Positions 1 to 64,000 of a stretch of DNA of 64,000 nt are shown here, piece by piece. A program made the translations under genes and the position numbers. Under the pieces are notes generated by a model. The model was given only the letters and a program-made list of their open reading frames with translations. It ran no database searches and was not told where the DNA came from. The stretch covers positions 62,001 through 126,000 of the forward strand of contig NZ_JOCF01000002.1 of assembly GCF_000720635.1 (NCBI RefSeq), written 5' to 3'. The stretch's first letter is position 1. Each line of letters begins with the position of its first letter. This DNA is from Streptomyces sp. NRRL WC-3742. Its GTDB lineage: Bacteria; Actinomycetota; Actinomycetes; Streptomycetales; Streptomycetaceae.

Positions 1-1059
1 GAAGCCGGCCCCGTCGTCGCCCCGGTAGCGGTGGGCGTACAGCCCGCCGCCGCAGGAGCGCACCACCGGGCAGGCGCGGCAGGTGGCGCTGAGCCCGGCC
101 AGGCCGGACTGGCGCGCGGCGATGCCGGGATGGCGGGCGAGGTCGTCGATGCTGTGCCGGAAGACGTCGAGGCCCGTGACGGGGGCCCCGTCGTAGGCGG
201 TCTTGAGGCTGTCGGCCTGCTCGAAGGTGCCGTCCGTCTCGACCACGGCGAGGTCGGAGGGTTCGAGGCCGAGCGATTCGGTGAGGCTGGAGAGCCCGCG
301 CAGGGTCCGGTGGACGGACTCGAAGGTGCGGACGGCGAACGGGCGCCCGTCGGTTTCCCACAGCCTGTGGACAGCGAGCAGCCACTGCGCGTACGGGGTG
401 GGGCCCCGGCCGGAGGGACGTTTCGGCGGCTCGTCCCAGGTGGCGTGCGGGAGCAGGAAGTCGACGGCGGGGGGCTCGAGTTCGGCGAGGGCCCGGTAGA
501 CGGCCGCCGGGTCGTTCTCGACGTCGATCGTGCACAGCAGGCCCGCGTACAGGTGCCGGTAGGCGGGCTCGCGCAGCAGGGCGACGGCCTTCAGGACCTG
601 GGGGTGGCTGGTGCGCCCGTCGGCGAAGCGGCGGTGGCGGTCGTTGGCGGCACGGTCGCCGTCGAGCGAGACTCCGACCTTGACGTCCAGCTCGGCGAAC
701 AGGTCGCAGAACGCCCTGCCGAGCAGCACACCGTTGGTGTGGATGCGCAGGTCGAGGGTGCAGCCGCCCGGGAGCGCGGCGCGCAGGGTCTCGGCGGCGC
801 GGCGCAACCGGTCCGGGCCGGCGAGCAGGGGTTCTCCCCCGTGCAGGACGACCCGGACGGCGGACAGCCGGTGGGCGGCCGCGTGCTCGCCGATGCGCTC
901 GGCGGTCCTGGCCAGGACCTCGTCGGCGATGACCTTCGGTCGGGCGCGCCAGCTGGTGTCGGCGTGCTCGTACACGTAGCAGTGGTCGCAGGCGAGGTCG
1001 CAACGGCTGTGCATCTTGACCACGAATTGCGTCAGCGGAAGCGGAATTCGTGTCGGCAT
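1..1059 (-). CDS. fxsB: Radical SAM/SPASM peptide maturase, FxsB family (second copy, cut by window edge)
   Basis: The reading frame starts at ATG 1059 and is still open at base 1, giving 353 residues without the C-terminus. Near the start (about residues 20-28) is the CxxxCxxC iron-sulfur motif CDLACDHC followed by YVYEHADTSW, the hallmark of FxsB enzymes. Near the cut end are the Cys residues of a SPASM/twitch cluster (CRACPVVRSCGGGLYAHRY). Members of the family use S-adenosylmethionine and a [4Fe-4S] cluster to cross-link the Phe of the FxSxx motif in FxsA to a neighbouring residue (cyclophane, or triceptide, formation). The canonical precursor gene ends 56 bp upstream, so this copy most likely acts on that peptide. 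The start has only a weak ribosome site, so coupling to the precursor is possible. Family assignment is firm; the exact modification is inferred. Confidence 0.93.
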   Translation of the reverse strand, partial: MPTRIPLPLTQFVVKMHSRCDLACDHCYVYEHADTSWRARPKVIADEVLARTAERIGEHAAAHRLSAVRVVLHGGEPLLAGPDRLRRAAETLRAALPGGCTLDLRIHTNGVLLGRAFCDLFAELDVKVGVSLDGDRAANDRHRRFADGRTSHPQVLKAVALLREPAYRHLYAGLLCTIDVENDPAAVYRALAELEPPAVDFLLPHATWDEPPKRPSGRGPTPYAQWLLAVHRLWETDGRPFAVRTFESVHRTLRGLSSLTESLGLEPSDLAVVETDGTFEQADSLKTAYDGAPVTGLDVFRHSIDDLARHPGIAARQSGLAGLSATCRACPVVRSCGGGLYAHRYRGDDGAGF

Positions 1060-1115
1060 GGACCTGGTGGTGATCCGGTCTGAGTTCGGCCTGGGTTCTT
1101 TCGGTGCCGGGCCGG

Positions 1116-1301
1116 TCAGATCGAGGAGTTGAAGGCCGCGACGGACACGAGGCCGGAGTCCGCACCGGGGAGCGCGCGCTGCAACCGGTTGGCGAGTTCC
1201 TCCGCGCCGAGTGCGGCGAGGTCGGCGAGGGACGGGCGCTCCGGCGTCTCCTGAGTGTCAGTGAGGTTGCCGGCCGGCCTGGTGCTGGTTACCGGAGTCA
1301 T
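1116..1301 (-). CDS. fxsA: FxSxx-COOH ribosomal peptide precursor FxsA, canonical
   Basis: This 61-residue peptide ends in FNSSI immediately before the stop, matching the defining FxSxx-COOH terminus. ATG 1301 was chosen because AAGGA lies 7 bases upstream; upstream in-frame starts have no ribosome site. The leader is acidic and contains a short amphipathic stretch (SLADLAALGAEELANRLQRAL, about residues 24-44), as expected of a leader recognised by the maturase; the C-terminal 10-15 residues would be the modified core. Known FxsB chemistry would link Phe57 to Ser59. It sits directly upstream of one radical SAM maturase and 300 bp downstream of the HExxH hydroxylase. Confidence 0.93.
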   Translation of the reverse strand: MTPVTSTRPAGNLTDTQETPERPSLADLAALGAEELANRLQRALPGADSGLVSVAAFNSSI

Positions 1302-1601
1302 GTTCGTTTCCTTAGGCGCGGTTAGGACCTGCCGAGTGCGGGTAGACCACCCGGTTGCGACCAAATGTAGTGCCCAAGCGGACTCCGCGCGGCACCTTGC
1401 CGCCCCAAGTTCGTCCGCTCGGCCCGTCCACACCATACGGCGGCGCGCTAAAGGCCCGGAATTCACCCGTTCAGCGGTCGCGCACTCCACCCGGACGCGC
1501 GCCGAAGGCCGTTGACCGGGCCTGGTGTTCGATTCCACCCCATGTGCCGTCTCGTCCCCCCGCCCGCCCGGGCCGCCGGCCTCGTCGCCGCGCCCGCACG
1601 G
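1302..1601. other. Intergenic region upstream of fxsA
   Basis: There is no convincing gene in these 300 bases. On the minus strand a TACATT hexamer at 1364-1369 could be a -10 element giving the precursor gene its own promoter, about 60 bases upstream of its ATG; I see no good -35 to go with it. A separate promoter would let the precursor be made in excess over the enzymes. Confidence 0.35.
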
Positions 1602-2684
1602 TCACCGGTTCGGGGCCGAATCATCGAGTGCCCCGGCGGCGCGCATCAGCTCCTCGGTGAATTCCCGCCCCTGAACGGTGAGTTCGCCGGATTCCAGCAG
1701 AGTTCGCCCGGCCGCCGAGGTGTGCCCCCGCCACAGCGCGAACTCCCGGGCCGCACGTACGGGTTCGCTCACTCCGGCCGCCGATTCGGCCGCCCAGAAG
1801 TCGGCGACGCCGAGGTGCGCGTACGTCCCCTGGAGCAGCGCCCCGACCGGGCGCAGATCCGGCCGCCAGGGGGCGTGGTAGACGGCGGCGCCGTTGGGCC
1901 GGTGCAGGGGCACCAGGTCCAGCAGGGCGCCGAGTTGGACGTGCAGGAACTCGTGCACCAGGGCCAGTGCCAACAGGACGGGCTCCGCCGGGAGCGAGGC
2001 CGCCACGGCCCCGTACGCCCGCCGTGCGGCCGCGCTGACCGCCTCCCCGCCGGGCGCCGGACGCAGCGGCACGATCACCCCGACGCAGGCCGCCACGGAC
2101 CGTGCGTGCCACGGGTGCCGGCGCACCAGGATCCGCCACGCCTCCTCCAACTGCTCGCGCCACTCCATGAGTTCGGAAGCACTCAACGGCCCGGCCGGCG
2201 GGCGCCCGTAGTCGACCAGGCGCGGCCCCGCGTGCTCCACGCGGGGCCGCCAGCGCAGCCCGTCGCACTCCAGCTCCACGACCTCCCCCGCCCCCTCGGC
2301 CGCGAACTCGCCCAGCACGCCCAGCGGTACGGCCTCCCCGGCCGCCAGGCCCCGCAGGCAGTCGGCCGCCCAGGCGTCCAACTCCGGCCGCAGCAGCACC
2401 GCCTCCCACCGCGCCCGGTCCCCGCGCTGCAGCTCGCACAACCGGGCGTACGCCTCACGGAACCCCTCGTCCTGCGGCGCCCTGCGGCGCAGCGCCAGCA
2501 GCAGCAGCGCCCGCTTGCTCAACTGCCCGGCCCGCAGCAGCCGTACGGCCTCCGGCCCGCCCCGCGCGCCCGCGATGGCCCGGAACAGTGCCCGGTCCAC
2601 GCCGTGCCGGGGCAGCCCGTCCGCCCCGCGCGCGCCCGGTACCCCGGTCACCGATACCGCCGCCGCCTCGTCCGTCTCCGCCAC
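1602..2684 (-). CDS. HExxH-motif peptide-modifying enzyme (putative alpha-ketoglutarate/Fe(II) peptide beta-hydroxylase)
   Basis: The 360-residue product carries HEFLH at about residues 244-248, with nearby YHAPWRPDLRPVGALLQG and YAHLGVADFW, the layout of the HExxH motif family found beside FxsB maturases. Members of this family have been described as non-heme iron, alpha-ketoglutarate-dependent hydroxylases of RiPP precursors; that role is taken from the family. GTG 2684 is preferred because GAGAGGA precedes it by six bases; a GTG 30 bases upstream lacks such a site. It lies in the same orientation between the two maturase genes, so it probably adds a hydroxyl to one of the two precursors. 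The N-terminal half is Arg/Ala/Leu-rich helical sequence without recognisable motifs. Confidence 0.88.
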   Translation of the reverse strand: MAETDEAAAVSVTGVPGARGADGLPRHGVDRALFRAIAGARGGPEAVRLLRAGQLSKRALLLLALRRRAPQDEGFREAYARLCELQRGDRARWEAVLLRPELDAWAADCLRGLAAGEAVPLGVLGEFAAEGAGEVVELECDGLRWRPRVEHAGPRLVDYGRPPAGPLSASELMEWREQLEEAWRILVRRHPWHARSVAACVGVIVPLRPAPGGEAVSAAARRAYGAVAASLPAEPVLLALALVHEFLHVQLGALLDLVPLHRPNGAAVYHAPWRPDLRPVGALLQGTYAHLGVADFWAAESAAGVSEPVRAAREFALWRGHTSAAGRTLLESGELTVQGREFTEELMRAAGALDDSAPNR

Positions 2685-2822
2685 CGGTTGTCCTCTCTCG
2701 TGTCCGGCCCGCACCGGCCGGCCCGCCGCTGCCAGCCCGCAGTCTCCCCACCGATCGGCGGATCAGCCGGTCCGACACCGCTCATGACCCGAACGGGCGA
2801 GCGGGCCCTCGGCGCGGCCCCG

Positions 2823-2888
2823 GGCCGACCTGCCGCCTTCACCCGGCCGACCTGCCGATTCCACCCGGCCGACCTGCCGCTTTCAGCC
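2823..2888. repeat. 22-bp tandem repeat, three copies
   Basis: Three consecutive 22-base units beginning GGCCGACCTGCCG (2823-2844, 2845-2866, 2867-2888) differ at only a few positions, and a fourth unit starts at 2889. They fill the gap between the radical SAM gene (ends 2907) and the HExxH gene. They could be replication slippage or protein-binding sites in the operon transcript; function is unknown. Confidence 0.85.
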
Positions 2889-2906
2889 GGCCGAGGCGGC
2901 GGTGCG

Positions 2907-4145
2907 TCAGTCGACGCGGGCCAGGGCCCCCGCGCCCACCAGCCCCGCGACCCCGGCCCGCAGCCGCCCGGCGATGTGCCGGATCAGCCGGTCGAGGTCC
3001 GCGCAGTACACCGACGGGTTCCCGAAGCCCCCCGCCCCCGCGTACCGGTGCGCGTACAGCCCGCCGCCGCACACCCGCGCCAGCGGGCACCGGCCGCACA
3101 CCCGGGCCAGCCCCGCCATCCCGTGCTGCCGCGCCCGGAACGCCGGGTGCGCCGCCGCCGCGTCGAACCCGTGCCGCCACACGTCCAGGCCCGTGGCGGC
3201 CGCGCCCTCGTACGCGACCTTGAGGCTGTCCGCCTGTTCGATGGCCCCGTCCGCCTCGACCACCACCAGGTCCACCGGCGCCAGCCCGACCGCCTCGCTG
3301 GCCCCCCGGCCGCCCAGCAGCAGCACGGACAGCTCCTCGAACAGCCGCACCCCGGTCTCCCGCCGCGGCGCGTCGTACCAGCGGTCGAAGGCTTCGATCA
3401 GCCAGTCCCCGTACGGCGCCGGACCGCCCCCGCAGCCGCTCGGCGGCGCGCCCGGCGGCTCCCGGCGGCCCACCCCCGGCGGCGGCGCCTCCCAGGTGGC
3501 GTGGGGCAGCAGCAGGTCGAGCCGGGGCGGCCGGAACTCGACGAGCGCCTCGTAGGTCGCCACCGGGTCGGCCGCGAGGTCGACGACGCACAGCAGCCCG
3601 GCGAACAGCTCCCGGTGCTGCTCGGAGCCCAGCAGCCGCACGGCCGCCGCCGTCCGGGCCCAGCTGCCGCCGCCGGAGGGCAGCAGCCGGTGCCGGTCGT
3701 GCTGCACCGGTGTCCCGTCCAGCGAGACGCCGACCGCCACCCGGTGGCGGTGCAGCACGTCGAACAGCGCCGGATCGTCCAGCAGCCGCAGCCCGTTGGT
3801 CTGCAGGCTGAACCGCACCCGGGGTCCGGCACCGGCCAACTCCCTTAACAGCGCGTCCAGATGGGCGGCGCCGACGAGCAGCGGCTCGCCGCCGTGCAGC
3901 ACCACGGTGACCTCGTCGAGCCCGTGCCGCTCGGCGTGCTCGCCGATGCGCCGCGCGGTGCGGCGCACCGTCGGCAGCTCCATCCGGCGCGGGCGGTCGC
4001 GCCAGCTCTGGTCGGCCGCCTCGTACACGTAGCAGTAGGAGCAGGCGAGGTTGCACCGACTGTGGATCTTCAGCAGGAACTGCCGGAACGGCACCATGGC
4101 GGGGAGCCTAGTCGCCTCCGGAAGTCCCTGCTGACCATCCGTCAC
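2907..4145 (-). CDS. fxsB: Radical SAM/SPASM peptide maturase FxsB (first copy)
   Basis: The 412-residue product has the cluster motif CNLACSYC followed by YVYEAADQSW, the HGGEPLL and SLDGTP motifs of radical SAM barrels, and a C-terminal SPASM-like set of Cys (VCGRCPLARVCGGGLYAHRY, then NPSVYC). It should bind SAM and [4Fe-4S] clusters and form a carbon-carbon cross-link in an FxsA core. GTG 4145 lies six bases after the FxsT stop, suggesting translational coupling; ATG 4097 (MVPFRQFLLK) is an alternative that matches the other copy's N-terminus better. It is clearly diverged from the copy at 1-1059, so the two were probably not duplicated recently and may have different precursor preferences. 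Confidence 0.95.
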   Translation of the reverse strand: MTDGQQGLPEATRLPAMVPFRQFLLKIHSRCNLACSYCYVYEAADQSWRDRPRRMELPTVRRTARRIGEHAERHGLDEVTVVLHGGEPLLVGAAHLDALLRELAGAGPRVRFSLQTNGLRLLDDPALFDVLHRHRVAVGVSLDGTPVQHDRHRLLPSGGGSWARTAAAVRLLGSEQHRELFAGLLCVVDLAADPVATYEALVEFRPPRLDLLLPHATWEAPPPGVGRREPPGAPPSGCGGGPAPYGDWLIEAFDRWYDAPRRETGVRLFEELSVLLLGGRGASEAVGLAPVDLVVVEADGAIEQADSLKVAYEGAAATGLDVWRHGFDAAAAHPAFRARQHGMAGLARVCGRCPLARVCGGGLYAHRYAGAGGFGNPSVYCADLDRLIRHIAGRLRAGVAGLVGAGALARVD

Positions 4146-4151
4146 CGTCCG

Positions 4152-7100
4152 TCACACGTGCGGGGGCTCCACGTCGGAGTCGAGCCTGGTCCCCGCCCTG
4201 ACCGCCTTCGTCGTCGGGTGCTCGTCCCCGAGGGTGGCCCTCGCCCGCCGGATGCAGTCCGCCCGCAGCTCCGCGGCCCGGTCCGCGTCGCCGACCGCCG
4301 CGAGCGACAGCGCGAGGTTGGACTTGATGCCGATGGAGTCGTAGTGGTCGGAGCCGAGCGCCTCGACCATCATCGGTGCCGCCTCCGTCTCCAGGGCCAG
4401 CGCGGCCTGCGGCTCGCCGGTGACGGCGAGGTCGTTTGCGTGGTTCATCATCGCGATCGGGATGTACAGGTGGTGCTCCCCGAGTACGGCGCGGAACTGG
4501 GTGAGCGTGCGCCGGGAGAGGTCCCTGGCCTCCTCCAGCCGCCCGGCCAGGCGCAGGTAGACGGAGAGGTTGTTGGCGCCGGCCAGCGTCACCGGGTGGT
4601 CCTCGCCGAGGTAGTCGCGGTAGCGGGCGAGGGCGCGTTCGGCGAGCGGGATGGCCCGGTCGGTGTCGCCGAGCGCGTTGAAGTCGCTGGCGAGGTTGGT
4701 GGCGGCGGCCAGGGTGTCCGGGTGCTCGGGGCCGTTGATGTCGAGGTAGCGCCGGTAGATGTCCTCGTCGATCTCCAGCGCCTCGTGGTAGCGGCCGTCC
4801 CGGCGCAGGGCGACGGCGAGGTTCTTGCGGGCGCGCAGGGTGTCGGTGTGGTTGTCGCCGATGGTCTGCTGGTAGGTGCGCACCGTCTCCTCGAGCAGGT
4901 CCAGCGCCTCGCGCAGCCGCCCGGTCTCGCGCAGGTCCCGGGCGTAGTTGGAGGCGGAGGAGAGCGCGTACAGGCTCTGCGCGCCGAGGGCGTCGCGCTG
5001 CTGGAGGTAGTTGCTGCGGTGGCGCTCCAGGGCGGCCCGGCGGTCCCCGGCGAGGTAGTCGGAGACGGCCAGGTTGTTGGTGATCATCAGGGTGCGCGGG
5101 TGGTCGGGGCCCAGGGTGCGCCGGGCGGCGTCCAGGGTGCGCCGGTCGAGCGCGCGGGCCTCGTCGTAGCGGCCGAGGAAGCGCAGGTCGGCGCCGAGGC
5201 TGTTGGCGACGGCGAGGGTGTGCGAGTGCTCCGGGCCCAGGGTCTCGGTGAAGCGCTCCAGGATGTCCCGGTCCATCTCGTACGCCTCCTGGAGGGCGCC
5301 CTGGGAGCGGCGGATGTTGCTGAGCTGGGTGCGCAGCATCAGGGTCTGGGCGTCGTTGTCGACGTCGAAGCCCGGCCCGCCGTAGCCGTCCTGGCGCCAG
5401 TGCCGCAGGGTGCGCTCGGCGAGTTCGCGCCCGGCCTCGTGGAGGCTGCGCTTCCACTGGTAGCGGACGGAGTCGATGATCCACTGGCGGACGTCCTCGT
5501 CGGCGCTGTCCACGGCGCCGGAGGGCCACAGGTGGGGCAGGAGTTCGGAGTACTCGGCCCAGTAGGTCGGCACGTCCGGGTCGCCGGGGTTGGCGGCGGC
5601 CAGCGCGGCGTGGACGACCTCGCGCAGTTCGGCCTGCCGGGCGTCGCCGACCTGGTCGCGCAGGACGGCCTGGACGAGCCGGTGCACGGTGATCGTCTCG
5701 CTGCCCTGGTCGGTTCGGGCCAGCCCGAACCGGTTGATGGCGCGCAGCAACTCGCCGATGGCGAGCTTGTCGCGCGGAGCCCTGGGCGGCAGCTTGAGGG
5801 CGCGGACGACGGCCCGGCTGTAGAGCAGCCGCATCGGGATGGCGTCGGGGCCGAGGAAGGCGCAGATCTCCAGGATCTGGGCGGCCGGGGCGTTCATCCG
5901 GCGCAGCTCCTCGACGGAGATGCGCAGCGTCGCGGCGGCGGAGTGCGGGTAGTCGGCGGCGTGCAGCGCGGTGCGCTCCAGCATCTCGGTGAGGGCGCGG
6001 TCGAGTTCGCCGAGGTAGTCGGCGATGCGCATCGGCGTCTCCTGGAGCCAGACGGCGGCCTGGCCGACGGCCAGCGGCAGGTCGCCGAGCCGGGAGGCGA
6101 TCTGTTCGGCGTCCTCGGCGCTGAGGCCGTGGTTGAAGCGGCGCAGCAGCCGCACGCTCTCCTCGCGCAGGAACACGTCGACCTCGACGAGCCCGGCGTG
6201 CTTGGACCAGCCCTGGTTGCGGGAGGTGATCAGCACGTGCCCGCCGCTGGCCCCGGCGGGCAGCCAGGGCGCCAGCTCCTCGGGCGTGCTGGCGTTGTCG
6301 AACACCAGCAGCCAACGGGAGTGGGGCTGGCCGCGCCGCAGCGCGTCGAGCACGGCGGCGGCGGTGTGGGCGACGTCGTCGCTGCCGGGCACGCCCAACC
6401 GGGGTGCCAGCTTGGCGAGTTCGGCAGGGATGTTCGCCGGGTCCTCGGCGGGCACCCACCACACCACGTCGTAGGCGGCCTTGAAGCGGTGGGCGTACTC
6501 GCCGGCGATCTCGGACTTGCCGGCGCCGCCGAGGCCGTACAGGACCTGGCTGCGGACGGCGGCGGGGCCGCCGGTGAAGCGGTTGCGCAGCAGTTCCAGC
6601 ACCCGGCCCCGCCCTATGAACGAGGCGTTGCGGGAGCGGACTTCGAGCACCTTCGGGGCGTCGCCGGGGAAGCGGGCGGGGGCGAGGAACTCGCCGCTGT
6701 CGCCGTCCAAGACCCGGTTGGTGCCGGGGGCCTGGCCGAACTCGTGGTACAGCTGCGCCTCGGCGTGCACGGCGGCGGAGCGGGTGAGGTCGGGCACGAC
6801 GTGGCCGGCGAAGGGCCGGGGCACCGGGTCGTCCGAGTCCTGGAGCCTGAGCGCGACCAACGTCGGTGCGCCGGTGGACAGTTCGCCGCCGTACAGGTGC
6901 TGCCAGACCTCGGCGGCGCGGGGCAGCGCGGTGTACTCGGGCGAGATCAGGGCGAGCAGCCGCCCCTGGCCCCCGGCGGGCCCGGCGACCTCGGGGGGCC
7001 TGGGGCCGGAGTACGGGTCGGCGGCGTTGTGCAGGGAGGTCTGGTAGCCGAAGCGGGTGAGGGTGGCGGCCGCCCACTCGGCCCACATCCGGTTCTCGGG

Positions 7101-8162
7101 CGCGTAGCTGACGAAGACCTGCCGGGGCACGGCGCGGGCGGAGCGCAGGTAGGCGCCGTAGAGCCGCCGCCTGGTCTCGCCGCCGAGCGGGCGCAGGTTG
7201 CGCACCCGCCCGTCGGTGATCCAACCGGCCAGCCGCTCGAAGGCGTTGAGGAGGCTGCGGGCCTCCTGCGGCCGGTCGGCGACGGTGGCGGGCACCTCCT
7301 CGTAGGCGTAGAACGGCTTGTACGGCACCTCGACGTCGGCCCAGTAGGCGGCCCGGCGCTCGCCGCCGAGCCAGCGGCCGAGGTAGGGCGCGAAGGCTTC
7401 GCGGGCGAAGTCCCGTCCGGCTTCGAGGCGTTCCTGTTCGGCGTCCTCCACGCGCATGGGCACGGGCATCACGCGGATGGCCCGTTCCTCGGTGTCGGCG
7501 ATGGTGTGGGCCGCGGCGACGCCGCCGCGGATGTTCTGGGCGTTGAAGGTGAAGCAGTCGACGACGGTGTCGGGCATCAGCACGGTGCAGATGCCGGAGG
7601 TGTCGCTGACCCCGGTGCGGCTGTCGATGAGCACGTAGTCGTAGTTGCGGGCCCAGCGTTCGCGCAGTTCGCGCAGGAACTCCCCGCCCCGGATGTCGCG
7701 GCCGTGGTAGAAGCTGCGCCAGTTGAAGCTGGTGACGGCGGCGGCGTAGGCGGCGTTCTGGCGGCCGGCGGGCAGGAAGTCGAGCCGGCCGCCGGGCGGC
7801 AGGTCGAGGGCGAGCCCGCAGATGTAGTCGTCCAGGCGTCCGGGCACGTCCAGCCACTCGGCCGGGGACAGGCCCGTCGGCCCGGAGGCGGAGGGCAGCG
7901 CCTGCCTGACGTAGGAGCGCAGCAGGTCGATCAGGCCGTCCGTGGAGTGCAGTTCGGGGTCGACGAGCAGCGGGTGGTAGTAGCGGTGGAGGCCGGGCGC
8001 CTCCAGGTCCCAGTCGACGACGAGGACCCGCAGCCCGCGGCTGGCGAGGATCCAGCCGACGTTGGCGAGGGCCATGGTGCGGCCGGTGCCGCCCTTGAAG
8101 GAGTAGAACGTGACGACCGATCCCGGTCCGCGCTCCGGCCGTACGTCGGGCTCAGTGATCAT
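4152..8162 (-). CDS. fxsT: FxSxx-COOH system tetratricopeptide protein FxsT (MinD-like ATPase, TIR-like, NB-ARC, TPR)
   Basis: The 1336-residue product is a mosaic. Residues about 14-60 hold a deviant Walker A (FYSFKGGTGRTM) and VLVVDWDLEAPGL, typical of MinD/CobQ-like ATPases. Around residue 345 a TIR-like segment begins (RQVFVSYAPENRMWAEW). Around 535-620 is an NB-ARC/STAND P-loop (YGLGGAGKSE) with Walker B-like WLLVFDNAS. From about 900 to the end are TPR repeats (many L..LG....A......L units). It starts inside the end of fxsC (11-base overlap) with GGAG nine bases upstream. FxsT proteins accompany FxSxx peptides, but their role is not established; the architecture resembles STAND immune or signalling switches, so sensing the mature peptide or a stimulus is an inference. 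Confidence 0.93.
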   Translation of the reverse strand: MITEPDVRPERGPGSVVTFYSFKGGTGRTMALANVGWILASRGLRVLVVDWDLEAPGLHRYYHPLLVDPELHSTDGLIDLLRSYVRQALPSASGPTGLSPAEWLDVPGRLDDYICGLALDLPPGGRLDFLPAGRQNAAYAAAVTSFNWRSFYHGRDIRGGEFLRELRERWARNYDYVLIDSRTGVSDTSGICTVLMPDTVVDCFTFNAQNIRGGVAAAHTIADTEERAIRVMPVPMRVEDAEQERLEAGRDFAREAFAPYLGRWLGGERRAAYWADVEVPYKPFYAYEEVPATVADRPQEARSLLNAFERLAGWITDGRVRNLRPLGGETRRRLYGAYLRSARAVPRQVFVSYAPENRMWAEWAAATLTRFGYQTSLHNAADPYSGPRPPEVAGPAGGQGRLLALISPEYTALPRAAEVWQHLYGGELSTGAPTLVALRLQDSDDPVPRPFAGHVVPDLTRSAAVHAEAQLYHEFGQAPGTNRVLDGDSGEFLAPARFPGDAPKVLEVRSRNASFIGRGRVLELLRNRFTGGPAAVRSQVLYGLGGAGKSEIAGEYAHRFKAAYDVVWWVPAEDPANIPAELAKLAPRLGVPGSDDVAHTAAAVLDALRRGQPHSRWLLVFDNASTPEELAPWLPAGASGGHVLITSRNQGWSKHAGLVEVDVFLREESVRLLRRFNHGLSAEDAEQIASRLGDLPLAVGQAAVWLQETPMRIADYLGELDRALTEMLERTALHAADYPHSAAATLRISVEELRRMNAPAAQILEICAFLGPDAIPMRLLYSRAVVRALKLPPRAPRDKLAIGELLRAINRFGLARTDQGSETITVHRLVQAVLRDQVGDARQAELREVVHAALAAANPGDPDVPTYWAEYSELLPHLWPSGAVDSADEDVRQWIIDSVRYQWKRSLHEAGRELAERTLRHWRQDGYGGPGFDVDNDAQTLMLRTQLSNIRRSQGALQEAYEMDRDILERFTETLGPEHSHTLAVANSLGADLRFLGRYDEARALDRRTLDAARRTLGPDHPRTLMITNNLAVSDYLAGDRRAALERHRSNYLQQRDALGAQSLYALSSASNYARDLRETGRLREALDLLEETVRTYQQTIGDNHTDTLRARKNLAVALRRDGRYHEALEIDEDIYRRYLDINGPEHPDTLAAATNLASDFNALGDTDRAIPLAERALARYRDYLGEDHPVTLAGANNLSVYLRLAGRLEEARDLSRRTLTQFRAVLGEHHLYIPIAMMNHANDLAVTGEPQAALALETEAAPMMVEALGSDHYDSIGIKSNLALSLAAVGDADRAAELRADCIRRARATLGDEHPTTKAVRAGTRLDSDVEPPHV

Positions 8163-9603
8163 CGCCGTGGTCTCCGTTCAGCGGGACGCCGTCGTCCTGT
8201 CGGGGCCGGCGCTGGCCGGGCAGGACGGGTGGGAAGACCGGGCCTGGGGCCTGGTCCGGGGTGAGCCGTACGAAGGGGTCCGGGCGCTGGCCGGGAGGGC
8301 CGGGTTTGGGCCCGAAGGGGATGGTCAGCCCGGGCATGTCGGGGCCGCCGGGGCCGAAGCCGAAGGAGTCGCCGTCGTCCCAGTCGAAGTTGTCGTCCAT
8401 GAGCTTGTTCTGGGCGACGGTCACCATGATGTCGAGGTCGCGGTCGAAGCTCTCCCGCTTCACCTGGACGCGGAAGAGGTGCTCGGGGTCGCTGCGGCGC
8501 AGCCAGTTGCGGCGGAAGACGCCGCGCACACCGGTCCACAGGGCCTCGCGTGTCGGGCCTTCGACGGGGTCGTGGTCGCCGCTGGGCACGAGCACGCCGG
8601 TGACGGGGTGGTTCTGGTCGTCGTACTCGCGCAGCGCCTCGCGGTAGCGCTCGCCGGCGGCCACCCACGGGTCCACCAGCAGCACGCTGACCTGGCTGTC
8701 CTCGCGGGCCTGGTCGAGCTTGGCGCCGAGGCCGACGCCGATCTCCTCCAGGGTGGTGGTGTGCCCGGCCGCGGTGATCACCTGCTGGGCGCGGGCGGCG
8801 AGCGAGGGGCGCGTCGGCGGGTGGTAGGGCGCCCAGTCCCAGGGCCGGGGGCCGTGGTGGGCGCCGTTCTCGGGGGCGGCCTCGGAGGCCCGGCCGGCGG
8901 CGATGAACAGCCGCACCATGCCGGGACTGTCGGAGGGCTCCAGGGCGGGCGCGGTGGGCGGCGGGGGCGCGGGGAAGTAGCCGCGGACGGCACCGAGGTC
9001 GAACTCCCTCAGCTCGCCGAGTCGGCGTTCGGCGGCGCCCTTGATCCGCCCGGCGACGACCCGTACGACCGTGCGGTACGCCTCGCCGCTGGGGTCGGTG
9101 CGCAGCAGGGCGCGCAGCCCGTGCCGGGCGTACGCCTCCCCCATGTCCGGCTGGGCCCACTGGATCTTGGTGACCTCCTCGTGCAGCTCGCCGGGCGCGA
9201 CGGGCTCCCAGAGCACCGGGATCAGCGCGGGCACGTGCTCGCCGTGCTGCTCGTGGTGGCGGCGCACCCGGCCGCGGAAGGCCGTCCACTCCTTGCCGCA
9301 GTAGAGGCTGGCGAAGTAGGCGGGCGAGTAGAGCGCGACCAGGGTGCGGCAGCGCCCGAGCATTCGGGCCAGTTCCTGGGCCCAGTCGTCGCCGACGAAC
9401 AGCCGTTCGGTGTCGCGGTAGGCGAGCTCCTCGGCGCGGGCGGCCGGCTGGGCGCGGCCGAGTTCGTCGCGCAGGTCGTTGAAGAACTGGTCGACGAAGG
9501 CGTCCTCGGCCTCGAAGTCCCGACGCGCGTAGCTGAAGAAGAAGTACGGCCGTTGGTCCCTCTGGTCCGCCGGTTCCGACATCTGCCGCTGATCCCGCTC
9601 CAT
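8152..9603 (-). CDS. fxsC: TIR-like protein FxsC
   Basis: The 483-residue product begins with a TIR-like fold (YFFFSYARRDF at about residues 18-28, then VDQFFNDLRDEL and TLVALYSPAYFASLYCGKEW), which is the signature of FxsC proteins of FxSxx-COOH loci. The C-terminal half has VSVLLVDPWVAAGERYREAL and a Pro/Gly-rich tail. ATG 9603 (or the adjacent GTG 9606) is chosen because GGGGGAA lies just upstream; the longer frame has no ribosome site. No enzymatic activity is known for the family; whether the TIR-like part cleaves NAD is untested. The gene is translationally coupled to fxsT. Confidence 0.92.
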   Translation of the reverse strand: MERDQRQMSEPADQRDQRPYFFFSYARRDFEAEDAFVDQFFNDLRDELGRAQPAARAEELAYRDTERLFVGDDWAQELARMLGRCRTLVALYSPAYFASLYCGKEWTAFRGRVRRHHEQHGEHVPALIPVLWEPVAPGELHEEVTKIQWAQPDMGEAYARHGLRALLRTDPSGEAYRTVVRVVAGRIKGAAERRLGELREFDLGAVRGYFPAPPPPTAPALEPSDSPGMVRLFIAAGRASEAAPENGAHHGPRPWDWAPYHPPTRPSLAARAQQVITAAGHTTTLEEIGVGLGAKLDQAREDSQVSVLLVDPWVAAGERYREALREYDDQNHPVTGVLVPSGDHDPVEGPTREALWTGVRGVFRRNWLRRSDPEHLFRVQVKRESFDRDLDIMVTVAQNKLMDDNFDWDDGDSFGFGPGGPDMPGLTIPFGPKPGPPGQRPDPFVRLTPDQAPGPVFPPVLPGQRRPRQDDGVPLNGDHGDDH

Positions 9604-9765
9604 CACCTGTTCCCCCGAGTCCGACGGTGCCGCGACGGCGCTGGTTTCACGGCGCTGGTTTCTTACCCAGCATGTCGTGAACTCCACCAGTACTGCAGGG
9701 AAGTTGGCGGATTCCCCTGCCTTCGGTGGTTTAACCGGGGGTCAGGCGCACGCCCGCGCTCCGGA

Positions 9766-9788
9766 GCGCTCCCGGCGCACGGGAGCGC
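9766..9788 (-). terminator. Hairpin after the first precursor gene
   Basis: GCGCTCCCG and CGGGAGCGC form a perfect 9-bp stem with a 5-base loop, 34 bases after the stop of the precursor at 9822-10025 and upstream of fxsC. A partial terminator here would keep precursor mRNA more abundant than enzyme mRNA. It has no U-run, so strength is uncertain. Confidence 0.5.
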
Positions 9789-9821
9789 GCCCAGGAGCGT
9801 GGAGTGCCGCGGGGGCGTGGG

Positions 9822-10025
9822 TCAGTGGTCGAGCGCCGAGTGGTCGAGCGCCGACTGGAACGCGGCCAGCGGCTCGGCGCCGGGCGTCAGGGCGTCCGCG
9901 ACGACCCGGCGCAGCAGCTCGCCGAGGACGGTGTCGGGAAGGGCGTCGAGTTCGTCGAGCGGCAGGGCGGCTACGTCGACCAGGTCGGAGCAGAGTCCAA
10001 CGGTATCGGCACCGGTGACGCCCAT
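9822..10025 (-). CDS. FxsA-like RiPP precursor with duplicated C-terminus
   Basis: This 67-residue peptide has the acidic leader style of FxsA (DVAALPLDELDALPDTVLGELL) and ends AAFQSALDHSALDH. FQSAL fits FxSxx, but instead of stopping there it runs on through DH and a second SALDH encoded by an exact 15-base tandem repeat. GAGGGA six bases before ATG 10025 supports the start. It is the first gene of the minus-strand Fxs operon, 218 bp ahead of fxsC. I read it as a second precursor with a non-canonical extended core. It could instead be a degenerate relic; the intact frame, ribosome site and operon position argue against that. Confidence 0.75.
   Translation of the reverse strand: MGVTGADTVGLCSDLVDVAALPLDELDALPDTVLGELLRRVVADALTPGAEPLAAFQSALDHSALDH
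9825..9854. repeat. Exact 15-bp tandem duplication at the precursor C-terminus
   Basis: GTGGTCGAGCGCCGA occurs twice without a mismatch (9825-9839 and 9840-9854), encoding Ser-Ala-Leu-Asp-His twice on the minus strand directly before the stop codon. Codons are identical in both copies, so the duplication looks recent. Confidence 0.95.
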
Positions 10026-10058
10026 CAGTCCCTCACTCGATCGTGTCAGCGCTGCGGG

Positions 10059-10106
10059 TCACCGATCGGTGAAAAGGAAACCACCGGGGTCCGCAGGCGG
10101 ATACTA
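10059..10106 (-). promoter_or_regulatory. Putative promoter and palindromic operator of the Fxs operon
   Basis: On the minus strand TAGTAT (10106-10101) fits the actinobacterial -10 consensus TAnnnT. Between it and the precursor start at 10025 lies a perfect 14-base palindrome, TCACCGATCGGTGA (10059-10072), which would fall just after the transcription start, a usual place for a repressor site. No dedicated regulator gene was seen in the operon. Confidence 0.45.
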
Positions 10107-10155
10107 CACCCGGACAGTGACGGGCCATCAGTTATCGAGACCGCCGCGCCCGAGA

Positions 10156-10881
10156 CTACGGGCAGAGCCGCTCCACCCGCCAGCCGCCCGGGGCCGCCGG
10201 GTCGGCGAGGTAGCGGAGCCGGTCGTGGAGGCGGTTCTCCCGCCCCTGCCAGAACTCGACGCTGGCCGGAACCACCCGGTACCCGCCCCAGAAGGGCGGG
10301 ACGGGCACGCCCTCGCCCTCCGGGTAGCGGCGCTCGAGTTCGGCGTAGCGCCGCTCCAGCTCCTCCCGGCCCTCGACGGGGCTGGACTGCTCGCTGGCCC
10401 AGGCGCCGAGCTGGGAGCCGTGCGGGCGGGTGCGGAAGTACGCGGCGGTCTCGTCCCGGCCGACCTTCTCGACCCGGCCCTGGACGATGACCTGGCGGGC
10501 GAGCACGATCCACGGGAAGAGCAGGGCGGCGTGCGGGTTGGCGGCGAGCTCGGAGCCCTTGCGGGAGCCGTAGTTGGTGAAGAAGACGAAGCCGCGCGCG
10601 TCGTACCCCTTGAGCAGGACGGTGCGCGAGCTGGGCCGGCCCTCGGCGTCGGCGGTGGAGAGCACCATCGCGTTGGCCTCCTCCACCCCGGCGTCGGCCG
10701 CCTCCAGGAACCAGCGGGTGAACTGGGCGATCGGCTCGGGCGCGAGCTGCTCCTCGACCAGGCCCTCGTGCGTGTAGTGCTTGCGCATCACGGTGAGGTC
10801 CGGCCCGGGGCGGGCCTCGCCGGGCGTGGTCCGGGGGGCGGGGCTCGGGGGCGTCGACTGGGCGCGTTCCGGGGTCTGCAC
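10156..10881 (-). CDS. pdxH: Pyridoxamine 5'-phosphate oxidase
   Basis: The 241-residue product oxidises pyridoxine or pyridoxamine 5'-phosphate to pyridoxal 5'-phosphate with FMN, in cytosolic vitamin B6 synthesis and salvage. The family signatures are visible: [26 protein letters not shown] in the FMN region, [13 protein letters not shown], and the C-terminal [13 protein letters not shown]. Length is slightly above the usual 210-220 because of a Pro-rich N-terminal extension; a shorter start at MRKHY (near 10788) is possible. It is divergent from the citrate synthase gene. Confidence 0.96.
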
Positions 10882-11205
10882 GGCAACATCATCCCGTACG
10901 ACAAGCGACCGAGACCGCTACCTACGGACAAACCCCGGTGGGAGATAAGGTGTCCCGCCACCGTTCGGCCGCCCGCTGTGCGGGGAATCGTCCGGAATCA
11001 GAGGATTGGTTCCGGCCACCCCTCGGTCACCACCGACTCCACGGCGGAAAGTCAACCGGGCCCCAGGGGAACATCACCACCGTGGTGTATGGCGCAATGC
11101 ACCCCGTGCCTGCCACTCTGGCACGGAGTGCCAACCACCATTCGGTCACTGGCGGACCGCCCCACCACGGCGGAACGCCGATCGCAGAACTGAAGGAGCC
11201 GTCGC
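10882..11205. promoter_or_regulatory. Divergent promoter region pdxH / citrate synthase
   Basis: These 324 bases carry no gene I can support. They must hold both divergent promoters. CACCACCGTGGTG (11075-11087) is a perfect palindrome about 120 bases before the citrate synthase start and could bind a regulator. GAAGGAG at about 11190 is the ribosome site for the downstream gene. Confidence 0.5.
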
Positions 11206-12306
11206 ATGTCCGATTTCGTACCCGGGCTTGAGGGAGTCGTCGCGTTCGAGAGTGAGATCGCCGAGCCCGACAGGGAAGGCGGCGCCCTGCGGTACCGCGG
11301 TGTCGACATCGACGACCTGGTCGGCAACGTCTCCTTCGGCCATGTCTGGGGCCTGCTGGTCGACGGCAAGTTCAACCCCGGCCTCCCGGCCGCCGAGCCC
11401 TTCCCCATCCCCGTGCACTCCGGCGACATCCGCGTCGACGTGCAGTCCGCGCTCGCCATGCTCGCCCCCGTCTGGGGCCTCAAGCCGCTGCTCGACATCG
11501 ACGCCGACCAGGCCCGCGACGACCTCGCCCGTGCCGCCGTCATGGCGCTGTCCTACGTCGCCCAGTCCGCCCGCGGCCAGGGCCTGCCGATGGTCCCGCA
11601 GAGCGAGATCGACAAGGCCGAGACGGTCGTCGAGCGCTTCATGATCCGCTGGCGGGGCGAGCCGGACCCCAAGCACGTCAAGGCCATCGACGCCTACTGG
11701 ACCTCCGCCGCCGAGCACGGCATGAACGCCTCCACCTTCACCGCCCGCGTCATCGCCTCCACCGGCGCCGACGTGGCCGCCGCGCTCTCCGGCGCCGTCG
11801 GCGCCATGTCCGGCCCGCTGCACGGCGGCGCCCCCTCCCGCGTGCTCGGCATGATCGAGGAGATCGAGCGCACCGGCGACGCCACCGCCTGGGTCAAGAA
11901 CGCCCTGGACAAGGGCGAGCGCCTGATGGGCTTCGGCCACCGCGTCTACCGCGCCGAGGACCCGCGCGCCCGCGTGCTGCGCCGCACCGCCAAGGAGCTC
12001 GGCGCGCCGCGCTTCGAGGTCGCCGAGGCGCTGGAGAAGGCCGCCCTGGAGGAGCTGCACAACCGCCGCCCCGACCGGGTGCTCGCCACCAACGTCGAGT
12101 TCTGGGCCGCGATCATGCTGGACTTCGCCGAGGTCCCCGCACACATGTTCACCTCGATGTTCACCTGTGCGCGCACCGCCGGCTGGTCGGCGCACATCCT
12201 GGAGCAGAAGCGCACGGGCCGGCTCGTGCGCCCCGCCGCGCGCTACATCGGCCCCGGCCCGCGCCGCCCCGAGGAGATCGAGGGCTGGGACGCCATCGCC
12301 CGCTGA
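11206..12306 (+). CDS. Citrate synthase (short, type 2-like)
   Basis: The 366-residue enzyme condenses acetyl-CoA and oxaloacetate to citrate (or propionyl-CoA to 2-methylcitrate in some relatives). Catalytic elements are present: the first His in GPLHGGAPSRV, the second in LMGFGHRVYR, and the Asp in MLDFAEVP. The protein is shorter than the main 430-residue actinobacterial enzyme, as in the second citrate synthase of streptomycetes. GAAGGAG precedes ATG 11206. Substrate preference between acetyl- and propionyl-CoA cannot be read from the sequence. Confidence 0.93.
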   Translation: MSDFVPGLEGVVAFESEIAEPDREGGALRYRGVDIDDLVGNVSFGHVWGLLVDGKFNPGLPAAEPFPIPVHSGDIRVDVQSALAMLAPVWGLKPLLDIDADQARDDLARAAVMALSYVAQSARGQGLPMVPQSEIDKAETVVERFMIRWRGEPDPKHVKAIDAYWTSAAEHGMNASTFTARVIASTGADVAAALSGAVGAMSGPLHGGAPSRVLGMIEEIERTGDATAWVKNALDKGERLMGFGHRVYRAEDPRARVLRRTAKELGAPRFEVAEALEKAALEELHNRRPDRVLATNVEFWAAIMLDFAEVPAHMFTSMFTCARTAGWSAHILEQKRTGRLVRPAARYIGPGPRRPEEIEGWDAIAR

Positions 12307-12353
12307 GCCCCGCCCGGCGTGCCCGCCGGCACCCCTGCGCACCGCCTCTGACC

Positions 12354-12381
12354 AGCGGGTCCGGCTCCGGCCGGACCCGCT
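12354..12381 (+). terminator. Hairpin after citrate synthase
   Basis: AGCGGGTCCGG and CCGGACCCGCT form a perfect 11-bp stem with a 6-base loop, 47 bases after the citrate synthase stop and ahead of serC. No U-run follows. Confidence 0.7.
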
Positions 12382-12460
12382 GTCCGCACGCCGCTGATCA
12401 GGGAAGATCACAGTCTCAGCGTGCGGACGACCGTTCCCCGGGCGAGGGCCCGGCCGGTAG

Positions 12461-13588
<1,128 letters not shown>

Positions 13589-13600
13589 GCCCTGCCGAGG

Positions 13601-13646
13601 CATGCGTGAGGGCCACCACCCGGGCGGGTGGTGGCCCTCACGCATG
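13601..13646. terminator. Perfect 21-bp bidirectional terminator
   Basis: Arms 13601-13621 and 13626-13646 are exact inverted complements around a GGGC loop. The hairpin ends 13 bases after serC and 3 bases before the stop of the convergent small gene, so it can serve both strands. Confidence 0.9.
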
Positions 13647-13648
13647 GC

Positions 13649-13738
13649 CTAGCGGTTGACCAGTGAGCTGATCAGCACGACGACCAGCAGCAGCACCAGG
13701 GTGCCGGAGACGATGCGCATTCGAGTCTTGGGGTCCAC
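13649..13738 (-). CDS. Small single-pass membrane protein
   Basis: GTG 13738 opens a 29-codon frame: a basic N-terminus (MDPKTRMR) followed by one hydrophobic helix (TLVLLLVVVLISSLV) and NR. The start lies just downstream of the thpR stop on the same strand. Function is unknown; the position between two annotated genes and the clean transmembrane design make it a likely real small protein. Confidence 0.6.
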   Translation of the reverse strand: MDPKTRMRIVSGTLVLLLVVVLISSLVNR

Positions 13739-13760
13739 GGTCAACGAGCGTACCTCCGGC

Positions 13761-14462
13761 TCACCCCTCGGCCGTCTCCCGCCCCCGGTCGGCCCGTCCC
13801 CCGTCGGCCCGTCCACCGTCCTCCCGCCCCCAGTCGGCCAGCGCCCAGGAGCGCAGCGACTCGTAGTGCGCGAAGCCCCCGGCCAGGTCGCTGCGCATCA
13901 GGTGCAGCTCGCCCGCCTCCCACTCCGGCCCCCGGTACGGCGCCAGCGCCGCCGCCATGCCCTCCATCTCGGCCGCCGCCGCCCGCTGCACGGCCCTGCG
14001 GTGGCCGCGCGAGGAGCCGGCCCTGGCCAGGGTCAGGTGCGGGTGGAAGGCGTACGGGTCGGCCCGGCCGGTCGGCTCGCCGGCGACGGCCTCGGTGACG
14101 CCCTCGGTGAGGGCCTGGGCGGCGGCCTGGGCGACGGCCTCGCTGACGGCCTCCGCGAGCCCGCGCAGCTCCCTGGTCCGCCCCTCGACCCCGGCCCAGA
14201 GCACCTTGTCCCCGAACCGCCCGGAGCCCGCGATCCTCAGCCGGTGCACCGGGTGGACCTGCGCGACGCCCGCCAGGGCCGTCTCCAGCCCCGGCACTCG
14301 TTCGGGCGCCACCTCGCCGAGGAAGGCCAGCGTCAGGTGCCAGCCCTCCGCGGCCGTCCAGCGCAGCCGCTCCGCCCCTGGCAGTGCGCGCACCGGTGCG
14401 ACGGCGTCGGCAAGCCCCTGCAGTGCCTCCGGCGGAGGCAGCACCGCCACGAACAACCTCAT
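13761..14462 (-). CDS. thpR: RNA 2',3'-cyclic phosphodiesterase (2H family)
   Basis: The 233-residue product has the two HxTL motifs of 2H phosphoesterases (HLTLAFLG at about residue 42 and HPHLTLARAG at about 143) and the start MRLFVAVLPPPE typical of ThpR/LigT. The family opens 2',3'-cyclic phosphates on RNA ends. There is an Ala/Glu-rich insertion between the motifs and an Arg/Gly/Asp-rich C-terminal tail, both larger than usual. It is divergent from the GNAT gene with 46 bases between. Confidence 0.92.
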   Translation of the reverse strand: MRLFVAVLPPPEALQGLADAVAPVRALPGAERLRWTAAEGWHLTLAFLGEVAPERVPGLETALAGVAQVHPVHRLRIAGSGRFGDKVLWAGVEGRTRELRGLAEAVSEAVAQAAAQALTEGVTEAVAGEPTGRADPYAFHPHLTLARAGSSRGHRRAVQRAAAAEMEGMAAALAPYRGPEWEAGELHLMRSDLAGGFAHYESLRSWALADWGREDGGRADGGRADRGRETAEG

Positions 14463-14508
14463 GGGCCCATCTTCCCGCGCTCACCCGTTTGGGGTAGAAC
14501 GGATTTCC

Positions 14509-15027
14509 ATGAAGATCCGCAACGGGGGCCTCGCGGACGTCCCCGACATTCTGTCCCTGCTCGACGGCGCCGTCTCCTGGCTGGCGTCCCAAGAACGCAC
14601 AGGCCAGTGGGGCGACCAGCCCTTCAGCACCAGCCAGGCCCGGGTCGACCAGGTCACCTCGTACACCGGGGAGTCGTTCCTGGTCCGCCTCGCGGTGGAC
14701 GAGGACGGCCGCACGGTCGGCTGCTGCGTCCTCGCCGAGGACCGCGGCAGGCTCGTCCCCGCCTCGAAGGAACCCGAGCTCTACGTCCGCCTCCTGGTCA
14801 CCGACCGCAGCCGCAAGGGCTCCGGCATCGGCGCCGCCCTGATCGCCGACGCGGTCGAGGAGACCCGCCGCCGCGACCTCGACCTCCTGCGGGTGGACTG
14901 CTACGCGGGCAACGACCGCAAGCTGGTCGGCCAGTACCGGGCGCTCGGCTTCACCGAGCTGGAGGGCTTCGAGGTCGAGCAGCCCGCGGGCATGTGGCCG
15001 GGCCAGCTGCTCGAGATCCGTCTCTGA
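14509..15027 (+). CDS. GNAT-family N-acetyltransferase
   Basis: ATG 14509 gives 172 residues with the acetyl-CoA loop RLLVTDRSRKGSGIGAALI (motif A, R/QxxGxG/A) and the following DCYAGNDRKLVGQYRALGF typical of GNAT C-termini. The substrate cannot be inferred. Earlier in-frame starts would overlap the divergent thpR and were rejected. A very strong terminator follows. Confidence 0.9.
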   Translation: MKIRNGGLADVPDILSLLDGAVSWLASQERTGQWGDQPFSTSQARVDQVTSYTGESFLVRLAVDEDGRTVGCCVLAEDRGRLVPASKEPELYVRLLVTDRSRKGSGIGAALIADAVEETRRRDLDLLRVDCYAGNDRKLVGQYRALGFTELEGFEVEQPAGMWPGQLLEIRL

Positions 15028-15035
15028 GGGCGCAT

Positions 15036-15085
15036 CACTACGCCAGTAGTGGCACTACTTCCGTAGTGCCACTACTGGCGTAGTG
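15036..15085. terminator. Perfect 23-bp bidirectional terminator
   Basis: Arms 15036-15058 and 15063-15085 are exact inverted complements around TTCC. It lies between the convergent GNAT (ends 15027) and MFS (ends 15103) genes. The stem is notably less GC-rich than its surroundings. Confidence 0.9.
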
Positions 15086-15102
15086 CCGTTTCCGGCACCA
15101 CC

Positions 15103-16626
15103 TCAGCAGGCGGTGGCCAGCCCCACCTTGCCCGCGGCAGCGGTGCGCGGCACGAAGGCCACCATCCGCCCGCCGCGCCCCGGGTGCAGGTCGAAGCGCA
15201 CCCGCAGGTCCGCACTGCGGGCCAGCACCAGGCCCACCACGCCCGCCGCCAGGGCGGACACCAGCCCGCAGGCGAGCAGGCCCGGCCGGGGCCCGTACGA
15301 GGCGGTGACCCAGCCGACGACCGGGGCGCCGATCGGCGTGCCTCCGGTGAAGACCAGCACCAGCAGGCCCATCACCCGGCCGCGCATCGCGGGGTCGGTG
15401 GCCAGCTGCAGCGCGGAGTTGACGGAGGTGTTGAAGCTCAGCCCGAACACCCCGATCATCATCAGCAGCAGCGCGAAGGTCCAGTAGTCGGGTGCGAAGG
15501 CCGCGACCACCTCCAGCGCCCCGAAGCCCAGCGCCGCGCCGACCAGCCGCCGCAGCCTCGGCGCGCCCCTGCGGGCGGCGAGCAGCGCACCGGTCAGCGA
15601 CCCGACGGCCATCGCGGTGTTCAGCAGGCCGTACTCCCCGGCGCCCACCTTGAACGTGTCGTACGCGAAGCCGGACAGCAGCGTCGGGAAGTTGAAGCCG
15701 AAGGTGCCGATGAACCCGGCGAGCACCATCGGCCAGAGCAGCTCGGGCCGCTCCTTCACGTACCGCAGCCCCTCCTTCAGCTGCCCCTTCTCCCGGGCGA
15801 TCGGCTCGGTCGGGCGCAGCTCGGACTCGCGCATCGCCAGCAGCCCGCCGATCACGGCGGCGAAGGAGAGCGCGTTGACGGCGAACGCCCAGCCGCTGCC
15901 GACGGCGGCGATCAGCAGGCCCGCGACGGCGGGGCCGACCAGGCGCGCGGTCTGGAAGTTGGCGGCGTTGAGGCTGACGGCGTTGGCGAGGTCCTTGGGC
16001 CCGACCATCTCGGAGACGAACGCCTGCCGGGTCGGGTTGTCCACGACGGTGACGAGGCCGAGCAGCAGCGCGAAGCCGTACACGTAGTACGGCGTGACGA
16101 CGCCGCCCACGGTCAGCACGGCGAGGCCCGCGGCGAGCAGGCCCATCGCGCCCTGGGTGTAGATCAGCAGCCGGCGCTTGGGCATCCGGTCGGCGAGCAC
16201 GCCGCCGAAGAGGCCGAGCAGCAGCATCGGCAGGAACTGCATCGCGGTGGTGATGCCGACCGCGAGCGGGCTGCCGGTGAGGCTCAGCACCAGCCAGTCC
16301 TGGGCGATCCGCTGCATCCAGGTGCCGGTGTTGGACACGACCTGGCCGGCGAAGTAGTAGCGGTAGTTGCGAACGCGCAGGGAGGAGAACATCCCCCCGG
16401 GCCTGGTGAAGCGGGCACCTGTGGGAGACGAGGCCGCGTGGGTGCGGCCCTGAGCGGCGCGGTGCGCCGCGGTGCGTTCGTCGGGGTCGTCGTCGCCGTT
16501 GCCGGGCAGTCCGCTGGGGGCGGGGGCCTGGGCATCGGCGTCCGCGGCGGCGGCCGCGGGGGTCTCGGTGGTGGTGTCGTCGAATCGGGTACGGGCGGCG
16601 GCGCTGGCTGCGACCGGCGGTGTCAC
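15103..16626 (-). CDS. MFS exporter (EntS/MFS_3 type)
   Basis: The 507-residue product has about 12 predicted membrane helices after an 85-residue hydrophilic Ala/Asp/Thr-rich N-terminus, and MFS signatures such as FGGVLADRMPKRRLLI after helix 2 and DNPTRQAFVSEMV of the enterobactin-exporter-like subfamily. It probably exports a drug or metabolite. A MarR gene lies just upstream on the same strand, a common control arrangement for such exporters. The substrate is unknown. Confidence 0.9.
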   Translation of the reverse strand: MTPPVAASAAARTRFDDTTTETPAAAAADADAQAPAPSGLPGNGDDDPDERTAAHRAAQGRTHAASSPTGARFTRPGGMFSSLRVRNYRYYFAGQVVSNTGTWMQRIAQDWLVLSLTGSPLAVGITTAMQFLPMLLLGLFGGVLADRMPKRRLLIYTQGAMGLLAAGLAVLTVGGVVTPYYVYGFALLLGLVTVVDNPTRQAFVSEMVGPKDLANAVSLNAANFQTARLVGPAVAGLLIAAVGSGWAFAVNALSFAAVIGGLLAMRESELRPTEPIAREKGQLKEGLRYVKERPELLWPMVLAGFIGTFGFNFPTLLSGFAYDTFKVGAGEYGLLNTAMAVGSLTGALLAARRGAPRLRRLVGAALGFGALEVVAAFAPDYWTFALLLMMIGVFGLSFNTSVNSALQLATDPAMRGRVMGLLVLVFTGGTPIGAPVVGWVTASYGPRPGLLACGLVSALAAGVVGLVLARSADLRVRFDLHPGRGGRMVAFVPRTAAAGKVGLATAC

Positions 16627-16751
16627 GGTGTTCTCCCCTCGCGGCGCGACGGCCCCGGCGGGGGCCGTCGCGCTCCTGGTGTCGGTGGTCGGTCCTGCGG
16701 TGATGCGGGCTCCTTCTCCTCCCGGCGGCTTGCCGGGTTCGGTGTGCCTAC

Positions 16752-16800
16752 GGATGTGCGAGCTACGGGCGTGCGGGCTGCGGGTGTGCGGGCTGCGGGC
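16752..16800. repeat. Degenerate 15-bp tandem repeat
   Basis: Units close to TGTGCGGGCTGCGGG repeat about three times directly downstream of the marR stop, between marR and the exporter gene. They could affect read-through between the two genes; function is unknown. Confidence 0.6.
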
Positions 16801-16803
16801 GAG

Positions 16804-17238
16804 CTACAGGTGGGCGAGCTTGTAGAGCACGGGCGCGGCCTGCTTGAGGACGGCCCACTCCTCCTCGTCGAGCCCCTGGGCGAGCTCGGCGAGCCAGACG
16901 TTGCGGCGCCGGCGGCTCTCGTCGAGGATCGCCTGGGCCTGCTCGGTGCTGCTGACGACCACCTGGCGGCGGTCCTCGGGGTGCGGCTCCCGCCGCACCA
17001 GCCCCTTCTCCTCCAGCATCGCGACGATCCTGGTCATCGAGGGGGGCTGCACGTGCTCCTTCCGGGCGAGCTCACCCGGCGTCGCCTTCCCGCACCGGGA
17101 GAGGGTGCCCAGCACCCCCATCTCGGTAGGACTCAACGACTCCTCCACCCGCTGGTGTTTGAGCCGTCGGGACAGGCGCATCGTGGACGACCGCAGCTGT
17201 GAGATCGCTGCGAGGTCCTGCTCGGACATCTCGGGCAT
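16804..17238 (-). CDS. MarR-family transcriptional regulator
   Basis: The 144-residue product has a winged helix-turn-helix (LSPTEMGVLGTLSRCGKATPGELARKE, recognition helix in PPSMTRIVAMLEEKGLV, wing REPHPEDRRQVVV). It likely represses the downstream MFS gene and itself. AAGGA lies 1 base before ATG 17238 and 10 before the second ATG, so translation may begin three codons later (MSEQD). The AT-rich stretch 17246-17275 just upstream probably holds its promoter. Confidence 0.93.
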   Translation of the reverse strand: MPEMSEQDLAAISQLRSSTMRLSRRLKHQRVEESLSPTEMGVLGTLSRCGKATPGELARKEHVQPPSMTRIVAMLEEKGLVRREPHPEDRRQVVVSSTEQAQAILDESRRRRNVWLAELAQGLDEEEWAVLKQAAPVLYKLAHL

Positions 17239-17362
17239 GTCCTTAGACTACGTCATTACTCTCGCTAAATAAAATCCGTTCCCGCCGTGCCCGCCCCGCG
17301 CCCCGGTGCCATATTGGGGTCAGGGGCCACAGGTCCCCCGCTCCCAGAAGGGCCGACCAGCC

Positions 17363-17767
17363 ATGTCCGACCTCGCCGCCGAACAGCCCGCTCCCAACGG
17401 CACCGGCTTCGCCCGCCTCGCCATGGTCACCGTCGACTGCGCCGACCCGCTCGCACTCGCGGCGTTCTACGGCGAGCTCCTGGGCTGGGAGACCCGGCAC
17501 GCGGACGACCACTTCGCCATCCTCGACAACCCCGAGGGCGGCAGCCCCCTCGCCTTCGGCCGGGTGGCCGGATATCGCCCCGAGCCGTGGACGGAGCCGG
17601 ACGGCGGCAAGCACTTCCACCTCGACTTCTACGTCGACGACCTGGAGGAGACCACCGCCAGGGCCCTCGCCCTGGGTGCGACCGAGCCGACCTTCCAGCA
17701 CGGCCGCACCCTCAGGGTCCTCATCGACCCGGCGGGCCACCCCTTCGGCCTCGCACCCCTGGACTGA
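17363..17767 (+). CDS. VOC-family (glyoxalase/bleomycin-resistance fold) protein
   Basis: ATG 17363 gives 134 residues with the paired beta-alpha-beta modules of the VOC superfamily: VTVDCADPLALAAFYGELLGWE at the start and HFHLDFYVDDLEETTARALALGA, ending IDPAGHPFGLAPL. The substrate is unknown. A longer frame at 17306 lacks a ribosome site. A similar VOC protein from a different subfamily lies at 21953. Confidence 0.9.
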   Translation: MSDLAAEQPAPNGTGFARLAMVTVDCADPLALAAFYGELLGWETRHADDHFAILDNPEGGSPLAFGRVAGYRPEPWTEPDGGKHFHLDFYVDDLEETTARALALGATEPTFQHGRTLRVLIDPAGHPFGLAPLD

Positions 17768-18051
17768 CCGACCGACGAGCCTGGGGACGGTGCGCAGGCA
17801 CTGTCAGGGCTTGGTGCCGAGATCTTGCAGGCTACGTAAAGGTCCTTCCTGACCTGCGACTTCACGAAAACCCGGACATTGTGCGGCCGCCCGGCAGTGG
17901 TTACTGTCCCCCTTGTCAGGGGCACCACATGCCAGGTCTCCCCCGGTGGCACCCCTATGCGTGCCCGCCCCGCACTCTTCCCCGGCGACCCGGTCCCACC
18001 GGCGTCCGCCCGAGCCCTGGCGCCCTCGAACCCCACATCCAGGGAGCTCAG

Positions 18052-18888
18052 TTGGGTGAGATCCATCATGCGGACCACGGCTGGGTGACACCGGCGGTCT
18101 CGTACTTCGTCGCCTGCCTCGGCGCCTACATCGCCCTGCGCGCGACCCGCTGGGCACTCGTCTCGCGGGACCGCAGCCGGGCCGCCTGGCTGATGTTCGC
18201 GTCGACCTCGCTCGGTGCCGGAATCTGGTCCATGCACTTCATCGCGATGCTCGGATTCTCCGTCAGGGGCGTCGAGATCACCTACCTGCCCGGGCCGACG
18301 ATCCTCAGCCTGCTGGTCGCCGTCGCCGTGGTGGGCATCGGGCTGTTCACCGTCGGGTACTGGCGCGGCAATCCCGTCCTGTCGCTCCTGGTCGGCGGGC
18401 TGACCACCGGCCTCGGCGTCGCCGCGATGCACTACCTGGGCATGGCCGCGATGGTGCTGCCCGGCCAACTCCACTACGACCGCTTCACCGTAGGGCTGTC
18501 GATCGGCATCGCGGTGTTCGCCGCGACGGCCGCGCTCTGGGCCGCGCTGAACATCCGGGGCACCTTCGCCGTGCTGGCCGCGGCACCGGTGATGGGCGTG
18601 GCCGTGTGCGCGATGCACTACACCGGGATGGCCGCGCTGTCGGTCCGGCTGGACCTCTCGCACTCCACCGCGGGCGGTGTGATGGCACTGCAGTTCATCT
18701 TCCCGCTCGCGGTCGGGCTGGGCTGCTACGTCTTCCTCGGCTCCCTGGCCTTCGCCGTCTCGCCGAGCAAGCCGTCCGCCCGCCCCGTGCTGGCCGGCCC
18801 GGCGGCCCCGCTGGCCGCGCGGCCGCCCCGGGTGCCCCGGGTGCCCCCGCAGCGGAGCCCCAGGAGCCGCACGACCGTCCGGGGCTGA
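18052..18888 (+). CDS. MHYT-domain integral membrane sensor
   Basis: TTG 18052, five bases after AGGGAG, gives 278 residues starting MGEIHHADHGWVTP, the usual N-terminus of streptomycete MHYT proteins. Three repeats of the MHYT signature are seen in membrane helices: SMHFIAML, AMHYLGMA and AMHYTGMA, with about seven helices in all. The domain was proposed to sense O2, CO or NO through bound copper. No output domain is fused; the C-terminal tail is Pro/Arg-rich and cytoplasmic. The partner protein is unknown. Confidence 0.9.
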   Translation: MGEIHHADHGWVTPAVSYFVACLGAYIALRATRWALVSRDRSRAAWLMFASTSLGAGIWSMHFIAMLGFSVRGVEITYLPGPTILSLLVAVAVVGIGLFTVGYWRGNPVLSLLVGGLTTGLGVAAMHYLGMAAMVLPGQLHYDRFTVGLSIGIAVFAATAALWAALNIRGTFAVLAAAPVMGVAVCAMHYTGMAALSVRLDLSHSTAGGVMALQFIFPLAVGLGCYVFLGSLAFAVSPSKPSARPVLAGPAAPLAARPPRVPRVPPQRSPRSRTTVRG

Positions 18889-18920
18889 GGCCGGACAGCG
18901 GAAGACCGGGCAGTGGAAAA

Positions 18921-18970
18921 CCGAAACGACGTCCGGCCGGGTTCCCCTCCCCGGCCGGACGTCGTTTCGG
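18921..18970. terminator. 21-bp bidirectional terminator
   Basis: Arms 18921-18941 and 18950-18970 are exact inverted complements around an 8-base loop, between the convergent MHYT (ends 18888) and hoxX-like (ends 18979) genes. Confidence 0.88.
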
Positions 18971-18978
18971 TCCCGCCG

Positions 18979-20691
18979 TCACTCGGGCCGGGCCAGCAAC
19001 CCCGTCAGGTGCTCCGGCGTGGCCACCGGGCAGACCTTGTGCACGAAGTCCCGCCGCAGCCCGTGGTACGCCTCGCCCGCCCGGTAGAAGTTGGCGTGCA
19101 TCCGGCGCAGTTCCTCCGCCCGGTACTCGGCCAGCGGCTTCGCTTCCTCGTGCTCCGCACGGCGGCGCTTCTTGTCCACCAGCCGCCCGGTGATCTCCGG
19201 TGAGCCGGCCAGCAGGGCCGCCTCCCGGGCCGTCCAGCGGCGGAACTCCGCCGCGTCCCCACCGGCCGTACGGTCCACCAGGCCGATCCGGCGGGCGTGT
19301 TCGGCCCCGACCGGCAGCGCCTCGGTGGTGAGCCGCTCCGCCCGCTCGGCGCCGACCCGGGCCGGCAGGGTGTACGTCCAGTACTCGGAGCCGTACAGGC
19401 CCATCAGCCGGTAGTGCGGGTTGAGCACCGCCGACTCCCGGCACCACACCTCGTCGGCGGCCAGGGCCAGCATCAGGCCGCCGGCCGCTGCGTTCCCGGC
19501 CAGCGCGGCGACGGTCACCTTGTCCTCGGTGGTCAGGATCGCCTCGACCAGGTCGTCCATCGCGTTGATGTTCTCCCAGGACTCCAGCGCCGGGAACTCC
19601 GAGCCCTCGATGACGTTGAGGTGGATGCCGTTGGAGTAGAAGTCCCGGGGCGCGCCCAGCACCATCACCGAGGTGGGCCGGTCGGCGGCCTCGCGGTAGG
19701 CGGCCAGCAGCCGACGGCACTGCCCGGTGTCCATCGCCCCGCCCGCGTAGGCGAATTCGAGGAAGCCGACCTCGCCCTCCTCGTGGTAGCGCAGCTCCGA
19801 CCAGGTGTCCCGGCGGCCGGCCGAGGACGGGCTCACCCGCACCTCGCGGACCCGGCCCAGCTCGCCGGCGAGCACCGTCGCGGCCGGCAGCTTGAAGGTG
19901 GCCGGCCCGCCGGGGGTCCGGCGCGGGCGCAGCTGCGGGATCCACACCGCGCCGTCCACGGTGGCGCGGCAGATCGCCCCGTCCCGGGTGGCGAGCACGG
20001 CGCCGGGCTCCGGGCCGCGCAGCTCGTCCTCGGGGTGGCCGCCGTGCAGGAAGAACTCGCGCCCGTACAGCTCGTCCAGCACGCCGGGCTGGGAGTCGGC
20101 GGCGCGCAACTTGCGCAGGACGGTGGCGGTGTCGTCCACCGCCCAGTCGATCCGGCGGACGTCCTGCTTGAGGAACGGCCGCAGTCGGCCCTGCACGTCC
20201 GGGCGGTCGTAGTCGAGCGGTTCGGGGGTGAACAGGCCCCCCTGGAACCGCTGGACGGCCAGCAGGACGGCCTCGACGGCGGCCTCGGCGACCTCGTTGC
20301 GGTACAACTCGCTCTTCCCGCAGGCCGGGACGGGGAACTCGACGGACGCCCAGATGTCGCCGGCGTCCATCTCCGCGACGGCCTGGAGCACGGTGACGCC
20401 CCAGCGCTCAGCGCCCTCGGTGATCGCCCAGTCGAGGGAGGAGGGCCCGCGGTCGCCCTTCGGCCCGGGGTGCACGATCAGGACGGTCCGGGTGGACCAG
20501 ATGTCCTCCGGGACGGCCTTGGTCAGCATCGGGCAGATGATCAGCTCGGGATCGGTCCGGCTCACCGCCGCCCTCATCTGCTCGTCCCCGAGGGCGAGTT
20601 GCACGGCGACCTCGTGGCCGCGCTCCCGCAGCTCGGTGTGCACGCGCTGGGTCAGACTGTTGAACGCGCTGGCGATCAGGAGAATGCGCAA
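18979..20691 (-). CDS. hoxX: HoxX-like hydrogenase maturation protein
   Basis: The 570-residue product joins an N-terminal formyltransferase-like half (LIVHPGPKGDRGPSSLDWAI at about residues 70-90, a HoxX signature) to a C-terminal enoyl-CoA hydratase/isomerase-like half (from about 300; ALAGNAAAGGLMLALAADEVWC). HoxX makes the CO ligand of oxygen-tolerant [NiFe] hydrogenases, with formyl-CoA as an intermediate. No hydrogenase structural or hyp genes lie in this window, so it is an orphan here; the hydrogenase may be elsewhere in the genome. Confidence 0.88.
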   Translation of the reverse strand: MRILLIASAFNSLTQRVHTELRERGHEVAVQLALGDEQMRAAVSRTDPELIICPMLTKAVPEDIWSTRTVLIVHPGPKGDRGPSSLDWAITEGAERWGVTVLQAVAEMDAGDIWASVEFPVPACGKSELYRNEVAEAAVEAVLLAVQRFQGGLFTPEPLDYDRPDVQGRLRPFLKQDVRRIDWAVDDTATVLRKLRAADSQPGVLDELYGREFFLHGGHPEDELRGPEPGAVLATRDGAICRATVDGAVWIPQLRPRRTPGGPATFKLPAATVLAGELGRVREVRVSPSSAGRRDTWSELRYHEEGEVGFLEFAYAGGAMDTGQCRRLLAAYREAADRPTSVMVLGAPRDFYSNGIHLNVIEGSEFPALESWENINAMDDLVEAILTTEDKVTVAALAGNAAAGGLMLALAADEVWCRESAVLNPHYRLMGLYGSEYWTYTLPARVGAERAERLTTEALPVGAEHARRIGLVDRTAGGDAAEFRRWTAREAALLAGSPEITGRLVDKKRRRAEHEEAKPLAEYRAEELRRMHANFYRAGEAYHGLRRDFVHKVCPVATPEHLTGLLARPE

Positions 20692-20746
20692 GGAAACCTC
20701 CGGGCGAAACGTGGTCGCACGCAGGCGATGAAATCAGGACATGGAC

Positions 20747-20761
20747 ACGTAACGATTACGT
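20747..20761. promoter_or_regulatory. Palindrome upstream of hoxX
   Basis: ACGTAACGATTACGT is a perfect 6-3-6 inverted repeat 56 bases upstream of the HoxX start, in an AT-rich patch likely to contain its promoter. It may be a regulator site. Confidence 0.4.
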
Positions 20762-20885
20762 TCCGCATCTCCCCGCCCACCCCTCACGCACCCCGCACAC
20801 CTGTGCACCCGGGGCGTCCCCGCTTCGCGGTTTCTCCCCAAGTCCCTTCCCGGGAGCGGCTAGCGCGGGAGCGCCCGGACAGGGC

Positions 20886-21809
20886 CTAGCGCGGGAACGC
20901 CCGCCGTGCCCGCCAGGTGGTGTGCTCGCGCGAGACGGCGTCCTCCGCCTCCGCGGCCAGCCGCGCCCACCGCGCCTCGGCGTCCGGCGCCCGCACGTCC
21001 AGGTCGGACAGCTGGTTGCCGACGTGGTCCAGTTCCCGGGCGGCCAGCTGGTACGCGGCGGCCAGCGGGCGCAGCTGCTTGAGCTGCGTCCAGGCGATGA
21101 TCGAGGCGGCCGCGGCCGAGCTGGCGCCGAAGACGTGCACCGACAGCGCGCCGGTGGCCTGGGCGACGGCCGCCGCCGCGCCGATGATGATCAGCACCGC
21201 GATGCCGAGCCCCCAGGAGACGGCCTGCGAGTCGCAGGCGTCCGCGCGGGAGCGGTACCAGGTGCGCTGGCTCTCCACCCGGGTGCGCAGGTAGAGGGTG
21301 CGCCGGGAGGTCAGGCTGCCGGCGCGCTGGCGCCGCATCTCGTCGGTGATCTCGGCGACGGTGCCGGGCGGCACGATCTCCGGGTCCTCGAAGGCCCGCA
21401 GCACGTCCTCGACCTGGAGCAGGTAGCCGTGGTCCACGTCCGCGGACTCCGCCTCGCCGTCGAAGGGCCGGGCCCGCACGGTGTACTTCCAGGCCAGCGT
21501 CTTCACCGACTCGGCCGCCGCCCGGGCCTCGTACCAGCGGCCCTGCGGGTTGCTGGTGCGCAGCCGGGCCCAGAAGTACCCGGCGACGAGGAACGCGCCC
21601 ACCGAGAACAGCGGCCACACGTCGAACTCGCCGTCCTTGTCCGGGCCGGGGAACGACCCGATCGCGGCGGCGAGCACCAGCATCGCGATCAGTCCGCGGT
21701 ACCAGCGCAGCGTCTCGCGCTGCCCGTCCAGCGAAGCCTTGTCCGCCGCCCAGAACAGGTCCGGCAGCAACTGCGCCTCGACACCGGCGGGCGGATCTTG
21801 TCGCACCAT
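20886..21809 (-). CDS. DUF4231 / SLATT-like membrane protein
   Basis: ATG 21809 (GGAGGGG upstream) gives 307 residues. Two hydrophobic hairpins are visible, at about residues 40-80 (LIAMLVLAAAIGSF, WPLFSVGAFLVAGYFWA) and about 205-250 (WGLGIAVLIIIGAAAAVAQ, then FGASSAAAASIIAW), separated by a charged Arg/Glu-rich helical stretch. This is the layout of DUF4231, part of the SLATT group of two-helix membrane effectors linked to nucleotide-signal defence systems. Here no cyclase or SLOG partner is adjacent, so a defence role is not supported by context. Confidence 0.75.
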   Translation of the reverse strand: MVRQDPPAGVEAQLLPDLFWAADKASLDGQRETLRWYRGLIAMLVLAAAIGSFPGPDKDGEFDVWPLFSVGAFLVAGYFWARLRTSNPQGRWYEARAAAESVKTLAWKYTVRARPFDGEAESADVDHGYLLQVEDVLRAFEDPEIVPPGTVAEITDEMRRQRAGSLTSRRTLYLRTRVESQRTWYRSRADACDSQAVSWGLGIAVLIIIGAAAAVAQATGALSVHVFGASSAAAASIIAWTQLKQLRPLAAAYQLAARELDHVGNQLSDLDVRAPDAEARWARLAAEAEDAVSREHTTWRARRAFPR

Positions 21810-21952
21810 GGATCGAGTCCCCTCCCCGTCTCCCGTCCTGCCAGTATTCCCGCCGCCAACTGGCCTACACGGGCACCTTTTTGACACCTCTTATCGACAC
21901 GTTCGAACGAGCCTGCCCGACCGGTGTCACACCCCTCCGCTAGGAACGTTCC

Positions 21953-22402
21953 ATGCCCATGCACTGGAAACTCGTCATCGACTGCGCCGACCCGCACCGC
22001 CAGGCTTCCTTCTGGGCCTCCGCCCTGGAGTACGCCGTCGAGGACCACAGCACCCTGATCGCCCGCCTCCTCTCCGCCGGCGCGGTCTCCGAGGACGCCC
22101 TCACCGAGGTCGACGGCCACCCCGCCTGGCGCACCCTCGCCGCCGTCCGCCACCCCGAGGACCCGTTCGACCCGGTCTCCGACACGGGCCTCGGCCGCCG
22201 CATCCTCTTCCAGGCCGTCCCCGAGCCCAAGACCGGCAAGAACCGCCTCCACCTCGACCTCCACCCCGCCCCCGCCGACCGCCCCGCCACCCTCACCCGC
22301 CTCCTCACCGCCGGCGCCACCACCCAGCGCGAGGTCACCGAACCCGGCGGCTCCTGGACCGTCATGCAAGATCCCGAGGGCAACGAGTTCTGCCTCCACT
22401 GA
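21953..22402 (+). CDS. VOC-family (glyoxalase-like domain) protein
   Basis: The 149-residue product starts HWKLVIDCADPHRQASFWASALEY and contains RLHLDLHPAPADRPATLTRLLTAGA and MQDPEGNEFCLH, matching the glyoxalase_6-type VOC proteins common in actinomycetes. Substrate unknown. It is divergent from the DUF4231 gene and ends at a terminator. Confidence 0.9.
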   Translation: MPMHWKLVIDCADPHRQASFWASALEYAVEDHSTLIARLLSAGAVSEDALTEVDGHPAWRTLAAVRHPEDPFDPVSDTGLGRRILFQAVPEPKTGKNRLHLDLHPAPADRPATLTRLLTAGATTQREVTEPGGSWTVMQDPEGNEFCLH

Positions 22403-22422
22403 CCACCCCCGCCAACACCGAA

Positions 22423-22455
22423 AGGGCCCTCCCCGCACGATGCGGAGAGGGCCCT
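22423..22455. terminator. Hairpin between VOC and purine permease genes
   Basis: Arms 22423-22437 and 22441-22455 (AGGGCCCTCCCCGCA / TGCGGAGAGGGCCCT) pair with one mismatch around a 3-base loop, between convergent genes. Confidence 0.8.
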
Positions 22456-22479
22456 CGTGGCTGCTTGCCTTCGTTGGCG

Positions 22480-23940
22480 TCAGAGGAGGCCGAAGGCGGG
22501 CATCAGGTAGTAGAAGGTGAAGATGCCGGCCACGGCGTACATGGCCACCGGCACCTCGCGGCCGCGGCCGGCGGCGACGCGGAGGACGCAGAAGGTGATG
22601 AACCCGATGCCCAGGCCGTTGGTGATGGAGTAGGTGAAGGGCATCATCGCGATGGTCAGGAAGGCCGGGATCGCGATGGTGAAGTCGGCCCAGTCGATGT
22701 CCTTGATCGAGTTGGCCAGGATCAGGAAGCCGACGGTGACCAGGGCCGGGGTGGCGGCCTGGGCGGGGACCATGGTGGCGAGCGGGGTGAGGAAGAGCGC
22801 CACCACGAAGAGCAGGCCCGTGACGATGGAGGCGAAGCCCGTGCGGGCGCCCTCGCCGACGCCGGCGGTGGACTCGACGAAGCAGGTGTTGGCGGAGGCC
22901 GAGGTGGCGCCGCCCGCGGCGGTGGCGATGCCGTCGACCATGAGGATCTTGTTGATGCCCGGCAGGTCGCCCTTCTCGTCCAGCAGGTGGGCCTCGTCGG
23001 CGACGCCGAGGATGGTGCCCATCGCGTCGAAGAAGCAGCTCATCAGCACGGTGAAGACGAACAGGACGCCGGTGAGGACACCGACCTTCTCGAAGCCGCC
23101 GAACAGGCTCACCTTGCCGACCAGCCCGAAGTCGGGCGCGGCGACGGGGTTGCCGGGCCAGGCCGGGACGGTCAGGCCCCACTTGGCGGCCGGGACGTCG
23201 GCCAGCTTGTCGATGACCACGGCGAGCCCGGTGGAGACGACGATGCTGATGAGGATCGCGCCCGGCACCTTGCGGATCAGCAGGACGAGGGTCAGCAGCA
23301 GGCCGACGACGAAGATCAGCACGGGCCAGCCGAGCAGGTGCCCGTTGCCGCCGAGCTGCAGCGGGACGGTGGTGTGCGCGACGTCCGGAATGCGGCTGAC
23401 GAAGCCGGAGTCGACGAGGCCGACGAGGCTGATGAACAGGCCGATCCCGATGGCGATGGCCTTGCGCAGGCCCAGCGGCACGGCGCTCATGACGCGTTCG
23501 CGCAGGCCCGTGGCGACCAGCAGCATGATCGCGAAGCCGGCGAGCACGACCATGCCCATGGCGTCGGGCCAGGTCATCTTGGGCGCGAGCTGCAGCGCCA
23601 CGATGGTGTTGACGCCGAGCCCGGCGGCCAGGCCGATCGGCACGTTGCCGATGACGCCCATGAGCAGGGTGGTGAGACCCGCGGTGAGGGCGGTGGCGGT
23701 GACGAGCTGGGCGCTGTCGAGGTGGGCCCCGGTCATGTCCGTGGCGCTGGCCAGGATGATCGGGTTCAGCACCAGGATGTACGCCATGGTGAAGAAGGTG
23801 GCCACGCCGCCGCGGATCTCGCGCGGCAGAGTGGAGCCGCGCTCGCTGATCCGGAAGAAGCGGTCCAGCGGGCCCGACGGGGGCAGGGGGGCGCTGGAGG
23901 CGGGTTCGGGCGACTCGGTGGTCGACTGGACCACAGGCAT
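22480..23940 (-). CDS. NCS2/AzgA-type purine permease
   Basis: The 486-residue product has 12-14 predicted membrane helices and AzgA-like signatures: EIRGGVATFFTMAYILVLNP near the N-terminus, GLAAGLGVNTIVA, and TSASANTCFVESTAGVGEGARTG in the substrate-binding region. The family imports hypoxanthine, guanine or adenine with protons. A tandem repeat and an AT-richer patch lie upstream. No purine riboswitch core was recognised. Confidence 0.93.
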   Translation of the reverse strand: MPVVQSTTESPEPASSAPLPPSGPLDRFFRISERGSTLPREIRGGVATFFTMAYILVLNPIILASATDMTGAHLDSAQLVTATALTAGLTTLLMGVIGNVPIGLAAGLGVNTIVALQLAPKMTWPDAMGMVVLAGFAIMLLVATGLRERVMSAVPLGLRKAIAIGIGLFISLVGLVDSGFVSRIPDVAHTTVPLQLGGNGHLLGWPVLIFVVGLLLTLVLLIRKVPGAILISIVVSTGLAVVIDKLADVPAAKWGLTVPAWPGNPVAAPDFGLVGKVSLFGGFEKVGVLTGVLFVFTVLMSCFFDAMGTILGVADEAHLLDEKGDLPGINKILMVDGIATAAGGATSASANTCFVESTAGVGEGARTGFASIVTGLLFVVALFLTPLATMVPAQAATPALVTVGFLILANSIKDIDWADFTIAIPAFLTIAMMPFTYSITNGLGIGFITFCVLRVAAGRGREVPVAMYAVAGIFTFYYLMPAFGLL

Positions 23941-24074
23941 GCGTGCGTCCTCTGTGGGGGAGCTGAGGAGGGGGAGCGCCCGGGGCGACGGTGGCCAGGG
24001 CGGGACCTTTAAGTATGGTTTCCCGATCGCACACGCGCTATCTTCGCGCGTAGAGCGCCGGGAAGCGCCCTAAA

Positions 24075-24114
24075 GCGCCGCAGAGGGCCTCAGGGCGCCG
24101 CAGAGCGCCTCAGG
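24075..24114. repeat. 20-bp tandem repeat, two copies
   Basis: GCGCCGCAGAGGGCCTCAGG is followed directly by a copy with one change (24075-24094, 24095-24114), between the divergent permease and DUF2530 genes. A further partial inverted repeat ACGCGC-N7-GCGCGT lies at about 24031-24049. Function unknown. Confidence 0.75.
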
Positions 24115-24173
24115 ACCCCCGGCACCTGCGCCTCACCACGGCCGCCGCCGACGGAGACCGTACGCTAGGCCCC

Positions 24174-24488
24174 ATGCCCAAGAAGCCGCTGCACCCCTCC
24201 CCCCCTCCGCTGGAGGCCAACGACGTCGCCATCGTCGGCGTCGGCACGGTGGTGTGGTTCGTCGCCTTCCTGGCGCTGGTCCCCTTCCAGAGCACCCTCT
24301 CCGACCACGACCACGGCAGCTGGCCCTGGATCTGCCTCTCCGGCGGCCTGCTGGGCCTGATCGGCCTCTGGTACTGCCGCGCCCGCCGCGCCGCGATCAA
24401 CCGCGACCGCGCCAGGGCGGCCGAGGCCGCCGAAGCGGCCGGAGGCGTCACGAACAACGGCCAGAACCCGGCCACCCAGTCGGACTGA
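24174..24488 (+). CDS. DUF2530 membrane protein
   Basis: The 104-residue product has PPPLEANDVAIVGVGTVVWFVAFLAL, one helix, then a charged loop and a second helix (WICLSGGLLGLIGLWYC), ending in an Arg/Ala-rich cytoplasmic tail. This is the actinobacterial DUF2530 family; function is unknown. It is 52 bases upstream of the P-type ATPase gene on the same strand. Confidence 0.85.
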   Translation: MPKKPLHPSPPPLEANDVAIVGVGTVVWFVAFLALVPFQSTLSDHDHGSWPWICLSGGLLGLIGLWYCRARRAAINRDRARAAEAAEAAGGVTNNGQNPATQSD

Positions 24489-24540
24489 TCAGTCCTTCAG
24501 TAGCACGCACCGGACATAAGGCGCCCGTAGAGTCGGTGCC

Positions 24541-26994
24541 ATGACGCAGCCTGCCCACCCGGCGGAAGAGCAGCCGGACGACGCGAACCGCCCGGACGGC
24601 GCCCACCCACTCGGCCTGCTCCCCGGCCGGCGCGGCGGCCTCACCGCCGCCGAGGTGGCCGAGCGCGTCGCGAAGGGCCAGGTCAACGATGTCCCCGTAC
24701 GGTCCAGCCGCTCCGCCAAGGAGATCGTCCGGGCCAACGTCTTCACCCGCTTCAACGCCATCATCGGCATCATGTTCGGGATCATCCTGGTCGTCGGCCC
24801 CATCCAGGACGGCCTCTTCGGCCTGGTCATCGTCGCCAACACCGCGATCGGCATCATCCAGGAGCTGCGCGCCAAGAAGACCCTCGACAGCCTGGCCCTG
24901 ATCGGCGAGGCCAGGCCCCAGGTCCGCCGCGACGGCACCGCCCAGCAGGTCGCCGTCTCCGAGATCGTCCTCGACGACACCGTGCTGCTCGGCATCGGCG
25001 ACAAGGTGATCGTGGACGGCGCCGTCACCGAGGCGGACGGCCTGGAGATCGACGAGTCCCTCCTCACCGGCGAGCCCGACCCCGTCCTCAAGCACCCCGG
25101 CGACCAGGTGATGTCCGGCAGCTTCGTCGTCGCCGGCGCGGGCGCGTTCACCGCCACCAGGGTCGGCCGCGAGGCGTACGCGGCCCAACTGGCCGAGGAG
25201 GCCAGCAAGTTCACCCTGGTGAAGTCGGAGCTGCGCAGCGGCATCGACAGCATCCTGCGCTTCATCACCTACCTGCTGATCCCCACCGCCCTCGGCCTGA
25301 TCATCAGCCAGCTCGCCGTCGAGGGCCGCGACTGGCGCGAGGCGGTGCGCCGCATGGTGGCGGGCATCGTCCCGATGGTCCCCGAGGGCCTGGTGCTGCT
25401 GACCTCCGTGGCCTTCGCGATCGGCGTCATCCGGCTGGGCCGCAAGCAGTGCCTGGTGCAGGAGCTCCCGGCGATCGAGGGCCTGGCCCGGGTGGACACC
25501 GTCTGCCTGGACAAGACCGGCACCCTCACCGAGGGCGGCATGGACGTGATCGACCTGCGGGTGATCTCCGACGGCGAGGCGCCCCCGGTCGAGAAGGACA
25601 CCATCAAGCACGCCCTCGCCGTGATGGCCGGCGCCGACGCCCGCCCCAACCCGTCCATGCAGGCCGTGATCGACAGGTACGGGCGCGGCGACGACGCACC
25701 GGGCGGCAACGGCTGGCGCGTCATCGAGGCCATGCCCTTCTCCTCCGCCCGCAAGTGGAGCGGCGTGCAGCTGCTGGAGCCGCAGGGCGGCGAGGCCAGC
25801 TGGCTGCTCGGCGCCCCGGACGTGCTGCTGCCCGCGGGGCACCCGGCGCTCGCCGAGGTCGACGAGCTGGGCGCGCAGGGCCTGCGGGTGCTGCTGCTGG
25901 GCCGCACCCCCGTGCCCCTGGACTCCCCCGACCCGGCGGCCGGCCTCGCCCCGCTCGCCCTGGTCGTGCTCCAGCAGCGGCTGCGCTCGGACGCCGCCGA
26001 AACGCTGCGCTACTTCGAGGGCCAGCACGTCCGGGCCAAGGTGATCTCCGGCGACGCGGCCGTCTCGGTCGGCGCCGTCGCCGCCCACCTCGGCCTGCCC
26101 GGCGCCGACCAACCGCTGGACGCCCGCACCCTGCCCTCCGAGCCCGGGGCGCTGGCCGACACCGCCGAGCGCACCAGCGTCTTCGGCCGCGTCACCCCGC
26201 AGCAGAAGCGCCAGCTCGTCGGGGCGCTGCAGTCGCGCGGCCACACCGTGGCGATGACCGGCGACGGCGTCAACGACGTGCTCGCCCTCAAGGACGCCGA
26301 CATCGGCGTGGCCATGGGCACCGGCTCGGACGCCACCAAGGCCGTCGCCCAGATCGTGCTGCTCAACGACTCCTTCGCCACCCTGCCCTCGGTGGTCGCC
26401 GAGGGCCGCCGGGTGATCGGCAACATCGAGCGGGTCGCCTCGCTGTTCCTGGTGAAGACGGTCTACTCGGTGCTGCTGGCACTGCTGGTGATCTTCACCC
26501 ACTCGCCGTACCCGTTCCTGCCCCGCCACTCCACGGTGCTCTCCACCCTCACCATCGGCGTGCCGGCCTTCTTCCTCGCCCTCGCCCCGAACAACGAGCG
26601 GGCCCGCACGGGCTTCGTGAAGCGGGTGCTGCGCCTGGCCATCCCCGGCGGGGCGATCGCCGGGACGGGCACGTTCGTCGCCTACGCCCTGGCCCGCACC
26701 GATCACGCGACCGACCTCAAGGCCGACACCAGCGTGGCCACCCTGACGCTGTTCCTGATCGCCATCTGGGTGCTCGCCATCATCGCCCGCCCGTACAGCT
26801 GGTGGCGGCTGCTGCTGATCGGCGCCATGGGCGGCGCCTTCGCCCTGGTGCTGCTGGTCCCGGCCTTCGCCGACTTCTTCCAGCTGCGCCTGGTCGGCTG
26901 GCGCGACCCGTGGACCGGCGTCGCCATCGCCGCCGTCTGCGGCGTGGTCCTGGAGGCCACCTGGGGCTGGATGAGGCGCCGCGGCATGGAGTGA
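24541..26994 (+). CDS. ctpE: P-type cation ATPase, CtpE type
   Basis: The 817-residue product has the phosphorylation motif DKTGTLTEGG at about residue 325, LTGEPDP in the actuator domain, and TGDGVNDVLALKDADIGVAMG at about 575. Eight to ten membrane helices flank these, with VPEGLVLL in helix 4, as in calcium-type pumps. It resembles mycobacterial CtpE, reported to import calcium; ion specificity here is inferred. TAGAGT at about 24528 may be the -10 of a nearly leaderless transcript. Confidence 0.9.
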   Translation: MTQPAHPAEEQPDDANRPDGAHPLGLLPGRRGGLTAAEVAERVAKGQVNDVPVRSSRSAKEIVRANVFTRFNAIIGIMFGIILVVGPIQDGLFGLVIVANTAIGIIQELRAKKTLDSLALIGEARPQVRRDGTAQQVAVSEIVLDDTVLLGIGDKVIVDGAVTEADGLEIDESLLTGEPDPVLKHPGDQVMSGSFVVAGAGAFTATRVGREAYAAQLAEEASKFTLVKSELRSGIDSILRFITYLLIPTALGLIISQLAVEGRDWREAVRRMVAGIVPMVPEGLVLLTSVAFAIGVIRLGRKQCLVQELPAIEGLARVDTVCLDKTGTLTEGGMDVIDLRVISDGEAPPVEKDTIKHALAVMAGADARPNPSMQAVIDRYGRGDDAPGGNGWRVIEAMPFSSARKWSGVQLLEPQGGEASWLLGAPDVLLPAGHPALAEVDELGAQGLRVLLLGRTPVPLDSPDPAAGLAPLALVVLQQRLRSDAAETLRYFEGQHVRAKVISGDAAVSVGAVAAHLGLPGADQPLDARTLPSEPGALADTAERTSVFGRVTPQQKRQLVGALQSRGHTVAMTGDGVNDVLALKDADIGVAMGTGSDATKAVAQIVLLNDSFATLPSVVAEGRRVIGNIERVASLFLVKTVYSVLLALLVIFTHSPYPFLPRHSTVLSTLTIGVPAFFLALAPNNERARTGFVKRVLRLAIPGGAIAGTGTFVAYALARTDHATDLKADTSVATLTLFLIAIWVLAIIARPYSWWRLLLIGAMGGAFALVLLVPAFADFFQLRLVGWRDPWTGVAIAAVCGVVLEATWGWMRRRGME

Positions 26995-27027
26995 GCCCGG
27001 GTCGGACCGCCCGGCACACGCCCTAGC

Positions 27028-27270
27028 ATGGCCCCCATGGCACGCAAAGGTGGGGACCTGGAGGCGTTCGTCGCCTTCCTCGGCGGAGTGCTCGCGGCCG
27101 GAGTCACGGCCATGGCGATGGTGGGGCTCGGCCTGACGCACGGGCCGACGCCCGAGGTGAAGGCGGCGGCGGTGGTGACGCTCGGCGCCGTCTGGCTGAC
27201 CGTCACCACCACCGTCTACCTGCGGCTCAGGCGTCAGCCCTCGAAGTCCCGGGCGGCGGACAGCTCGTAG
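27028..27270 (+). CDS. Small two-helix membrane protein
   Basis: The 80-residue product (or 77 from ATG 27037, MARKGGDL) has two hydrophobic segments (AFLGGVLAAGVTAMAMVGLGL and AAAVVTLGAVWLTVTTTVYL) and a basic tail. TAGCAT at 27026 could be a -10 element with the mRNA nearly leaderless. It follows the ATPase gene by 33 bases and its end overlaps the convergent Hsp90-like gene by 37 bases. Family not recognised. Confidence 0.6.
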   Translation: MAPMARKGGDLEAFVAFLGGVLAAGVTAMAMVGLGLTHGPTPEVKAAAVVTLGAVWLTVTTTVYLRLRRQPSKSRAADSS

Positions 27271-30200
27271 GCCCGGTCCGGCTCGCTGAGCGCCGCCAGC
27301 ACCTCGAAGCGGCGGTGCCACTGGCCCACGGACCAGGCCAGCCCGGCCGCCAGGCCCTCCGGGGTGGCGGCGTGCAGCAGCCCGGGCACCGGCGGCACCT
27401 CGAACTCGTCGTCCTCGTCCTCGGCTTCGGCCAGCTCGGGGTCGTACGGCGGCTCCGGCGCCCCCGCGGCCGGGTCCCAGCGCCAGTCGACGGCCGCCTC
27501 GCCGCCGTCCGGGCCGACCACCAGCAGCTCCTCGTGCTCCTCGTACGCGACGGGGCAGCCGGGCAGCAGCTCCCGCACCGCGGCCGGGACGCGGTGCAGC
27601 ACGCCCTCGGAGAGCACCCGCCCGCCAGCCACCTCGCTGGCCAGCGACACGTGCAGCCGCTCGGCGAGGTCGGCGGCCAGCGCCGGGGCGACGGGCAACA
27701 CCGGGTGGTCGTGCAGGAGTTCGACGAGGTCCGGCGCGTCCGCGACCACGGCCTCGGTGGCGTCGACGACCACCGTACGGTCGGGGCGGCGCCCCGTGGC
27801 CGGGTCCAGCGGCGCCAACGCCCGCACCACGTCCAGCGGTTCGATGCGCTCCCGCTCCACCCGGGCCAACGCGCTGTACAGGCCGTGCAGTTGGCGGTGT
27901 CCGACCTCGGCATCCGGGTCCGTCATCCGGTCCAGCGCCTCGTCGGGCCCGTGCGGCTCGGCGAGCAGCGCGGCCAGCGTGGTGCGCACCCCGAGGGCGT
28001 GCAGGAACTGCTCGTCCAGGCTGGTGCGCGCCTCCTCGTACAGCCCGCGCAGCAGCGGGTCCGCCCCGGCGGCGCGCAGCCCGGCGGGCTCGCGGCCGTC
28101 CAGCACGGGGTGGTCGCGCAGCCACCAGGCGGTGTACGGCGGCAGGTCGGCGTAGGTGCCGTCCGGCAGCAGGGCGCGCACGGGGGTGACCACGGCGTCC
28201 CGGTAGGGCGGGCGGGCGAGGGCGGCCAGTGCCTCGGGCCAGGCGTCGTCGTGGACCAGGTCGAGGTCGCGCACGGCGAGGAGTTCGGCGGCGACGGGCG
28301 GCACGCCGATCGCCTCGTCGGCGTCCAGGGCCTCCAGCACGTCCTCGGCCCATTCGGCGAGCCCGTCCGGGGCCTCGTCGATGAGCCCGGTGAGGCGGCC
28401 GCCGGCGGCGCGGTCGGCGGGGGCGGTGGGGTCCAGGCGCTCCAGGTCGTCCGGGTCGAGGACGACGTCCTCGGCGCGCACCAGCACGAACTCGGTGGGC
28501 ACCCCGGCCGCCGCGAGCACCTCGGGGCCCCAGCGCTCGAGCAGGTCGTCGTCCACCCAGCCGGCGTCGTCCTCGCGGACGATCGCCGCCAACGGGGTTC
28601 CGGGCAGCAGGAGTTCGCCCGCGCAGGCGGGCTCGCCGTCGTCGTCCAGCAGGGCGAGGCGGGCCAGCCAGGGGTGCTCGCCGGGCGCGGGGGCGGCGGC
28701 CTTGACCAGCGACAGGACGGCGTCGGTGAGTTCGAGCGCCGCGTCGAGGTCGTCCTCGGCCAGCTCGCAGGAGCGGGCGACGGCGGCGCGCACCTCGGGA
28801 GTGTCCAGCACCCCGGCGGGGGTGGCGGTGCCGGCGCCGAGCTTGGCCAGCAGCGGGTGCGAAGCCTCCGGGTGGGCCAGGCGCAGGTCGAGCGCGGCGA
28901 GCGCGCCGGCCAGGGACTCGGGGTAGCCGGGGAAGGCCGCCCAGTCGGCGTCCTCGGAGGGCAGCAGGACGCGGCGCGGCCCGGTGACGGTGCGCCCGTC
29001 CGCGAGCGGGACGGGCAGCGCGCCGAGCGCCTCCGGGTCGGCCCCGCCGAGGGCCGCGTACAGGTTGCGCCACCAGGCGGGCTCGCGGTCCAGGCCGCCG
29101 AGCTGGTCGACCACCTCGGCCAGCGGCACCCGGCGCACGTTCAGCACCCGCAGTTCGGTGCGGCGCTCCAGGCCGGCGGGCAGCAGCCCGGGGAAGATCG
29201 GCGCCAGCGCCTCCACGACCGAGCCGTCCGCGCCCTCCAGCAGCGTCGCGTCCTGCGGCCGCAGCGCGGGCGTGCCCTGCTCGACGAGCGCCGGGTGCGG
29301 CAGGAACGGCGTGCCGGGCAGCCGGCCCAGGATCGCGGCGCGCAGCGCGTTGTCCAGCGCGCCCTGCCCGAGCGGGCCCGGCACCAGGCCGAGCGAGCCG
29401 AGGTCGGCGCCCCGGGCGCGCAGCAGGTCGGCGTAGCCGTCGGCGGCACGCTCGGTGAGGAAGTCGGTCAGCGGCCCGGGGGCGACGTGCCGGCGGGTGG
29501 AGTCCAGCGGGTAGGAGGCGATGAGCAGCGCGGGCAGGCCGATCGGCTCGTCGCTGGGGGTGGGCGCGTGCAGCACCGGCGCGATGCCGGGCTCCATCGG
29601 GCTGCCGTCCTCGCGCACCGGCACCGCCCAGGTGACGGTCCAGTACGGGCGGGCGCGCTCCTCGGTGGGGCGGTCGGCGAGCAGGGCGGCGTCCAGGGTG
29701 CCGGAGGCGCCGGCGGTCTGCCACAGGGTGCGGCGCCCGGGCAGGCCCGGCAGGTCGGTGACGGTGACGGTCACCTCGGTGACGCCGTCCGGGCGGGGCT
29801 CGGCGGCGGCGCGGGTGAGGGTGCGGGTGCCCTCGGCGGTCTCCACCACGACCTCGGCGAGGCCGGGCAGGGTGAGCAACAGGGCGTCGTCGATGCCGTC
29901 GAGCAGGCGGCGCGTCAGGTCCTCGGCTGCGGCGTCGCGCAGCGGCAGCACCACCACGGTGTCGTAGCCCTCGGGCGCGGGGCCCTCGGCGGCGAAGGGC
30001 AGCCGCAGCAGCGGCACGTGGCCGTCGCGGCGGCGCAGCTCGTCGGCCAGCGCGGGCTGCGCCTCGGCCAGCGCCCGGGCCTCGCCGAGGGACCAGCGCA
30101 CCCCGCCGACGGAGCCGAGCACGGCGGGCTCGTCGGTGACGGCGAGGACGGCGGCGAAGCCGACGCCGAAGCGGCCCACAGTGGGGGTCTCGCCGCGCTT

Positions 30201-30536
30201 GGAGGAGGCGCGCAGGGTGGAGAGGGACTCGACGGCGGCGGCGTCCAGCGGGGCGCCGGTGTTGGCGGCGGCGAGCACGCCGTCGGCCAGGGTCAGCCGC
30301 AGCCGCCCGGGGCCGTGCCCGGCTCGAAGGGCCGCGTCGGCCGCGTTCTGCGCCAACTCGACGACCAGGCGGTCGCGGTAGCCGCCGAGCGCCAGTTCCT
30401 CCTCGGCGTTGGCGTCCTCCCGGAACCGGGCCGGGGAGGCGGCCCAGGCGTCCAGCACGCGCCGGCGCAGCGCGGCCGTCCCGAACGGGTCCGCGAGGTG
30501 CTCGTCCGTGCTGCTGCCGATGATCCGAGGTTCCAC
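27234..30536 (-). CDS. Large Hsp90/sacsin-like ATP-binding protein
   Basis: The 1100-residue product starts with a GHKL ATPase domain: ELAQNAADA (N-box, binds Mg-ATP) at about residue 55 and GRFGVGFAAVLAVTD at about 120, as in Hsp90 and sacsin. The remaining 850 residues are acidic, Leu/Ala/Asp-rich and contain no other motif I recognise. GTG 30536 was chosen because the N-terminal DPFGTAALRRRVLDAWAASPARFREDANAEE block is the conserved start of this actinobacterial family and CAGG precedes it. It probably is an unusual chaperone; no client is known. Confidence 0.85.
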   Translation of the reverse strand: MEPRIIGSSTDEHLADPFGTAALRRRVLDAWAASPARFREDANAEEELALGGYRDRLVVELAQNAADAALRAGHGPGRLRLTLADGVLAAANTGAPLDAAAVESLSTLRASSKRGETPTVGRFGVGFAAVLAVTDEPAVLGSVGGVRWSLGEARALAEAQPALADELRRRDGHVPLLRLPFAAEGPAPEGYDTVVVLPLRDAAAEDLTRRLLDGIDDALLLTLPGLAEVVVETAEGTRTLTRAAAEPRPDGVTEVTVTVTDLPGLPGRRTLWQTAGASGTLDAALLADRPTEERARPYWTVTWAVPVREDGSPMEPGIAPVLHAPTPSDEPIGLPALLIASYPLDSTRRHVAPGPLTDFLTERAADGYADLLRARGADLGSLGLVPGPLGQGALDNALRAAILGRLPGTPFLPHPALVEQGTPALRPQDATLLEGADGSVVEALAPIFPGLLPAGLERRTELRVLNVRRVPLAEVVDQLGGLDREPAWWRNLYAALGGADPEALGALPVPLADGRTVTGPRRVLLPSEDADWAAFPGYPESLAGALAALDLRLAHPEASHPLLAKLGAGTATPAGVLDTPEVRAAVARSCELAEDDLDAALELTDAVLSLVKAAAPAPGEHPWLARLALLDDDGEPACAGELLLPGTPLAAIVREDDAGWVDDDLLERWGPEVLAAAGVPTEFVLVRAEDVVLDPDDLERLDPTAPADRAAGGRLTGLIDEAPDGLAEWAEDVLEALDADEAIGVPPVAAELLAVRDLDLVHDDAWPEALAALARPPYRDAVVTPVRALLPDGTYADLPPYTAWWLRDHPVLDGREPAGLRAAGADPLLRGLYEEARTSLDEQFLHALGVRTTLAALLAEPHGPDEALDRMTDPDAEVGHRQLHGLYSALARVERERIEPLDVVRALAPLDPATGRRPDRTVVVDATEAVVADAPDLVELLHDHPVLPVAPALAADLAERLHVSLASEVAGGRVLSEGVLHRVPAAVRELLPGCPVAYEEHEELLVVGPDGGEAAVDWRWDPAAGAPEPPYDPELAEAEDEDDEFEVPPVPGLLHAATPEGLAAGLAWSVGQWHRRFEVLAALSEPDRAYELSAARDFEG

Positions 30537-30625
30537 GGGACCTGCCGCCTTCCGCCGCCCTGTACGTCGTAGGGCATTCTTCCCTGCCCCACTGACTGCT
30601 CCCGACCACACGCCTCCCGGAACGG

Positions 30626-30664
30626 CGACGGCCCGCCCCACCGCTCGGGCGGGGCGGGCCGTCG
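30626..30664 (-). terminator. Hairpin after DUF3027 gene
   Basis: Arms 30626-30639 and 30651-30664 (CGACGGCCCGCCCC / GGGGCGGGCCGTCG) are exact inverted complements, 8 bases after the DUF3027 stop on the minus strand and upstream of the Hsp90-like gene. Confidence 0.8.
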
Positions 30665-30671
30665 GCGCGCG

Positions 30672-31565
30672 TCAGGAGTGGCCGAGCTCCTCGGCCGGGG
30701 CGTCCGGCTCGACGGAGCCGGAGGTGCGGTCGGGGTGGAGCTGCAGCGGCTCGACGACCAACTCGTCGAGGATCAGCTCGGACGGCGCCGGCGGGGCCGG
30801 GATGACGGCGGCCTCGGAGTGCCCGCCGCAGCCGTACGCGAAGGAGACGATCTGCCCGTCGGCCGGGCCGAACTCGTTGCCGCACACGCCGAATGCCTGG
30901 CCGAGCGAGCCGCCGATCGGCACCAGGAAGCCGCAGCTGCCGCAGGACGCGGGCGCGGCCTGCGCCATCGGCGTCTGCGGACCGTGGGTCTTCTCCCAGC
31001 GCTCGGCGGCCAGGTGCATGCCCAGGCGGGAGAGCACCCGGCTGCGGCCCATGCCGAGCTCCTCGGCGACGGCGTTGATCCGGGCGCGGGCGGGGGCGGG
31101 CTGGACGTGCGGGTCGGTGACGACCACGTCCTCCTCGGCCACCAGCGCGACCACCGAGTTCGGCGCCGGCTCGTCCTCGCCGGTCCAGCCGGGCTCGAGG
31201 CGCGCGTCGTCCGCACCGGTGGGCAGCAGGTCGCCGGGGCCCATGTCGCCCGGGCGCAGCCGCTCGCTCCACGGCACCCACTCGGGAGCGAGGACGGCGT
31301 CGTCGCCCGGCAGCAGCACGACCTCGTCGAGGGTGATGTTCTTGGCGCGCGGGGCGCGGGCGACGGTGACCGCCCAGTGCCAGCCGCGGTAGGCGGCGTC
31401 CAGGCACTCGAAGGTGTGGGTGACGACGCGGTCGGCGTCCGCCTGGACACCGAGATGTTTGCCGACGGCCTCGGCTCCGACGGCCTCCTCGGCTGCCTGG
31501 CGGGCGAGTTCGACGGCCTCGGCACAGAGCCGGTCGGGGGTACGGCTTCGCATCGCAGCACTCAC
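30672..31565 (-). CDS. DUF3027 protein
   Basis: The 297-residue product (GTG 31565; ATG 31553 also possible) matches the actinobacterial DUF3027 family: YRGWHWAVTVARAPRAKNITLDEVVLLPG in the middle, RINAVAEELGMGRSRVLSRLG, and a Cys-rich part (CGSCGF...VCGNEFGPADG...YGCGGHSE) likely to bind zinc. Function unknown. It is divergent from the MFS gene that follows. Confidence 0.85.
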   Translation of the reverse strand: MSAAMRSRTPDRLCAEAVELARQAAEEAVGAEAVGKHLGVQADADRVVTHTFECLDAAYRGWHWAVTVARAPRAKNITLDEVVLLPGDDAVLAPEWVPWSERLRPGDMGPGDLLPTGADDARLEPGWTGEDEPAPNSVVALVAEEDVVVTDPHVQPAPARARINAVAEELGMGRSRVLSRLGMHLAAERWEKTHGPQTPMAQAAPASCGSCGFLVPIGGSLGQAFGVCGNEFGPADGQIVSFAYGCGGHSEAAVIPAPPAPSELILDELVVEPLQLHPDRTSGSVEPDAPAEELGHS

Positions 31566-31853
31566 GGCGTCGATTCTCTCCCAGTTCTTCTGTCGCCCAC
31601 GGCGTGTTTGCCTGTTCCGTCGCGGCTGGTTGGTCCCTGGTCCATTCTGCGTGACCCGAGCCCGCCGCGGTACCGGCCGCGCCGCTCGCTCGGACCGGCC
31701 GGGCCCCCGACGCCCGACGGGGGCGGACCTTGGGCAGGCTACCCGCCGGTCGGCGCCCGGGCACAGTCCGGGGCGCACGCGGGCGCTCCGGCAGCCGCGC
31801 CGAGGGGTCCGCGATCCCGCGTCACCACGGTCATTCTGGGGCAGGATGGGCTT

Positions 31854-33488
31854 GTGGCGGACGTGAACCCGTCGCAGCACGCACTGCGCGCCTCGCAGGC
31901 CGGCGGCCCCGACGAGGCGGACGCCGTGCCGCGACCGCAGGGCCCGGTCCTCGCAGCGGGCGAACCGCAGCCGGAGGACGGAACCGCGACGCCCGCAGCG
32001 CCCGCAACGCCCGCCGAGCGCGCGCAGCCCGCGCAGCCCGTCGACCTCACCGAGCACGAACCCCAGGACCACCCGGAGGACGAGCACCCGGAGGACGAGT
32101 ATCCGGAGGAGGGCGAGGAGCCCCGCCGCCACTTCCTGATCCGCACCGCCTCCGCCGCCGGCGCCCGCACCGGCAAGGTGGTCCACGGCACCGGCCGCCG
32201 CATCCGCCGCGCCACCTCCGCCGAGGGCGCGGGCGAGTCGGGCCTCGCGAAGCTGATCGAGCTGCACGCGCTGAACTCCTTCGGCGACATGCTGATCACC
32301 ATCGCCCTCGCCTCGACGATCTTCTTCTCCGTCCCCACCGGCGAGGCCCGCGGCCGCGTCGCCCTCTACCTGCTGATCACCATGGCCCCCTTCGCGCTGC
32401 TGGCCCCGGTGATCGGCCCGCTGCTGGACCGGCTCCCCCACGGCCGCCGCGCCGCGATGGCGATGGCGATGCTGGCCCGCGCCGTCCTCGCCTGGACGAT
32501 GGCCGGGGTGATCTCCGGCGGCGGCCTGGCGCTGTACCCGGAGGCGCTGGGCGTGCTGGTGGCGTCCAAGGCGTACGGGGTGGTGCGCAGCGTGGTGGTG
32601 CCCCGGCTGCTGCCGAGCCGGCTGTCCCTGGTGAAGGCCAACTCCCGGGTGACCCTGGCCGGGCTGCTGGCCACGGGCGTGGCGGCCGCGGTCGGCGGGC
32701 TGCTGCACCTGATCGGGCCGGGCTGGCCGCTGCGCGGCGCGTTCCTGGTGTTCGTGATCGGCACCCTGATGGCCTTCCACCTGCCGCACGAGGTCGACTC
32801 GGCCAAGGGCGAGCAGCGGGCCGTGCTGCACGCCGAGGTGCACGGCGAGGGCCCGCACCTGATCCCCCACCGCCCCGAGCCGGTGAAGGCGTCGCTGCGC
32901 ACGGTCGGCCCCTCGGTGGTGCTGGCGCTGCGGGCGATGGCGGCGATGAAGTGGCTGGTCGGCTTCCTGGTGATGTTCCTGGCGTTCCTGCTGCGCACCG
33001 ATCCGATCGGCGGGCTGCGCCCGACGCTGGCACTGGGCCTGGTGGCGCTGGCGGCGGGGACGGGCAACGCGCTGGGCTCGGTGCTGGGCTCGTGGCTGCG
33101 CACCCGGGGGCCTGAGGCGACGGTCACCGTGATGCTGCTGGTGGCGACGTGCGTGACGGTCGCGACGGCGCTCTGGTACGGCGTGGTGACGGTGCCCCTG
33201 GTGGCGGCCACGGCCGGGATGGCGGCCTCGCTGGGCAAGCTGGCACTGGACGCGCTGATCCAGCGGGACGTCCCGGAGGCGGTGCGGACCTCGGCGTTCG
33301 CCCGTTCGGAGACGCTGATGCAGCTGTCCTGGGTCGCGGGCGGCGCGGTGGGCATCCTGCTACCGCTGAACGGCGTGCTGGGCCTGTCGGTGGCCGCCTC
33401 GGTGGTCGCCGTGGCGCTGCTGTGGACGGTGCGCTCGCTGCTGCGCACGGGCGTGCGCCGACGCCCCGCCGCGCCCAGGGTGGCCTAG
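31854..33488 (+). CDS. MFS transporter with acidic N-terminal extension
   Basis: GTG 31854 gives 544 residues. The first 90 are hydrophilic with repeated acidic units (DHPEDEHPEDEYPEEGEEP), then about 12 membrane helices follow (ELHALNSFGDMLITIALAS, LLAPVIGPLLDRLPHGRRAAM). This family is conserved in streptomycetes; the substrate is unknown. CAGGAT at about 31842 could be a -10 with the mRNA leaderless. A hairpin follows the stop. Confidence 0.87.
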   Translation: MADVNPSQHALRASQAGGPDEADAVPRPQGPVLAAGEPQPEDGTATPAAPATPAERAQPAQPVDLTEHEPQDHPEDEHPEDEYPEEGEEPRRHFLIRTASAAGARTGKVVHGTGRRIRRATSAEGAGESGLAKLIELHALNSFGDMLITIALASTIFFSVPTGEARGRVALYLLITMAPFALLAPVIGPLLDRLPHGRRAAMAMAMLARAVLAWTMAGVISGGGLALYPEALGVLVASKAYGVVRSVVVPRLLPSRLSLVKANSRVTLAGLLATGVAAAVGGLLHLIGPGWPLRGAFLVFVIGTLMAFHLPHEVDSAKGEQRAVLHAEVHGEGPHLIPHRPEPVKASLRTVGPSVVLALRAMAAMKWLVGFLVMFLAFLLRTDPIGGLRPTLALGLVALAAGTGNALGSVLGSWLRTRGPEATVTVMLLVATCVTVATALWYGVVTVPLVAATAGMAASLGKLALDALIQRDVPEAVRTSAFARSETLMQLSWVAGGAVGILLPLNGVLGLSVAASVVAVALLWTVRSLLRTGVRRRPAAPRVA

Positions 33489-33493
33489 TAGGC

Positions 33494-33518
33494 CGTGTCG
33501 TTCGGCTCGAACGACACG
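33494..33518 (+). terminator. Hairpin after MFS gene
   Basis: CGTGTCGTTCG and CGAACGACACG form a perfect 11-bp stem with a GCT loop, six bases after the MFS stop. Confidence 0.8.
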
Positions 33519-33597
33519 CCCCGGGCCCGTGACGGGCAACACGCGGTGTCCGACCCCCGCGTAGCGTGATCGGCCGGGCCCGGTAGATTCTGATCCC

Positions 33598-34128
33598 ATG
33601 AGCCTCGATTCCCGCCTCCTCGCCGCCCTCGGCGCCGTCGTCGTGGTCGGCGCCGCCACGGTCGGCGGGTCCGTCGCCTTCGCCTCCGACCAGACGGCGC
33701 ACAGCGACCACCGCGTCACGGTGACGGTCGGCCGCAACTCGTCGGTCCACGACCCGTTCTGCTTCAACGACGGCCAGCCGCTGTCGCAGGCGGACCTGCG
33801 CACGTGCTCGGCGGACGCCAAGGCGGCCTTCGCGAAAAACAAGCTGCCGTCCCTGGACGTGCGGCTGAACGACCGCATCGGCGTCGGCGTGACCCCCACG
33901 GTCTCCGACACGGGCTGGATGGCCTCCAGCAACGGCGGCGCCGAGAGCGCCGGCGGGGAGTTCCCGCTGATGAACTACGCCAAGAAGGTGACCTTCTCGG
34001 GCCTGCAGCCGGCGACCTCCGTGCTGAACGCCTCCGGCAAGACGATCGTCAGCGTGCAGGAGGGCAGCTCCAACGGCAAGGACCTGGTCGCCCTCTGGTA
34101 CTTCGTGCTGAACACCAAGGAGGACTGA
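33598..34128 (+). CDS. DUF2771-like secreted or membrane-anchored protein
   Basis: The 176-residue product has an N-terminal hydrophobic segment (LLAALGAVVVVGAATVGGSVAFA), probably a signal sequence or anchor, then an extracellular domain with two Cys (HDPFCFNDGQPL, LRTCSADAK) that could form a disulfide, and ALWYFVLNTKED at the end. It resembles DUF2771 proteins found beside futalosine hydrolase genes. It is 10 bases upstream of mqnB, so the three genes may be cotranscribed. Confidence 0.75.
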   Translation: MSLDSRLLAALGAVVVVGAATVGGSVAFASDQTAHSDHRVTVTVGRNSSVHDPFCFNDGQPLSQADLRTCSADAKAAFAKNKLPSLDVRLNDRIGVGVTPTVSDTGWMASSNGGAESAGGEFPLMNYAKKVTFSGLQPATSVLNASGKTIVSVQEGSSNGKDLVALWYFVLNTKED

Positions 34129-34138
34129 CGGTCCCGCG

Positions 34139-34930
34139 ATGACCGTGCAGACCCCTGAGACGCACCGCGAGCAGTCGGGCCCCGAGCGGGCCCGGCTGCT
34201 CGTCGTCGTCGCCGTCCCGGCCGAGGCGCAGGCCGTCCTGCGGGGCCTGTCCGGCGGCGCCGAGGCGGCCGAGGAGCTCGCGCTGCCCGGCGGCGGCCTG
34301 CACCGCAGCCGCGCCGCCGCCGTGGACGTGCTGGCGGCCGGGGTCGGCCCCGCGGCCGCCGCTGCCGCCGCCTCCGCCGCGCTGGCCGCGCGCCCGTACG
34401 CCCTGGTGGTCTCGGCGGGCATCGCGGGCGGCTTCGCCCCGCACGCCCCCGTCGGCGCCACCGTGCTGGCGGAGGCGATCGTGGCCGCCGACCTCGGCGC
34501 GCAGACCGACGAGGGCTTCGCCGACGTCACCGAGCTGGGCTTCGGCACCGTCCGGCACACCCCTCCCCCGGCCGTCCTGGCCCTGGCCGCCGGAGCCCTG
34601 AGCGCTCCTGTGCCCGGCCTGGCGTCGGGCCTGGTGCTGGGCCCGGTGCTGACCGTCTCCACCGTCACCGGCACCGCCGAGCGGGCCGCCGCGCTGGCCG
34701 CCCGCCACCCGGGCGCCGCCGCCGAGGCGATGGAGGGCTTCGGCGTGGCCGAGGCCGCCGCCCGGCACGGCCTGCCCGCCCTGGAGCTGCGGACGGTCTC
34801 CAACCCCGTGGGCCCGCGCGACCGGGCCGCCTGGCGCATCGGCGAGGCGCTGGCCGCCCTGGAGCGGGCCTTCGCCGCACTGCCCGTCCCCGAACTGATC
34901 GAGCTGACCGAGGAGGCCGGCCGTGGCTGA
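34139..34930 (+). CDS. mqnB: Futalosine hydrolase
   Basis: The 263-residue product belongs to the nucleoside phosphorylase/nucleosidase fold (LLVVVAVPAEAQAVL, YALVVSAGIAGGF, AMEGFGVAEAAARHGLPALELRTVSN with the Glu that holds the ribose and the catalytic region). MqnB cleaves futalosine to dehypoxanthine futalosine and hypoxanthine in the alternative menaquinone pathway. It overlaps mqnD by eight bases. An N-terminal extension of about 20 residues may be trimmed by a later start. Confidence 0.93.
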   Translation: MTVQTPETHREQSGPERARLLVVVAVPAEAQAVLRGLSGGAEAAEELALPGGGLHRSRAAAVDVLAAGVGPAAAAAAASAALAARPYALVVSAGIAGGFAPHAPVGATVLAEAIVAADLGAQTDEGFADVTELGFGTVRHTPPPAVLALAAGALSAPVPGLASGLVLGPVLTVSTVTGTAERAAALAARHPGAAAEAMEGFGVAEAAARHGLPALELRTVSNPVGPRDRAAWRIGEALAALERAFAALPVPELIELTEEAGRG

Positions 34931-35780
34931 ACGGCTGAGCATCGCGTACTCGCCCTGCCCCAACGACACCTTCGTCTTCCACGCCTGGGCCCACGGCCTG
35001 GTGCCCGGTGCGGACGTCCCCGAGGTGACCTTCGCCGACATCGACGTCACCAACGGCCTGGCGGAGCGCGGCGAGCTGGACGTCCTCAAGATCAGCTACG
35101 GGGCGCTGCCCTGGGTCCTGGACGAGTACGCGCTGCTGCCCTGCGGCGGGGCGCTGGGGCGCGGCTGCGGCCCGCTGGTGCTCACCCGCCCGGGCACGGA
35201 GCGCCCCGAGGACCTCGCGGGCAAGGTCGTGGCGGTGCCCTCCGAGCGCTCCACCGCCTACCTGCTGTTCCGCCTGTGGGCCGCGAAGGCCGTGCCGGGG
35301 GGCTTCGGCGAGATCGTCGTCCTGCCGTTCCACGAGATCATGCCCGCCGTCCGGGACGGCCGGGTGGACGCGGGCCTGGTCATCCACGAGGCCCGCTTCA
35401 CGTACCAGCGCTACGGGCTGAACAGCCTGGCCGACATGGGCGAGGCGTGGGAGCGGGAGACGGGCCTGCCGATCCCGCTGGGCGCGATCGTCGCCCGGCG
35501 CTCGCTGGGCGCCGAGCGGCTGGGCGCGCTCGCCGACGCCGTGCGCGCCTCCGTCCGGCAGGCGTGGGCGGACCCGTCGGCCAGCCGGGAGTACGTGATG
35601 GCGCACGCCCAGGAGATGGACCCGGACGTCGCCGACCAGCACATCGGGCTGTACGTCACCGAGTTCACCGAGGACCTGGGCGAGGAGGGCTACGAGGCCG
35701 TCCGCGCGCTGCTCACCCGGGCCGCCGCCGAGGGGCTGGTGCCCCCGCTCGACCCGGGTGCGCTGGCGTTCGTCAGCTGA
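34923..35780 (+). CDS. mqnD: 1,4-dihydroxy-6-naphthoate synthase
   Basis: GTG 34923 gives 285 residues of periplasmic-binding-protein fold with the MqnD signatures IAYSPCPNDTFVFHAW, ELDVLKISYGALPW, ALGRGCGPLV, and VIHEARFTYQRYGL. It converts cyclic dehypoxanthine futalosine to 1,4-dihydroxy-6-naphthoate, the step after MqnC in futalosine-route menaquinone synthesis. Coupled to mqnB by overlap; mqnA and mqnC are not in the window. Confidence 0.95.
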   Translation: MAERLSIAYSPCPNDTFVFHAWAHGLVPGADVPEVTFADIDVTNGLAERGELDVLKISYGALPWVLDEYALLPCGGALGRGCGPLVLTRPGTERPEDLAGKVVAVPSERSTAYLLFRLWAAKAVPGGFGEIVVLPFHEIMPAVRDGRVDAGLVIHEARFTYQRYGLNSLADMGEAWERETGLPIPLGAIVARRSLGAERLGALADAVRASVRQAWADPSASREYVMAHAQEMDPDVADQHIGLYVTEFTEDLGEEGYEAVRALLTRAAAEGLVPPLDPGALAFVS

Positions 35781-35791
35781 TCATCGGACCG

Positions 35792-36175
35792 TCAGACGTC
35801 GAACTGGTCGGCCACCGCGCGCAGCAGCCCGGCCAGCTTCTGGCCCGTCGGCTTGGCCGGGTAGCGCCCGTGCTGGAGGCCCGGCAGGACGGCGTCCAGT
35901 GTGGTGATGAGGTCCTGGACGATCGGCGCCATGTCGTCCGCGCTGCGGCGCTGGGCGGCGGCGACGGAGGGCAGCGCCTCGAGGAGTTGCACGCTCATCG
36001 CCTGGTCCCCCCGGTGCCCGGCGACCACGCCGAACTCGACGCGCTGGCCCGGCTTCAGCGACGTGACTCCGGCGGGAAGCGCCTTGGTGTGGACGAAGAC
36101 GTCGTCCCCGTCGTCGCGCGAGAGGAAGCCGAAGCCCTTCGTCTCGTTGAACCACTTGACCTGGCCGGTGGGCAT
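35792..36175 (-). CDS. Cold-shock domain protein with C-terminal extension
   Basis: ATG 36175 gives 127 residues. The first 65 are a cold-shock domain ([27 protein letters not shown] includes both RNP motifs), which binds single-stranded RNA or DNA. The other 60 residues ([42 protein letters not shown]) are a helical extension conserved in streptomycetes, doubling the usual 67-residue length. Convergent with mqnD. Confidence 0.93.
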
Positions 36176-36664
36176 CTCGAACAGTCCTCGAATGGGTGTG
36201 AGGGATACCCGGCCATGACCGGGGATCACAGGGTGGAGGGAAGTACGGCCGACCTCGGCTCGGCGCCCTCGGGCGCTCACGGTCGGCTCGCCGTCGGGAG
36301 CAGACTAACGGTCCGTCACGGTGTCATCCGCGTTCCGCGGGGGATCGGCGGCCCCTGGCCCGTTCAGGGCGGTACGGACGCGCGGATCTCTCGGGTGCGG
36401 GCGCCCCGGTACCGGCACGGCCGGAGCGCGGCTCAGCGCTGTCCATCGGCACACACCCCCCGGGTCTCAGGACACGGGGCGCAGCGGTTGCGCCCCTCGG
36501 CAACCCGTGCATACCCCCGCCCAGCAGGGATCAAAACGCATCGCTGCCGGGAAACTGCGCAACGTGACCGACCCGCTCCCGTGGGCGTCCGGGCGACGGT
36601 CCCCGCCGGACGCTCTGCCAGACTGGGGACACCCGTCCAGGTGATTCCCGAGGAGCGAGCAGTC
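36176..36664. other. 489-bp non-coding divergent region
   Basis: No gene is supported between the cold-shock gene and the small membrane protein gene. The left part should be the 5' leader of the cold-shock mRNA; CCGGTCATGGCCGG (about 36211-36224) is a short inverted repeat close to its start. CAGACT at 36619-36624 could be the -10 for the rightward gene. No conserved RNA was recognised. Confidence 0.5.
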
Positions 36665-36910
36665 GTGAGCAGCGCCGTGAGCAGCCGGAGCGCCGATCCC
36701 GGCGACGTGTACGTCAAGGTCGGGACGGTCGTCTTCGGCCTGGGCATGCTCGCCACCCTGGCCACCCTCGTCCCGCTGTTCCTGCACCTGACGCCGCTGC
36801 CCAGCGTCGCGTGGTGGCTGAGCATGCTGATGCCGGCCGGCTTCCTCGCCGCGCTGGTCGGGCTGCTGCGCAACGCCCGGGCCCAGCGCCGGCGGATGCA
36901 GGAGTCCTGA
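36665..36910 (+). CDS. Small two-helix membrane protein
   Basis: GTG 36665, preceded by GAGGAGCG, gives 81 residues with two hydrophobic helices (VGTVVFGLGMLATLATLVPLF and WLSMLMPAGFLAALVGLL) and a basic tail ARAQRRRMQES. It looks like a conserved streptomycete membrane protein of unknown function, next to the menaquinone and cold-shock genes. Confidence 0.8.
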   Translation: MSSAVSSRSADPGDVYVKVGTVVFGLGMLATLATLVPLFLHLTPLPSVAWWLSMLMPAGFLAALVGLLRNARAQRRRMQES

Positions 36911-36925
36911 CGTCCCGGAGCTGTC

Positions 36926-37555
36926 CTAGGCGCTCGCCACGTGCCCGGCGAGCCAGGCCGGGAACTCGGTCAGGTCCCTGAGCACCACGTCCGCGCCCGC
37001 CTCGCGCAGCTCCTCCGCGCCGTACGGGCCGGTGGCCACCGCGACGGCGACGGCCCCGGCGTGCCGGGCGCCCACGATGTCGCCGAGGTGGTCGCCGACG
37101 TAGACGGTGGCGCCGTGCTCGCGCAGGGCGACGCCCTTGGTCTCGGCCCACAGGTCGCCGATCACGGCGTCCGCCGCGATGCCGGCGTGCTCCAGGTGCA
37201 GGCGGGCGTTCGGCTCGTACTTGCCGGTGATGACGGCGATCCGGCCGCCGTGCTCGCGGACGGCCTCGACGGCGGCCAGGGCGCCGGGCAGGGGGACGGT
37301 CGGGGCGAAGGCGTACTCGCGGTACAGCTCGCGGTAGCGGTCGGCGGCCCGTTCGGCCTCGTCCTCGGGGAACCAGTTGCGGATCTCGTCCAGCAGCGGG
37401 GGGCCGAGGCGGGTGACCACCAGGTCCGCGTCGATGGGGGTGCCGGTCTCGGCGGAGAGTGCCAGGTAGGTGGCGCGGATACCCGGCCGGGTGTCCAGCA
37501 GCGTCATGTCAAGATCGAAGCCGACGGTGAACGGGGCGGTCGAGGTCTCGGGCAT
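36926..37555 (-). CDS. HAD-family phosphatase (phosphoglycolate-phosphatase-like)
   Basis: The 209-residue product has HAD motif I FDLDMTLLDTR (nucleophile and general acid Asp at about 14 and 16), motif II VITGKYEPNARLHL, and motif IV VYVGDHLGDIVGARHAG. The cap is a small helical C1 type. It probably dephosphorylates a small metabolite or removes phosphoglycolate; substrate is not readable. Convergent with the small membrane gene, divergent from the lipoprotein gene. Confidence 0.9.
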   Translation of the reverse strand: MPETSTAPFTVGFDLDMTLLDTRPGIRATYLALSAETGTPIDADLVVTRLGPPLLDEIRNWFPEDEAERAADRYRELYREYAFAPTVPLPGALAAVEAVREHGGRIAVITGKYEPNARLHLEHAGIAADAVIGDLWAETKGVALREHGATVYVGDHLGDIVGARHAGAVAVAVATGPYGAEELREAGADVVLRDLTEFPAWLAGHVASA

Positions 37556-37715
37556 GCGGCCAGGCTATCCAACCGGCCGCGCACCCGACGAGGCTGTTTC
37601 CCCGGCGGTCGGGGCGACCCGGCCCGAAGCGGAAACGGGACACTTCGGCGAATCGCACCGCCGATCCGGACATAATCGACACGCCCCAGACCGCCCGGCC
37701 GCCCGAGGACCGCCG

Positions 37716-38690
37716 ATGCACCGGATCACCCGCCGTACGCTGCTCACCGGTCTCGGCGCGGCCGGGCTCGCCGCCTGCACCTCCGGCCGTCCGGCGGCCC
37801 CGCCCGCGGACGGGCTCGGCACGGGCACGCCGAGCGCCGTCGCCCCACCGCCGGTCACCGTGACGGCCGCCACCGGGCCGGTGCTGGTGCCGGGGGCGCC
37901 GCTGAAGGTGGTCGTACTGGACACCGATGTCCTGGACTCCGCGCTGACGCTCGGGATCACCCCGGTCGGCGCCGCGCTGCCCGTCGGGGACACCGGCTTC
38001 CCCGCGTACTGGCCGGCCTCCCGGGTCGCGGACGTCCGTCCCGTCGGCCCGGCCGGGGCGCCGGACCTGGCCGCCGTCCGGGCGCTGCGGCCGGACCTGA
38101 TCCTCTCCAACCAGGCCCGTGACGGCGACCGCTACGACCAGTTGCGCGAGCTGGCCCCGACCGTGCTCACCCAGACCACCGGGGCGCCCTGGAGGGCGAA
38201 CTTCCAGCTGCACGCCCAGGCGCTGAGCCGGGAGGCGGCCGGGGCGGCCTTCGTCGCCGCGTACCAGAAGCACGCGGGCCAGGTGGCGCAGGCGCTGTCC
38301 GCGGCGAAGCTGTCGGGGCGCAGAGTGAGCCTGGTGCGGTTCGTCGACGGCGGCGGGCTGCGGGCGTACGGGCGGCAGAGCTTCCCGGGGAGCGTCCTCG
38401 CCGACGCGGGGGTGGGGCGGCCGGACGCGCAGAACGTCGACCAGTCCGACGTCGAGCTGCCGCCGGACCAGCTCGGCCGGGCGGACGGGGACCTGCTGCT
38501 GTACTCCGTGTACGGGGACCGGGCGCGGGCGGGCGTGGACTCCGTGCTGACGGGCCCGGGGTGGCAGGCGCTGGGGGCGGTGAAGGCGCACCGGGCGTTC
38601 CCGGTGGACGACCAGCTGTGGTTCCAGGGGCTCGGCTACACGGCCGCCAACTTCATGCTGGACGAGCTGCAGCGCTTCCTGGGGGCGTGA
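37716..38690 (+). CDS. Iron-siderophore ABC-type substrate-binding lipoprotein
   Basis: ATG 37716 gives 324 residues. The N-terminus has RRTLLTGLGAAGLAAC, a Tat-like twin-arginine signal with a lipobox whose Cys (about residue 23) would be lipidated. The rest is a FecB/FepB-type binding protein (PLKVVVLDTDVLDSALTLGITPVGAA, ALRPDLILSNQARDGDRYDQLRELAPTV, FPGSVLADAGVGRPDAQNV). It captures ferric siderophores outside the membrane. No permease or ATPase genes adjoin, so it must work with a transporter encoded elsewhere. Confidence 0.9.
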   Translation: MHRITRRTLLTGLGAAGLAACTSGRPAAPPADGLGTGTPSAVAPPPVTVTAATGPVLVPGAPLKVVVLDTDVLDSALTLGITPVGAALPVGDTGFPAYWPASRVADVRPVGPAGAPDLAAVRALRPDLILSNQARDGDRYDQLRELAPTVLTQTTGAPWRANFQLHAQALSREAAGAAFVAAYQKHAGQVAQALSAAKLSGRRVSLVRFVDGGGLRAYGRQSFPGSVLADAGVGRPDAQNVDQSDVELPPDQLGRADGDLLLYSVYGDRARAGVDSVLTGPGWQALGAVKAHRAFPVDDQLWFQGLGYTAANFMLDELQRFLGA

Positions 38691-38747
38691 GGGGTCAGGG
38701 GCCGTGAGGGCCTCAGGGGTCGTGAGGGCTTCAGGGATCGTGAGGGT
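38691..38747. repeat. Degenerate 18-bp tandem repeat between convergent genes
   Basis: Units resembling CGTGAGGGCCTCAGGGGT repeat about three times between the lipoprotein stop and the AraC stop. It may replace a conventional terminator; function unknown. Confidence 0.6.
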
Positions 38748-39530
38748 TCAGGGCGCGCCCGCGTAGCGCGCCGGGGAGACACCCACGGCGGCGGTGAAGT
38801 CCCTGGTCAGGTGGGCCTGGTCGGAGTACCCGAGCTCGGCGGCGAGGGCTGCCAGGTCCAACTCGCCGACGGCTGCGGCCCGTTCGGACGCCTCGTGCAG
38901 CCGGGCGCGGCGCAGCACCCACTTCGGGGAGGCGCCGACGTACTCGGCGAACAGGCGCTGGAGGCGGCGCACGGGCAGGCCGAACTCCCGGGCCAGGTCG
39001 TCCACCCGGTACAGGTCGGGCGAGGCGGTGATGCGCTCGACCATCGCGGCGACCTCCCCGGCCACCGGGTCGGGCGCGGGCAGCCGGGGGCGTAGGAAGG
39101 CGTCGACGAGGGACGGGTCCGGCTCGGCGGCCAGCTCCTCGTTGAGCCGGTCGGCCTCGGGGCCGAAGAGGTCGGCGGCGGGGACGGTCCGGTCGGTGAG
39201 GTCGCCCACCGCGCACCCGGCGAAGGGGCGGAAGGCGCCGGGGTGGAAGCGCGCGCCGAGCACGTGTCCGGTGCCCTCCAGGCGGCGGGCGAAGAGCGAG
39301 CGCTGCACCCCGTACACCTGGGCGCGCGGCTGCTCGAAGACCAGGTGGACGTTGGGGTGGCAGAGCACCTTCTGCGCGTACGGGTCGTGGCCGTCGAGGT
39401 TCCAGCGCACCAGCCAGTAGTACTCGACGAACCGCGCCACCTCGGGGTGCGGCGCCGGCCGGTCCACGGTGATCAGCTCGGCGGCGCGGGCGGGGTGGAG
39501 GACGCCGCGGCCGAGGTGGGGGGATTCCAT
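38748..39530 (-). CDS. AraC-family transcriptional regulator
   Basis: The 260-residue product has an N-terminal DUF6597-like sensing part (VEYYWLVRWNLDG, GARFHPGAFRPFAG) and two C-terminal helix-turn-helices (VDDLAREFGLPVRRLQRLFAEYVG and LAALAAELGYSDQAHLTRDF). It is divergent from the TIGR03086-type gene at 39605, its most likely target. The 74-base gap must hold both promoters. Confidence 0.92.
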   Translation of the reverse strand: MESPHLGRGVLHPARAAELITVDRPAPHPEVARFVEYYWLVRWNLDGHDPYAQKVLCHPNVHLVFEQPRAQVYGVQRSLFARRLEGTGHVLGARFHPGAFRPFAGCAVGDLTDRTVPAADLFGPEADRLNEELAAEPDPSLVDAFLRPRLPAPDPVAGEVAAMVERITASPDLYRVDDLAREFGLPVRRLQRLFAEYVGASPKWVLRRARLHEASERAAAVGELDLAALAAELGYSDQAHLTRDFTAAVGVSPARYAGAP

Positions 39531-39604
39531 GGCGGCCAGGGTAGGCCGAGGGCGTGTCGCGTTTCTTCAAGACCGGGCCGCGCGGCGCGGCGCAGGATCG
39601 GGGC

Positions 39605-40216
39605 ATGACCGTTCACCCGCTGCACCCCGTCCTGGCGCGCGCCGCCGCCGTCGCGGCCGAGGTCGCCGCCGCCGTTCCGGCCGACCACCCGATGGACGCG
39701 CCGACCCCCTGCACGGAGTTCGACACCCGGACGCTGATCAACCACTGGGTGCTGTACACCTCCCACGGCCTGGAGCACCGGGCCCGGCGCACCGAACTGC
39801 CCGCGGAGCTGATCGCCCGAGACTTCACCGCCGACGCCGACTGGCGCACGGCGTACGCGGCGCAGCTGGAGCGGGCCGTCGCGGCCTGGGAGGCTCCGGC
39901 CGCGTGGGAGGGCAAGGTCGACCTCGGCGGGTCCCCGTTCCCGGCGCTCGGGATCGCCCGGATGCTGCTCCTGGAGCTGATGCTGCACGCCTGGGACGTG
40001 GCCCGGGCGACCGGCGTCACGGTCGGGGCCGGGGTCGGTGTCACCGTCACTGTCGACGAGGAACTCGCCGAGCTGGTGCGGGAGATCGCCCAGGAGAACG
40101 CCGAGATGTTCCGGCAGTACCAGGGCTTCGCCGAGGAGGTGGCGCTGCCGGACAGCGCCTCCGCGTGGGATCGCGCCCTGGCGGTCTCCGGGCGCGACCC
40201 GCACTGGAAGAACTAG
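39605..40216 (+). CDS. TIGR03086-type metal-binding (DinB-like) protein
   Basis: ATG 39605 gives 203 residues of the four-helix DinB/maleylpyruvate-isomerase-like fold: TPCTEFDTRTLINHW with the first metal His, LELMLHAWDVARATG with the other His. Family members are mycothiol-related enzymes or of unknown function. The end overlaps the convergent MFS gene by four bases. Confidence 0.88.
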   Translation: MTVHPLHPVLARAAAVAAEVAAAVPADHPMDAPTPCTEFDTRTLINHWVLYTSHGLEHRARRTELPAELIARDFTADADWRTAYAAQLERAVAAWEAPAAWEGKVDLGGSPFPALGIARMLLLELMLHAWDVARATGVTVGAGVGVTVTVDEELAELVREIAQENAEMFRQYQGFAEEVALPDSASAWDRALAVSGRDPHWKN

Positions 40217-41748
40217 GGAATCGGGACGGCCTCGGGGGTCTGAGCCTCGGATGCCTGGGCCTCGCCCCGCGCCCCCGGGCGCAGGACGAGGACCAGGACG
40301 GCCAGCCCGGCGAAGAGCGCCGCCGCCACGACACCGGTGACGTGCAGGCTCGCGGTGAACGCCGCCCGGGCGGTGCGCAGCAGTTCCGCCCCCTGGCCGG
40401 CGGGCAGGTGCCCGGCCTCGGCGACGGCGCCGGCCAGTGAGTCGGAGGTGCCGCCGGTGCGGTCGCGGTAGACCACGGCCGCCAGCACGCCGAGCAGCGC
40501 GAACCCGAGCGAGCCGCCGAGGTAGTTGCCGGTCTCCGACATCGACGCCACCGAGCCGGCCCGCTCCGGCGGCACCGAGCCCATGACCAGCCCGGTGCCC
40601 AGCGCGAACAGCGGCCCGGTGCCGAGGGCGAGGACGGAGATGCCCGCGACGGCGAGCGGCAGCGAGCCCTGCCCGTCCACGGCCGCCAGCAGCAGGCCCC
40701 CGAGGGCCGAGACCGCCAGCCCGCCGGCGATCGCGGTGGTCTGCGGCAGGTGCCTGGCGAGCACCGGGGCCGTCATCGTCCCCGCCGCGACGGCGATGCC
40801 CATCGGGGCGAACAGCAGGGCGGAGGCGACGGGCGAGTGGCCGAGGACGCTCTGCAGGTACTGCGTCACCATCAGGCCCGTACCGGCCATCGCGACCCCG
40901 GCGAGGACGAGGGAGACGAGCACCGCCAGGAACGGGCGGTTGCGCAGCAGCCGCAGGTCCAGCAGCGGGACGTCCAGCCGCAGTTGGCGCCGTACGAACA
41001 CGGCCCCGGCCGCCGCGCCGACGATCAGCGCCGCCGCCGGGAGGGCGCGGACGCCCTCGGTGCCCGCCACCGCCAGCTGCTTGACGCCGTAGATCATCAG
41101 CAGCATCGCCGCCAGCGACAGCCCGACGCTCGTCAGGTCCAGCCGGCCCGAGCGCTCGCCCCGGAACTCCGGCAGCAGGAACGGCCCGGCGAGCAGCACC
41201 ACCGCCATCGGCGGGACGGCGGCCAGGAAGACCGAGCCCCACCAGAAGTGCTGCAGCAGGAACCCGGCCATGACGGGCCCGAGCGCGCCCCCGGCGAACT
41301 GGCAGGCGGCCCACAGTGCGATGGCCCGGCCGCGCTCGCGCTCGTCGCGGAACAGGTTGGTGATCAGCGCGAGGGTGGACGGGGCCAGGGCGGCGCCGGC
41401 GATGCCGAGCAGGGCCCGTACGGCGATCAGCATCAGCGGGCCGGTCGCGAAGGCGGCCACGACGGACAGGGCAGCGAAGGCCGCCGCGCCCGTCAGCAGC
41501 AGCCGGCGGCGGCCGAGGCGGTCGCCGAGCGTGCCCATGGTGATGACCAGGCCGGCGACCACGAACCCGTAGCCGTCGCTGATCCAGAGCTGCTGGACGT
41601 TGCTCGCGCCCAGGTCGGCGCTGAGCCGGGGCAGCGCGAGGAGCAGCGCGGTGGTGTCCAGCGCGACGATCAGGGTCGGCAGCATGAGGACGGCCAGTCC
41701 CAGCCGTGCCCGGGTGGTTGTCGTCTCGGGGGTCGTCTCGGGGGTCAT
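40213..41748 (-). CDS. DHA2-family (14-helix) MFS drug exporter
   Basis: The 511-residue product has 14 predicted helices and DHA2 signatures: LIVALDTTALLLALPRLSADL in helix 1 (motif D1), ITMGTLGDRLGRRRLLL (motif A), and ALWAACQFAGGALGPVMAGFL (motif C). It likely exports drugs or metabolites with protons. The DGPF/ECF42 pair is divergent, 209 bases away. Substrate unknown. Confidence 0.92.
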   Translation of the reverse strand: MTPETTPETTTTRARLGLAVLMLPTLIVALDTTALLLALPRLSADLGASNVQQLWISDGYGFVVAGLVITMGTLGDRLGRRRLLLTGAAAFAALSVVAAFATGPLMLIAVRALLGIAGAALAPSTLALITNLFRDERERGRAIALWAACQFAGGALGPVMAGFLLQHFWWGSVFLAAVPPMAVVLLAGPFLLPEFRGERSGRLDLTSVGLSLAAMLLMIYGVKQLAVAGTEGVRALPAAALIVGAAAGAVFVRRQLRLDVPLLDLRLLRNRPFLAVLVSLVLAGVAMAGTGLMVTQYLQSVLGHSPVASALLFAPMGIAVAAGTMTAPVLARHLPQTTAIAGGLAVSALGGLLLAAVDGQGSLPLAVAGISVLALGTGPLFALGTGLVMGSVPPERAGSVASMSETGNYLGGSLGFALLGVLAAVVYRDRTGGTSDSLAGAVAEAGHLPAGQGAELLRTARAAFTASLHVTGVVAAALFAGLAVLVLVLRPGARGEAQASEAQTPEAVPIP

Positions 41749-41956
41749 CTCGGGGGCTCCGTGTTCGTCCGGGTGTTCGTTCTCCGTGTCCTTCGGGGGT
41801 CTGTCGGAGCGGGCGGGCCATTCTCGACACCGGGTGCGGACGGAGCCGCAAAAGATTTCCGCCCGGGGACGTCAAGACGGCGGGGACGGCTCCGACCATC
41901 CGGTGCGAGGGCCCGGAGGGACCGGGCCCGAGGTCGAACCGTTGAGGAGTCGCGAG

Positions 41957-42328
41957 ATGAAGTTCGTGATCAGCATGCTCATGAACCCGGCTGTGCTGGA
42001 CGCGCTGACGGACGAGGAGAAGGGGGCTCTCGGCGCCGGCCACGGGAAGTTCATCGAGGAGATCAAGGCGTCCGGTGAGCTGATCACCACCCTGGCCCTC
42101 GTCGACCCGTCCCAGGCCGCCGTGGTGACCGTCCGCGACGGCAAGCAGGCCGTCACCGACGGGCCGTTCCTGGAGGCCAAGGAGTTCCTCGGCGGCTTCT
42201 ACCTGATCGACGTCGAGAACCGGGAGCGGGCGATCGAGCTGGCCTCGCGCATCCCGGACGTCGCGATCGAGGGCCTCGGTGTCGAGGTGCGCCAGGTGAT
42301 GTTCTCCGACGGACACTTGGAGGCATGA
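41957..42328 (+). CDS. YCII/DGPF-domain protein
   Basis: ATG 41957 gives 123 residues of ferredoxin-like YCII fold with the signature DGPFLEAKEFLGGFYLIDVEN. Such proteins are encoded beside ECF42 sigma factors and are thought to be members of their regulon; biochemical activity is unknown. It overlaps the sigma factor gene by four bases (ATGA), so they are translated together. GAGGAG precedes the start. Confidence 0.93.
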   Translation: MKFVISMLMNPAVLDALTDEEKGALGAGHGKFIEEIKASGELITTLALVDPSQAAVVTVRDGKQAVTDGPFLEAKEFLGGFYLIDVENRERAIELASRIPDVAIEGLGVEVRQVMFSDGHLEA

Positions 42329-43551
42329 CAGCTCCGGACTTCGAGGACCTGCTGCGTGAGCTCACGCCGCAGGTCCTCGGCACGCTGGTACGCCGCTACG
42401 GGCAGTTCGAGGGCTGCGAGGACGCCGTGCAGGAGGCCGTCCTCGCCGCCACCGTGCAGTGGCCCGCCGAGGGCGTGCCGGGCAGTCCGCGCGGCTGGCT
42501 GGTGACGGTCGCCTCCCGCCGGTACGTCGACCAGCTGCGCAGCGACCACGCGCGCCGCGAGCGGGAGGCGGCGACGGCCGCCGCCGAGGTGGTGCCCGAG
42601 GAGGTACCGGACCGGGACGACACCCTGCTCCTGCTCTTCCTGTGCTGCCACCCGACGCTCACCGCCGCCTCCCAGACCGCCCTGACCCTGCGGGCGGTCG
42701 GCGGCCTGACCACGGCCGAGATCGCCCGGGCCTTCCTGGTGCCGGAGGCGACGATGGCGGCCCGGATCAGCCGCGCCAAGCAGCGCATCAGGGCCGCCGG
42801 CCGCACCTTCGGCCCGCCGGAGGGCGCCGAGCGGGAGGAGCGGCTGCGGGTCGTCCTCCAGGTGCTCTACCTGATCTTCAACGAGGGCTACACCGCCTCC
42901 TCCGGCGAACTCCTGCACCGCCCCGACCTCGCCCGCGAGGCGATCCGGCTGACCAGGGCCGTCCACGCCCAGTTGCCGCAGGACGGGGAGGTGAGCGGGC
43001 TCCTCGCCCTGATGCTGCTCACCCACGCCCGGTGGGAGGCCCGCACGACGGCCGACGGCGGCCTGGTGCCGCTGGACGAGCAGGACCGGGCGCGGTGGGA
43101 CGCGGCGATGCTCGAGGAGGGGATGGGGCTGGTCAAGGCGTCGCTGGCGGGGCCGCGGCTCGGCCCGTACCTGCTCCAGGCCGCCATCGCCGCCACCCAC
43201 GCCGACGCCCCCACGGCCGCCGACACCGACTGGCGGCAGGTGCACGCGCTCTACCTGGTCCTGGAACGCCTCGCGCCCAACCCGATGGTGACCCTCAACC
43301 GGGCGATCGCCCTCGCCGAGGTCGAGGGGCCCCGGGTGGGGCTGACGGTGCTGGCCTCCCTGGACGAGGACCCCCGGCTGGCCGGGCACCACCGGCTGCT
43401 GTCCGTCCGGGCGCACCTGCTGGAGAAGGCGGGCGACGCCGTGGGGGCGTACGACCACTACCGGCGGGCGGCGCGGGCCACCGACAGCCTCGCCGAGCGG
43501 CGCTTCCTGGAGGCCCGGGCGGGGCGGGTACGGCCTGCCGCCTCGGGCTGA
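42325..43551 (+). CDS. ECF42-type sigma factor with C-terminal TPR-like extension
   Basis: The 408-residue product has sigma region 2 (VQEAVLAATVQWPAEGVPGSPRGW) and region 4 (LRAVGGLTTAEIARAFLVPEATMAARISRAKQRI) in the first 170 residues, then a 230-residue helical extension beginning LQVLYLIFNEGY, typical of ECF42. This group has no classical anti-sigma factor; the extension is required for activity in studied members. It should direct RNA polymerase to its own DGPF gene promoter. Confidence 0.95.
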   Translation: MTAPDFEDLLRELTPQVLGTLVRRYGQFEGCEDAVQEAVLAATVQWPAEGVPGSPRGWLVTVASRRYVDQLRSDHARREREAATAAAEVVPEEVPDRDDTLLLLFLCCHPTLTAASQTALTLRAVGGLTTAEIARAFLVPEATMAARISRAKQRIRAAGRTFGPPEGAEREERLRVVLQVLYLIFNEGYTASSGELLHRPDLAREAIRLTRAVHAQLPQDGEVSGLLALMLLTHARWEARTTADGGLVPLDEQDRARWDAAMLEEGMGLVKASLAGPRLGPYLLQAAIAATHADAPTAADTDWRQVHALYLVLERLAPNPMVTLNRAIALAEVEGPRVGLTVLASLDEDPRLAGHHRLLSVRAHLLEKAGDAVGAYDHYRRAARATDSLAERRFLEARAGRVRPAASG

Positions 43552-43587
43552 ACCGTCCCGCCGGCCTCAGGCCGAACCGCCGAGTCG

Positions 43588-44466
43588 TCAGAGTGAACCG
43601 TCCAGCGCCGTACGGAGTTTGGAGCGCAGCAGCCGTACGGCCGGGGAGCTCTGGTCCCGGCGGGCGACCAGGCCCAGCCGGGCGTGGACGGCGGCGTCGG
43701 TCAGCGGCACGGCCCGCAGGCCCGAGCCCCGGGCGGAGGCGGCGCTGAGGACGGCGACGCCCGCGCCGCGCTCGGCCAGGCGCAGCAGGGCGACCGGGGA
43801 GCTGGCGTCGAGGTCCACGCGGGGGCCGAGGCCGAGCTGCGCGCAGGAGCGCTCGTAGGCGGCGCGGATGCCGGTGCCCGGGGAGAGGCAGAGGATCTTC
43901 TCCCCGCGCAGGTCGGCGAGTTGGACGCTCGGCCGGTCGAGGGCGTGCCCGGCGGGGAGGACGGCGGCGATGGGCTCGTCGACCACGACGGTGACCTCCA
44001 GGCCGGCGGCGACCTCCCCTGCGAAGCCGATCAGCGCGAGGTCGAGGGCGCCGCCGAGGACCTGCGTCTGGAGGTGGTCGGGGTGCCCCTCGTGCAGGCT
44101 GAGTTCGATGCCCGGGTGGGTGCGGCCGAGGTCGGCGACGGTGTCCAGGAACGGCGGGATCGAGCAGCCGGTGATCATGCCGAGCCGGACGCGGCCGCGC
44201 ACGGCGTCGGCGAACTCGGCGGCGGTGTGCTGGATCGCGTCGAGCGTGGCGAGGGCGCTCTTGGCCAGCGGCAGCACGGCCTCCCCGGCGGGGGTGAGGC
44301 GGACGTGGCGGCTGGAGCGGTCGAGCAGCTTCTGGCCCAACTCGTGCTCCAGTTTGGCGACCTGGGTGCTGATGCCGGACTGGCTCACATGCAGCCGGGC
44401 GGCCGCAGCGGTGAACGTACCCTCGTCGACGACGGCGGCGAAGTAGCGCAGCTGGTGCATCTCCAT
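43588..44466 (-). CDS. LysR-family transcriptional regulator
   Basis: ATG 44466 (or 44460) gives 292 residues: a winged helix-turn-helix (MHQLRYFAAVVDEGTFTAAAARLHVSQSGISTQVAKLE) and a LysR substrate-binding domain (GRVRLGMITGCSIPP, LALIGFAGE). It is divergent from the SnoaL-like gene, 70 bases away, which is its probable target; the imperfect dyad around ATATCTGGAAATGAT (44464-44478) is a possible binding site. The effector is unknown. Confidence 0.94.
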   Translation of the reverse strand: MEMHQLRYFAAVVDEGTFTAAAARLHVSQSGISTQVAKLEHELGQKLLDRSSRHVRLTPAGEAVLPLAKSALATLDAIQHTAAEFADAVRGRVRLGMITGCSIPPFLDTVADLGRTHPGIELSLHEGHPDHLQTQVLGGALDLALIGFAGEVAAGLEVTVVVDEPIAAVLPAGHALDRPSVQLADLRGEKILCLSPGTGIRAAYERSCAQLGLGPRVDLDASSPVALLRLAERGAGVAVLSAASARGSGLRAVPLTDAAVHARLGLVARRDQSSPAVRLLRSKLRTALDGSL

Positions 44467-44536
44467 ATCTGGAAATGATAGCTGGCATGTGATCCATCTG
44501 TTGGACGGATGATCCAAAGCGTCGAAGAATGGAGGC

Positions 44537-44905
44537 ATGACGACGACGAAGAGTGCACGCGAGCTGGCCGAGACCTACTTCACCGCCTGGGAGGCGGGCG
44601 ACTTCGACACCATCCGGGGCATCCTGGCCGAGGACGTCGACTTCGTCGGCGCCCTCGGAACGGCCTCCGGCATCGAGCAGGCCCTCGGCGGCCTGCGCGG
44701 GCTCGGCCAGGTCCTGGAGAAGATCGACGTGAAGGCGCGGGTCGCCGAGGGCGACGAGGTGATCACCTGGTTCGAACTGCGCACCACCATCGCCGACCCG
44801 GCCCCGACCGCCAACTGGATGCACGTGGAGAACGGCAGGATCACCCGCATCCGCGTGACCTTCGACCCGCGCGGCCTGCTCGCGGGCTTCGAGAAGCGTG
44901 GCTGA
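44537..44905 (+). CDS. SnoaL/NTF2-like protein
   Basis: The 122-residue product has the cone-shaped NTF2-like fold pattern (ARELAETYFTAWEAGDFDTIRGILAEDVDF, then ENGRITRIRVTFDPRGLL). Members include small enzymes and binding proteins; the reaction is not predictable. It ends at a strong terminator. Confidence 0.88.
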   Translation: MTTTKSARELAETYFTAWEAGDFDTIRGILAEDVDFVGALGTASGIEQALGGLRGLGQVLEKIDVKARVAEGDEVITWFELRTTIADPAPTANWMHVENGRITRIRVTFDPRGLLAGFEKRG

Positions 44906-44935
44906 TCGGGCGGAGGAACCCCGGCGAGAGGACCT

Positions 44936-44969
44936 GGAGGGCCTGACCGCGAGCGCGGTCACGCCCTCC
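44936..44969 (+). terminator. Hairpin after SnoaL-like gene
   Basis: Arms 44936-44951 and 44954-44969 (GGAGGGCCTGACCGCG / CGCGGTCACGCCCTCC) pair with one mismatch around two bases. The following 200 bases to the DUF1707 stop hold no gene I can support. Confidence 0.8.
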
Positions 44970-45173
44970 TCGCTTTCGATGCCCCTTTGTTCAACGTCCT
45001 GTCCCTGACGGCGCCCTGTCCCCGTCTCGATGGAATCCCCCGGGCGGGGGAGGCGGGTCGTCCGTGATGCCGAGGCCCGGGCGGCGGGGCCGCCCGTACG
45101 GTCTCGTAGGGGGCCGGGGAGGCCGGGGTGGCCCGTACTGAGCGCGGGGCGCCCCGGCCGTGGGGGCCGGGTC

Positions 45174-45716
45174 TCAGCGGCTGGCGTGGCGGACGGTGAG
45201 GCGGCCGTAGCCCATGACGCCGGAGATGCGGATCGTCGGGCCGGCGGGCTGGGTGCGCCGGGGGATCCGGTAGTCGATGTCCTTCCAGCCGGTGGTCAGG
45301 CCGTCGAGGTCGACGACCGCGCCGAAGGGGACGGTGATCTTGGCCCTGCCGGTACCGACCTGGAGTTCGATGTCGACGACCGGGTCCTCGATGACGGCCC
45401 GGGAAAGGTCCAGGTGTACGCGGCCGAACGCGGACTCGACCTTCAGGAAGCGCGGCACCCGCCAGGCGCCGTCGCGCTTGATGCGGCCGCTCGCGGCGCT
45501 GATCGTGGAGGTCCTGGGCGCCGCCTCCGCCGGGAGGGCGGCCAGGACGACGTCCAGCTCGGCGCCGGTCCGGGCGATGAGGACGCGGTCGAGGCACGCG
45601 TCCATCTCCTCCAGGGAGATGACGCCGTCGGCGTACGCCCCCTGCACGCGCTGCACGGCGTGGTCGCGGTCGGACTGGATCGACAGTGGCGGCTGGTTGT
45701 CCGGCAGAGAGGTCAC
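45174..45716 (-). CDS. DUF1707 (SHOCT-like) protein
   Basis: GTG 45716 gives 180 residues: an N-terminal DUF1707 segment (IQSDRDHAVQRVQGAYADGVISLEEMDACLDRVL) and a C-terminal beta-rich region (SGRIKRDGAWRVPRFLKVESAFGRVHLDLS, GRAKITVPFGAVVDLDG) like the LiaF cell-wall-stress fold. It starts four bases after the AraC stop and so is in its operon. Role unknown; a link to envelope stress is only by family resemblance. Confidence 0.87.
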   Translation of the reverse strand: MTSLPDNQPPLSIQSDRDHAVQRVQGAYADGVISLEEMDACLDRVLIARTGAELDVVLAALPAEAAPRTSTISAASGRIKRDGAWRVPRFLKVESAFGRVHLDLSRAVIEDPVVDIELQVGTGRAKITVPFGAVVDLDGLTTGWKDIDYRIPRRTQPAGPTIRISGVMGYGRLTVRHASR

Positions 45717-45720
45717 CCGT

Positions 45721-46515
45721 TCACTGTAAGTCCCTTGCCGCGCCTGCACGGTAGCGCCCCGGCGTGGTGCCGACGAGGTCGGTGAACGCCGCGATGAAGC
45801 CGCTGGGGTTGGCCCATCCGCAGGCGTGCGCGGTGTGGGTGGCGTCGTGGCCCTCGGCGAGGAGTACCAGGGCGTGGTGGATGCGGAGTTGGGTGCGCCA
45901 CTCGTAGAAGGTCATGCCGAGTTCCCCGTGGAACAGGCGGCTGAGGGTGCGGCTGCTCGCGCCGACTGCCCTGCCGAGGTCGGCGAGGGTGGAGTTGTCG
46001 CCGGGCGTTTCGCGCAACTGCCGTGCGACGGCGCGCAGTCGGTCGTCCTGCGGTTCGGGAAGGTGGAGGGGCTGTTCGTTGGCTTCGCGCAGTTCCTCGA
46101 CGAGGACGCGGAGGAGGCGTGAGCGCGCGCCCTTGCTGTAACCCTCCTTGTCGGGGCTGTAGTTGCGCGGCCCGGTGAGGGCGAGCAGCACCTCGCGGGC
46201 GAGGCCGGAGGCCAGGAACACGGCGGGCCGGTCGGGCACGAGCCGGGCGACGGACGGCGGGACGAAGACGATCCGCATGTCGGTGTCGCCGTGGGCGTGG
46301 TGGCTGTGGGTGACGCCGGCGGGGGTCCAGGCCACGCGGTTGGCGGGGACGATCGACGTGCCGTGCGCGCTGTGCAGCGAGAGGACCCCGCGGGCGGCGT
46401 ACACCAAGTGGCCGCGCGGGTGCGACTGTTCGGCGCTGGTCTCGCCGGACGGGAAGAGGTGGCGTCCGCCGGAGGGAAAGACGTGGGACGTGTGAGGTTG
46501 GCGAGGTACGGGCAT
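45721..46515 (-). CDS. AraC-family regulator with cupin sensor
   Basis: ATG 46515 gives 264 residues: an N-terminal cupin (HLVYAARGVLSLHSAHGTSIVPANRVAWTPAGVTHSHHAHGD) and C-terminal double helix-turn-helix (LADLGRAVGASSRTLSRLFHGE, HTAHACGWANPSGFIAAFTDLVG). Longer starts overlap the divergent hydrolase promoter and were not used. It lies back to back with the alpha/beta hydrolase gene, its likely target, and upstream of the DUF1707 gene. Confidence 0.9.
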   Translation of the reverse strand: MPVPRQPHTSHVFPSGGRHLFPSGETSAEQSHPRGHLVYAARGVLSLHSAHGTSIVPANRVAWTPAGVTHSHHAHGDTDMRIVFVPPSVARLVPDRPAVFLASGLAREVLLALTGPRNYSPDKEGYSKGARSRLLRVLVEELREANEQPLHLPEPQDDRLRAVARQLRETPGDNSTLADLGRAVGASSRTLSRLFHGELGMTFYEWRTQLRIHHALVLLAEGHDATHTAHACGWANPSGFIAAFTDLVGTTPGRYRAGAARDLQ

Positions 46516-46618
46516 CAGTTGGCAGCCTATCGGTAGCAAGCCATGGCGGGGACTGGCGAGACTTTCTTCCATACCGCAGAGAACTGGGCGGTTCGGCTTG
46601 GGAGATGGGGAAGCGAAG

Positions 46619-47293
46619 ATGACGACGTTCGTTCTGGTTCCCGGCGCGTGGCACGGCGCCTGGACGTTCGACCCGGTGGTTCCGCTGCTGGAGCGGGCGG
46701 GCCACACGGTTCACGCGGTGACGCTGACGGGCCTGCGGCCGGAGGACGACGTGGCGACGGTCGCGGCCGCCGACCTCGACACCCACGCGCAGGACGTGTT
46801 GGGGCTGCTGGACCGGGAGTTGCTCGATGAGGTGACCCTGGTCGGGCACAGCTATGCGGGGATGGTGATCGCCGCGGCCGCCGATCGGGCCGGTGGCCGC
46901 ATCTCGCGGCTGGTGCACCTGGACGCGTACGTGCCGCGCGACGGGGATTCGTGCTGGACGGCGACGAACGACCTGTACCGGGGGCGGTTCACGGCCGGTG
47001 CCGCGGAGCTCGGTTACGCCGTCATGCCGACGGCGGGCGGGGATCCCCGGCGGCGGCCGCATCCGGTGGCCTCGCTGCTGCAGACGATCAGGCTGACGGG
47101 GGCGGTGGAGAAGGTCCCGCGCCGGGACTACGTGTACTGCTCGGGGTGGGAGGACGGGACGCCGTTCGCCGAGACCCGCGCCCGGGTCGCGGCCGATCCG
47201 GGGTGGCGGGTCTTCGACCTGCCGACCGCCCACAACGCGATGCGGGAGGCCCCGGAGGCCGTCGCCGCCCTGCTGCTCGACGGGCAGGACTGA
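46619..47293 (+). CDS. Alpha/beta hydrolase (EstC / methylesterase-like)
   Basis: ATG 46619, preceded by GGGGAAG, gives 224 residues with the oxyanion region FVLVPGAWHGAWTF, nucleophile elbow LVGHSYAGM (Ser at about 79), and the catalytic His in LPTAHNAM. These plant-methylesterase-like hydrolases act on small esters; substrate unknown. Regulated probably by the divergent AraC protein. Confidence 0.9.
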   Translation: MTTFVLVPGAWHGAWTFDPVVPLLERAGHTVHAVTLTGLRPEDDVATVAAADLDTHAQDVLGLLDRELLDEVTLVGHSYAGMVIAAAADRAGGRISRLVHLDAYVPRDGDSCWTATNDLYRGRFTAGAAELGYAVMPTAGGDPRRRPHPVASLLQTIRLTGAVEKVPRRDYVYCSGWEDGTPFAETRARVAADPGWRVFDLPTAHNAMREAPEAVAALLLDGQD

Positions 47294-47310
47294 CGGCGCC
47301 CCGGTCGGCG

Positions 47311-47757
47311 TTACGCGTGGAGCACGATCCCGGAGACCACGAACCCGAGGAACCAGAGCAGGGGAATCAGCGCCACGTACGCGACGGGCCGGCGGAGCAC
47401 CGGCTTGCCCGGGTCCATCCAGGCGCGGCCGGGGGCGGGGATCGAGGAAGGGAGCCTGGTGAACCTGCGGTAGGCGACCAGGTTCCAGGTCAGGGTGAAC
47501 GGGGTGAAGATCGCCAGGGAGAAGGGGCTCCACCAGCCGAGGAAGAGCGTCCTGGTGGTCATCTGGCGGACGACGGCTATGCCGCAGTCGCGGCAGAAGG
47601 GGCCTTCGAGTCGCTCGAACTTCATGTAGATGAGCGCGCCGACGTGGGAGCGGACCTTCATGTGCTCGACGTGGCCGCCGCCGCAGTTGCGGCACAGGGG
47701 CGAGCTGGGGTGGTAGCCGCCGGGGGCGGGGGCGGCCAGGTACTGCGGCGTTGTCAT
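47311..47757 (-). CDS. Zinc-ribbon membrane protein of unknown function
   Basis: ATG 47757 (AGGAG seven bases upstream) gives 148 residues: two Cys pairs (CRNCGGGHVEH and CRDCGIAV) that should bind zinc, followed by two membrane helices (WWSPFSLAIFTPFTLTWNLVAY and VAYVALIPLLWFLGFVVSGIVL). It is convergent with the hydrolase gene. I do not recognise a named family. Confidence 0.82.
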   Translation of the reverse strand: MTTPQYLAAPAPGGYHPSSPLCRNCGGGHVEHMKVRSHVGALIYMKFERLEGPFCRDCGIAVVRQMTTRTLFLGWWSPFSLAIFTPFTLTWNLVAYRRFTRLPSSIPAPGRAWMDPGKPVLRRPVAYVALIPLLWFLGFVVSGIVLHA

Positions 47758-47840
47758 ACGAGGGTCTCCTGATGTTCGAAAAGGTCGACGAGATCGGAGT
47801 CGCCATGCGCGATTAGTGCTAGTCTCGTGAGGAGACGTTG

Positions 47841-47886
47841 AAAGCCTTCCTCGCTCGGATGACCATCCGGCCAGGGAGGCTTTTTT
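47841..47886 (+). terminator. Hairpin plus T-run in the leader of a GNAT gene (possible attenuator)
   Basis: AAAGCCTTCCTCGCTCGGATG (47841-47861) folds on ATCCGGCCAGGGAGGCTTT (47865-47883) with a few mismatches and wobbles, followed by TTTTTT (47881-47886), then the GGAGGAG ribosome site and ATG 47912. A canonical U-tract terminator is rare in this genome type. It may end a transcript from the left or attenuate the acetyltransferase gene. TAGTCT at about 47819 is a candidate -10. Confidence 0.65.
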
Positions 47887-47911
47887 CATGCCCCCGGACT
47901 GGAGGAGTCTC

Positions 47912-48418
47912 ATGCCGGACGTCGTGCGGATCGCGAAGGATGACGACCGCTCGGTGATGGAGCGGCTGTGGCTGATGTTTCGTCACGATCTATCGGAGTT
48001 CGACGAGTTGCTCCCCAATCCGGACGGGAGCTTCCGCGACGAGTGGCTCCACCAGGCGTTCACGGACGACGATCGGGTGCCCTACCTGATCACGTGCGAC
48101 GACCGACCTGCGGGCCTGGCATTCGTCCGTGGGCTGGCTGGTCCGACACGGGTACTGAACAGCTTCTTCATCGTGCGTGGAGTACGACGGAGGGGGATCG
48201 GCCTGAAAGCCGTCCAGGAAGTCCTGGCCAGGCACCCCGGCCCCTGGGAGATCGCCTTCCAGGACACCAATGTGACGGCCGTTCACTTCTGGCGCCGCGT
48301 AGCCACCCAGACCGTCGGCGACGCATGGACAGAGGACCGCAGGCCGGTCCCAGGCCGCCCGAACCTGCCGCCGGACGTCTGGATCTCCTTCAACACCCCT
48401 GCGGAGGGCGGGTATTAG
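47912..48418 (+). CDS. GNAT-family acetyltransferase
   Basis: ATG 47912, five bases after GGAGGAG, gives 168 residues with the GNAT core: RPAGLAFVRGLAG, NSFFIVRGVRRRGIGLKAVQEVLARHPG (acetyl-CoA loop), and FQDTNVTAVHFWRRVA. ATG 47888 lies in the T-run region and was rejected. The acceptor is unknown. The preceding terminator-like hairpin suggests regulated read-through. Confidence 0.88.
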   Translation: MPDVVRIAKDDDRSVMERLWLMFRHDLSEFDELLPNPDGSFRDEWLHQAFTDDDRVPYLITCDDRPAGLAFVRGLAGPTRVLNSFFIVRGVRRRGIGLKAVQEVLARHPGPWEIAFQDTNVTAVHFWRRVATQTVGDAWTEDRRPVPGRPNLPPDVWISFNTPAEGGY

Positions 48419-48528
48419 CCGTCCTCGTCGGGCGGGGTGGCGCGGAGGGCGGTGATGACGCCCAGGGCGACCGTCGCGAAGGCGAGGACGAGGAGGACGG
48501 CGAAGGCGGCCGTGATCAGGAATCGCAC
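48415..48528 (-). CDS. Small single-pass membrane protein
   Basis: GTG 48528 opens a 37-codon frame: one hydrophobic helix (FLITAAFAVLLVLAFATVALGVITAL) and a short acidic tail ending PPDEDG. It overlaps the end of the upstream 86-residue gene by 13 bases and the convergent GNAT stop by four, the compact packing expected of a real operon member. No family recognised. Confidence 0.55.
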   Translation of the reverse strand: MRFLITAAFAVLLVLAFATVALGVITALRATPPDEDG

Positions 48529-48776
48529 GGAGGCTCGCGGTCGGCGTCGAGGAGGAGGGTGAGGAGGTTCAGGAGGGTCGAGAGCGGCGCGGTGTTGAAG
48601 CAGACGAGCACCTGGCCGTCCATGGTCCTGTCGGTGGTAGAGGAGGGCCAGACGAGACCGAACTTCCTGCCCCGCTCGTGGAGTTCACTCAGGAGCGAGC
48701 GGACGTGGTCCTCGGTGAAGGCGCGCAGACGGGGGTCGCCGGGCTTCATGGGGTAGCGGCGTCGGGGGGTCGTCAT
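48516..48776 (-). CDS. Hypothetical 86-residue protein
   Basis: ATG 48776 overlaps the stop of the upstream ATPase gene by one base (TGATG). The product has a basic start (MTTPRRRYPMKPGDPRLRAF), a helical middle (EDHVRSLLSELHERGRK), a beta-like FGLVWPSSTTDR and a Leu-rich C-terminal helix (STLLNLLTLLLDADREP). It is not recognised, but its coupling to the anti-sigma-like ATPase suggests a shared role. Confidence 0.7.
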   Translation of the reverse strand: MTTPRRRYPMKPGDPRLRAFTEDHVRSLLSELHERGRKFGLVWPSSTTDRTMDGQVLVCFNTAPLSTLLNLLTLLLDADREPPCDS

Positions 48777-49144
48777 CAGGCGGCGTCCCGCTCGCACTCG
48801 AACCAGACGGACTTGCCGCGCTTCTGGGGGTCGACGCCCCAGCGGCTGGTGAGGCCGGCGACGAGCTGGAGGCCCCGGCCGGACTCCGAGAGGAGGTCGG
48901 GGGTCTGCGCGGTCGGGATGACAGAGCTCTCGTCGAAGACGGTGACGCGGAGGATGCCGTGGTCGATGGAGAGGATCTGGACGACCGGCGCGGGGGTGTC
49001 GCCGTGGCGCCAGGCGTTGACCAGCAGCTCGCACAGGGCGAGTTGGGCGTCGAAGATGGCCGAGGGGGGCCAGCCGAGGCGGAGCATCGCGTCCTGGAGG
49101 GACTGGCGACCGAGGGCGAGGGAGGGCGTGTTGAGGTGACGCAT
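48776..49144 (-). CDS. Anti-sigma-factor-like HATPase (RsbW/SpoIIAB fold)
   Basis: ATG 49144 gives 122 residues with the N-box LALCELLVNAWRHGD and the G-box SGRGLQLVAGLTSRWG, a minimal histidine-kinase-like ATPase domain. Such stand-alone ATPases are numerous in streptomycetes and often lie near WhiJ-type regulators; some act as serine kinases of anti-anti-sigma factors. It is divergent from the WhiJ-like gene at 49418. Confidence 0.9.
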   Translation of the reverse strand: MRHLNTPSLALGRQSLQDAMLRLGWPPSAIFDAQLALCELLVNAWRHGDTPAPVVQILSIDHGILRVTVFDESSVIPTAQTPDLLSESGRGLQLVAGLTSRWGVDPQKRGKSVWFECERDAA

Positions 49145-49417
49145 GGGAGGACTCCCGGCGTGGTGTGGTGTGACGTGAAGATCCGGCGGACATACGTCGC
49201 CGTGAACCAGGCCATGCCGGAAGGAGGCATGGCTGCTCTGCGGCTCCTGGCAATAGGAGTTACTGACGATCCGTCGGATCGATGTGAGGTCGACCATAGC
49301 GCAGGAGGGTGGCCAAATTTCCCCCCGTTCGGGAAGTTCCCTCTATCGTGGTATCGGTAGACCGACACTCGACCCACGCGGCAGACTTGACGCCGACCAC
49401 ACCCTCGGAAGGAAGCC

Positions 49418-50281
49418 ATGCCGCCACGCACCAACCCGACACTCCGCCAACGCAGGTTTGGCGCCGAGATGCGGAGAATGCGTGAGCGGGCGGGCTTCGG
49501 CGGCTCTGAACTCGGCCGTCTCGTCGGGATGAATCCCGCCCAGGTCACTCAGATGGAATCCGGGCGGATCGGCATCAGTGCAGACCGCCTGCGGACGATC
49601 GCCGCCGCGTGCAACTGTGCGAATCGCCCACTTGTCGATGCCCTCGCAGACACCATCTCAGAACGAGGAAAGGGCTGGTGGGAGGAATACCGCGAGGTTC
49701 TGACCACGGACTTCCTCGAAGTAGCAGAGACCGAACATCACGCAAAGTCGCTGTCCGTCTGCACCACCACTTACATCCCGGGTCTACTCCAGACCGGAAC
49801 CTACGCCGCAGCAGTTTTCGCTCGGATCTATCCCCCACTGCCTCGCAAGGACGTCGACGTCCGAACGGCCTTTCGCGTTCAACGGCAGCAAGTGGTCCGA
49901 TCCGGAAAGATCGCTCTTCACGCCTACATCCACGAAGCTGCACTCCGCATGCAGTTCGGCGGCCCCAAGATCCTCGCCGACCAACTCGAGGCTCTGGTCG
50001 AAGACTCGATGGAAGACGGAATCTCGATCAGAGTCGTGCCGTTCGATGTCGACACCTACCCTGGCGCTGGCGAGAACGTGACGTTCGCCGAGGGGCCCGT
50101 CCCCGAACTGGACACCGTCCAGATGGACGTCTCCCAAGGTTCGCTGTTCTTCGACGCCCCTGCGGACCTGGCCAAACACCGAGCGATCTTCGCTCGCATG
50201 GACTCCGCAGCTCTTCCGGAAGATGGCTCGCGAGACTTCATCCGATCCATCAAGAAGGAAGTAGAAGCCAAGTATGCGTGA
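49418..50281 (+). CDS. WhiJ-like XRE regulator with DUF5753 domain
   Basis: GGAAGGA precedes ATG 49418. The 287 residues comprise an N-terminal XRE helix-turn-helix (FGAEMRRMRERAGFGGSELGRLVGMNPAQVTQMESGRIGIS) and a DUF5753 domain (LSVCTTTYIPGLLQTGTYAAAVF, RVVPFDVDTYPGAGENVTFAEG). WhiJ-like proteins control development or secondary metabolism in streptomycetes together with DUF397 proteins encoded next to them. It overlaps the first DUF397 gene by eight bases. Codon use is visibly less GC-rich than the rest of the window. Confidence 0.94.
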   Translation: MPPRTNPTLRQRRFGAEMRRMRERAGFGGSELGRLVGMNPAQVTQMESGRIGISADRLRTIAAACNCANRPLVDALADTISERGKGWWEEYREVLTTDFLEVAETEHHAKSLSVCTTTYIPGLLQTGTYAAAVFARIYPPLPRKDVDVRTAFRVQRQQVVRSGKIALHAYIHEAALRMQFGGPKILADQLEALVEDSMEDGISIRVVPFDVDTYPGAGENVTFAEGPVPELDTVQMDVSQGSLFFDAPADLAKHRAIFARMDSAALPEDGSRDFIRSIKKEVEAKYA

Positions 50282-50465
50282 CACCGATTGGCAGAAGTCG
50301 AGCTATAGCGCGGCGAACAACGAGTGTGTGGAGGTCCGCGCGGTTGGCAGCCTCCTCGAACTCCGCGAGTCCGACGAGGCCCACCTCACCCTCTGCATAG
50401 CCCCTGCTGCCTTCACCGCGCTCCTCTACAGCGCCAAGGCTGGCGACTTCGACCACCACGCCTAA
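50274..50465 (+). CDS. DUF397 protein (first copy)
   Basis: The 63-residue product has the DUF397 pattern WQKSSYSAANNECVEVRAVG and LLELRESDEAHLTL...FTALLYSAKAGDFDH. DUF397 proteins are thought to bind and switch the DNA-binding of the partner WhiJ-like protein encoded just upstream, with which this gene overlaps. It ends 56 bases before a second, very similar copy. Confidence 0.93.
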   Translation: MRDTDWQKSSYSAANNECVEVRAVGSLLELRESDEAHLTLCIAPAAFTALLYSAKAGDFDHHA

Positions 50466-50468
50466 CCC

Positions 50469-50502
50469 CTCGGCCGCTCGCGCACCGACGCGAGCGGCCG
50501 AG
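50469..50502 (+). terminator. Hairpin between the two DUF397 genes
   Basis: CTCGGCCGCTCGCG and CGCGAGCGGCCGAG form a perfect 14-bp stem with a 6-base loop, followed 8 bases later by AGGAGG for the second copy. It may reduce read-through, giving unequal amounts of the two proteins. Confidence 0.75.
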
Positions 50503-50520
50503 CCCTTCAGGAGGTAAGCG

Positions 50521-50712
50521 ATGCCTGACCGCGAATGGCAGAAGTCCAGCTACTCCGGGGCGAACGACACCTGCGTCGAGGTCCGCACGAATGACGCCCT
50601 CGTCGAACTCCGCGAGTCCGACGAGGGCCACCTCATCCTCCGCGCCGCCCCCGCTGCCTTCACCGCCCTCCTCTACAGCGCCAAGGCTGGCGACTTCGAC
50701 CACCACGGCTAG
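50521..50712 (+). CDS. DUF397 protein (second copy)
   Basis: The 63-residue paralogue of the preceding gene (WQKSSYSGANDTCVEVRTND, ALVELRESDEGHLILRAAPA). The last 60 or so bases of both genes are almost identical, pointing to a recent tandem duplication or gene conversion. AGGAGG lies ahead of ATG 50521. Confidence 0.93.
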   Translation: MPDREWQKSSYSGANDTCVEVRTNDALVELRESDEGHLILRAAPAAFTALLYSAKAGDFDHHG

Positions 50713-50722
50713 GAGCTGTTCA

Positions 50723-50755
50723 CGGTTCGGATCTTGGCCTGGCCTGATCCGACCG
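50723..50755 (+). terminator. Hairpin after second DUF397 gene
   Basis: CGGTTCGGATC (50723-50733) pairs with GATCCGACCG (50746-50755), with one unpaired base, 10 bases after the DUF397 stop. Confidence 0.6.
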
Positions 50756-50927
50756 TAGAGATCGCCTCGTGCTGACGTTTCGTCAATAACGAATCCACAA
50801 CCGCGCGGGCGATGATGCTATTCAGGCCAACTATTCGACCTCGCACATGTATTGGCCAAACGGGAGCGGGACGCTACGGATCCGGACCAATGCAGTCACG
50901 CCCGGTTTTCTTCACTGCCGGACTAGC

Positions 50928-51094
50928 CGCACGCGTGTCCTATAAGGTGCCGCGAGGAGATCCCGGACCGCACTGCGCTGCGCCACTTCGGGCGGCTGCG
51001 GGACGTCGCCGACGTGGGTGGCTTCCTGGTCTCCGAGCACGCCTCGTACATCCCTGGCCAGGTCTTTCAGGTCGACGGAGGCCCTGGCCCGTAA
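50928..51094 (+). pseudogene. 3' remnant of a short-chain dehydrogenase gene
   Basis: Downstream of an in-frame stop, the frame ending at TAA 51092-51094 reads LRHFGRLRDVADVGGFLVSEHASY then IPGQVFQVDGGPGP, which is the C-terminal end of classical SDR proteins (RFGxPEEVAxxVxFLxSxxASYITGQxxxVDGG). The first 200 residues, including the NAD site and catalytic YxxxK, are missing. It lies 33 bases before the FAD oxidoreductase gene, so the two were probably once one operon. The rest of 50756-50927 is relatively AT-rich without a gene. Confidence 0.7.
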
Positions 51095-51127
51095 CCGGGT
51101 CGACAGTGCGAAGGGGGAACAGCCGAA

Positions 51128-52804
51128 ATGACGGACCAGGACGACTGGGACGCGGTGGTCATCGGATCGGGGATCGGCGGGCTGGTCTGTGCTGGGTACC
51201 TGGCAGCAGCAGGCCGCCGGGTGTTGGTGGTCGAGCAGCACGATGTGGCCGGCGGGAACACGCACGTCTTCCGCAGACGCCGGTCCTACGAGTTCGACGT
51301 CGGCGTGCACTACCTGGGCGACTGCGGCCCTGACGGCATGCTGCCCGCGATCCTCGGGGGCCTCGGGCTCCGTGACCGGATCCAGTTCCGGGAGATGGAC
51401 CAGGGCGGCTTCGACCGGATCTCGCTGCCCGGCCTGACCGTGGACGTGCCCGCGGGCTGGGAGCCGTACCGTCGGCGGCTCACCGAGGCCCTGCCCCAGG
51501 ACGCCGCGGGCATCGAGGAGTTCACCGGAATCTGCCAGGCGCTGGCCGCAGAGCTGCGCGCCGCTCAGCTGTCGACCGAGGACTTGACACCCGCCGAGCT
51601 GGCGCGTCGTACCCCCGTCACCGTCCGCTGGGGCCGGCGCTCACTGGAGCGGCTCTTCGAACACTGCGATCTGACCCCCCGCGCCCGTACGGTGCTGGCC
51701 GCGCAGTCGCCCAACTACGGGCTCGCGCCGGACCTCGCCACCGTCGCCATCCATTCCGCCGTGATCGACCACTATCTACGCGGCGCCTACTACCCGGTGG
51801 GCGGCGGGCAGCAGTTGGCCGCCGGCCTGGTGGAGGTGCTGGAGGCGCACGGCGGTGAACTGCGCACCCGCTGCGCCGCGCAGCGGGTGCTGGTCGAGGA
51901 CGGCAGGGTGACCGGTGTGCTGCTGGCCGACGGGCAGCGGGTGCGCACTCCGCTGGTGGTCTCCAACGCCGACTACCGGCGAACCGTGCTGGAACTCGTC
52001 GGCGCCGAGCACTTTCCCCAGCGGCTGGCGGACAGGACTCGCGAGGCCACCATGGCCCATCCCTTCGCGATCCTCTACCTCGCGCTGGACCGCCCGCTGC
52101 ACGACCGGCCCAACGCCAACCTCTGGTGGTACCGCGACGCGGACCTCGAGGGCTGGTACCAGCGCCTGAGACGCGGCGAACTCGACACCGTGGACGCGAT
52201 GTTCGTCTCCTTCGCCTCGCTGAAGGAGCCCGACTCCGGCGCCGTGTGCCCGCCCGGGCACAGCAACTTCCAGGTGATGACGCTCTGCCCGCCCGATCCC
52301 GAGTGGTGGGGCGTAGAACGGGGTCCGGCCGACGGCGGCCGGTACCGGCGCGGCAGCGCCTACCTGGCCCGCAAGCAGCAGCTCACCGAGGCCATGCTGC
52401 AGGCGGCCGAGGAGGCGCTCGGCCCGTTCCGCAGGAACCTGACGCACGTGGAGCTGGCCACCCCTCTCACCCAGGAGCGGTACACCCGCTCCAGCGGCGG
52501 AACCCCCTACGGGCTGGCCGGGTGGGGCAAGGCCGGCCACCGGCCGGACACGCGCACCACCGTCGAGGGCCTGCACGTGGTGGGCGCCAGCACCCGCCAC
52601 GGCAGCGGGATCGGCGGGGTCGCGACCGGCGGCATCAGCTGCGCATCCGAGATCCTGGGGCAGCCGCTGCTCCCGCTGGCGCACGCCGGGAAGCTGCAGG
52701 TCGACCCGGCGCGGCTGCCCGAGCGGCCCGCCGACTGGGACGCGCTGGCCGTCTCCCGCGGCGCTGCCCGCCGCACCGCCCGCGGACTCGCCAAGCTGGG
52801 CTGA
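51128..52804 (+). CDS. Phytoene-desaturase-like FAD/NAD(P) oxidoreductase
   Basis: The 558-residue product starts with a dinucleotide-binding motif VVIGSGIGGLVCAGYLAAAG followed by LVVEQHDVAGGNTHVF, and ends with GLHVVGASTRHGSGIGGVATGG, the bipartite FAD site of CrtI/retinol-saturase-like enzymes. The middle is substrate-specific. No carotenoid genes adjoin, so the substrate is open; an isoprenoid or polyketide is possible. GAAGGGGGAA precedes ATG 51128. A broken SDR gene lies upstream. Confidence 0.88.
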   Translation: MTDQDDWDAVVIGSGIGGLVCAGYLAAAGRRVLVVEQHDVAGGNTHVFRRRRSYEFDVGVHYLGDCGPDGMLPAILGGLGLRDRIQFREMDQGGFDRISLPGLTVDVPAGWEPYRRRLTEALPQDAAGIEEFTGICQALAAELRAAQLSTEDLTPAELARRTPVTVRWGRRSLERLFEHCDLTPRARTVLAAQSPNYGLAPDLATVAIHSAVIDHYLRGAYYPVGGGQQLAAGLVEVLEAHGGELRTRCAAQRVLVEDGRVTGVLLADGQRVRTPLVVSNADYRRTVLELVGAEHFPQRLADRTREATMAHPFAILYLALDRPLHDRPNANLWWYRDADLEGWYQRLRRGELDTVDAMFVSFASLKEPDSGAVCPPGHSNFQVMTLCPPDPEWWGVERGPADGGRYRRGSAYLARKQQLTEAMLQAAEEALGPFRRNLTHVELATPLTQERYTRSSGGTPYGLAGWGKAGHRPDTRTTVEGLHVVGASTRHGSGIGGVATGGISCASEILGQPLLPLAHAGKLQVDPARLPERPADWDALAVSRGAARRTARGLAKLG

Positions 52805-52846
52805 CGGCTCCGCCCGGCTCCCGCAGCCGTCCACCATCTGACGCCA

Positions 52847-52878
52847 CGGCCCCTCGCGCCGGATCGCGCGAGGGGCCG
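52847..52878. terminator. Hairpin between oxidoreductase and amidohydrolase genes
   Basis: CGGCCCCTCGCGC (52847-52859) and GCGCGAGGGGCCG (52866-52878) are exact inverted complements around 6 bases, between convergent genes. Confidence 0.85.
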
Positions 52879-52894
52879 CAGTCGAGCGTTGTGC

Positions 52895-54061
52895 TCAGTC
52901 CTCGTCGTCCACCGGGGCGGACGCGGGCAGCGGGCCCGGCAGGACCACGCCGTTGGGGCGCAGCCCGTTGCCGCAGATCCGGGGTGCCCGGTCCTTCAGG
53001 CCCAGCAGCTTGAAGTAGTTCTGCCCGAGCGCGATGTCCCGGAACGCGGTGTCGCCCAGCGCCGTGTTGATCCGGCTGGTGACCTCCAGCTCCTGCTCGT
53101 ACACCGCGTAGTCCTTGTTCCGCGCGGCCACGAAGTCCGTCCCCGGGATCGCCCGCTTCGGGTACCGGTCCAGGAACGCCGCGTACTTCTCGCGGTTGCC
53201 GGGCTTGCTGAAGTACAGGTCCTCCAGCACCCGCCAGCTCAGGTCGACGGTCAGGTTGGGGTGTTCGTCGAGCAGGCGGCTCAGGATGGCGATGTGCTGG
53301 TCCGGGTCCATGTGGGCCAGTTCCTTGGAGAGGCCCATGTGCGCCCAGACGATCTTGTTGTGGGGGTACCGGTCGAGGATCTCCTCCATCAGGTGGAGGT
53401 ACTCGGTGGGCTCGGCGTCGTTCCCGAGGTCGGAGTGGAAGGTCACCGGGATGCCCCGGTCCTCGTACACCTTCATGAACGGCGCCCAGCGCGGGATGTC
53501 CTCGCTGGTGGCCGGTTCGGCGAGGTTGGGGAACAGGGCCTGCTTCACGACGTTGACCTCGCCGGCCCAGCGGAACATCCCCGGGTACTCGCGGTCGAGC
53601 AGCGCGATCCCGTCGGGGACGGTCTCGGGGTGGTGCAGGTCCATGAACGTCATCGAGAGCGCGAGGTTGGGGTCCGCGGGCCGGAACTCGCGCAGGCTCT
53701 CGGCGTTGGCGAAGTCGTTGCGCATCCGGGGGCGGACGGGCGTGCCGGGGCAGTCGAGGTAGTAGGTGCAGTCCGAATCAGCCGGAAGGACCTGCCCGAT
53801 GCCGAACATGTTGGCGTAGTGGACGCCGGTCTTGTTCAGGTACCCGGTGACCTCCTCGAAGGGGATGGCCCTGCCTCCGAACGGGCGGAAGTGCAGGTGT
53901 GCGTCGACCACGGAGGTGTACGGCTGCTTCGACCGGTCGAAGCAGTCCCGCGCCGCCGCCAGCGCCTCACCCGTCCCCGCGGGCGAGACGACGACCGCCA
54001 CCGCGGCCACGCTGACGGCGAAGGCGGTCAGCCGCCTGCCGCTCCGTTGACTCGTCCTCAT
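52895..54061 (-). CDS. Secreted amidohydrolase-family protein
   Basis: ATG 54061 (GGAGG upstream) gives 388 residues. A Sec signal peptide is clear: basic MRTSQRSGRR, hydrophobic LTAFAVSVAAVAVVV, and a likely cleavage after GEALAA. The mature part has the amidohydrolase_2 metal motif DAHLHFRPFGG, VTFHSDLGND, IVWAHMGLSKELAH and PGTDFVA. The family hydrolyses or decarboxylates cyclic and aromatic substrates; the exocellular location is unusual for it. Substrate unknown. Confidence 0.88.
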   Translation of the reverse strand: MRTSQRSGRRLTAFAVSVAAVAVVVSPAGTGEALAAARDCFDRSKQPYTSVVDAHLHFRPFGGRAIPFEEVTGYLNKTGVHYANMFGIGQVLPADSDCTYYLDCPGTPVRPRMRNDFANAESLREFRPADPNLALSMTFMDLHHPETVPDGIALLDREYPGMFRWAGEVNVVKQALFPNLAEPATSEDIPRWAPFMKVYEDRGIPVTFHSDLGNDAEPTEYLHLMEEILDRYPHNKIVWAHMGLSKELAHMDPDQHIAILSRLLDEHPNLTVDLSWRVLEDLYFSKPGNREKYAAFLDRYPKRAIPGTDFVAARNKDYAVYEQELEVTSRINTALGDTAFRDIALGQNYFKLLGLKDRAPRICGNGLRPNGVVLPGPLPASAPVDDED

Positions 54062-54191
54062 GTGCTGCCTCCACGTAGTGCCGCGAACTGCCACACAGAA
54101 GAGTTAGCTGACGAACCGTCACGAATCGACGATGTCCCGGAGTGTCGCCCTCCGCCACCCGCCCGAACGGACGCAACCGGCCACGCGCCCC

Positions 54192-54623
54192 TCAGGACGC
54201 ATCCTTCTCCAGGTTCGCGCGGAGGGCGGCCATCGTTTCGGCGACGCGGGCGAGGTCCTCCCGCGACACCCCCGCCGTGAGCGCGGCGAGCTCGGCCTCG
54301 ACGATCGGCCGGGCGGCCGCCAGCCGCTCCTCCCCCTCGGGGGTCAGCTTCAGCACCGACGACCGGCGGTCCTGCGGGTGCGCCTCCCGCACGCACCAGC
54401 CCGTCGCGACCAGCCGGTCCACCGCCTTGCTCACCGCGCCCACGGTGATCGCCAGCTCCCCCACGAGGTCCTGCACACGGCATCCCCGGACCCTGTCGAC
54501 GATCTCCAGGAACTCGAACTGCCCCAGCCCGATCCCCAGTTCGTCGCGCAGCCGCGCGCTCACCGCGTTGTACAGGCGGGTCTCGACCCGTACCAGGTCC
54601 ACGAACACCGGCGTGACGCGCAT
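54192..54623 (-). CDS. MarR-family transcriptional regulator
   Basis: ATG 54623, six bases after GGAGG, gives 143 residues with a winged helix-turn-helix (QDLVGELAITVGAVSKAVDRLVATGWCVREAHPQDRRSSVLKLT). It is divergent from the esterase gene, and the shared promoter region carries three copies of a palindrome that is almost certainly its operator. It should repress both genes until a ligand, perhaps an ester or phenolic, is present. Confidence 0.94.
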   Translation of the reverse strand: MRVTPVFVDLVRVETRLYNAVSARLRDELGIGLGQFEFLEIVDRVRGCRVQDLVGELAITVGAVSKAVDRLVATGWCVREAHPQDRRSSVLKLTPEGEERLAAARPIVEAELAALTAGVSREDLARVAETMAALRANLEKDAS

Positions 54624-54638
54624 CACAATCCTCCAATA

Positions 54639-54702
54639 GATTCCTAGGAATCATCTTCCCTGGAATCAGGCTACTCTTGCGGCAGATCGATTCCCAGGAA
54701 TC
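54639..54702. promoter_or_regulatory. Triple palindromic operator for the MarR regulator
   Basis: GATTCCTAGGAATC (54639-54652) and GATTCCCAGGAATC (54689-54702) are near-identical palindromes, and TCTTCCCTGGAATC (54654-54667) is a weaker third copy. Centres are 15 and 35 bases apart. They cover the divergent promoters of the MarR and esterase genes. Confidence 0.8.
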
Positions 54703-54738
54703 AATCCTCGCGTCCCGCCCCAGCCCCGGAGGCCCGTC

Positions 54739-55563
54739 ATGTCCGACCTTGCCACCCAGCGCAGCGAGTTCGCCGCCATCATCTCCCGCCCCGTCCCGGA
54801 GAGCGTGACCCTCCGCCGGACCGTCCTCGGCGGGCGCCCCACCCTCGACCTGGAGCCCGCCGACGCCACCGGCCCGGCCCGCCTCCTCTACTTCCACGGC
54901 GGCAGCTACGCCCTGGGATCCCCCGACACCCACGCCGGCCTCACCGGCGAACTGGCCCGCCGCGCCGGCCTCCGCGCCCTCTCCGTCGACTACCGGCTCG
55001 CACCCGAGCAGCCCTTCCCCGCCGCCGTCGAGGACGGGTTCGCCGCCTACCGCGACCTCCTGGAATCCGGCACCGACCCGCGCAAGCTCGTCCTGGCCGG
55101 TGACTCCGCCGGCGGCAACCTCGTCCTCGTCACCCTGCTCCAGGCCCGGGAGGCCGGACTGCCGATGCCCGCCGCCGCCGTCCTCTTCTCCCCCTGGACC
55201 GACCTCACCACCTCCGGCGGGAGCGCGAGCTCGAAGGAGGGCGTCGACCCCATCTTCACCAAGGCCGACCTGCACGACGGCGCCGACCGCTACCTCGGGC
55301 CGGCCGACCCCGCGCAGCCCCTGGCCAGCCCGGTCTTCGCCGACCTCACCGGCCTCCCGCCGCTGCTCGTCCAGGTCGGCGCGAGCGAACTGCTGCTCGA
55401 CGACGCCGTCCGCCTGGCCGGGCGCGCGGGCGCGGACGACGTGGACGTCACCCTCGAGATCGGGGCCCGCCTCACCCACGTCTTCCAGCTCGGCTTCGCC
55501 ACCGACCCCGCGGCGGACGCCGCCCTCGACCGCGCCGCCCGCTTCCTCACCGAGCACCTGTGA
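54739..55563 (+). CDS. Esterase/lipase of the hormone-sensitive lipase family
   Basis: The 274-residue alpha/beta hydrolase has the HSL oxyanion motif YFHGGSYALGSP at about residue 53, SVDYRLAPEQPFPAAVED, the nucleophile elbow LAGDSAGGNL at about 122, SPWTDLT, and a C-terminal TH VFQ segment with the catalytic His. It hydrolyses short-chain esters. Regulation by the divergent MarR protein is likely. Confidence 0.93.
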   Translation: MSDLATQRSEFAAIISRPVPESVTLRRTVLGGRPTLDLEPADATGPARLLYFHGGSYALGSPDTHAGLTGELARRAGLRALSVDYRLAPEQPFPAAVEDGFAAYRDLLESGTDPRKLVLAGDSAGGNLVLVTLLQAREAGLPMPAAAVLFSPWTDLTTSGGSASSKEGVDPIFTKADLHDGADRYLGPADPAQPLASPVFADLTGLPPLLVQVGASELLLDDAVRLAGRAGADDVDVTLEIGARLTHVFQLGFATDPAADAALDRAARFLTEHL

Positions 55564-55649
55564 GCCGGGGCGCCCTCCTCACCGCCCGACAGGGCCCACG
55601 GCCCCGGCAGAACCGGCACCGGCAGAACCACCTGTCCCGGCAGGCCGAC

Positions 55650-55682
55650 GGCCCCGGCGACCGAAACCCGGTCGCCGGGGCC
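55650..55682. terminator. Hairpin after esterase gene
   Basis: GGCCCCGGCGACCG (55650-55663) and CGGTCGCCGGGGCC (55669-55682) are exact inverted complements around 5 bases, between the convergent esterase and desaturase genes. Confidence 0.8.
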
Positions 55683-55762
55683 CACCACGCGATCGTCACC
55701 CCCGTTCCAGCGCCGCAGCAGCCTCCTCCGGCGCCGCCGTCACGATCGAGTGGCAGCTCTCG

Positions 55763-55843
55763 GTCCGCGAGGTCCGCGAGGCCCGCGAGGTCCGCGAGGC
55801 CCTCGAGATCTGCGAGGCCCGCGAGGTCCGCGAGGCCCGGAGA
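55763..55843. repeat. 9-bp tandem repeat, nine units, abutting the desaturase stop codon
   Basis: Units GTCCGCGAG and GCCCGCGAG alternate, with a few degenerate copies, from 55763 to 55843; the next base begins the desaturase stop codon (minus strand). Read past that stop, the minus-strand frame would encode repeated Gly-Leu-Ala-Asp-Leu-Ala. It may be slippage in non-coding DNA or a former C-terminal extension. Confidence 0.85.
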
Positions 55844-56893
55844 CTACCCACCGGACCGCAGCGGCTCCCCCGTCCGGTGCAGGTGCCCGAGGATCTCCCG
55901 GTACGACCGGACCAGCCCCACCTCGTAGTACGCGATCCCCTTCTCCGCGCAGAACTGCCGGGTGATCCGCGCCGCCCGCCGCAGCGCCGGAGTCGGCATG
56001 CTCGGGAAGAGGTGGTGCTCCACCTGGTAGTTGAGGCCGCCCATCACCGCGTCGACCACCGCCCCACCCCGCACGTTGCGCGACGTCAGCACCTGCCGCC
56101 GCAGGAAGTCCAGCTTCATCTCGGGCGTCACCATCAGCATGCCCTTGTGGTTCGGGGCGAAGACGCAGCCCAGGTACACGCCCAGCAGCGCCTGGTGGAC
56201 GGCCAGGAACGCCACCGCCTTCCCCGCCGGGAGCGCCGCGAACACCAGCCCGAAGTACGCCGCGAAGTGCGCGACCAGCAGCGCTCCCTCCAGCACCGGC
56301 CGCTTCATCATCGGCCGCCGCAGGGCGCGGAAGCTGTTGAAGCTGAGGTTCAGCCCCTCCAGCAGCAGCAACGGGAAGAACAGGTACGCCTGCCACCGCC
56401 CGATGAACCGCGCCGGCCCGCTCGCCTCCCGCGCCTGCCGCTGCGACCACACCACCAGGTCCGGCGAGACGTCCGGGTCCCGCTCCTCGTGGTTGGGGTT
56501 CGCATGGTGGCGGGTGTGCTTGTTCATCCACCAGCCGTAGCTCATCCCCATCAGCAGGTTCGCGGCGACGAGCCCGCCGGCCTCGCTGGGCCTGCGCCGG
56601 TCGAAGACCTGACGGTGCGCCAGATCGTGTGCCATCAGGCCGATCTGGGCGAACACCACCGACATACCCGCCGCCAGCGCCAACTGCCACCAGCTGTCGC
56701 CGAGCGCGAACACCGCCCACCACCCACCGCCGAACGCGGCGAGCACCAGCCCCGACCGTACGGCGTAGTACCCCTTCCGCCTCTCGAGCAGCCCCTCGGC
56801 CGCGATCCGGCGGCTCAGCTGCGCGAAGTCGCTGCCGTCTCCCCGCAGTTGGCGGGCGGGGGCGGGCGCCTTGGTCATGGTGTCTGTGGACAT
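55844..56893 (-). CDS. Membrane fatty-acid (acyl-lipid) desaturase
   Basis: ATG 56893 gives 349 residues with the three His boxes of di-iron desaturases: HDLAH (about 89-93), HTRHHANPNH (about 126-135) and QVEHHLFPSMP (about 288). Membrane helices lie between them. The enzyme inserts a double bond in acyl chains of membrane lipids using O2 and ferredoxin. The QxxHH third box is the form seen in front-end (delta-5/6) and related desaturases; here no cytochrome b5 domain is fused. A tandem repeat follows its stop codon. Confidence 0.93.
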   Translation of the reverse strand: MSTDTMTKAPAPARQLRGDGSDFAQLSRRIAAEGLLERRKGYYAVRSGLVLAAFGGGWWAVFALGDSWWQLALAAGMSVVFAQIGLMAHDLAHRQVFDRRRPSEAGGLVAANLLMGMSYGWWMNKHTRHHANPNHEERDPDVSPDLVVWSQRQAREASGPARFIGRWQAYLFFPLLLLEGLNLSFNSFRALRRPMMKRPVLEGALLVAHFAAYFGLVFAALPAGKAVAFLAVHQALLGVYLGCVFAPNHKGMLMVTPEMKLDFLRRQVLTSRNVRGGAVVDAVMGGLNYQVEHHLFPSMPTPALRRAARITRQFCAEKGIAYYEVGLVRSYREILGHLHRTGEPLRSGG

Positions 56894-57122
56894 GCCCCGA
56901 GTCTCGCCCGGGGCACCGCCCCGCCAGAACGGGGAAGGCACCCGTCCCGTACGGGTGTTAACCCCCGCCCCGCATCGGGTGCCAGCGCCCCGGCACCGCC
57001 GGCGAGCGGCGGTTCGGGTGAAGTTCCCGGCGCGGCGCCCCCGGGCCCCCGGCGCCCGGGAAACCTCCTGCGAGGCGGCCGCTCGCCCGGAGCGGCCGCG
57101 CCCAGCCCCCGGGAGGACCCGC

Positions 57123-57875
57123 ATGCGCCTCGCCCCACGCCACGCCGCGCTCGCAGCCGCCGTCACCGCCCTGGCCGCGCTCCTGCCCGCCGCCGCCATC
57201 CCCACCACGGCCGCCGCCACCGCTGCGCAGGCCACCTCCGGCCGGTACATCAACCTGCACCAGTGCGTCTACAACAGCCCACTCGCGGACCAGAGCCACT
57301 TCGACCTCATGACCACGCTGGTCCCGAGCAGGGACGGGCGGTTCGCCGCCGGGACGGACATCTCCGACACCCCCGTCCCCGCCGCCGTGTGCGGCCCGGG
57401 GGACGGGAACTACGAGCTCGACGTCTACACGGCCGCCGAGCCCTACGACCGGACAGCGGGGCGCTACCTGAACCTGCACCAGTGCATCTTCTGGAGCGAG
57501 TACAACATGGACCACCTCACCACCGTGGTGGGGACCACCGACGTCAAGTTCGTCGCCGGCACCAACATCTCCAACACCCGTGACACCGCCGTCAACTGCG
57601 GTGGAGGCGGGGCCGACCACCCCATCCCCCTGCTGTCCAGCGCCACCCCCCTGGACCTGACCGCCGGGCGGTACCTCAACCTGCACCAGTGCCTGTACTA
57701 CTTCGACCGCTACCGCGACCACATGACGACCTTCGCCCCCAGCGGGGACGGGCGCTTCAAGGCCGGGACGAACGTGTCCAACACCCCAGACACCACACCG
57801 TCCTGCGGCCCCGGGGACGGGAACTACCAGCTCATCCCGCTGCTCTCGGGCGTCAAGTCCCTCCCCCTGACCTGA
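57123..57875 (+). CDS. Secreted protein with three copies of an unrecognised Cys-containing repeat
   Basis: ATG 57123 (GGGAGGA upstream) gives 250 residues: a signal peptide (MRLAPRHAALAAAVTALAALL...) then three repeats of about 65-70 residues. Each begins GRY(I/L)NLHQC, has a middle (D/M)H(L/M)TT(L/V/F), then K/RF.AGT(D/N)(I/V)S(D/N)T and a second Cys, ending near a L(I)PLL-type strand. Two Cys per repeat suggest an internal disulfide. I do not know this repeat family; a beta-propeller or trefoil-like binding protein outside the cell is a guess. Confidence 0.85.
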   Translation: MRLAPRHAALAAAVTALAALLPAAAIPTTAAATAAQATSGRYINLHQCVYNSPLADQSHFDLMTTLVPSRDGRFAAGTDISDTPVPAAVCGPGDGNYELDVYTAAEPYDRTAGRYLNLHQCIFWSEYNMDHLTTVVGTTDVKFVAGTNISNTRDTAVNCGGGGADHPIPLLSSATPLDLTAGRYLNLHQCLYYFDRYRDHMTTFAPSGDGRFKAGTNVSNTPDTTPSCGPGDGNYQLIPLLSGVKSLPLT

Positions 57876-57883
57876 CACCGGGT

Positions 57884-57909
57884 GCGGGGCCGGTTCACGC
57901 CGGCCCCGC
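57884..57909 (+). terminator. Hairpin after the secreted repeat protein gene
   Basis: GCGGGGCCGG (57884-57893) and CCGGCCCCGC (57900-57909) form a perfect 10-bp stem, 8 bases after the stop. Confidence 0.8.
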
Positions 57910-58080
57910 CTCGGCGAACACAACGCCCTCCACGACGCCCCCACCACCGCCGGACGCCTGCACCGCCTCGCCCCGGCCGTCACCGTCCGCATCGTCCCCG
58001 ACGCCGGGCACTCCCTCACCACGGACGCGCCCGACGCCGTCCTGGATGCCGTCCTCGGTCAGGCAGCCCCCAGCCGGGCA
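57910..58080 (+). pseudogene. 3' remnant of an alpha/beta hydrolase gene
   Basis: The frame from 57910 reads LGEHNALHD, RLHRLAPAVTVRIVPDAGHS and LTTDAPDAVLDAVL, which resembles the last strand and helix of alpha/beta hydrolases including the catalytic His (PDAGHSL). There is no start and the N-terminal four-fifths, with nucleophile, are missing. It abuts the terminator of the repeat protein gene. It could be chance translation of GC-rich DNA, but the motif order fits well. Confidence 0.5.
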
Positions 58081-58084
58081 GCCC

Positions 58085-58813
58085 TCAGACAGCCGGCCCG
58101 ATCCCCTCCGGAAGACCGGCCACCACCAGGGCGACGGCCTCCTCCGCGGTCTCGGTACGCGCCACCACCTCGCCCGCCTTCCACACCTCGTACAACCCCG
58201 CGTCCGATCCGTACACCCCACCCTCGTAAGGAGACAGGACGTACCCGACCTTCGACCGCCAGGGCTCCTCGATCGCGGTGGAGAACCAGAGGTTGTAGTG
58301 GCTGTTGACCGGCATCAACCCGCGCAGCACCGGCTGGGCGTACGCCGCCGCCAGCACCGCGTGGGCGCGCGGGTGCCGGTTGTACGGCGGCGTGTGGACC
58401 CGGTCGAGCTTGATGAGCCACTCCAACTCGACCTTGCCGAAAGGTTTCTGCTCATGGGTGAGCGCCCAGGGTCGGTACCGGACGAACGAGGCGCGCGCCT
58501 TCGTCTCCTCGAGCCCCGCACCGCCGATCCACGCCGCCGTCGCCGTGACCACCTTCGCCAGGTCCGAGGACGCCCCGAAGGCCAGGGGCGCCCGGTTGCC
58601 GTGGAGCCGCACCTGGAAGGCCCGCCGCCCGCTGTCGGGCGGAGACACCATCACCCGGCGACCGCTCTCCCCGTCGACGTACTCCGCGAGACGCCTCGAC
58701 TTCTCGTCCGCCTCGGGCAGTTCGAGCCCCAGCCCCTCCGCCGCACCCCGCATCGCGGCCCGCAGGGCGCCGTCCTCCCACAGGATCCTGCCCGCACCCA
58801 CCCCTGAGTTCAT
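58085..58813 (-). CDS. DUF6193 family protein
   Basis: ATG 58813 gives 242 residues ending VVARTETAEEAVALVVAGLPEGIGPAV with the preceding YGSDAGLYEV, and LRGLMPVNSHYNLWFSTA, the conserved C-terminal half of DUF6193 proteins, which are annotated near natural-product genes. The biochemical role is not known. Long upstream extensions overlap the divergent exporter leader and were rejected. Confidence 0.85.
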   Translation of the reverse strand: MNSGVGAGRILWEDGALRAAMRGAAEGLGLELPEADEKSRRLAEYVDGESGRRVMVSPPDSGRRAFQVRLHGNRAPLAFGASSDLAKVVTATAAWIGGAGLEETKARASFVRYRPWALTHEQKPFGKVELEWLIKLDRVHTPPYNRHPRAHAVLAAAYAQPVLRGLMPVNSHYNLWFSTAIEEPWRSKVGYVLSPYEGGVYGSDAGLYEVWKAGEVVARTETAEEAVALVVAGLPEGIGPAV

Positions 58814-58873
58814 GGCCCCAGTGTGCCCGAACCACGCCACCCACCCCTTGCGCCCGGCCGTACAGTGATGGGC

Positions 58874-58912
58874 ATGACCTCCGCAGCAGTCCTGTCGCCG
58901 CCCGCCCTCTGA
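58874..58912 (+). CDS. Possible 12-residue leader peptide ahead of EamA exporter
   Basis: ATG 58874 opens MTSAAVLSPPAL and a stop (an in-frame ATG six bases earlier is also possible), with TACAGT at 58861 as a candidate -10. The stop codon lies in the loop of a hairpin (GCCCGCC 58900-58906 / GGCGGGC 58913-58919). A ribosome stalled here would melt the stem, so it may be an attenuator for the exporter gene 101 bases downstream. There is no experimental family to compare with. Confidence 0.4.
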   Translation: MTSAAVLSPPAL

Positions 58913-59013
58913 GGCGGGCCCCCCTCGACACCGGCGCGTGACCCGACGCGCGGATCGGTCGTGCCCGCAGACGCGAGACCACGACCCTTCCTCTCCGTCT
59001 GGAGATCCCTTCC

Positions 59014-59970
59014 GTGTCGAAGACCACTGCCGCACTCACCCCTGCCCCGCGCTCGGTACGCCGGGGCCTCGCCTGCCTCGCGTTCGCCGGCCTCACCTGG
59101 GGCACCACCGGGGCCGCCGTCGACATCGTCCACCGCTCCAGCGATCTCGGCCCCACGGCCGTCTCGTTCTGGCGCCTCCTGGCCGGCGCCGCGCTCCTGC
59201 TCGCCGCGAAGCCCCTGCGCCACACCTCCCGGCCCCCGCAGCCCCGGTCCCGACAGCCCCTGCGCCGCCGGGCCCCGCTGCTCACCGGCACGGGCCTCGC
59301 CCTGGCCGTCTTCCAGACCGCCTACTTCGCCGCCGTCCAGTTCACGGGCCTGGCCGTGGGCACCATCGTCACGCTCGGCGCGGCGCCGGTGCTCACCGCC
59401 GCCGGGGCCCGGGTCTTCCTCCACGAGCGCGTCGGACACACCGGACTGCTCGCCATCGCGGGTGCCTCCACCGGACTCGCCGTCCTGGTCCTGGGCAACC
59501 GGTCCGGCGTCGTCCACCCCACCGGCGTCGCCCTGGCCCTGCTCTCCGCCGCCGGATTCGCCGCCTCCAACGTCCTGGGCCGCCGGGCCGGCCGCCACGG
59601 CACCGGCGAGGACCCGTACACCCTCACCATCTGGGCCTTCGCCGTCGGCGCGGCCGCCCTGCTCCCCTTCGCCGCCCGCGAGGGACTCGTCCCCCACACC
59701 GCCCACCCGGCCCACGTCGCCCTGCTGATGCTCTACGTCGCCACCGTCACGACCGCACTCGCCTACCCGCTCTACTTCGCCGGAGCAGCCACCGTCCGAG
59801 CCGCCACGGCCTCGGTGGTCATGCTCCTCGAACCGGTCAGCGCCGCCCTCCTCGCCGTCCTCCTCCTCGGCGAACACCTCACCCCCGCCACCCTCACCGG
59901 CACCGCGCTCATGCTCACCGCCATCACCGCCCTCGCCCTCGCCGAATCCCGCCCGACACCGAAGAGCTGA
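59014..59970 (+). CDS. EamA-family (DMT) transporter
   Basis: GTG 59014 gives 318 residues with ten membrane helices arranged as two EamA repeats ([23 protein letters not shown]..., [29 protein letters not shown]; second repeat from about 165 with [20 protein letters not shown] and [25 protein letters not shown]). Such carriers export amino acids or metabolites. The PVLTA and LEPV motifs are typical. Possible regulation by the leader hairpin upstream. Confidence 0.92.
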
Positions 59971-59991
59971 CACCGAAGAGCCGACCGCCCC

Positions 59992-60858
59992 TCACCCCTG
60001 CTGCGGTGGGCGGCGGCGCAGGGCCACCAGCAGCAGCACCGCCGCCGTGACGCCGGCGGCGGTGCGCAGGACGCCCGGGGCCATGGACCAGCTGAACTGG
60101 CCCAGGGGGGCGGAGGTCTGGACGCCCGCGCCGGCGCCCGCCGCCTGCTTGGCGCGCTGCATGGCGAGCAGGGTGGTGACGGACATCGTGACCAGCGGAA
60201 TGCCCAGGATCACGAACTTGCGCATCAGGTCGGACATCTGGCGCGACAGGTAGCCGAGGCCCCAGCCCACCAGCATGGCCGGGAAGAAGCCGGAGACGGC
60301 GCCGCCGGTCAGCAGGCCGCAGGAGAGCAGGAGCAGCGGGGACGGCTTGCGCACGCCCTTCGCCGAGGCCGGGGCCGAACCCGCCCCGGCCTTCGCCCGG
60401 GCCTTCCTAGGGGCGGGCGCGGCCTTGGGCTTCCTCTCCCGGCGGCCCTTCCTCCCGGGCGCGGCCTCCGGCGGTACGGGCGGCTGCTGCGGTGCGGCCG
60501 GATCGGCCTCGCCCGTGCGCTGCTCGGGGATGGGCTTCGGCGCCGGGGCCCCGCCGCCCTCCGAGAAGTCGAACATCGTCATCGTCCACGGCCCGTGGCT
60601 CGACACCGAGGGCGGCGGCGGCCCCGGCGGCGCCTGCGTCTCCGAGGAGACGCGCGGGGGCTCCAGCGGAACGGACTCGATGCCGCCCGCACTCGGCGCC
60701 GGCGGGTCGTACACGCTGTCCTCGACCGGCGCCGAAGCCGGAGCCCCAGCCGGAGCCGCAGGGGCAGGGGCAGCCGGAACCTCGGGAGCCGGATCCGGAG
60801 CACCCCCCGAACGGTCGCTCCACGGCCCGCTCTTGCGCCACCACTCGCCGTCCGTCAT
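59992..60858 (-). CDS. Membrane protein with long Pro/Ala-rich cytoplasmic part
   Basis: ATG 60858 gives 288 residues. The first 170 are hydrophilic and low-complexity (Pro, Ala, Glu, Lys), with a conserved-looking island SHGPWTMTMFDFSEGG. The rest has about four membrane helices (LLLLSCGLLTGGAVSGFFPAMLVGWGLGYLS, MRKFVILGIPLVTMSVTTLLAM, LRTAAGVTAAVLLLVAL). It is divergent from the helicase-associated gene, a pairing common in streptomycetes. Function unknown. Confidence 0.8.
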   Translation of the reverse strand: MTDGEWWRKSGPWSDRSGGAPDPAPEVPAAPAPAAPAGAPASAPVEDSVYDPPAPSAGGIESVPLEPPRVSSETQAPPGPPPPSVSSHGPWTMTMFDFSEGGGAPAPKPIPEQRTGEADPAAPQQPPVPPEAAPGRKGRRERKPKAAPAPRKARAKAGAGSAPASAKGVRKPSPLLLLSCGLLTGGAVSGFFPAMLVGWGLGYLSRQMSDLMRKFVILGIPLVTMSVTTLLAMQRAKQAAGAGAGVQTSAPLGQFSWSMAPGVLRTAAGVTAAVLLLVALRRRPPQQG

Positions 60859-61016
60859 CCCGCCGACACCCCGCCTCGCCCGTACCCGACCGCCCACCGA
60901 ACCGCCCTGGCCGTGACGCTACCCACCACGCCCCCGCCCGCGCGAGTCCAACGCGGCCCCCGCACCGGGTGCACGACGCTCCCCCGCCGTCGGCCCGCCC
61001 GACTAACCTAGGTCGA

Positions 61017-63518
61017 ATGACCACACAGCAGGGCCCCCAACGCCAGGGCAGGGCAGCCGCCGGCCCCCGCACCCTCGCCGAGGAGCTGCGCGCCCGCCCC
61101 GACGACGCGCTCGCCACCCTGCTGCGCGCCCGGCCCGACCTGCTGAACCCCGTCCCCGGCGACCTCACCCAGCTGTCCGCCCGGCTCTCCTCCCGCGCCT
61201 CCGCGCTGCGCGCCCTGGAGCGGCTGGACCGCTTCACCCTCCAGGTCGCCGAAGCCCTGGCCACCGCCCCGGACGGCACGAGCGCCGCCACCGTACGGAC
61301 GCTGCTGACCGGCCCGGCGAAGGTCAAGCCGCACCCCGGCGCCACCCCGCTCACCCCGGCCGACCGCTCCGCCGTCGCCGCCGCCCTGCCTCGGGCGCTG
61401 GCCACGCTGCGTGACCGGGCGCTGCTCTGGGGCCCGGACAACGGCCTGCGCCTGGTCCTCGCCGCCCGCGAGGCCCTCGCCCCGACCGCCGTCAACCCCG
61501 GCCGCACGGGCCTGGGCCCGACCCTCGCCGAAGCCACGATCGGCATGTCCCCGGCCCGGCTGCAGCAGCTGCTCGCCTCCGCCGGCCAGCCCGCCACCCC
61601 GGACCCGGTCACCGCCGTCGCCGCCCTGACCGCCCTGCTCACCGACCGCGCCCGCTGCGCCGCCCTGCTGGAGTCGGCCCCCGAGCCCGCGCTGCGGCTG
61701 CTGGAGCGGCTGGTCTGGGGCCCGCCCATCGGCACCGTCCCGGACGCCACCCGCCCGGTGACGGCCGAGGACGCCCAGAGCCCCGTCGAGTGGCTGCTCG
61801 CCCGGGGCCTGCTGCTGCCCAGCAGCCCCGGCAGCGTCGTGCTGCCCCGCGAGCTCGCCCTGCACCTGCGCGGCGGCCGCAGCCACCGCACCGTCGAGCC
61901 CGTCCAGCCCGAGCCCGCGCCCGCCGCCGCCCCGCGCGAGACCCAGGTGGTGGACGGCGCCGCGGCCGGCCAGGCGCACACCGCCGTGCGGACCGTCGAG
62001 GAACTGCTCGAAGCCTGGGGCCTCAACCCGCCGCCCGTCCTGCGCGCCGGGGGCCTGGGCGTGCGCGACCTCAAGCGCACCGCGCAGACCCTGGAGACCA
62101 CCGAGCAGCAGACCGCGTTCTGGCTCGAACTCGCCTACACCGCAGGCTTGCTGGCCCCGGACGGCGAGGCCGACGAACGCTGGGCCCCCACCCCCGGCTA
62201 CGACGCCTGGCTCCACCTGGACACCGCCGAACGCTGGTCCGTCCTCGCCTCCGCCTGGCTCGCCGCCACCCGCGTGCCCGCCCTCACCGGCACCGCGGAC
62301 GGCAAGGGCAAGCCCCGCGCCGCCCTCGGCCCCGAACTCGACCGCACCCTCGCCCCGTCCGTACGCCGCGCCGCCCTCGCCCTGCTCGCCGAACTCCCGC
62401 CCGGCACCCCGGCCACCGCCGAGGAACTGCTCCCCACCCTGCGCTGGCAGCGCCCCCTGCGCGGAGGCCCCGTCGGCCCGGACGGCCGCGAGCTGCGCGA
62501 CGGCCTCGCCACCTGGGCCCTCGAGGAGGCCGAACTCCTCGGCGTCACCGGCCGCGGCGCCCTCGCCGCCCCCGCCCGCGCCCTGCTCACCGCCGAGTCC
62601 GACCCGGCCGAGGTACTCGCCCCGCTGCTGCCGCGGCCGCTGGACCACGTGATCCTCCAGCCGGACCTCACCGCGATCGCCCCCGGCCCGCTGCTCACCC
62701 CGCTCGCCCAGGCCCTCGCGCTCTGCGCCGACATCGAGTCCAAGGGCGGCGCCACCGTCTACCGCTTCACCCCGAACTCCGTACGCCGCGCCCTGGACGC
62801 CGGTCGCACCGCCTCCGACCTGCAGACCTTCCTGGCCCAGCACAGCCGCACGCCCGTCCCCCAGCCGCTGAGCTACCTGATCGACGACGTCGCCCGCCGC
62901 CACGGCATCCTGCGCGTCGGCGCCGCCTCCTCGTACCTGCGCTGCGACGACCCCTCACTGCTGAACGAGGTCCTCGCCGACCGCCGCTCCGCCGAGCTGA
63001 GGCTGCGCCTGCTCGCCCCGACCGTCCTCGCCTCCCAGGCCGCCCCCGACGTCCTGCTCTCCATCCTTCGGACCATGGGCTACGCGCCCGTCGCCGAATC
63101 CGCCGAGGGCGACGTGCTGATCACCCGCCCCGACACCCACCGCACCCCGCCCCGCACGGCCCCGGTGCCCGTCCCGGACGGCCCGCCCACCCCGGACGAC
63201 ACCCTGCTCGCCGCCGCCGTCAAGGCCATCCGCGCCGGCGACCGCGCCGCCACCGCCACCCGCCGCGAGCCCGCACCCGACCCGCGCGGACTGCCCCGCA
63301 CGGCCGCCGCCGACACCCTCGCCGCGCTCCAGACCGCCGTCCTGCTCGGCGAGCGGATGTGGATCGGCTACCTCAACGCCGAGGGCATCGCCAGCCAGCG
63401 CATCATCGACCCGGTCAAGGTCGAAGGCGGCTTCGTCACCGCCTTCGACCACCACGCGGACGAGCTGCGCACCTTCGCCCTGCACCGCATCACGGGCGTC
63501 GCGGAACTCGACGAATAG
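61017..63518 (+). CDS. Helicase-associated (Helicase_C_3) protein with C-terminal WYL-like domain
   Basis: The 833-residue product has N-terminal helical repeats (TLAEELRARPDDALATLLRARPDLL, ALRALERLDRFTLQVAEALA), a central helicase-associated domain (LPRPLDHVILQPDLTAIAPGPL, VYRFTPNSVRRALDAGRTASDLQTFLAQHS, PLSYLIDDVARRHG) as in XPB/Ssl2-linked proteins, and a C-terminal WYL-like domain (MWIGYLNAEGIASQRIIDPVKVEGGF, LRTFALHRI). It has no helicase ATPase motifs. In relatives it is near an XPB-type helicase gene, suggesting a role in DNA repair; inferred only. Confidence 0.87.
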   Translation: MTTQQGPQRQGRAAAGPRTLAEELRARPDDALATLLRARPDLLNPVPGDLTQLSARLSSRASALRALERLDRFTLQVAEALATAPDGTSAATVRTLLTGPAKVKPHPGATPLTPADRSAVAAALPRALATLRDRALLWGPDNGLRLVLAAREALAPTAVNPGRTGLGPTLAEATIGMSPARLQQLLASAGQPATPDPVTAVAALTALLTDRARCAALLESAPEPALRLLERLVWGPPIGTVPDATRPVTAEDAQSPVEWLLARGLLLPSSPGSVVLPRELALHLRGGRSHRTVEPVQPEPAPAAAPRETQVVDGAAAGQAHTAVRTVEELLEAWGLNPPPVLRAGGLGVRDLKRTAQTLETTEQQTAFWLELAYTAGLLAPDGEADERWAPTPGYDAWLHLDTAERWSVLASAWLAATRVPALTGTADGKGKPRAALGPELDRTLAPSVRRAALALLAELPPGTPATAEELLPTLRWQRPLRGGPVGPDGRELRDGLATWALEEAELLGVTGRGALAAPARALLTAESDPAEVLAPLLPRPLDHVILQPDLTAIAPGPLLTPLAQALALCADIESKGGATVYRFTPNSVRRALDAGRTASDLQTFLAQHSRTPVPQPLSYLIDDVARRHGILRVGAASSYLRCDDPSLLNEVLADRRSAELRLRLLAPTVLASQAAPDVLLSILRTMGYAPVAESAEGDVLITRPDTHRTPPRTAPVPVPDGPPTPDDTLLAAAVKAIRAGDRAATATRREPAPDPRGLPRTAAADTLAALQTAVLLGERMWIGYLNAEGIASQRIIDPVKVEGGFVTAFDHHADELRTFALHRITGVAELDE

Positions 63519-63564
63519 ACGAATACGCGAGTAGGCGAGTAGGCGAATGAACGTCCGTACGGGC

Positions 63565-63816
63565 TCAGTGCCCGGTCGCCCCCTTCATCTTCTCCTGCAC
63601 GGCGTGGTCGGCCACGCTGCCGATCTCGCCCTGCCCGATCGGCAGCGAGCCGCCGCCCACCTGGTCCGCGATCAGGAATCCGGGCGCCGCCAGCAGCCCG
63701 CCGGGCCCCTCGCCGATGCCCGCGAGGGCGTGGGCCGAGCCGGCCGAGGAGGCGGTGGCCGCGAAGGCCGTGCCCATCAGGGCGAGGGCGGTGAGAACAC
63801 GCTTCGAGGTCTTCAT
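63565..63816 (-). CDS. Small secreted protein
   Basis: ATG 63816 gives 83 residues: a Sec signal peptide (MKTSKRVLTALALMGTAFAATASSAGSAHA, cleavage probably after AHA), then a Gly-rich 53-residue mature peptide (GEGPGGLLAAPGFLIADQVGGGSLPIGQGEI..., ending KMKGATGH). There are no Cys, so it is not a chaplin or lasso-like cross-linked peptide. It is of the small exported type common in streptomycetes; function unknown. Confidence 0.8.
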   Translation of the reverse strand: MKTSKRVLTALALMGTAFAATASSAGSAHALAGIGEGPGGLLAAPGFLIADQVGGGSLPIGQGEIGSVADHAVQEKMKGATGH

Positions 63817-63921
63817 GACCAGCTCAACGAGCGAGTACGGACTGTGGTCACTCGGAGCAGTTGACGGGCGGTCGCACCCGGCGTAGTCCGGAAGGGCAGG
63901 GGGTTTCCCAGAGGAGGCATC

Positions 63922-64000
63922 ATGCTCGGCGAACTGATCGGCGAGGTCAGCGGCAAGGACACCGGCCGACGGGTCCTCGCGGCCGCCGACGGACACGCGG
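63922..64000 (+). CDS. Start of a gene cut by the right edge
   Basis: GAGGAGG is four bases before ATG 63922, and the frame is open to the end: MLGELIGEVSGKDTGRRVL and a few residues more. The N-terminus resembles a conserved streptomycete protein of unknown function (MLGELIGE...G..TG.RVL). Too little is visible to say more. Confidence 0.6.
   Translation, partial: MLGELIGEVSGKDTGRRVLAAADGHA

Follow-up and report, generated by a model that had tools for sequence, protein, structure and literature searches.

Two FxSxx-COOH peptide systems, one split and one fused, probably stand in tandem beside pdxH in a Streptomyces genome

The closest relatives of the locus described here are the FxSxx-COOH/FxsB systems, whose peptides have, to our knowledge, predicted functions only and none that has been demonstrated. 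The triceptide maturase MscB belongs to IPR026335, which we take to be the FxsB family. Actinobacterial peptide-processing systems that comprise an FxSxx precursor, a zincin-like protein, a radical SAM/SPASM enzyme and an AP-ATPase with an inactive ParA-like domain have been described (eLife 2020, PMC7159879); the section of that paper devoted to them presents such systems as standing alone and predicts a role as toxin or signal. Passages in other papers deal with related enzymes: ChlB/ChlH are fused radical SAM and aKG-HExxH enzymes (cited in PMC12636437; structures 9gm3 and 8s5f), PflC and PosC trim their own substrates oxidatively (PMC12636437), and MscB cross-links C4 of Phe to C-beta of Ser in an i, i+2 arrangement (PMC11002830).

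The stretch of DNA analyzed here (the window) covers 64,000 nt of Streptomyces sp. NRRL WC-3742. The initial annotation had listed two FxsA precursors, two FxsB-type radical SAM enzymes, a HExxH hydroxylase, FxsC and FxsT, and all of these were found, on the minus strand (Table 1). The best explanation is that two complete FxSxx-COOH systems, separate since ancient times, lie here in tandem: a split one with the gene order A2-C-T-B2-H and a fused one with the order A1-FxsBH ... C'-T'. We assign a probability of about 0.7 to this reading as a whole, including its inferred steps; the gene content, the intact catalytic motifs, the separate lineages, the shared distribution of A1 and FxsBH and that of A2, B2 and H, and the variable slot can be read from the sequence itself.

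Gene content and integrity of the two systems

Table 1. Features of the locus (window positions; family matches in bits)
Feature	Position	Strand	Match or basis
FxsBH 5' part, radical SAM/SPASM domain, fused system (FxsB1)	1..1059	(-)	TIGR04269, 551 bits; cut by window edge; L004:8639-11059:-
FxsA1, 61 aa precursor, core VSVAAFNSSI, FxsBH partner	1116..1301	(-)	TIGR04268, 20.9 bits
FxsA1 upstream block, putative own promoter region	1302..1372	(-)	alignment of relatives
FxsH, stand-alone aKG-HExxH-type peptide beta-hydroxylase, HEFLH	1602..2681	(-)	TIGR04267, 152.8 bits
FxsB2, radical SAM/SPASM maturase, split system; CNLACSYC; CGRCPLARVCGGG	2907..4097	(-)	454 bits
FxsT: KGGTGR ParA-like ATPase, TIR-like, NB-ARC (GLGGAGKS), TPR repeats	4152..8162	(-)	NF040586, 969 bits
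FxsC: N-terminal TIR domain (SPAYFASLYCGKE) and second Rossmann-like domain	8152..9603	(-)	172 and 114 bits
FxsA2, 67 aa precursor, core AAFQSAL and 7-residue tail DHSALDH; partner of FxsB2 and FxsH	9822..10025	(-)	TIGR04268, 54.3 bits
Exact 15 bp tandem duplication (SALDH twice), end of fxsA2	9825..9854	(-)	tail DNA
FxsA2 upstream region, putative split-operon promoter region	10026..10140	(-)	alignable in relatives
pdxH, conserved gene bordering the variable slot on the right (context)	10156..10881	(-)	

Each precursor carries a single FxSxx motif. FxsA1 ends exactly at this motif (FNSSI) and FxsA2 (FQSAL) extends beyond it, as had been noted from the sequence. FxsA2 fits the family better, lying above the 28-bit cut-off of TIGR04268, and FxsA1 scores below it. 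The proposed divergence of the two maturases was confirmed: FxsB1 and FxsB2 are 51% identical, and both exceed the 370-bit cut-off of the FxsB family. Beyond the window edge, FxsB1 proves to be part of an 806-aa fusion, FxsBH, whose gene runs to G000:C2:60639. FxsBH and FxsB2 both contain the CxxxCxxC and SPASM motifs, so that a maturase devoid of cluster cysteines past the edge, which the initial annotation had named as a finding that would refute it, was not encountered; a truncated or inactive FxsBH was accordingly rejected. Its C-terminal HExxH domain (HEFQH) is intact as well and scores 167.5 bits against the aKG-HExxH peptide beta-hydroxylase family, for which the cut-off is 40 bits. With 181.5 bits (below 225) and an intact HExxH, FxsBH does not belong to the inactivated-extension form NF040587. 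Because FxsBH carries its own HExxH domain, the locus has two hydroxylases, FxsBH and FxsH. The motif has been lost from the FxsBH of two relatives (G059 and G061), indicating that hydroxylation is not indispensable. Outside the genus, HExxH is absent from five of seven fused-type relatives and retained in one (L025); the seventh is not in the alignment.

The genome also contains a second pair, FxsC'-FxsT', which lies some 16 kb downstream in the same orientation (208/130 bits for FxsC', 1101 bits for FxsT'). The distance between this pair and FxsBH rises to about 0.9 Mb in G018, and in 4 of 16 cases the pair lies on another contig; thus, what ties it to A1-FxsBH is in part lineage rather than adjacency. 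Five candidate third precursors were noted, one of them (L060) in a doubtful frame; of two that were scanned with profiles, one had no family match and the other scored below the cut-off.

The FxsA2 tail consists of an extension that drifts in length and the exact 15-bp duplication; 4 of the 16 A2 copies have no residue after the motif. This drift, together with relatives that lack parts (slot types II and IV), would fit the alternative that one set is a remnant in decay. However, the motifs are intact in all 16 complete copies of B2 and in all 17 copies of H, and dN/dS is 0.12-0.22 for A2 and 0.20-0.30 for B2, making decay very unlikely. Ala follows FQS in 9 of the 12 tailed and 1 of the 4 untailed A2 sequences, a difference that was counted by eye and is not significant (Fisher p = 0.12). 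Oxidative trimming of the A2 tail by the HExxH protein, of the kind that PflC and PosC perform on their substrates, is thus a speculation that found no support.

Lineages, co-occurrence and the slot beside pdxH

In the B and T trees, the two sets fall into separate old lineages, each of them joined by relatives from other genera; the B, T and DNA trees were built by a quick method with SH-aLRT as the only branch support, and the T tree (LG+G4) has long branches that meet. Each lineage occurs in another genus without the other system beside it, and A2-C-T-B2-H is found without an adjoining FxsBH in three genomes of another genus, where other FxsB relatives are present elsewhere. Members of the same gene families standing side by side could have arisen by in-place duplication of one set followed by subfunctionalization. 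The partition of the two sets in both trees, by relatives from other genera, and the differences in gene order and in hydroxylase architecture (fused or split) render this origin extremely improbable.

The comparison set comprised 70 genomes of the genus. A1 occurs together with FxsBH in 69 of 69 cases. In 16 genomes A2, B2 and H occur jointly, in 53 none of the three is found, and in one they are split over contigs. One genome, G063, has A2-B2-H but no FxsBH. These counts bear on the suggestion, made from the sequence at the outset, that the two maturases modify a single peptide in successive steps. Adjacency is all that favors such a scheme; it is not supported by the occurrence of A1-FxsBH without B2 and H in 53 of the 70 genomes, by G063, or by the one motif per precursor, and we consider it highly implausible. 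The proposal of two cross-linked, possibly hydroxylated peptides fares better, family membership and intact motifs, rather than chemistry, pointing to it.

The slot beside pdxH is empty in 37 genomes and holds C-T in 10, an FxsC-FxsT fusion in five, the split operon in 16, A2-B2-H only in one, and other content in one (G062, counted in this way because its protein is unrelated to FxsC-FxsT). In this count, G047 (type III, spread over two contigs) is one genome, and G046 was assigned to type II, with a contig end falling within FxsT. The slot content does not track its flanks and appears to have been swapped between near-identical flanks. Two genomes have mixed sets: G063 combines A2-B2-H with C'-T' only, and G026 combines A1-FxsBH with a slot-type C-T only. 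G064 and G031 each have one FxsC, that of the slot, and further FxsT-like matches elsewhere (60% full length and 40% partial in G064; 40% partial in G031); hence, strict mixing is confined to G026 and G063.

Transcription and the FxsC-FxsT pairs

The locus had been described as one operon with one signaling pair. In an operon of this kind, two modified peptides would feed a shared FxsC-FxsT pair. All genes are co-oriented, FxsC and FxsT overlap, the gap from T to B2 is 54 bp, and the mixed genomes indicate that sharing of C-T is possible. Against this stand the second C'-T' pair, which belongs to the fused lineage, the 53 genomes with A1-FxsBH that lack A2, B2 and H, and an alignable block before A1 that is present even where the slot is empty; a shared pair therefore seems unlikely. 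Nor is a single operon supported: H and A1 are separated by 300 bp and A2 and C by 218 bp, and both A1 and A2 have an alignable block upstream. The block before A1 can be aligned among relatives whose slot is empty or of type II or III, few columns being invariant across 17 sequences, and a promoter scan yielded no consensus promoter. Since A2 through FxsBH lie on the same strand, a single read-through transcript could be produced. The notion of one signaling pair gives way to two complete systems that each possess a C-T pair of their own.

FxsC combines a TIR fold with a conserved glutamate (E105, invariant in 23 of 23 aligned sequences), the features of TIR NADase effectors, and an NADase role is predicted. 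Foldseek returned weak matches (best E 1.2e-3). A PDB sequence search with FxsC gave two Bcl-2 matches with E of about 0.01, which were taken as chance.

Predicted mechanism and comparison with known systems

By analogy with characterized relatives, FxsBH would link Phe with the Ser two positions further along in A1 (F-N-S), and FxsB2 would do the same in A2 (F-Q-S), each forming a cyclophane of three residues; a residue of the peptide would be beta-hydroxylated by the HExxH domain or protein. The least certain steps are the last: the matured peptide may be a ligand or brake of FxsT, an NB-ARC/TPR switch, and FxsT may act via the FxsC TIR domain, much as plant TIR-NB receptors do. More tentatively, and with considerable doubt, A-B-H and C-T could be interchangeable modules that reassort at the swapped slot, the cyclophane core serving as a generic ligand or brake readable by either of the receptor pairs, leaders and maturases diversifying, and C-T being a two-protein counterpart of the plant TIR-NB-ARC receptor. 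If so, the slot would be an immunity or discrimination locus at which a RiPP regulates the receptor.

The genus offers ready-made comparisons (the fused system alone, both systems in tandem, the mixed sets of G063 and G026, and the FxsC-FxsT fusion), so that the pairing of maturases with precursors and the communication of the peptide with the TIR/NB-ARC pair are testable. Part-swapping among relatives makes the site a natural test of peptide signaling, and if the peptide does communicate with that pair, RiPP chemistry would be connected to NLR-like signaling in bacteria.

All seven genes of the window match or resemble those of the FxSxx-COOH/FxsB systems (TIGR04268, TIGR04269, TIGR04276, NF040586, NF040588), with the same partners and co-orientation. 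Unlike in those systems, two complete systems of different lineages adjoin here, the hydroxylase is fused in one and split in the other, and A2 extends 7 residues beyond FxSxx. The actinobacterial systems of PMC7159879 share the precursor, zincin-like protein, radical SAM/SPASM enzyme and ParA-like AP-ATPase with this locus; however, the section concerned treats the zincin-like protein as a peptidase and describes no two-system tandem, swapping or FxsC-FxsT fusion. FxsBH is a two-domain fusion as in ChlB, to which it scores 257 bits, whereas FxsB2 and FxsH are separate proteins and the substrates here are FxSxx peptides. The cross-link reported for MscB (PMC11002830) is compatible with FNS in A1 and FQS in A2, the products here being predicted. 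Titles and abstract openings of open-access papers contained no tandem FxSxx systems. Each of the two systems is of a known kind, and it is their tandem, exchangeable arrangement that appears to be new.

Two Fxs systems in tandem

The genes of the minus-strand operon described in the initial annotation, with two precursors and two maturases, are all present, but the picture of a single operon has to be replaced by that of two complete systems in tandem. The split system, FxsA2-FxsC-FxsT-FxsB2-FxsH, has a separate HExxH hydroxylase, and the fused system consists of FxsA1 and FxsBH together with a second signalling pair, FxsC'-FxsT'. FxsBH is the full form of FxsB1, which continues past the window edge to a total of 806 amino acids and includes a radical SAM/SPASM domain (residues 9-371, 577 bits) and an HExxH domain (residues 604-775, 167.5 bits) with an intact HEFQH motif. 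With the model for 'inactivated' FxsBH, it scores 181.5 bits, under the cut-off of 225 bits. In the whole 8.7 Mb genome (G000), two HExxH proteins of this family exceed the cut-off, both at this locus. FxsC' and FxsT' overlap by 4 bp and lie about 16 kb downstream of FxsBH; three FxsC are found genome-wide, one of these on another contig.

The 16 kb interval includes a two-gene pair of a histidine kinase and a LuxR-type response regulator. Directly downstream of FxsBH, just outside the window, is an aminoglycoside 3-N-acetyltransferase-like gene, for which all five NCBIfam AAC(3) models remained below their curated cut-offs.

Features of the locus and related genes in G000 (plain numbers, window positions; C, contig; L004, locus around FxsBH)
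Feature	Position	Strand	Remark
pdxH	10156-10881	-	start point of gene order
FxsA2	9822-10025	-	first Fxs gene after pdxH
FxsC	8152-9603	-	after FxsA2
FxsT	4152-8162	-	after FxsC
FxsB2	2907-4097	-	after FxsT
FxsH	1602-2681	-	after FxsB2
FxsA1	1116-1301	-	after FxsH
FxsB1	from 1059 to window edge	-	last gene, after FxsA1
FxsC'	G000:C2:43493-45046	same as FxsBH	208 and 130 bits
FxsT'	G000:C2:39495-43496	same as FxsBH	1101 bits
Kinase-regulator pair	L004:5939-7780
Acetyltransferase-like gene	L004:7809-8576		Pfam Antibiotic_NAT, 210 bits
Third FxsC-like protein	G000:C35:59751-60266		other contig
Third FxsT-like protein	G000:C55:41431-44949		other contig

Occurrence and variation within the genus

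Across 70 genomes of the window's genus, FxsB was above the cut-off in all 70 and FxsBH was present in 69, always adjoined by FxsA1 (66 by script, three others seen directly); G063 has neither gene. The slot between pdxH and FxsA1 is empty in 37 of the 70 genomes (type I). Ten genomes have FxsC-FxsT there without FxsB2 and FxsH (type II), and five have one gene in which FxsC and FxsT are fused (type IIb). Sixteen carry the entire split operon (type III), one has only FxsA2-FxsB2-FxsH (type IV), and one has an unrelated gene. This last gene, in G062, encodes TPR-like repeats. FxsA2, FxsB2 and FxsH occur together in 16 genomes (15 of type III, and G063) and are all absent from 53; in G047, FxsH and FxsB2 are on two contigs and the end of FxsA2 is missing. 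FxsT' is found in all 16 type III genomes. In 11 it lies on the same strand, no more than about 16 kb downstream; in G018 it is about 0.9 Mb off, and in four it is on other contigs.

Every one of the 69 FxsBH and of the 16 complete FxsB2 has the CxxxCxxC and SPASM motifs. HExxH is kept in 17 of 17 FxsH and in 64 of 69 FxsBH; among the other five, two have lost it, one departs from the frame, and two are cut by contig ends. Values of dN/dS ranged from 0.08 to 0.49 (crude NG86). The two FxsBH without the HExxH histidines (HGFQL and REFQR; loci L051 and L058) belong to two of the five genomes with the FxsC-FxsT fusion (G059 and G061). Outside the genus, fused-type FxsBH lacks HExxH at L008, L028, L156, L157 and L161 and keeps it at L025; the split-system FxsH examined there (L005, L144, L146) keep it.

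Separate lineages and apparent exchange of the slot

A tree built from 76 FxsB domains places FxsB2 of the genus in one clade (support 98), joined with six split-type loci (99), and groups FxsBH with six fused-type loci (99); the FxsT tree has the same division. Genomes G140, G206 and G138 carry the split system in the window's gene order with no FxsBH beside it. A precursor followed by FxsBH-FxsC'-FxsT' occurs in G200 and G189, and also in Streptomyces sp. NRRL S-118, where it lies on one scaffold and a split-type system on the other; in G137, FxsBH-FxsC'-FxsT' is present with no precursor seen. A wider search covered 297 genomes of the family and found an FxsB relative (E <= 1e-30) in 219. 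After the window's own, its best 15 matches were FxsB2 of the same genus, followed by those of G140, G206 and G138. Of 49 further loci, four (L016, L029, L030, L147) showed a second FxsB gene or a fragment of one, so that loci of this set as a rule have one maturase, as originally proposed.

Between G015 (type III) and G017 (type II), DNA identity is 98-99% for citA and pdxH and 96-97% for FxsC' and FxsT', but only 71-82% for FxsC, FxsT, FxsA1 and FxsBH. Between G037 (type II) and G044 (type III), it is 97.7% for the flanks and 95.8% for FxsBH, while the FxsT proteins are just 59% identical. Overall, FxsT identity is 56-67% between types II and III (120 pairs), compared with 83-98% inside type III (105 pairs) and 62-91% inside type II (28 pairs). 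To account for the slot states, 11 changes are needed if the FxsBH tree is followed and 13 with the flank tree. The slot is variable and apparently swapped. From these sequence comparisons, we read its content as probably replaced through recombination within the flanking regions, with repeated loss also accounting for part of the pattern.

Mixed sets also occur. G063 combines FxsA2-FxsB2-FxsH with FxsC'-FxsT' as its only FxsC and only FxsT (E <= 1e-100), and G026 combines FxsA1-FxsBH with a slot-type pair as its only FxsC-FxsT. In G064 and G031, the slot FxsC is the only FxsC, yet there are further FxsT-like matches. The FxsA1 cores deviate (SPFNSAI, SPFDSAI, ALFNSGI) at L086, L090 and L096, that is, in the three genomes whose sole FxsC is of the slot type.

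Precursors and predicted roles

The leader of FxsA1 varies, and its core is almost constant: on average, the most frequent residue at a position reaches 0.61 in the leader and 0.96 in the core. Of 66 cores, 52 are VAAFNSSI and eight VAAFQSSI. FxsA2 ends exactly in FQS[SA]L in four of 16 sequences and continues for 2 to 7 residues in 12; the tail in the window, DHSALDH, includes an exact 15-bp duplication. Given this variation and the duplication, the tail is most simply taken as a drifting extension rather than a second core. Extended tails are also seen in other genera, for example, at L013 and L159. In five type II slots (L042, L046, L048, L060, L075), which lack FxsB2 and FxsH, FxsC-FxsT is preceded by a candidate third precursor whose last residues are FSSAI, FSSAA or FQSSI; one (L060) is in a doubtful frame, and neither of the two scanned passes the family cut-off.

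Beyond the observed anatomy, motifs, lineages, co-occurrence and slot variation, FxsT may be regulated by the peptide, and FxsC would then be the output. MscB is described as linking C4 of Phe to C-beta of the Ser two positions further along (PMC11002830), and a radical SAM enzyme fused to an HExxH domain is reported both to form cyclophanes and to carry out beta-hydroxylation (Morishita et al., 2024, as cited in PMC12636437). Sequence relatives among PDB chains are 22nu (HExxH domain, 277 bits), 9gm3 (ChlB) and 8s5f (ChlH). A 2020 eLife survey (PMC7159879) had already predicted that such peptides act as toxins or signals. The natural mixtures of systems and the FxsC-FxsT fusion add to the interest of the locus. 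Taken together, genes of known kinds make up two complete systems, which lie in tandem at a variable site in a new arrangement.
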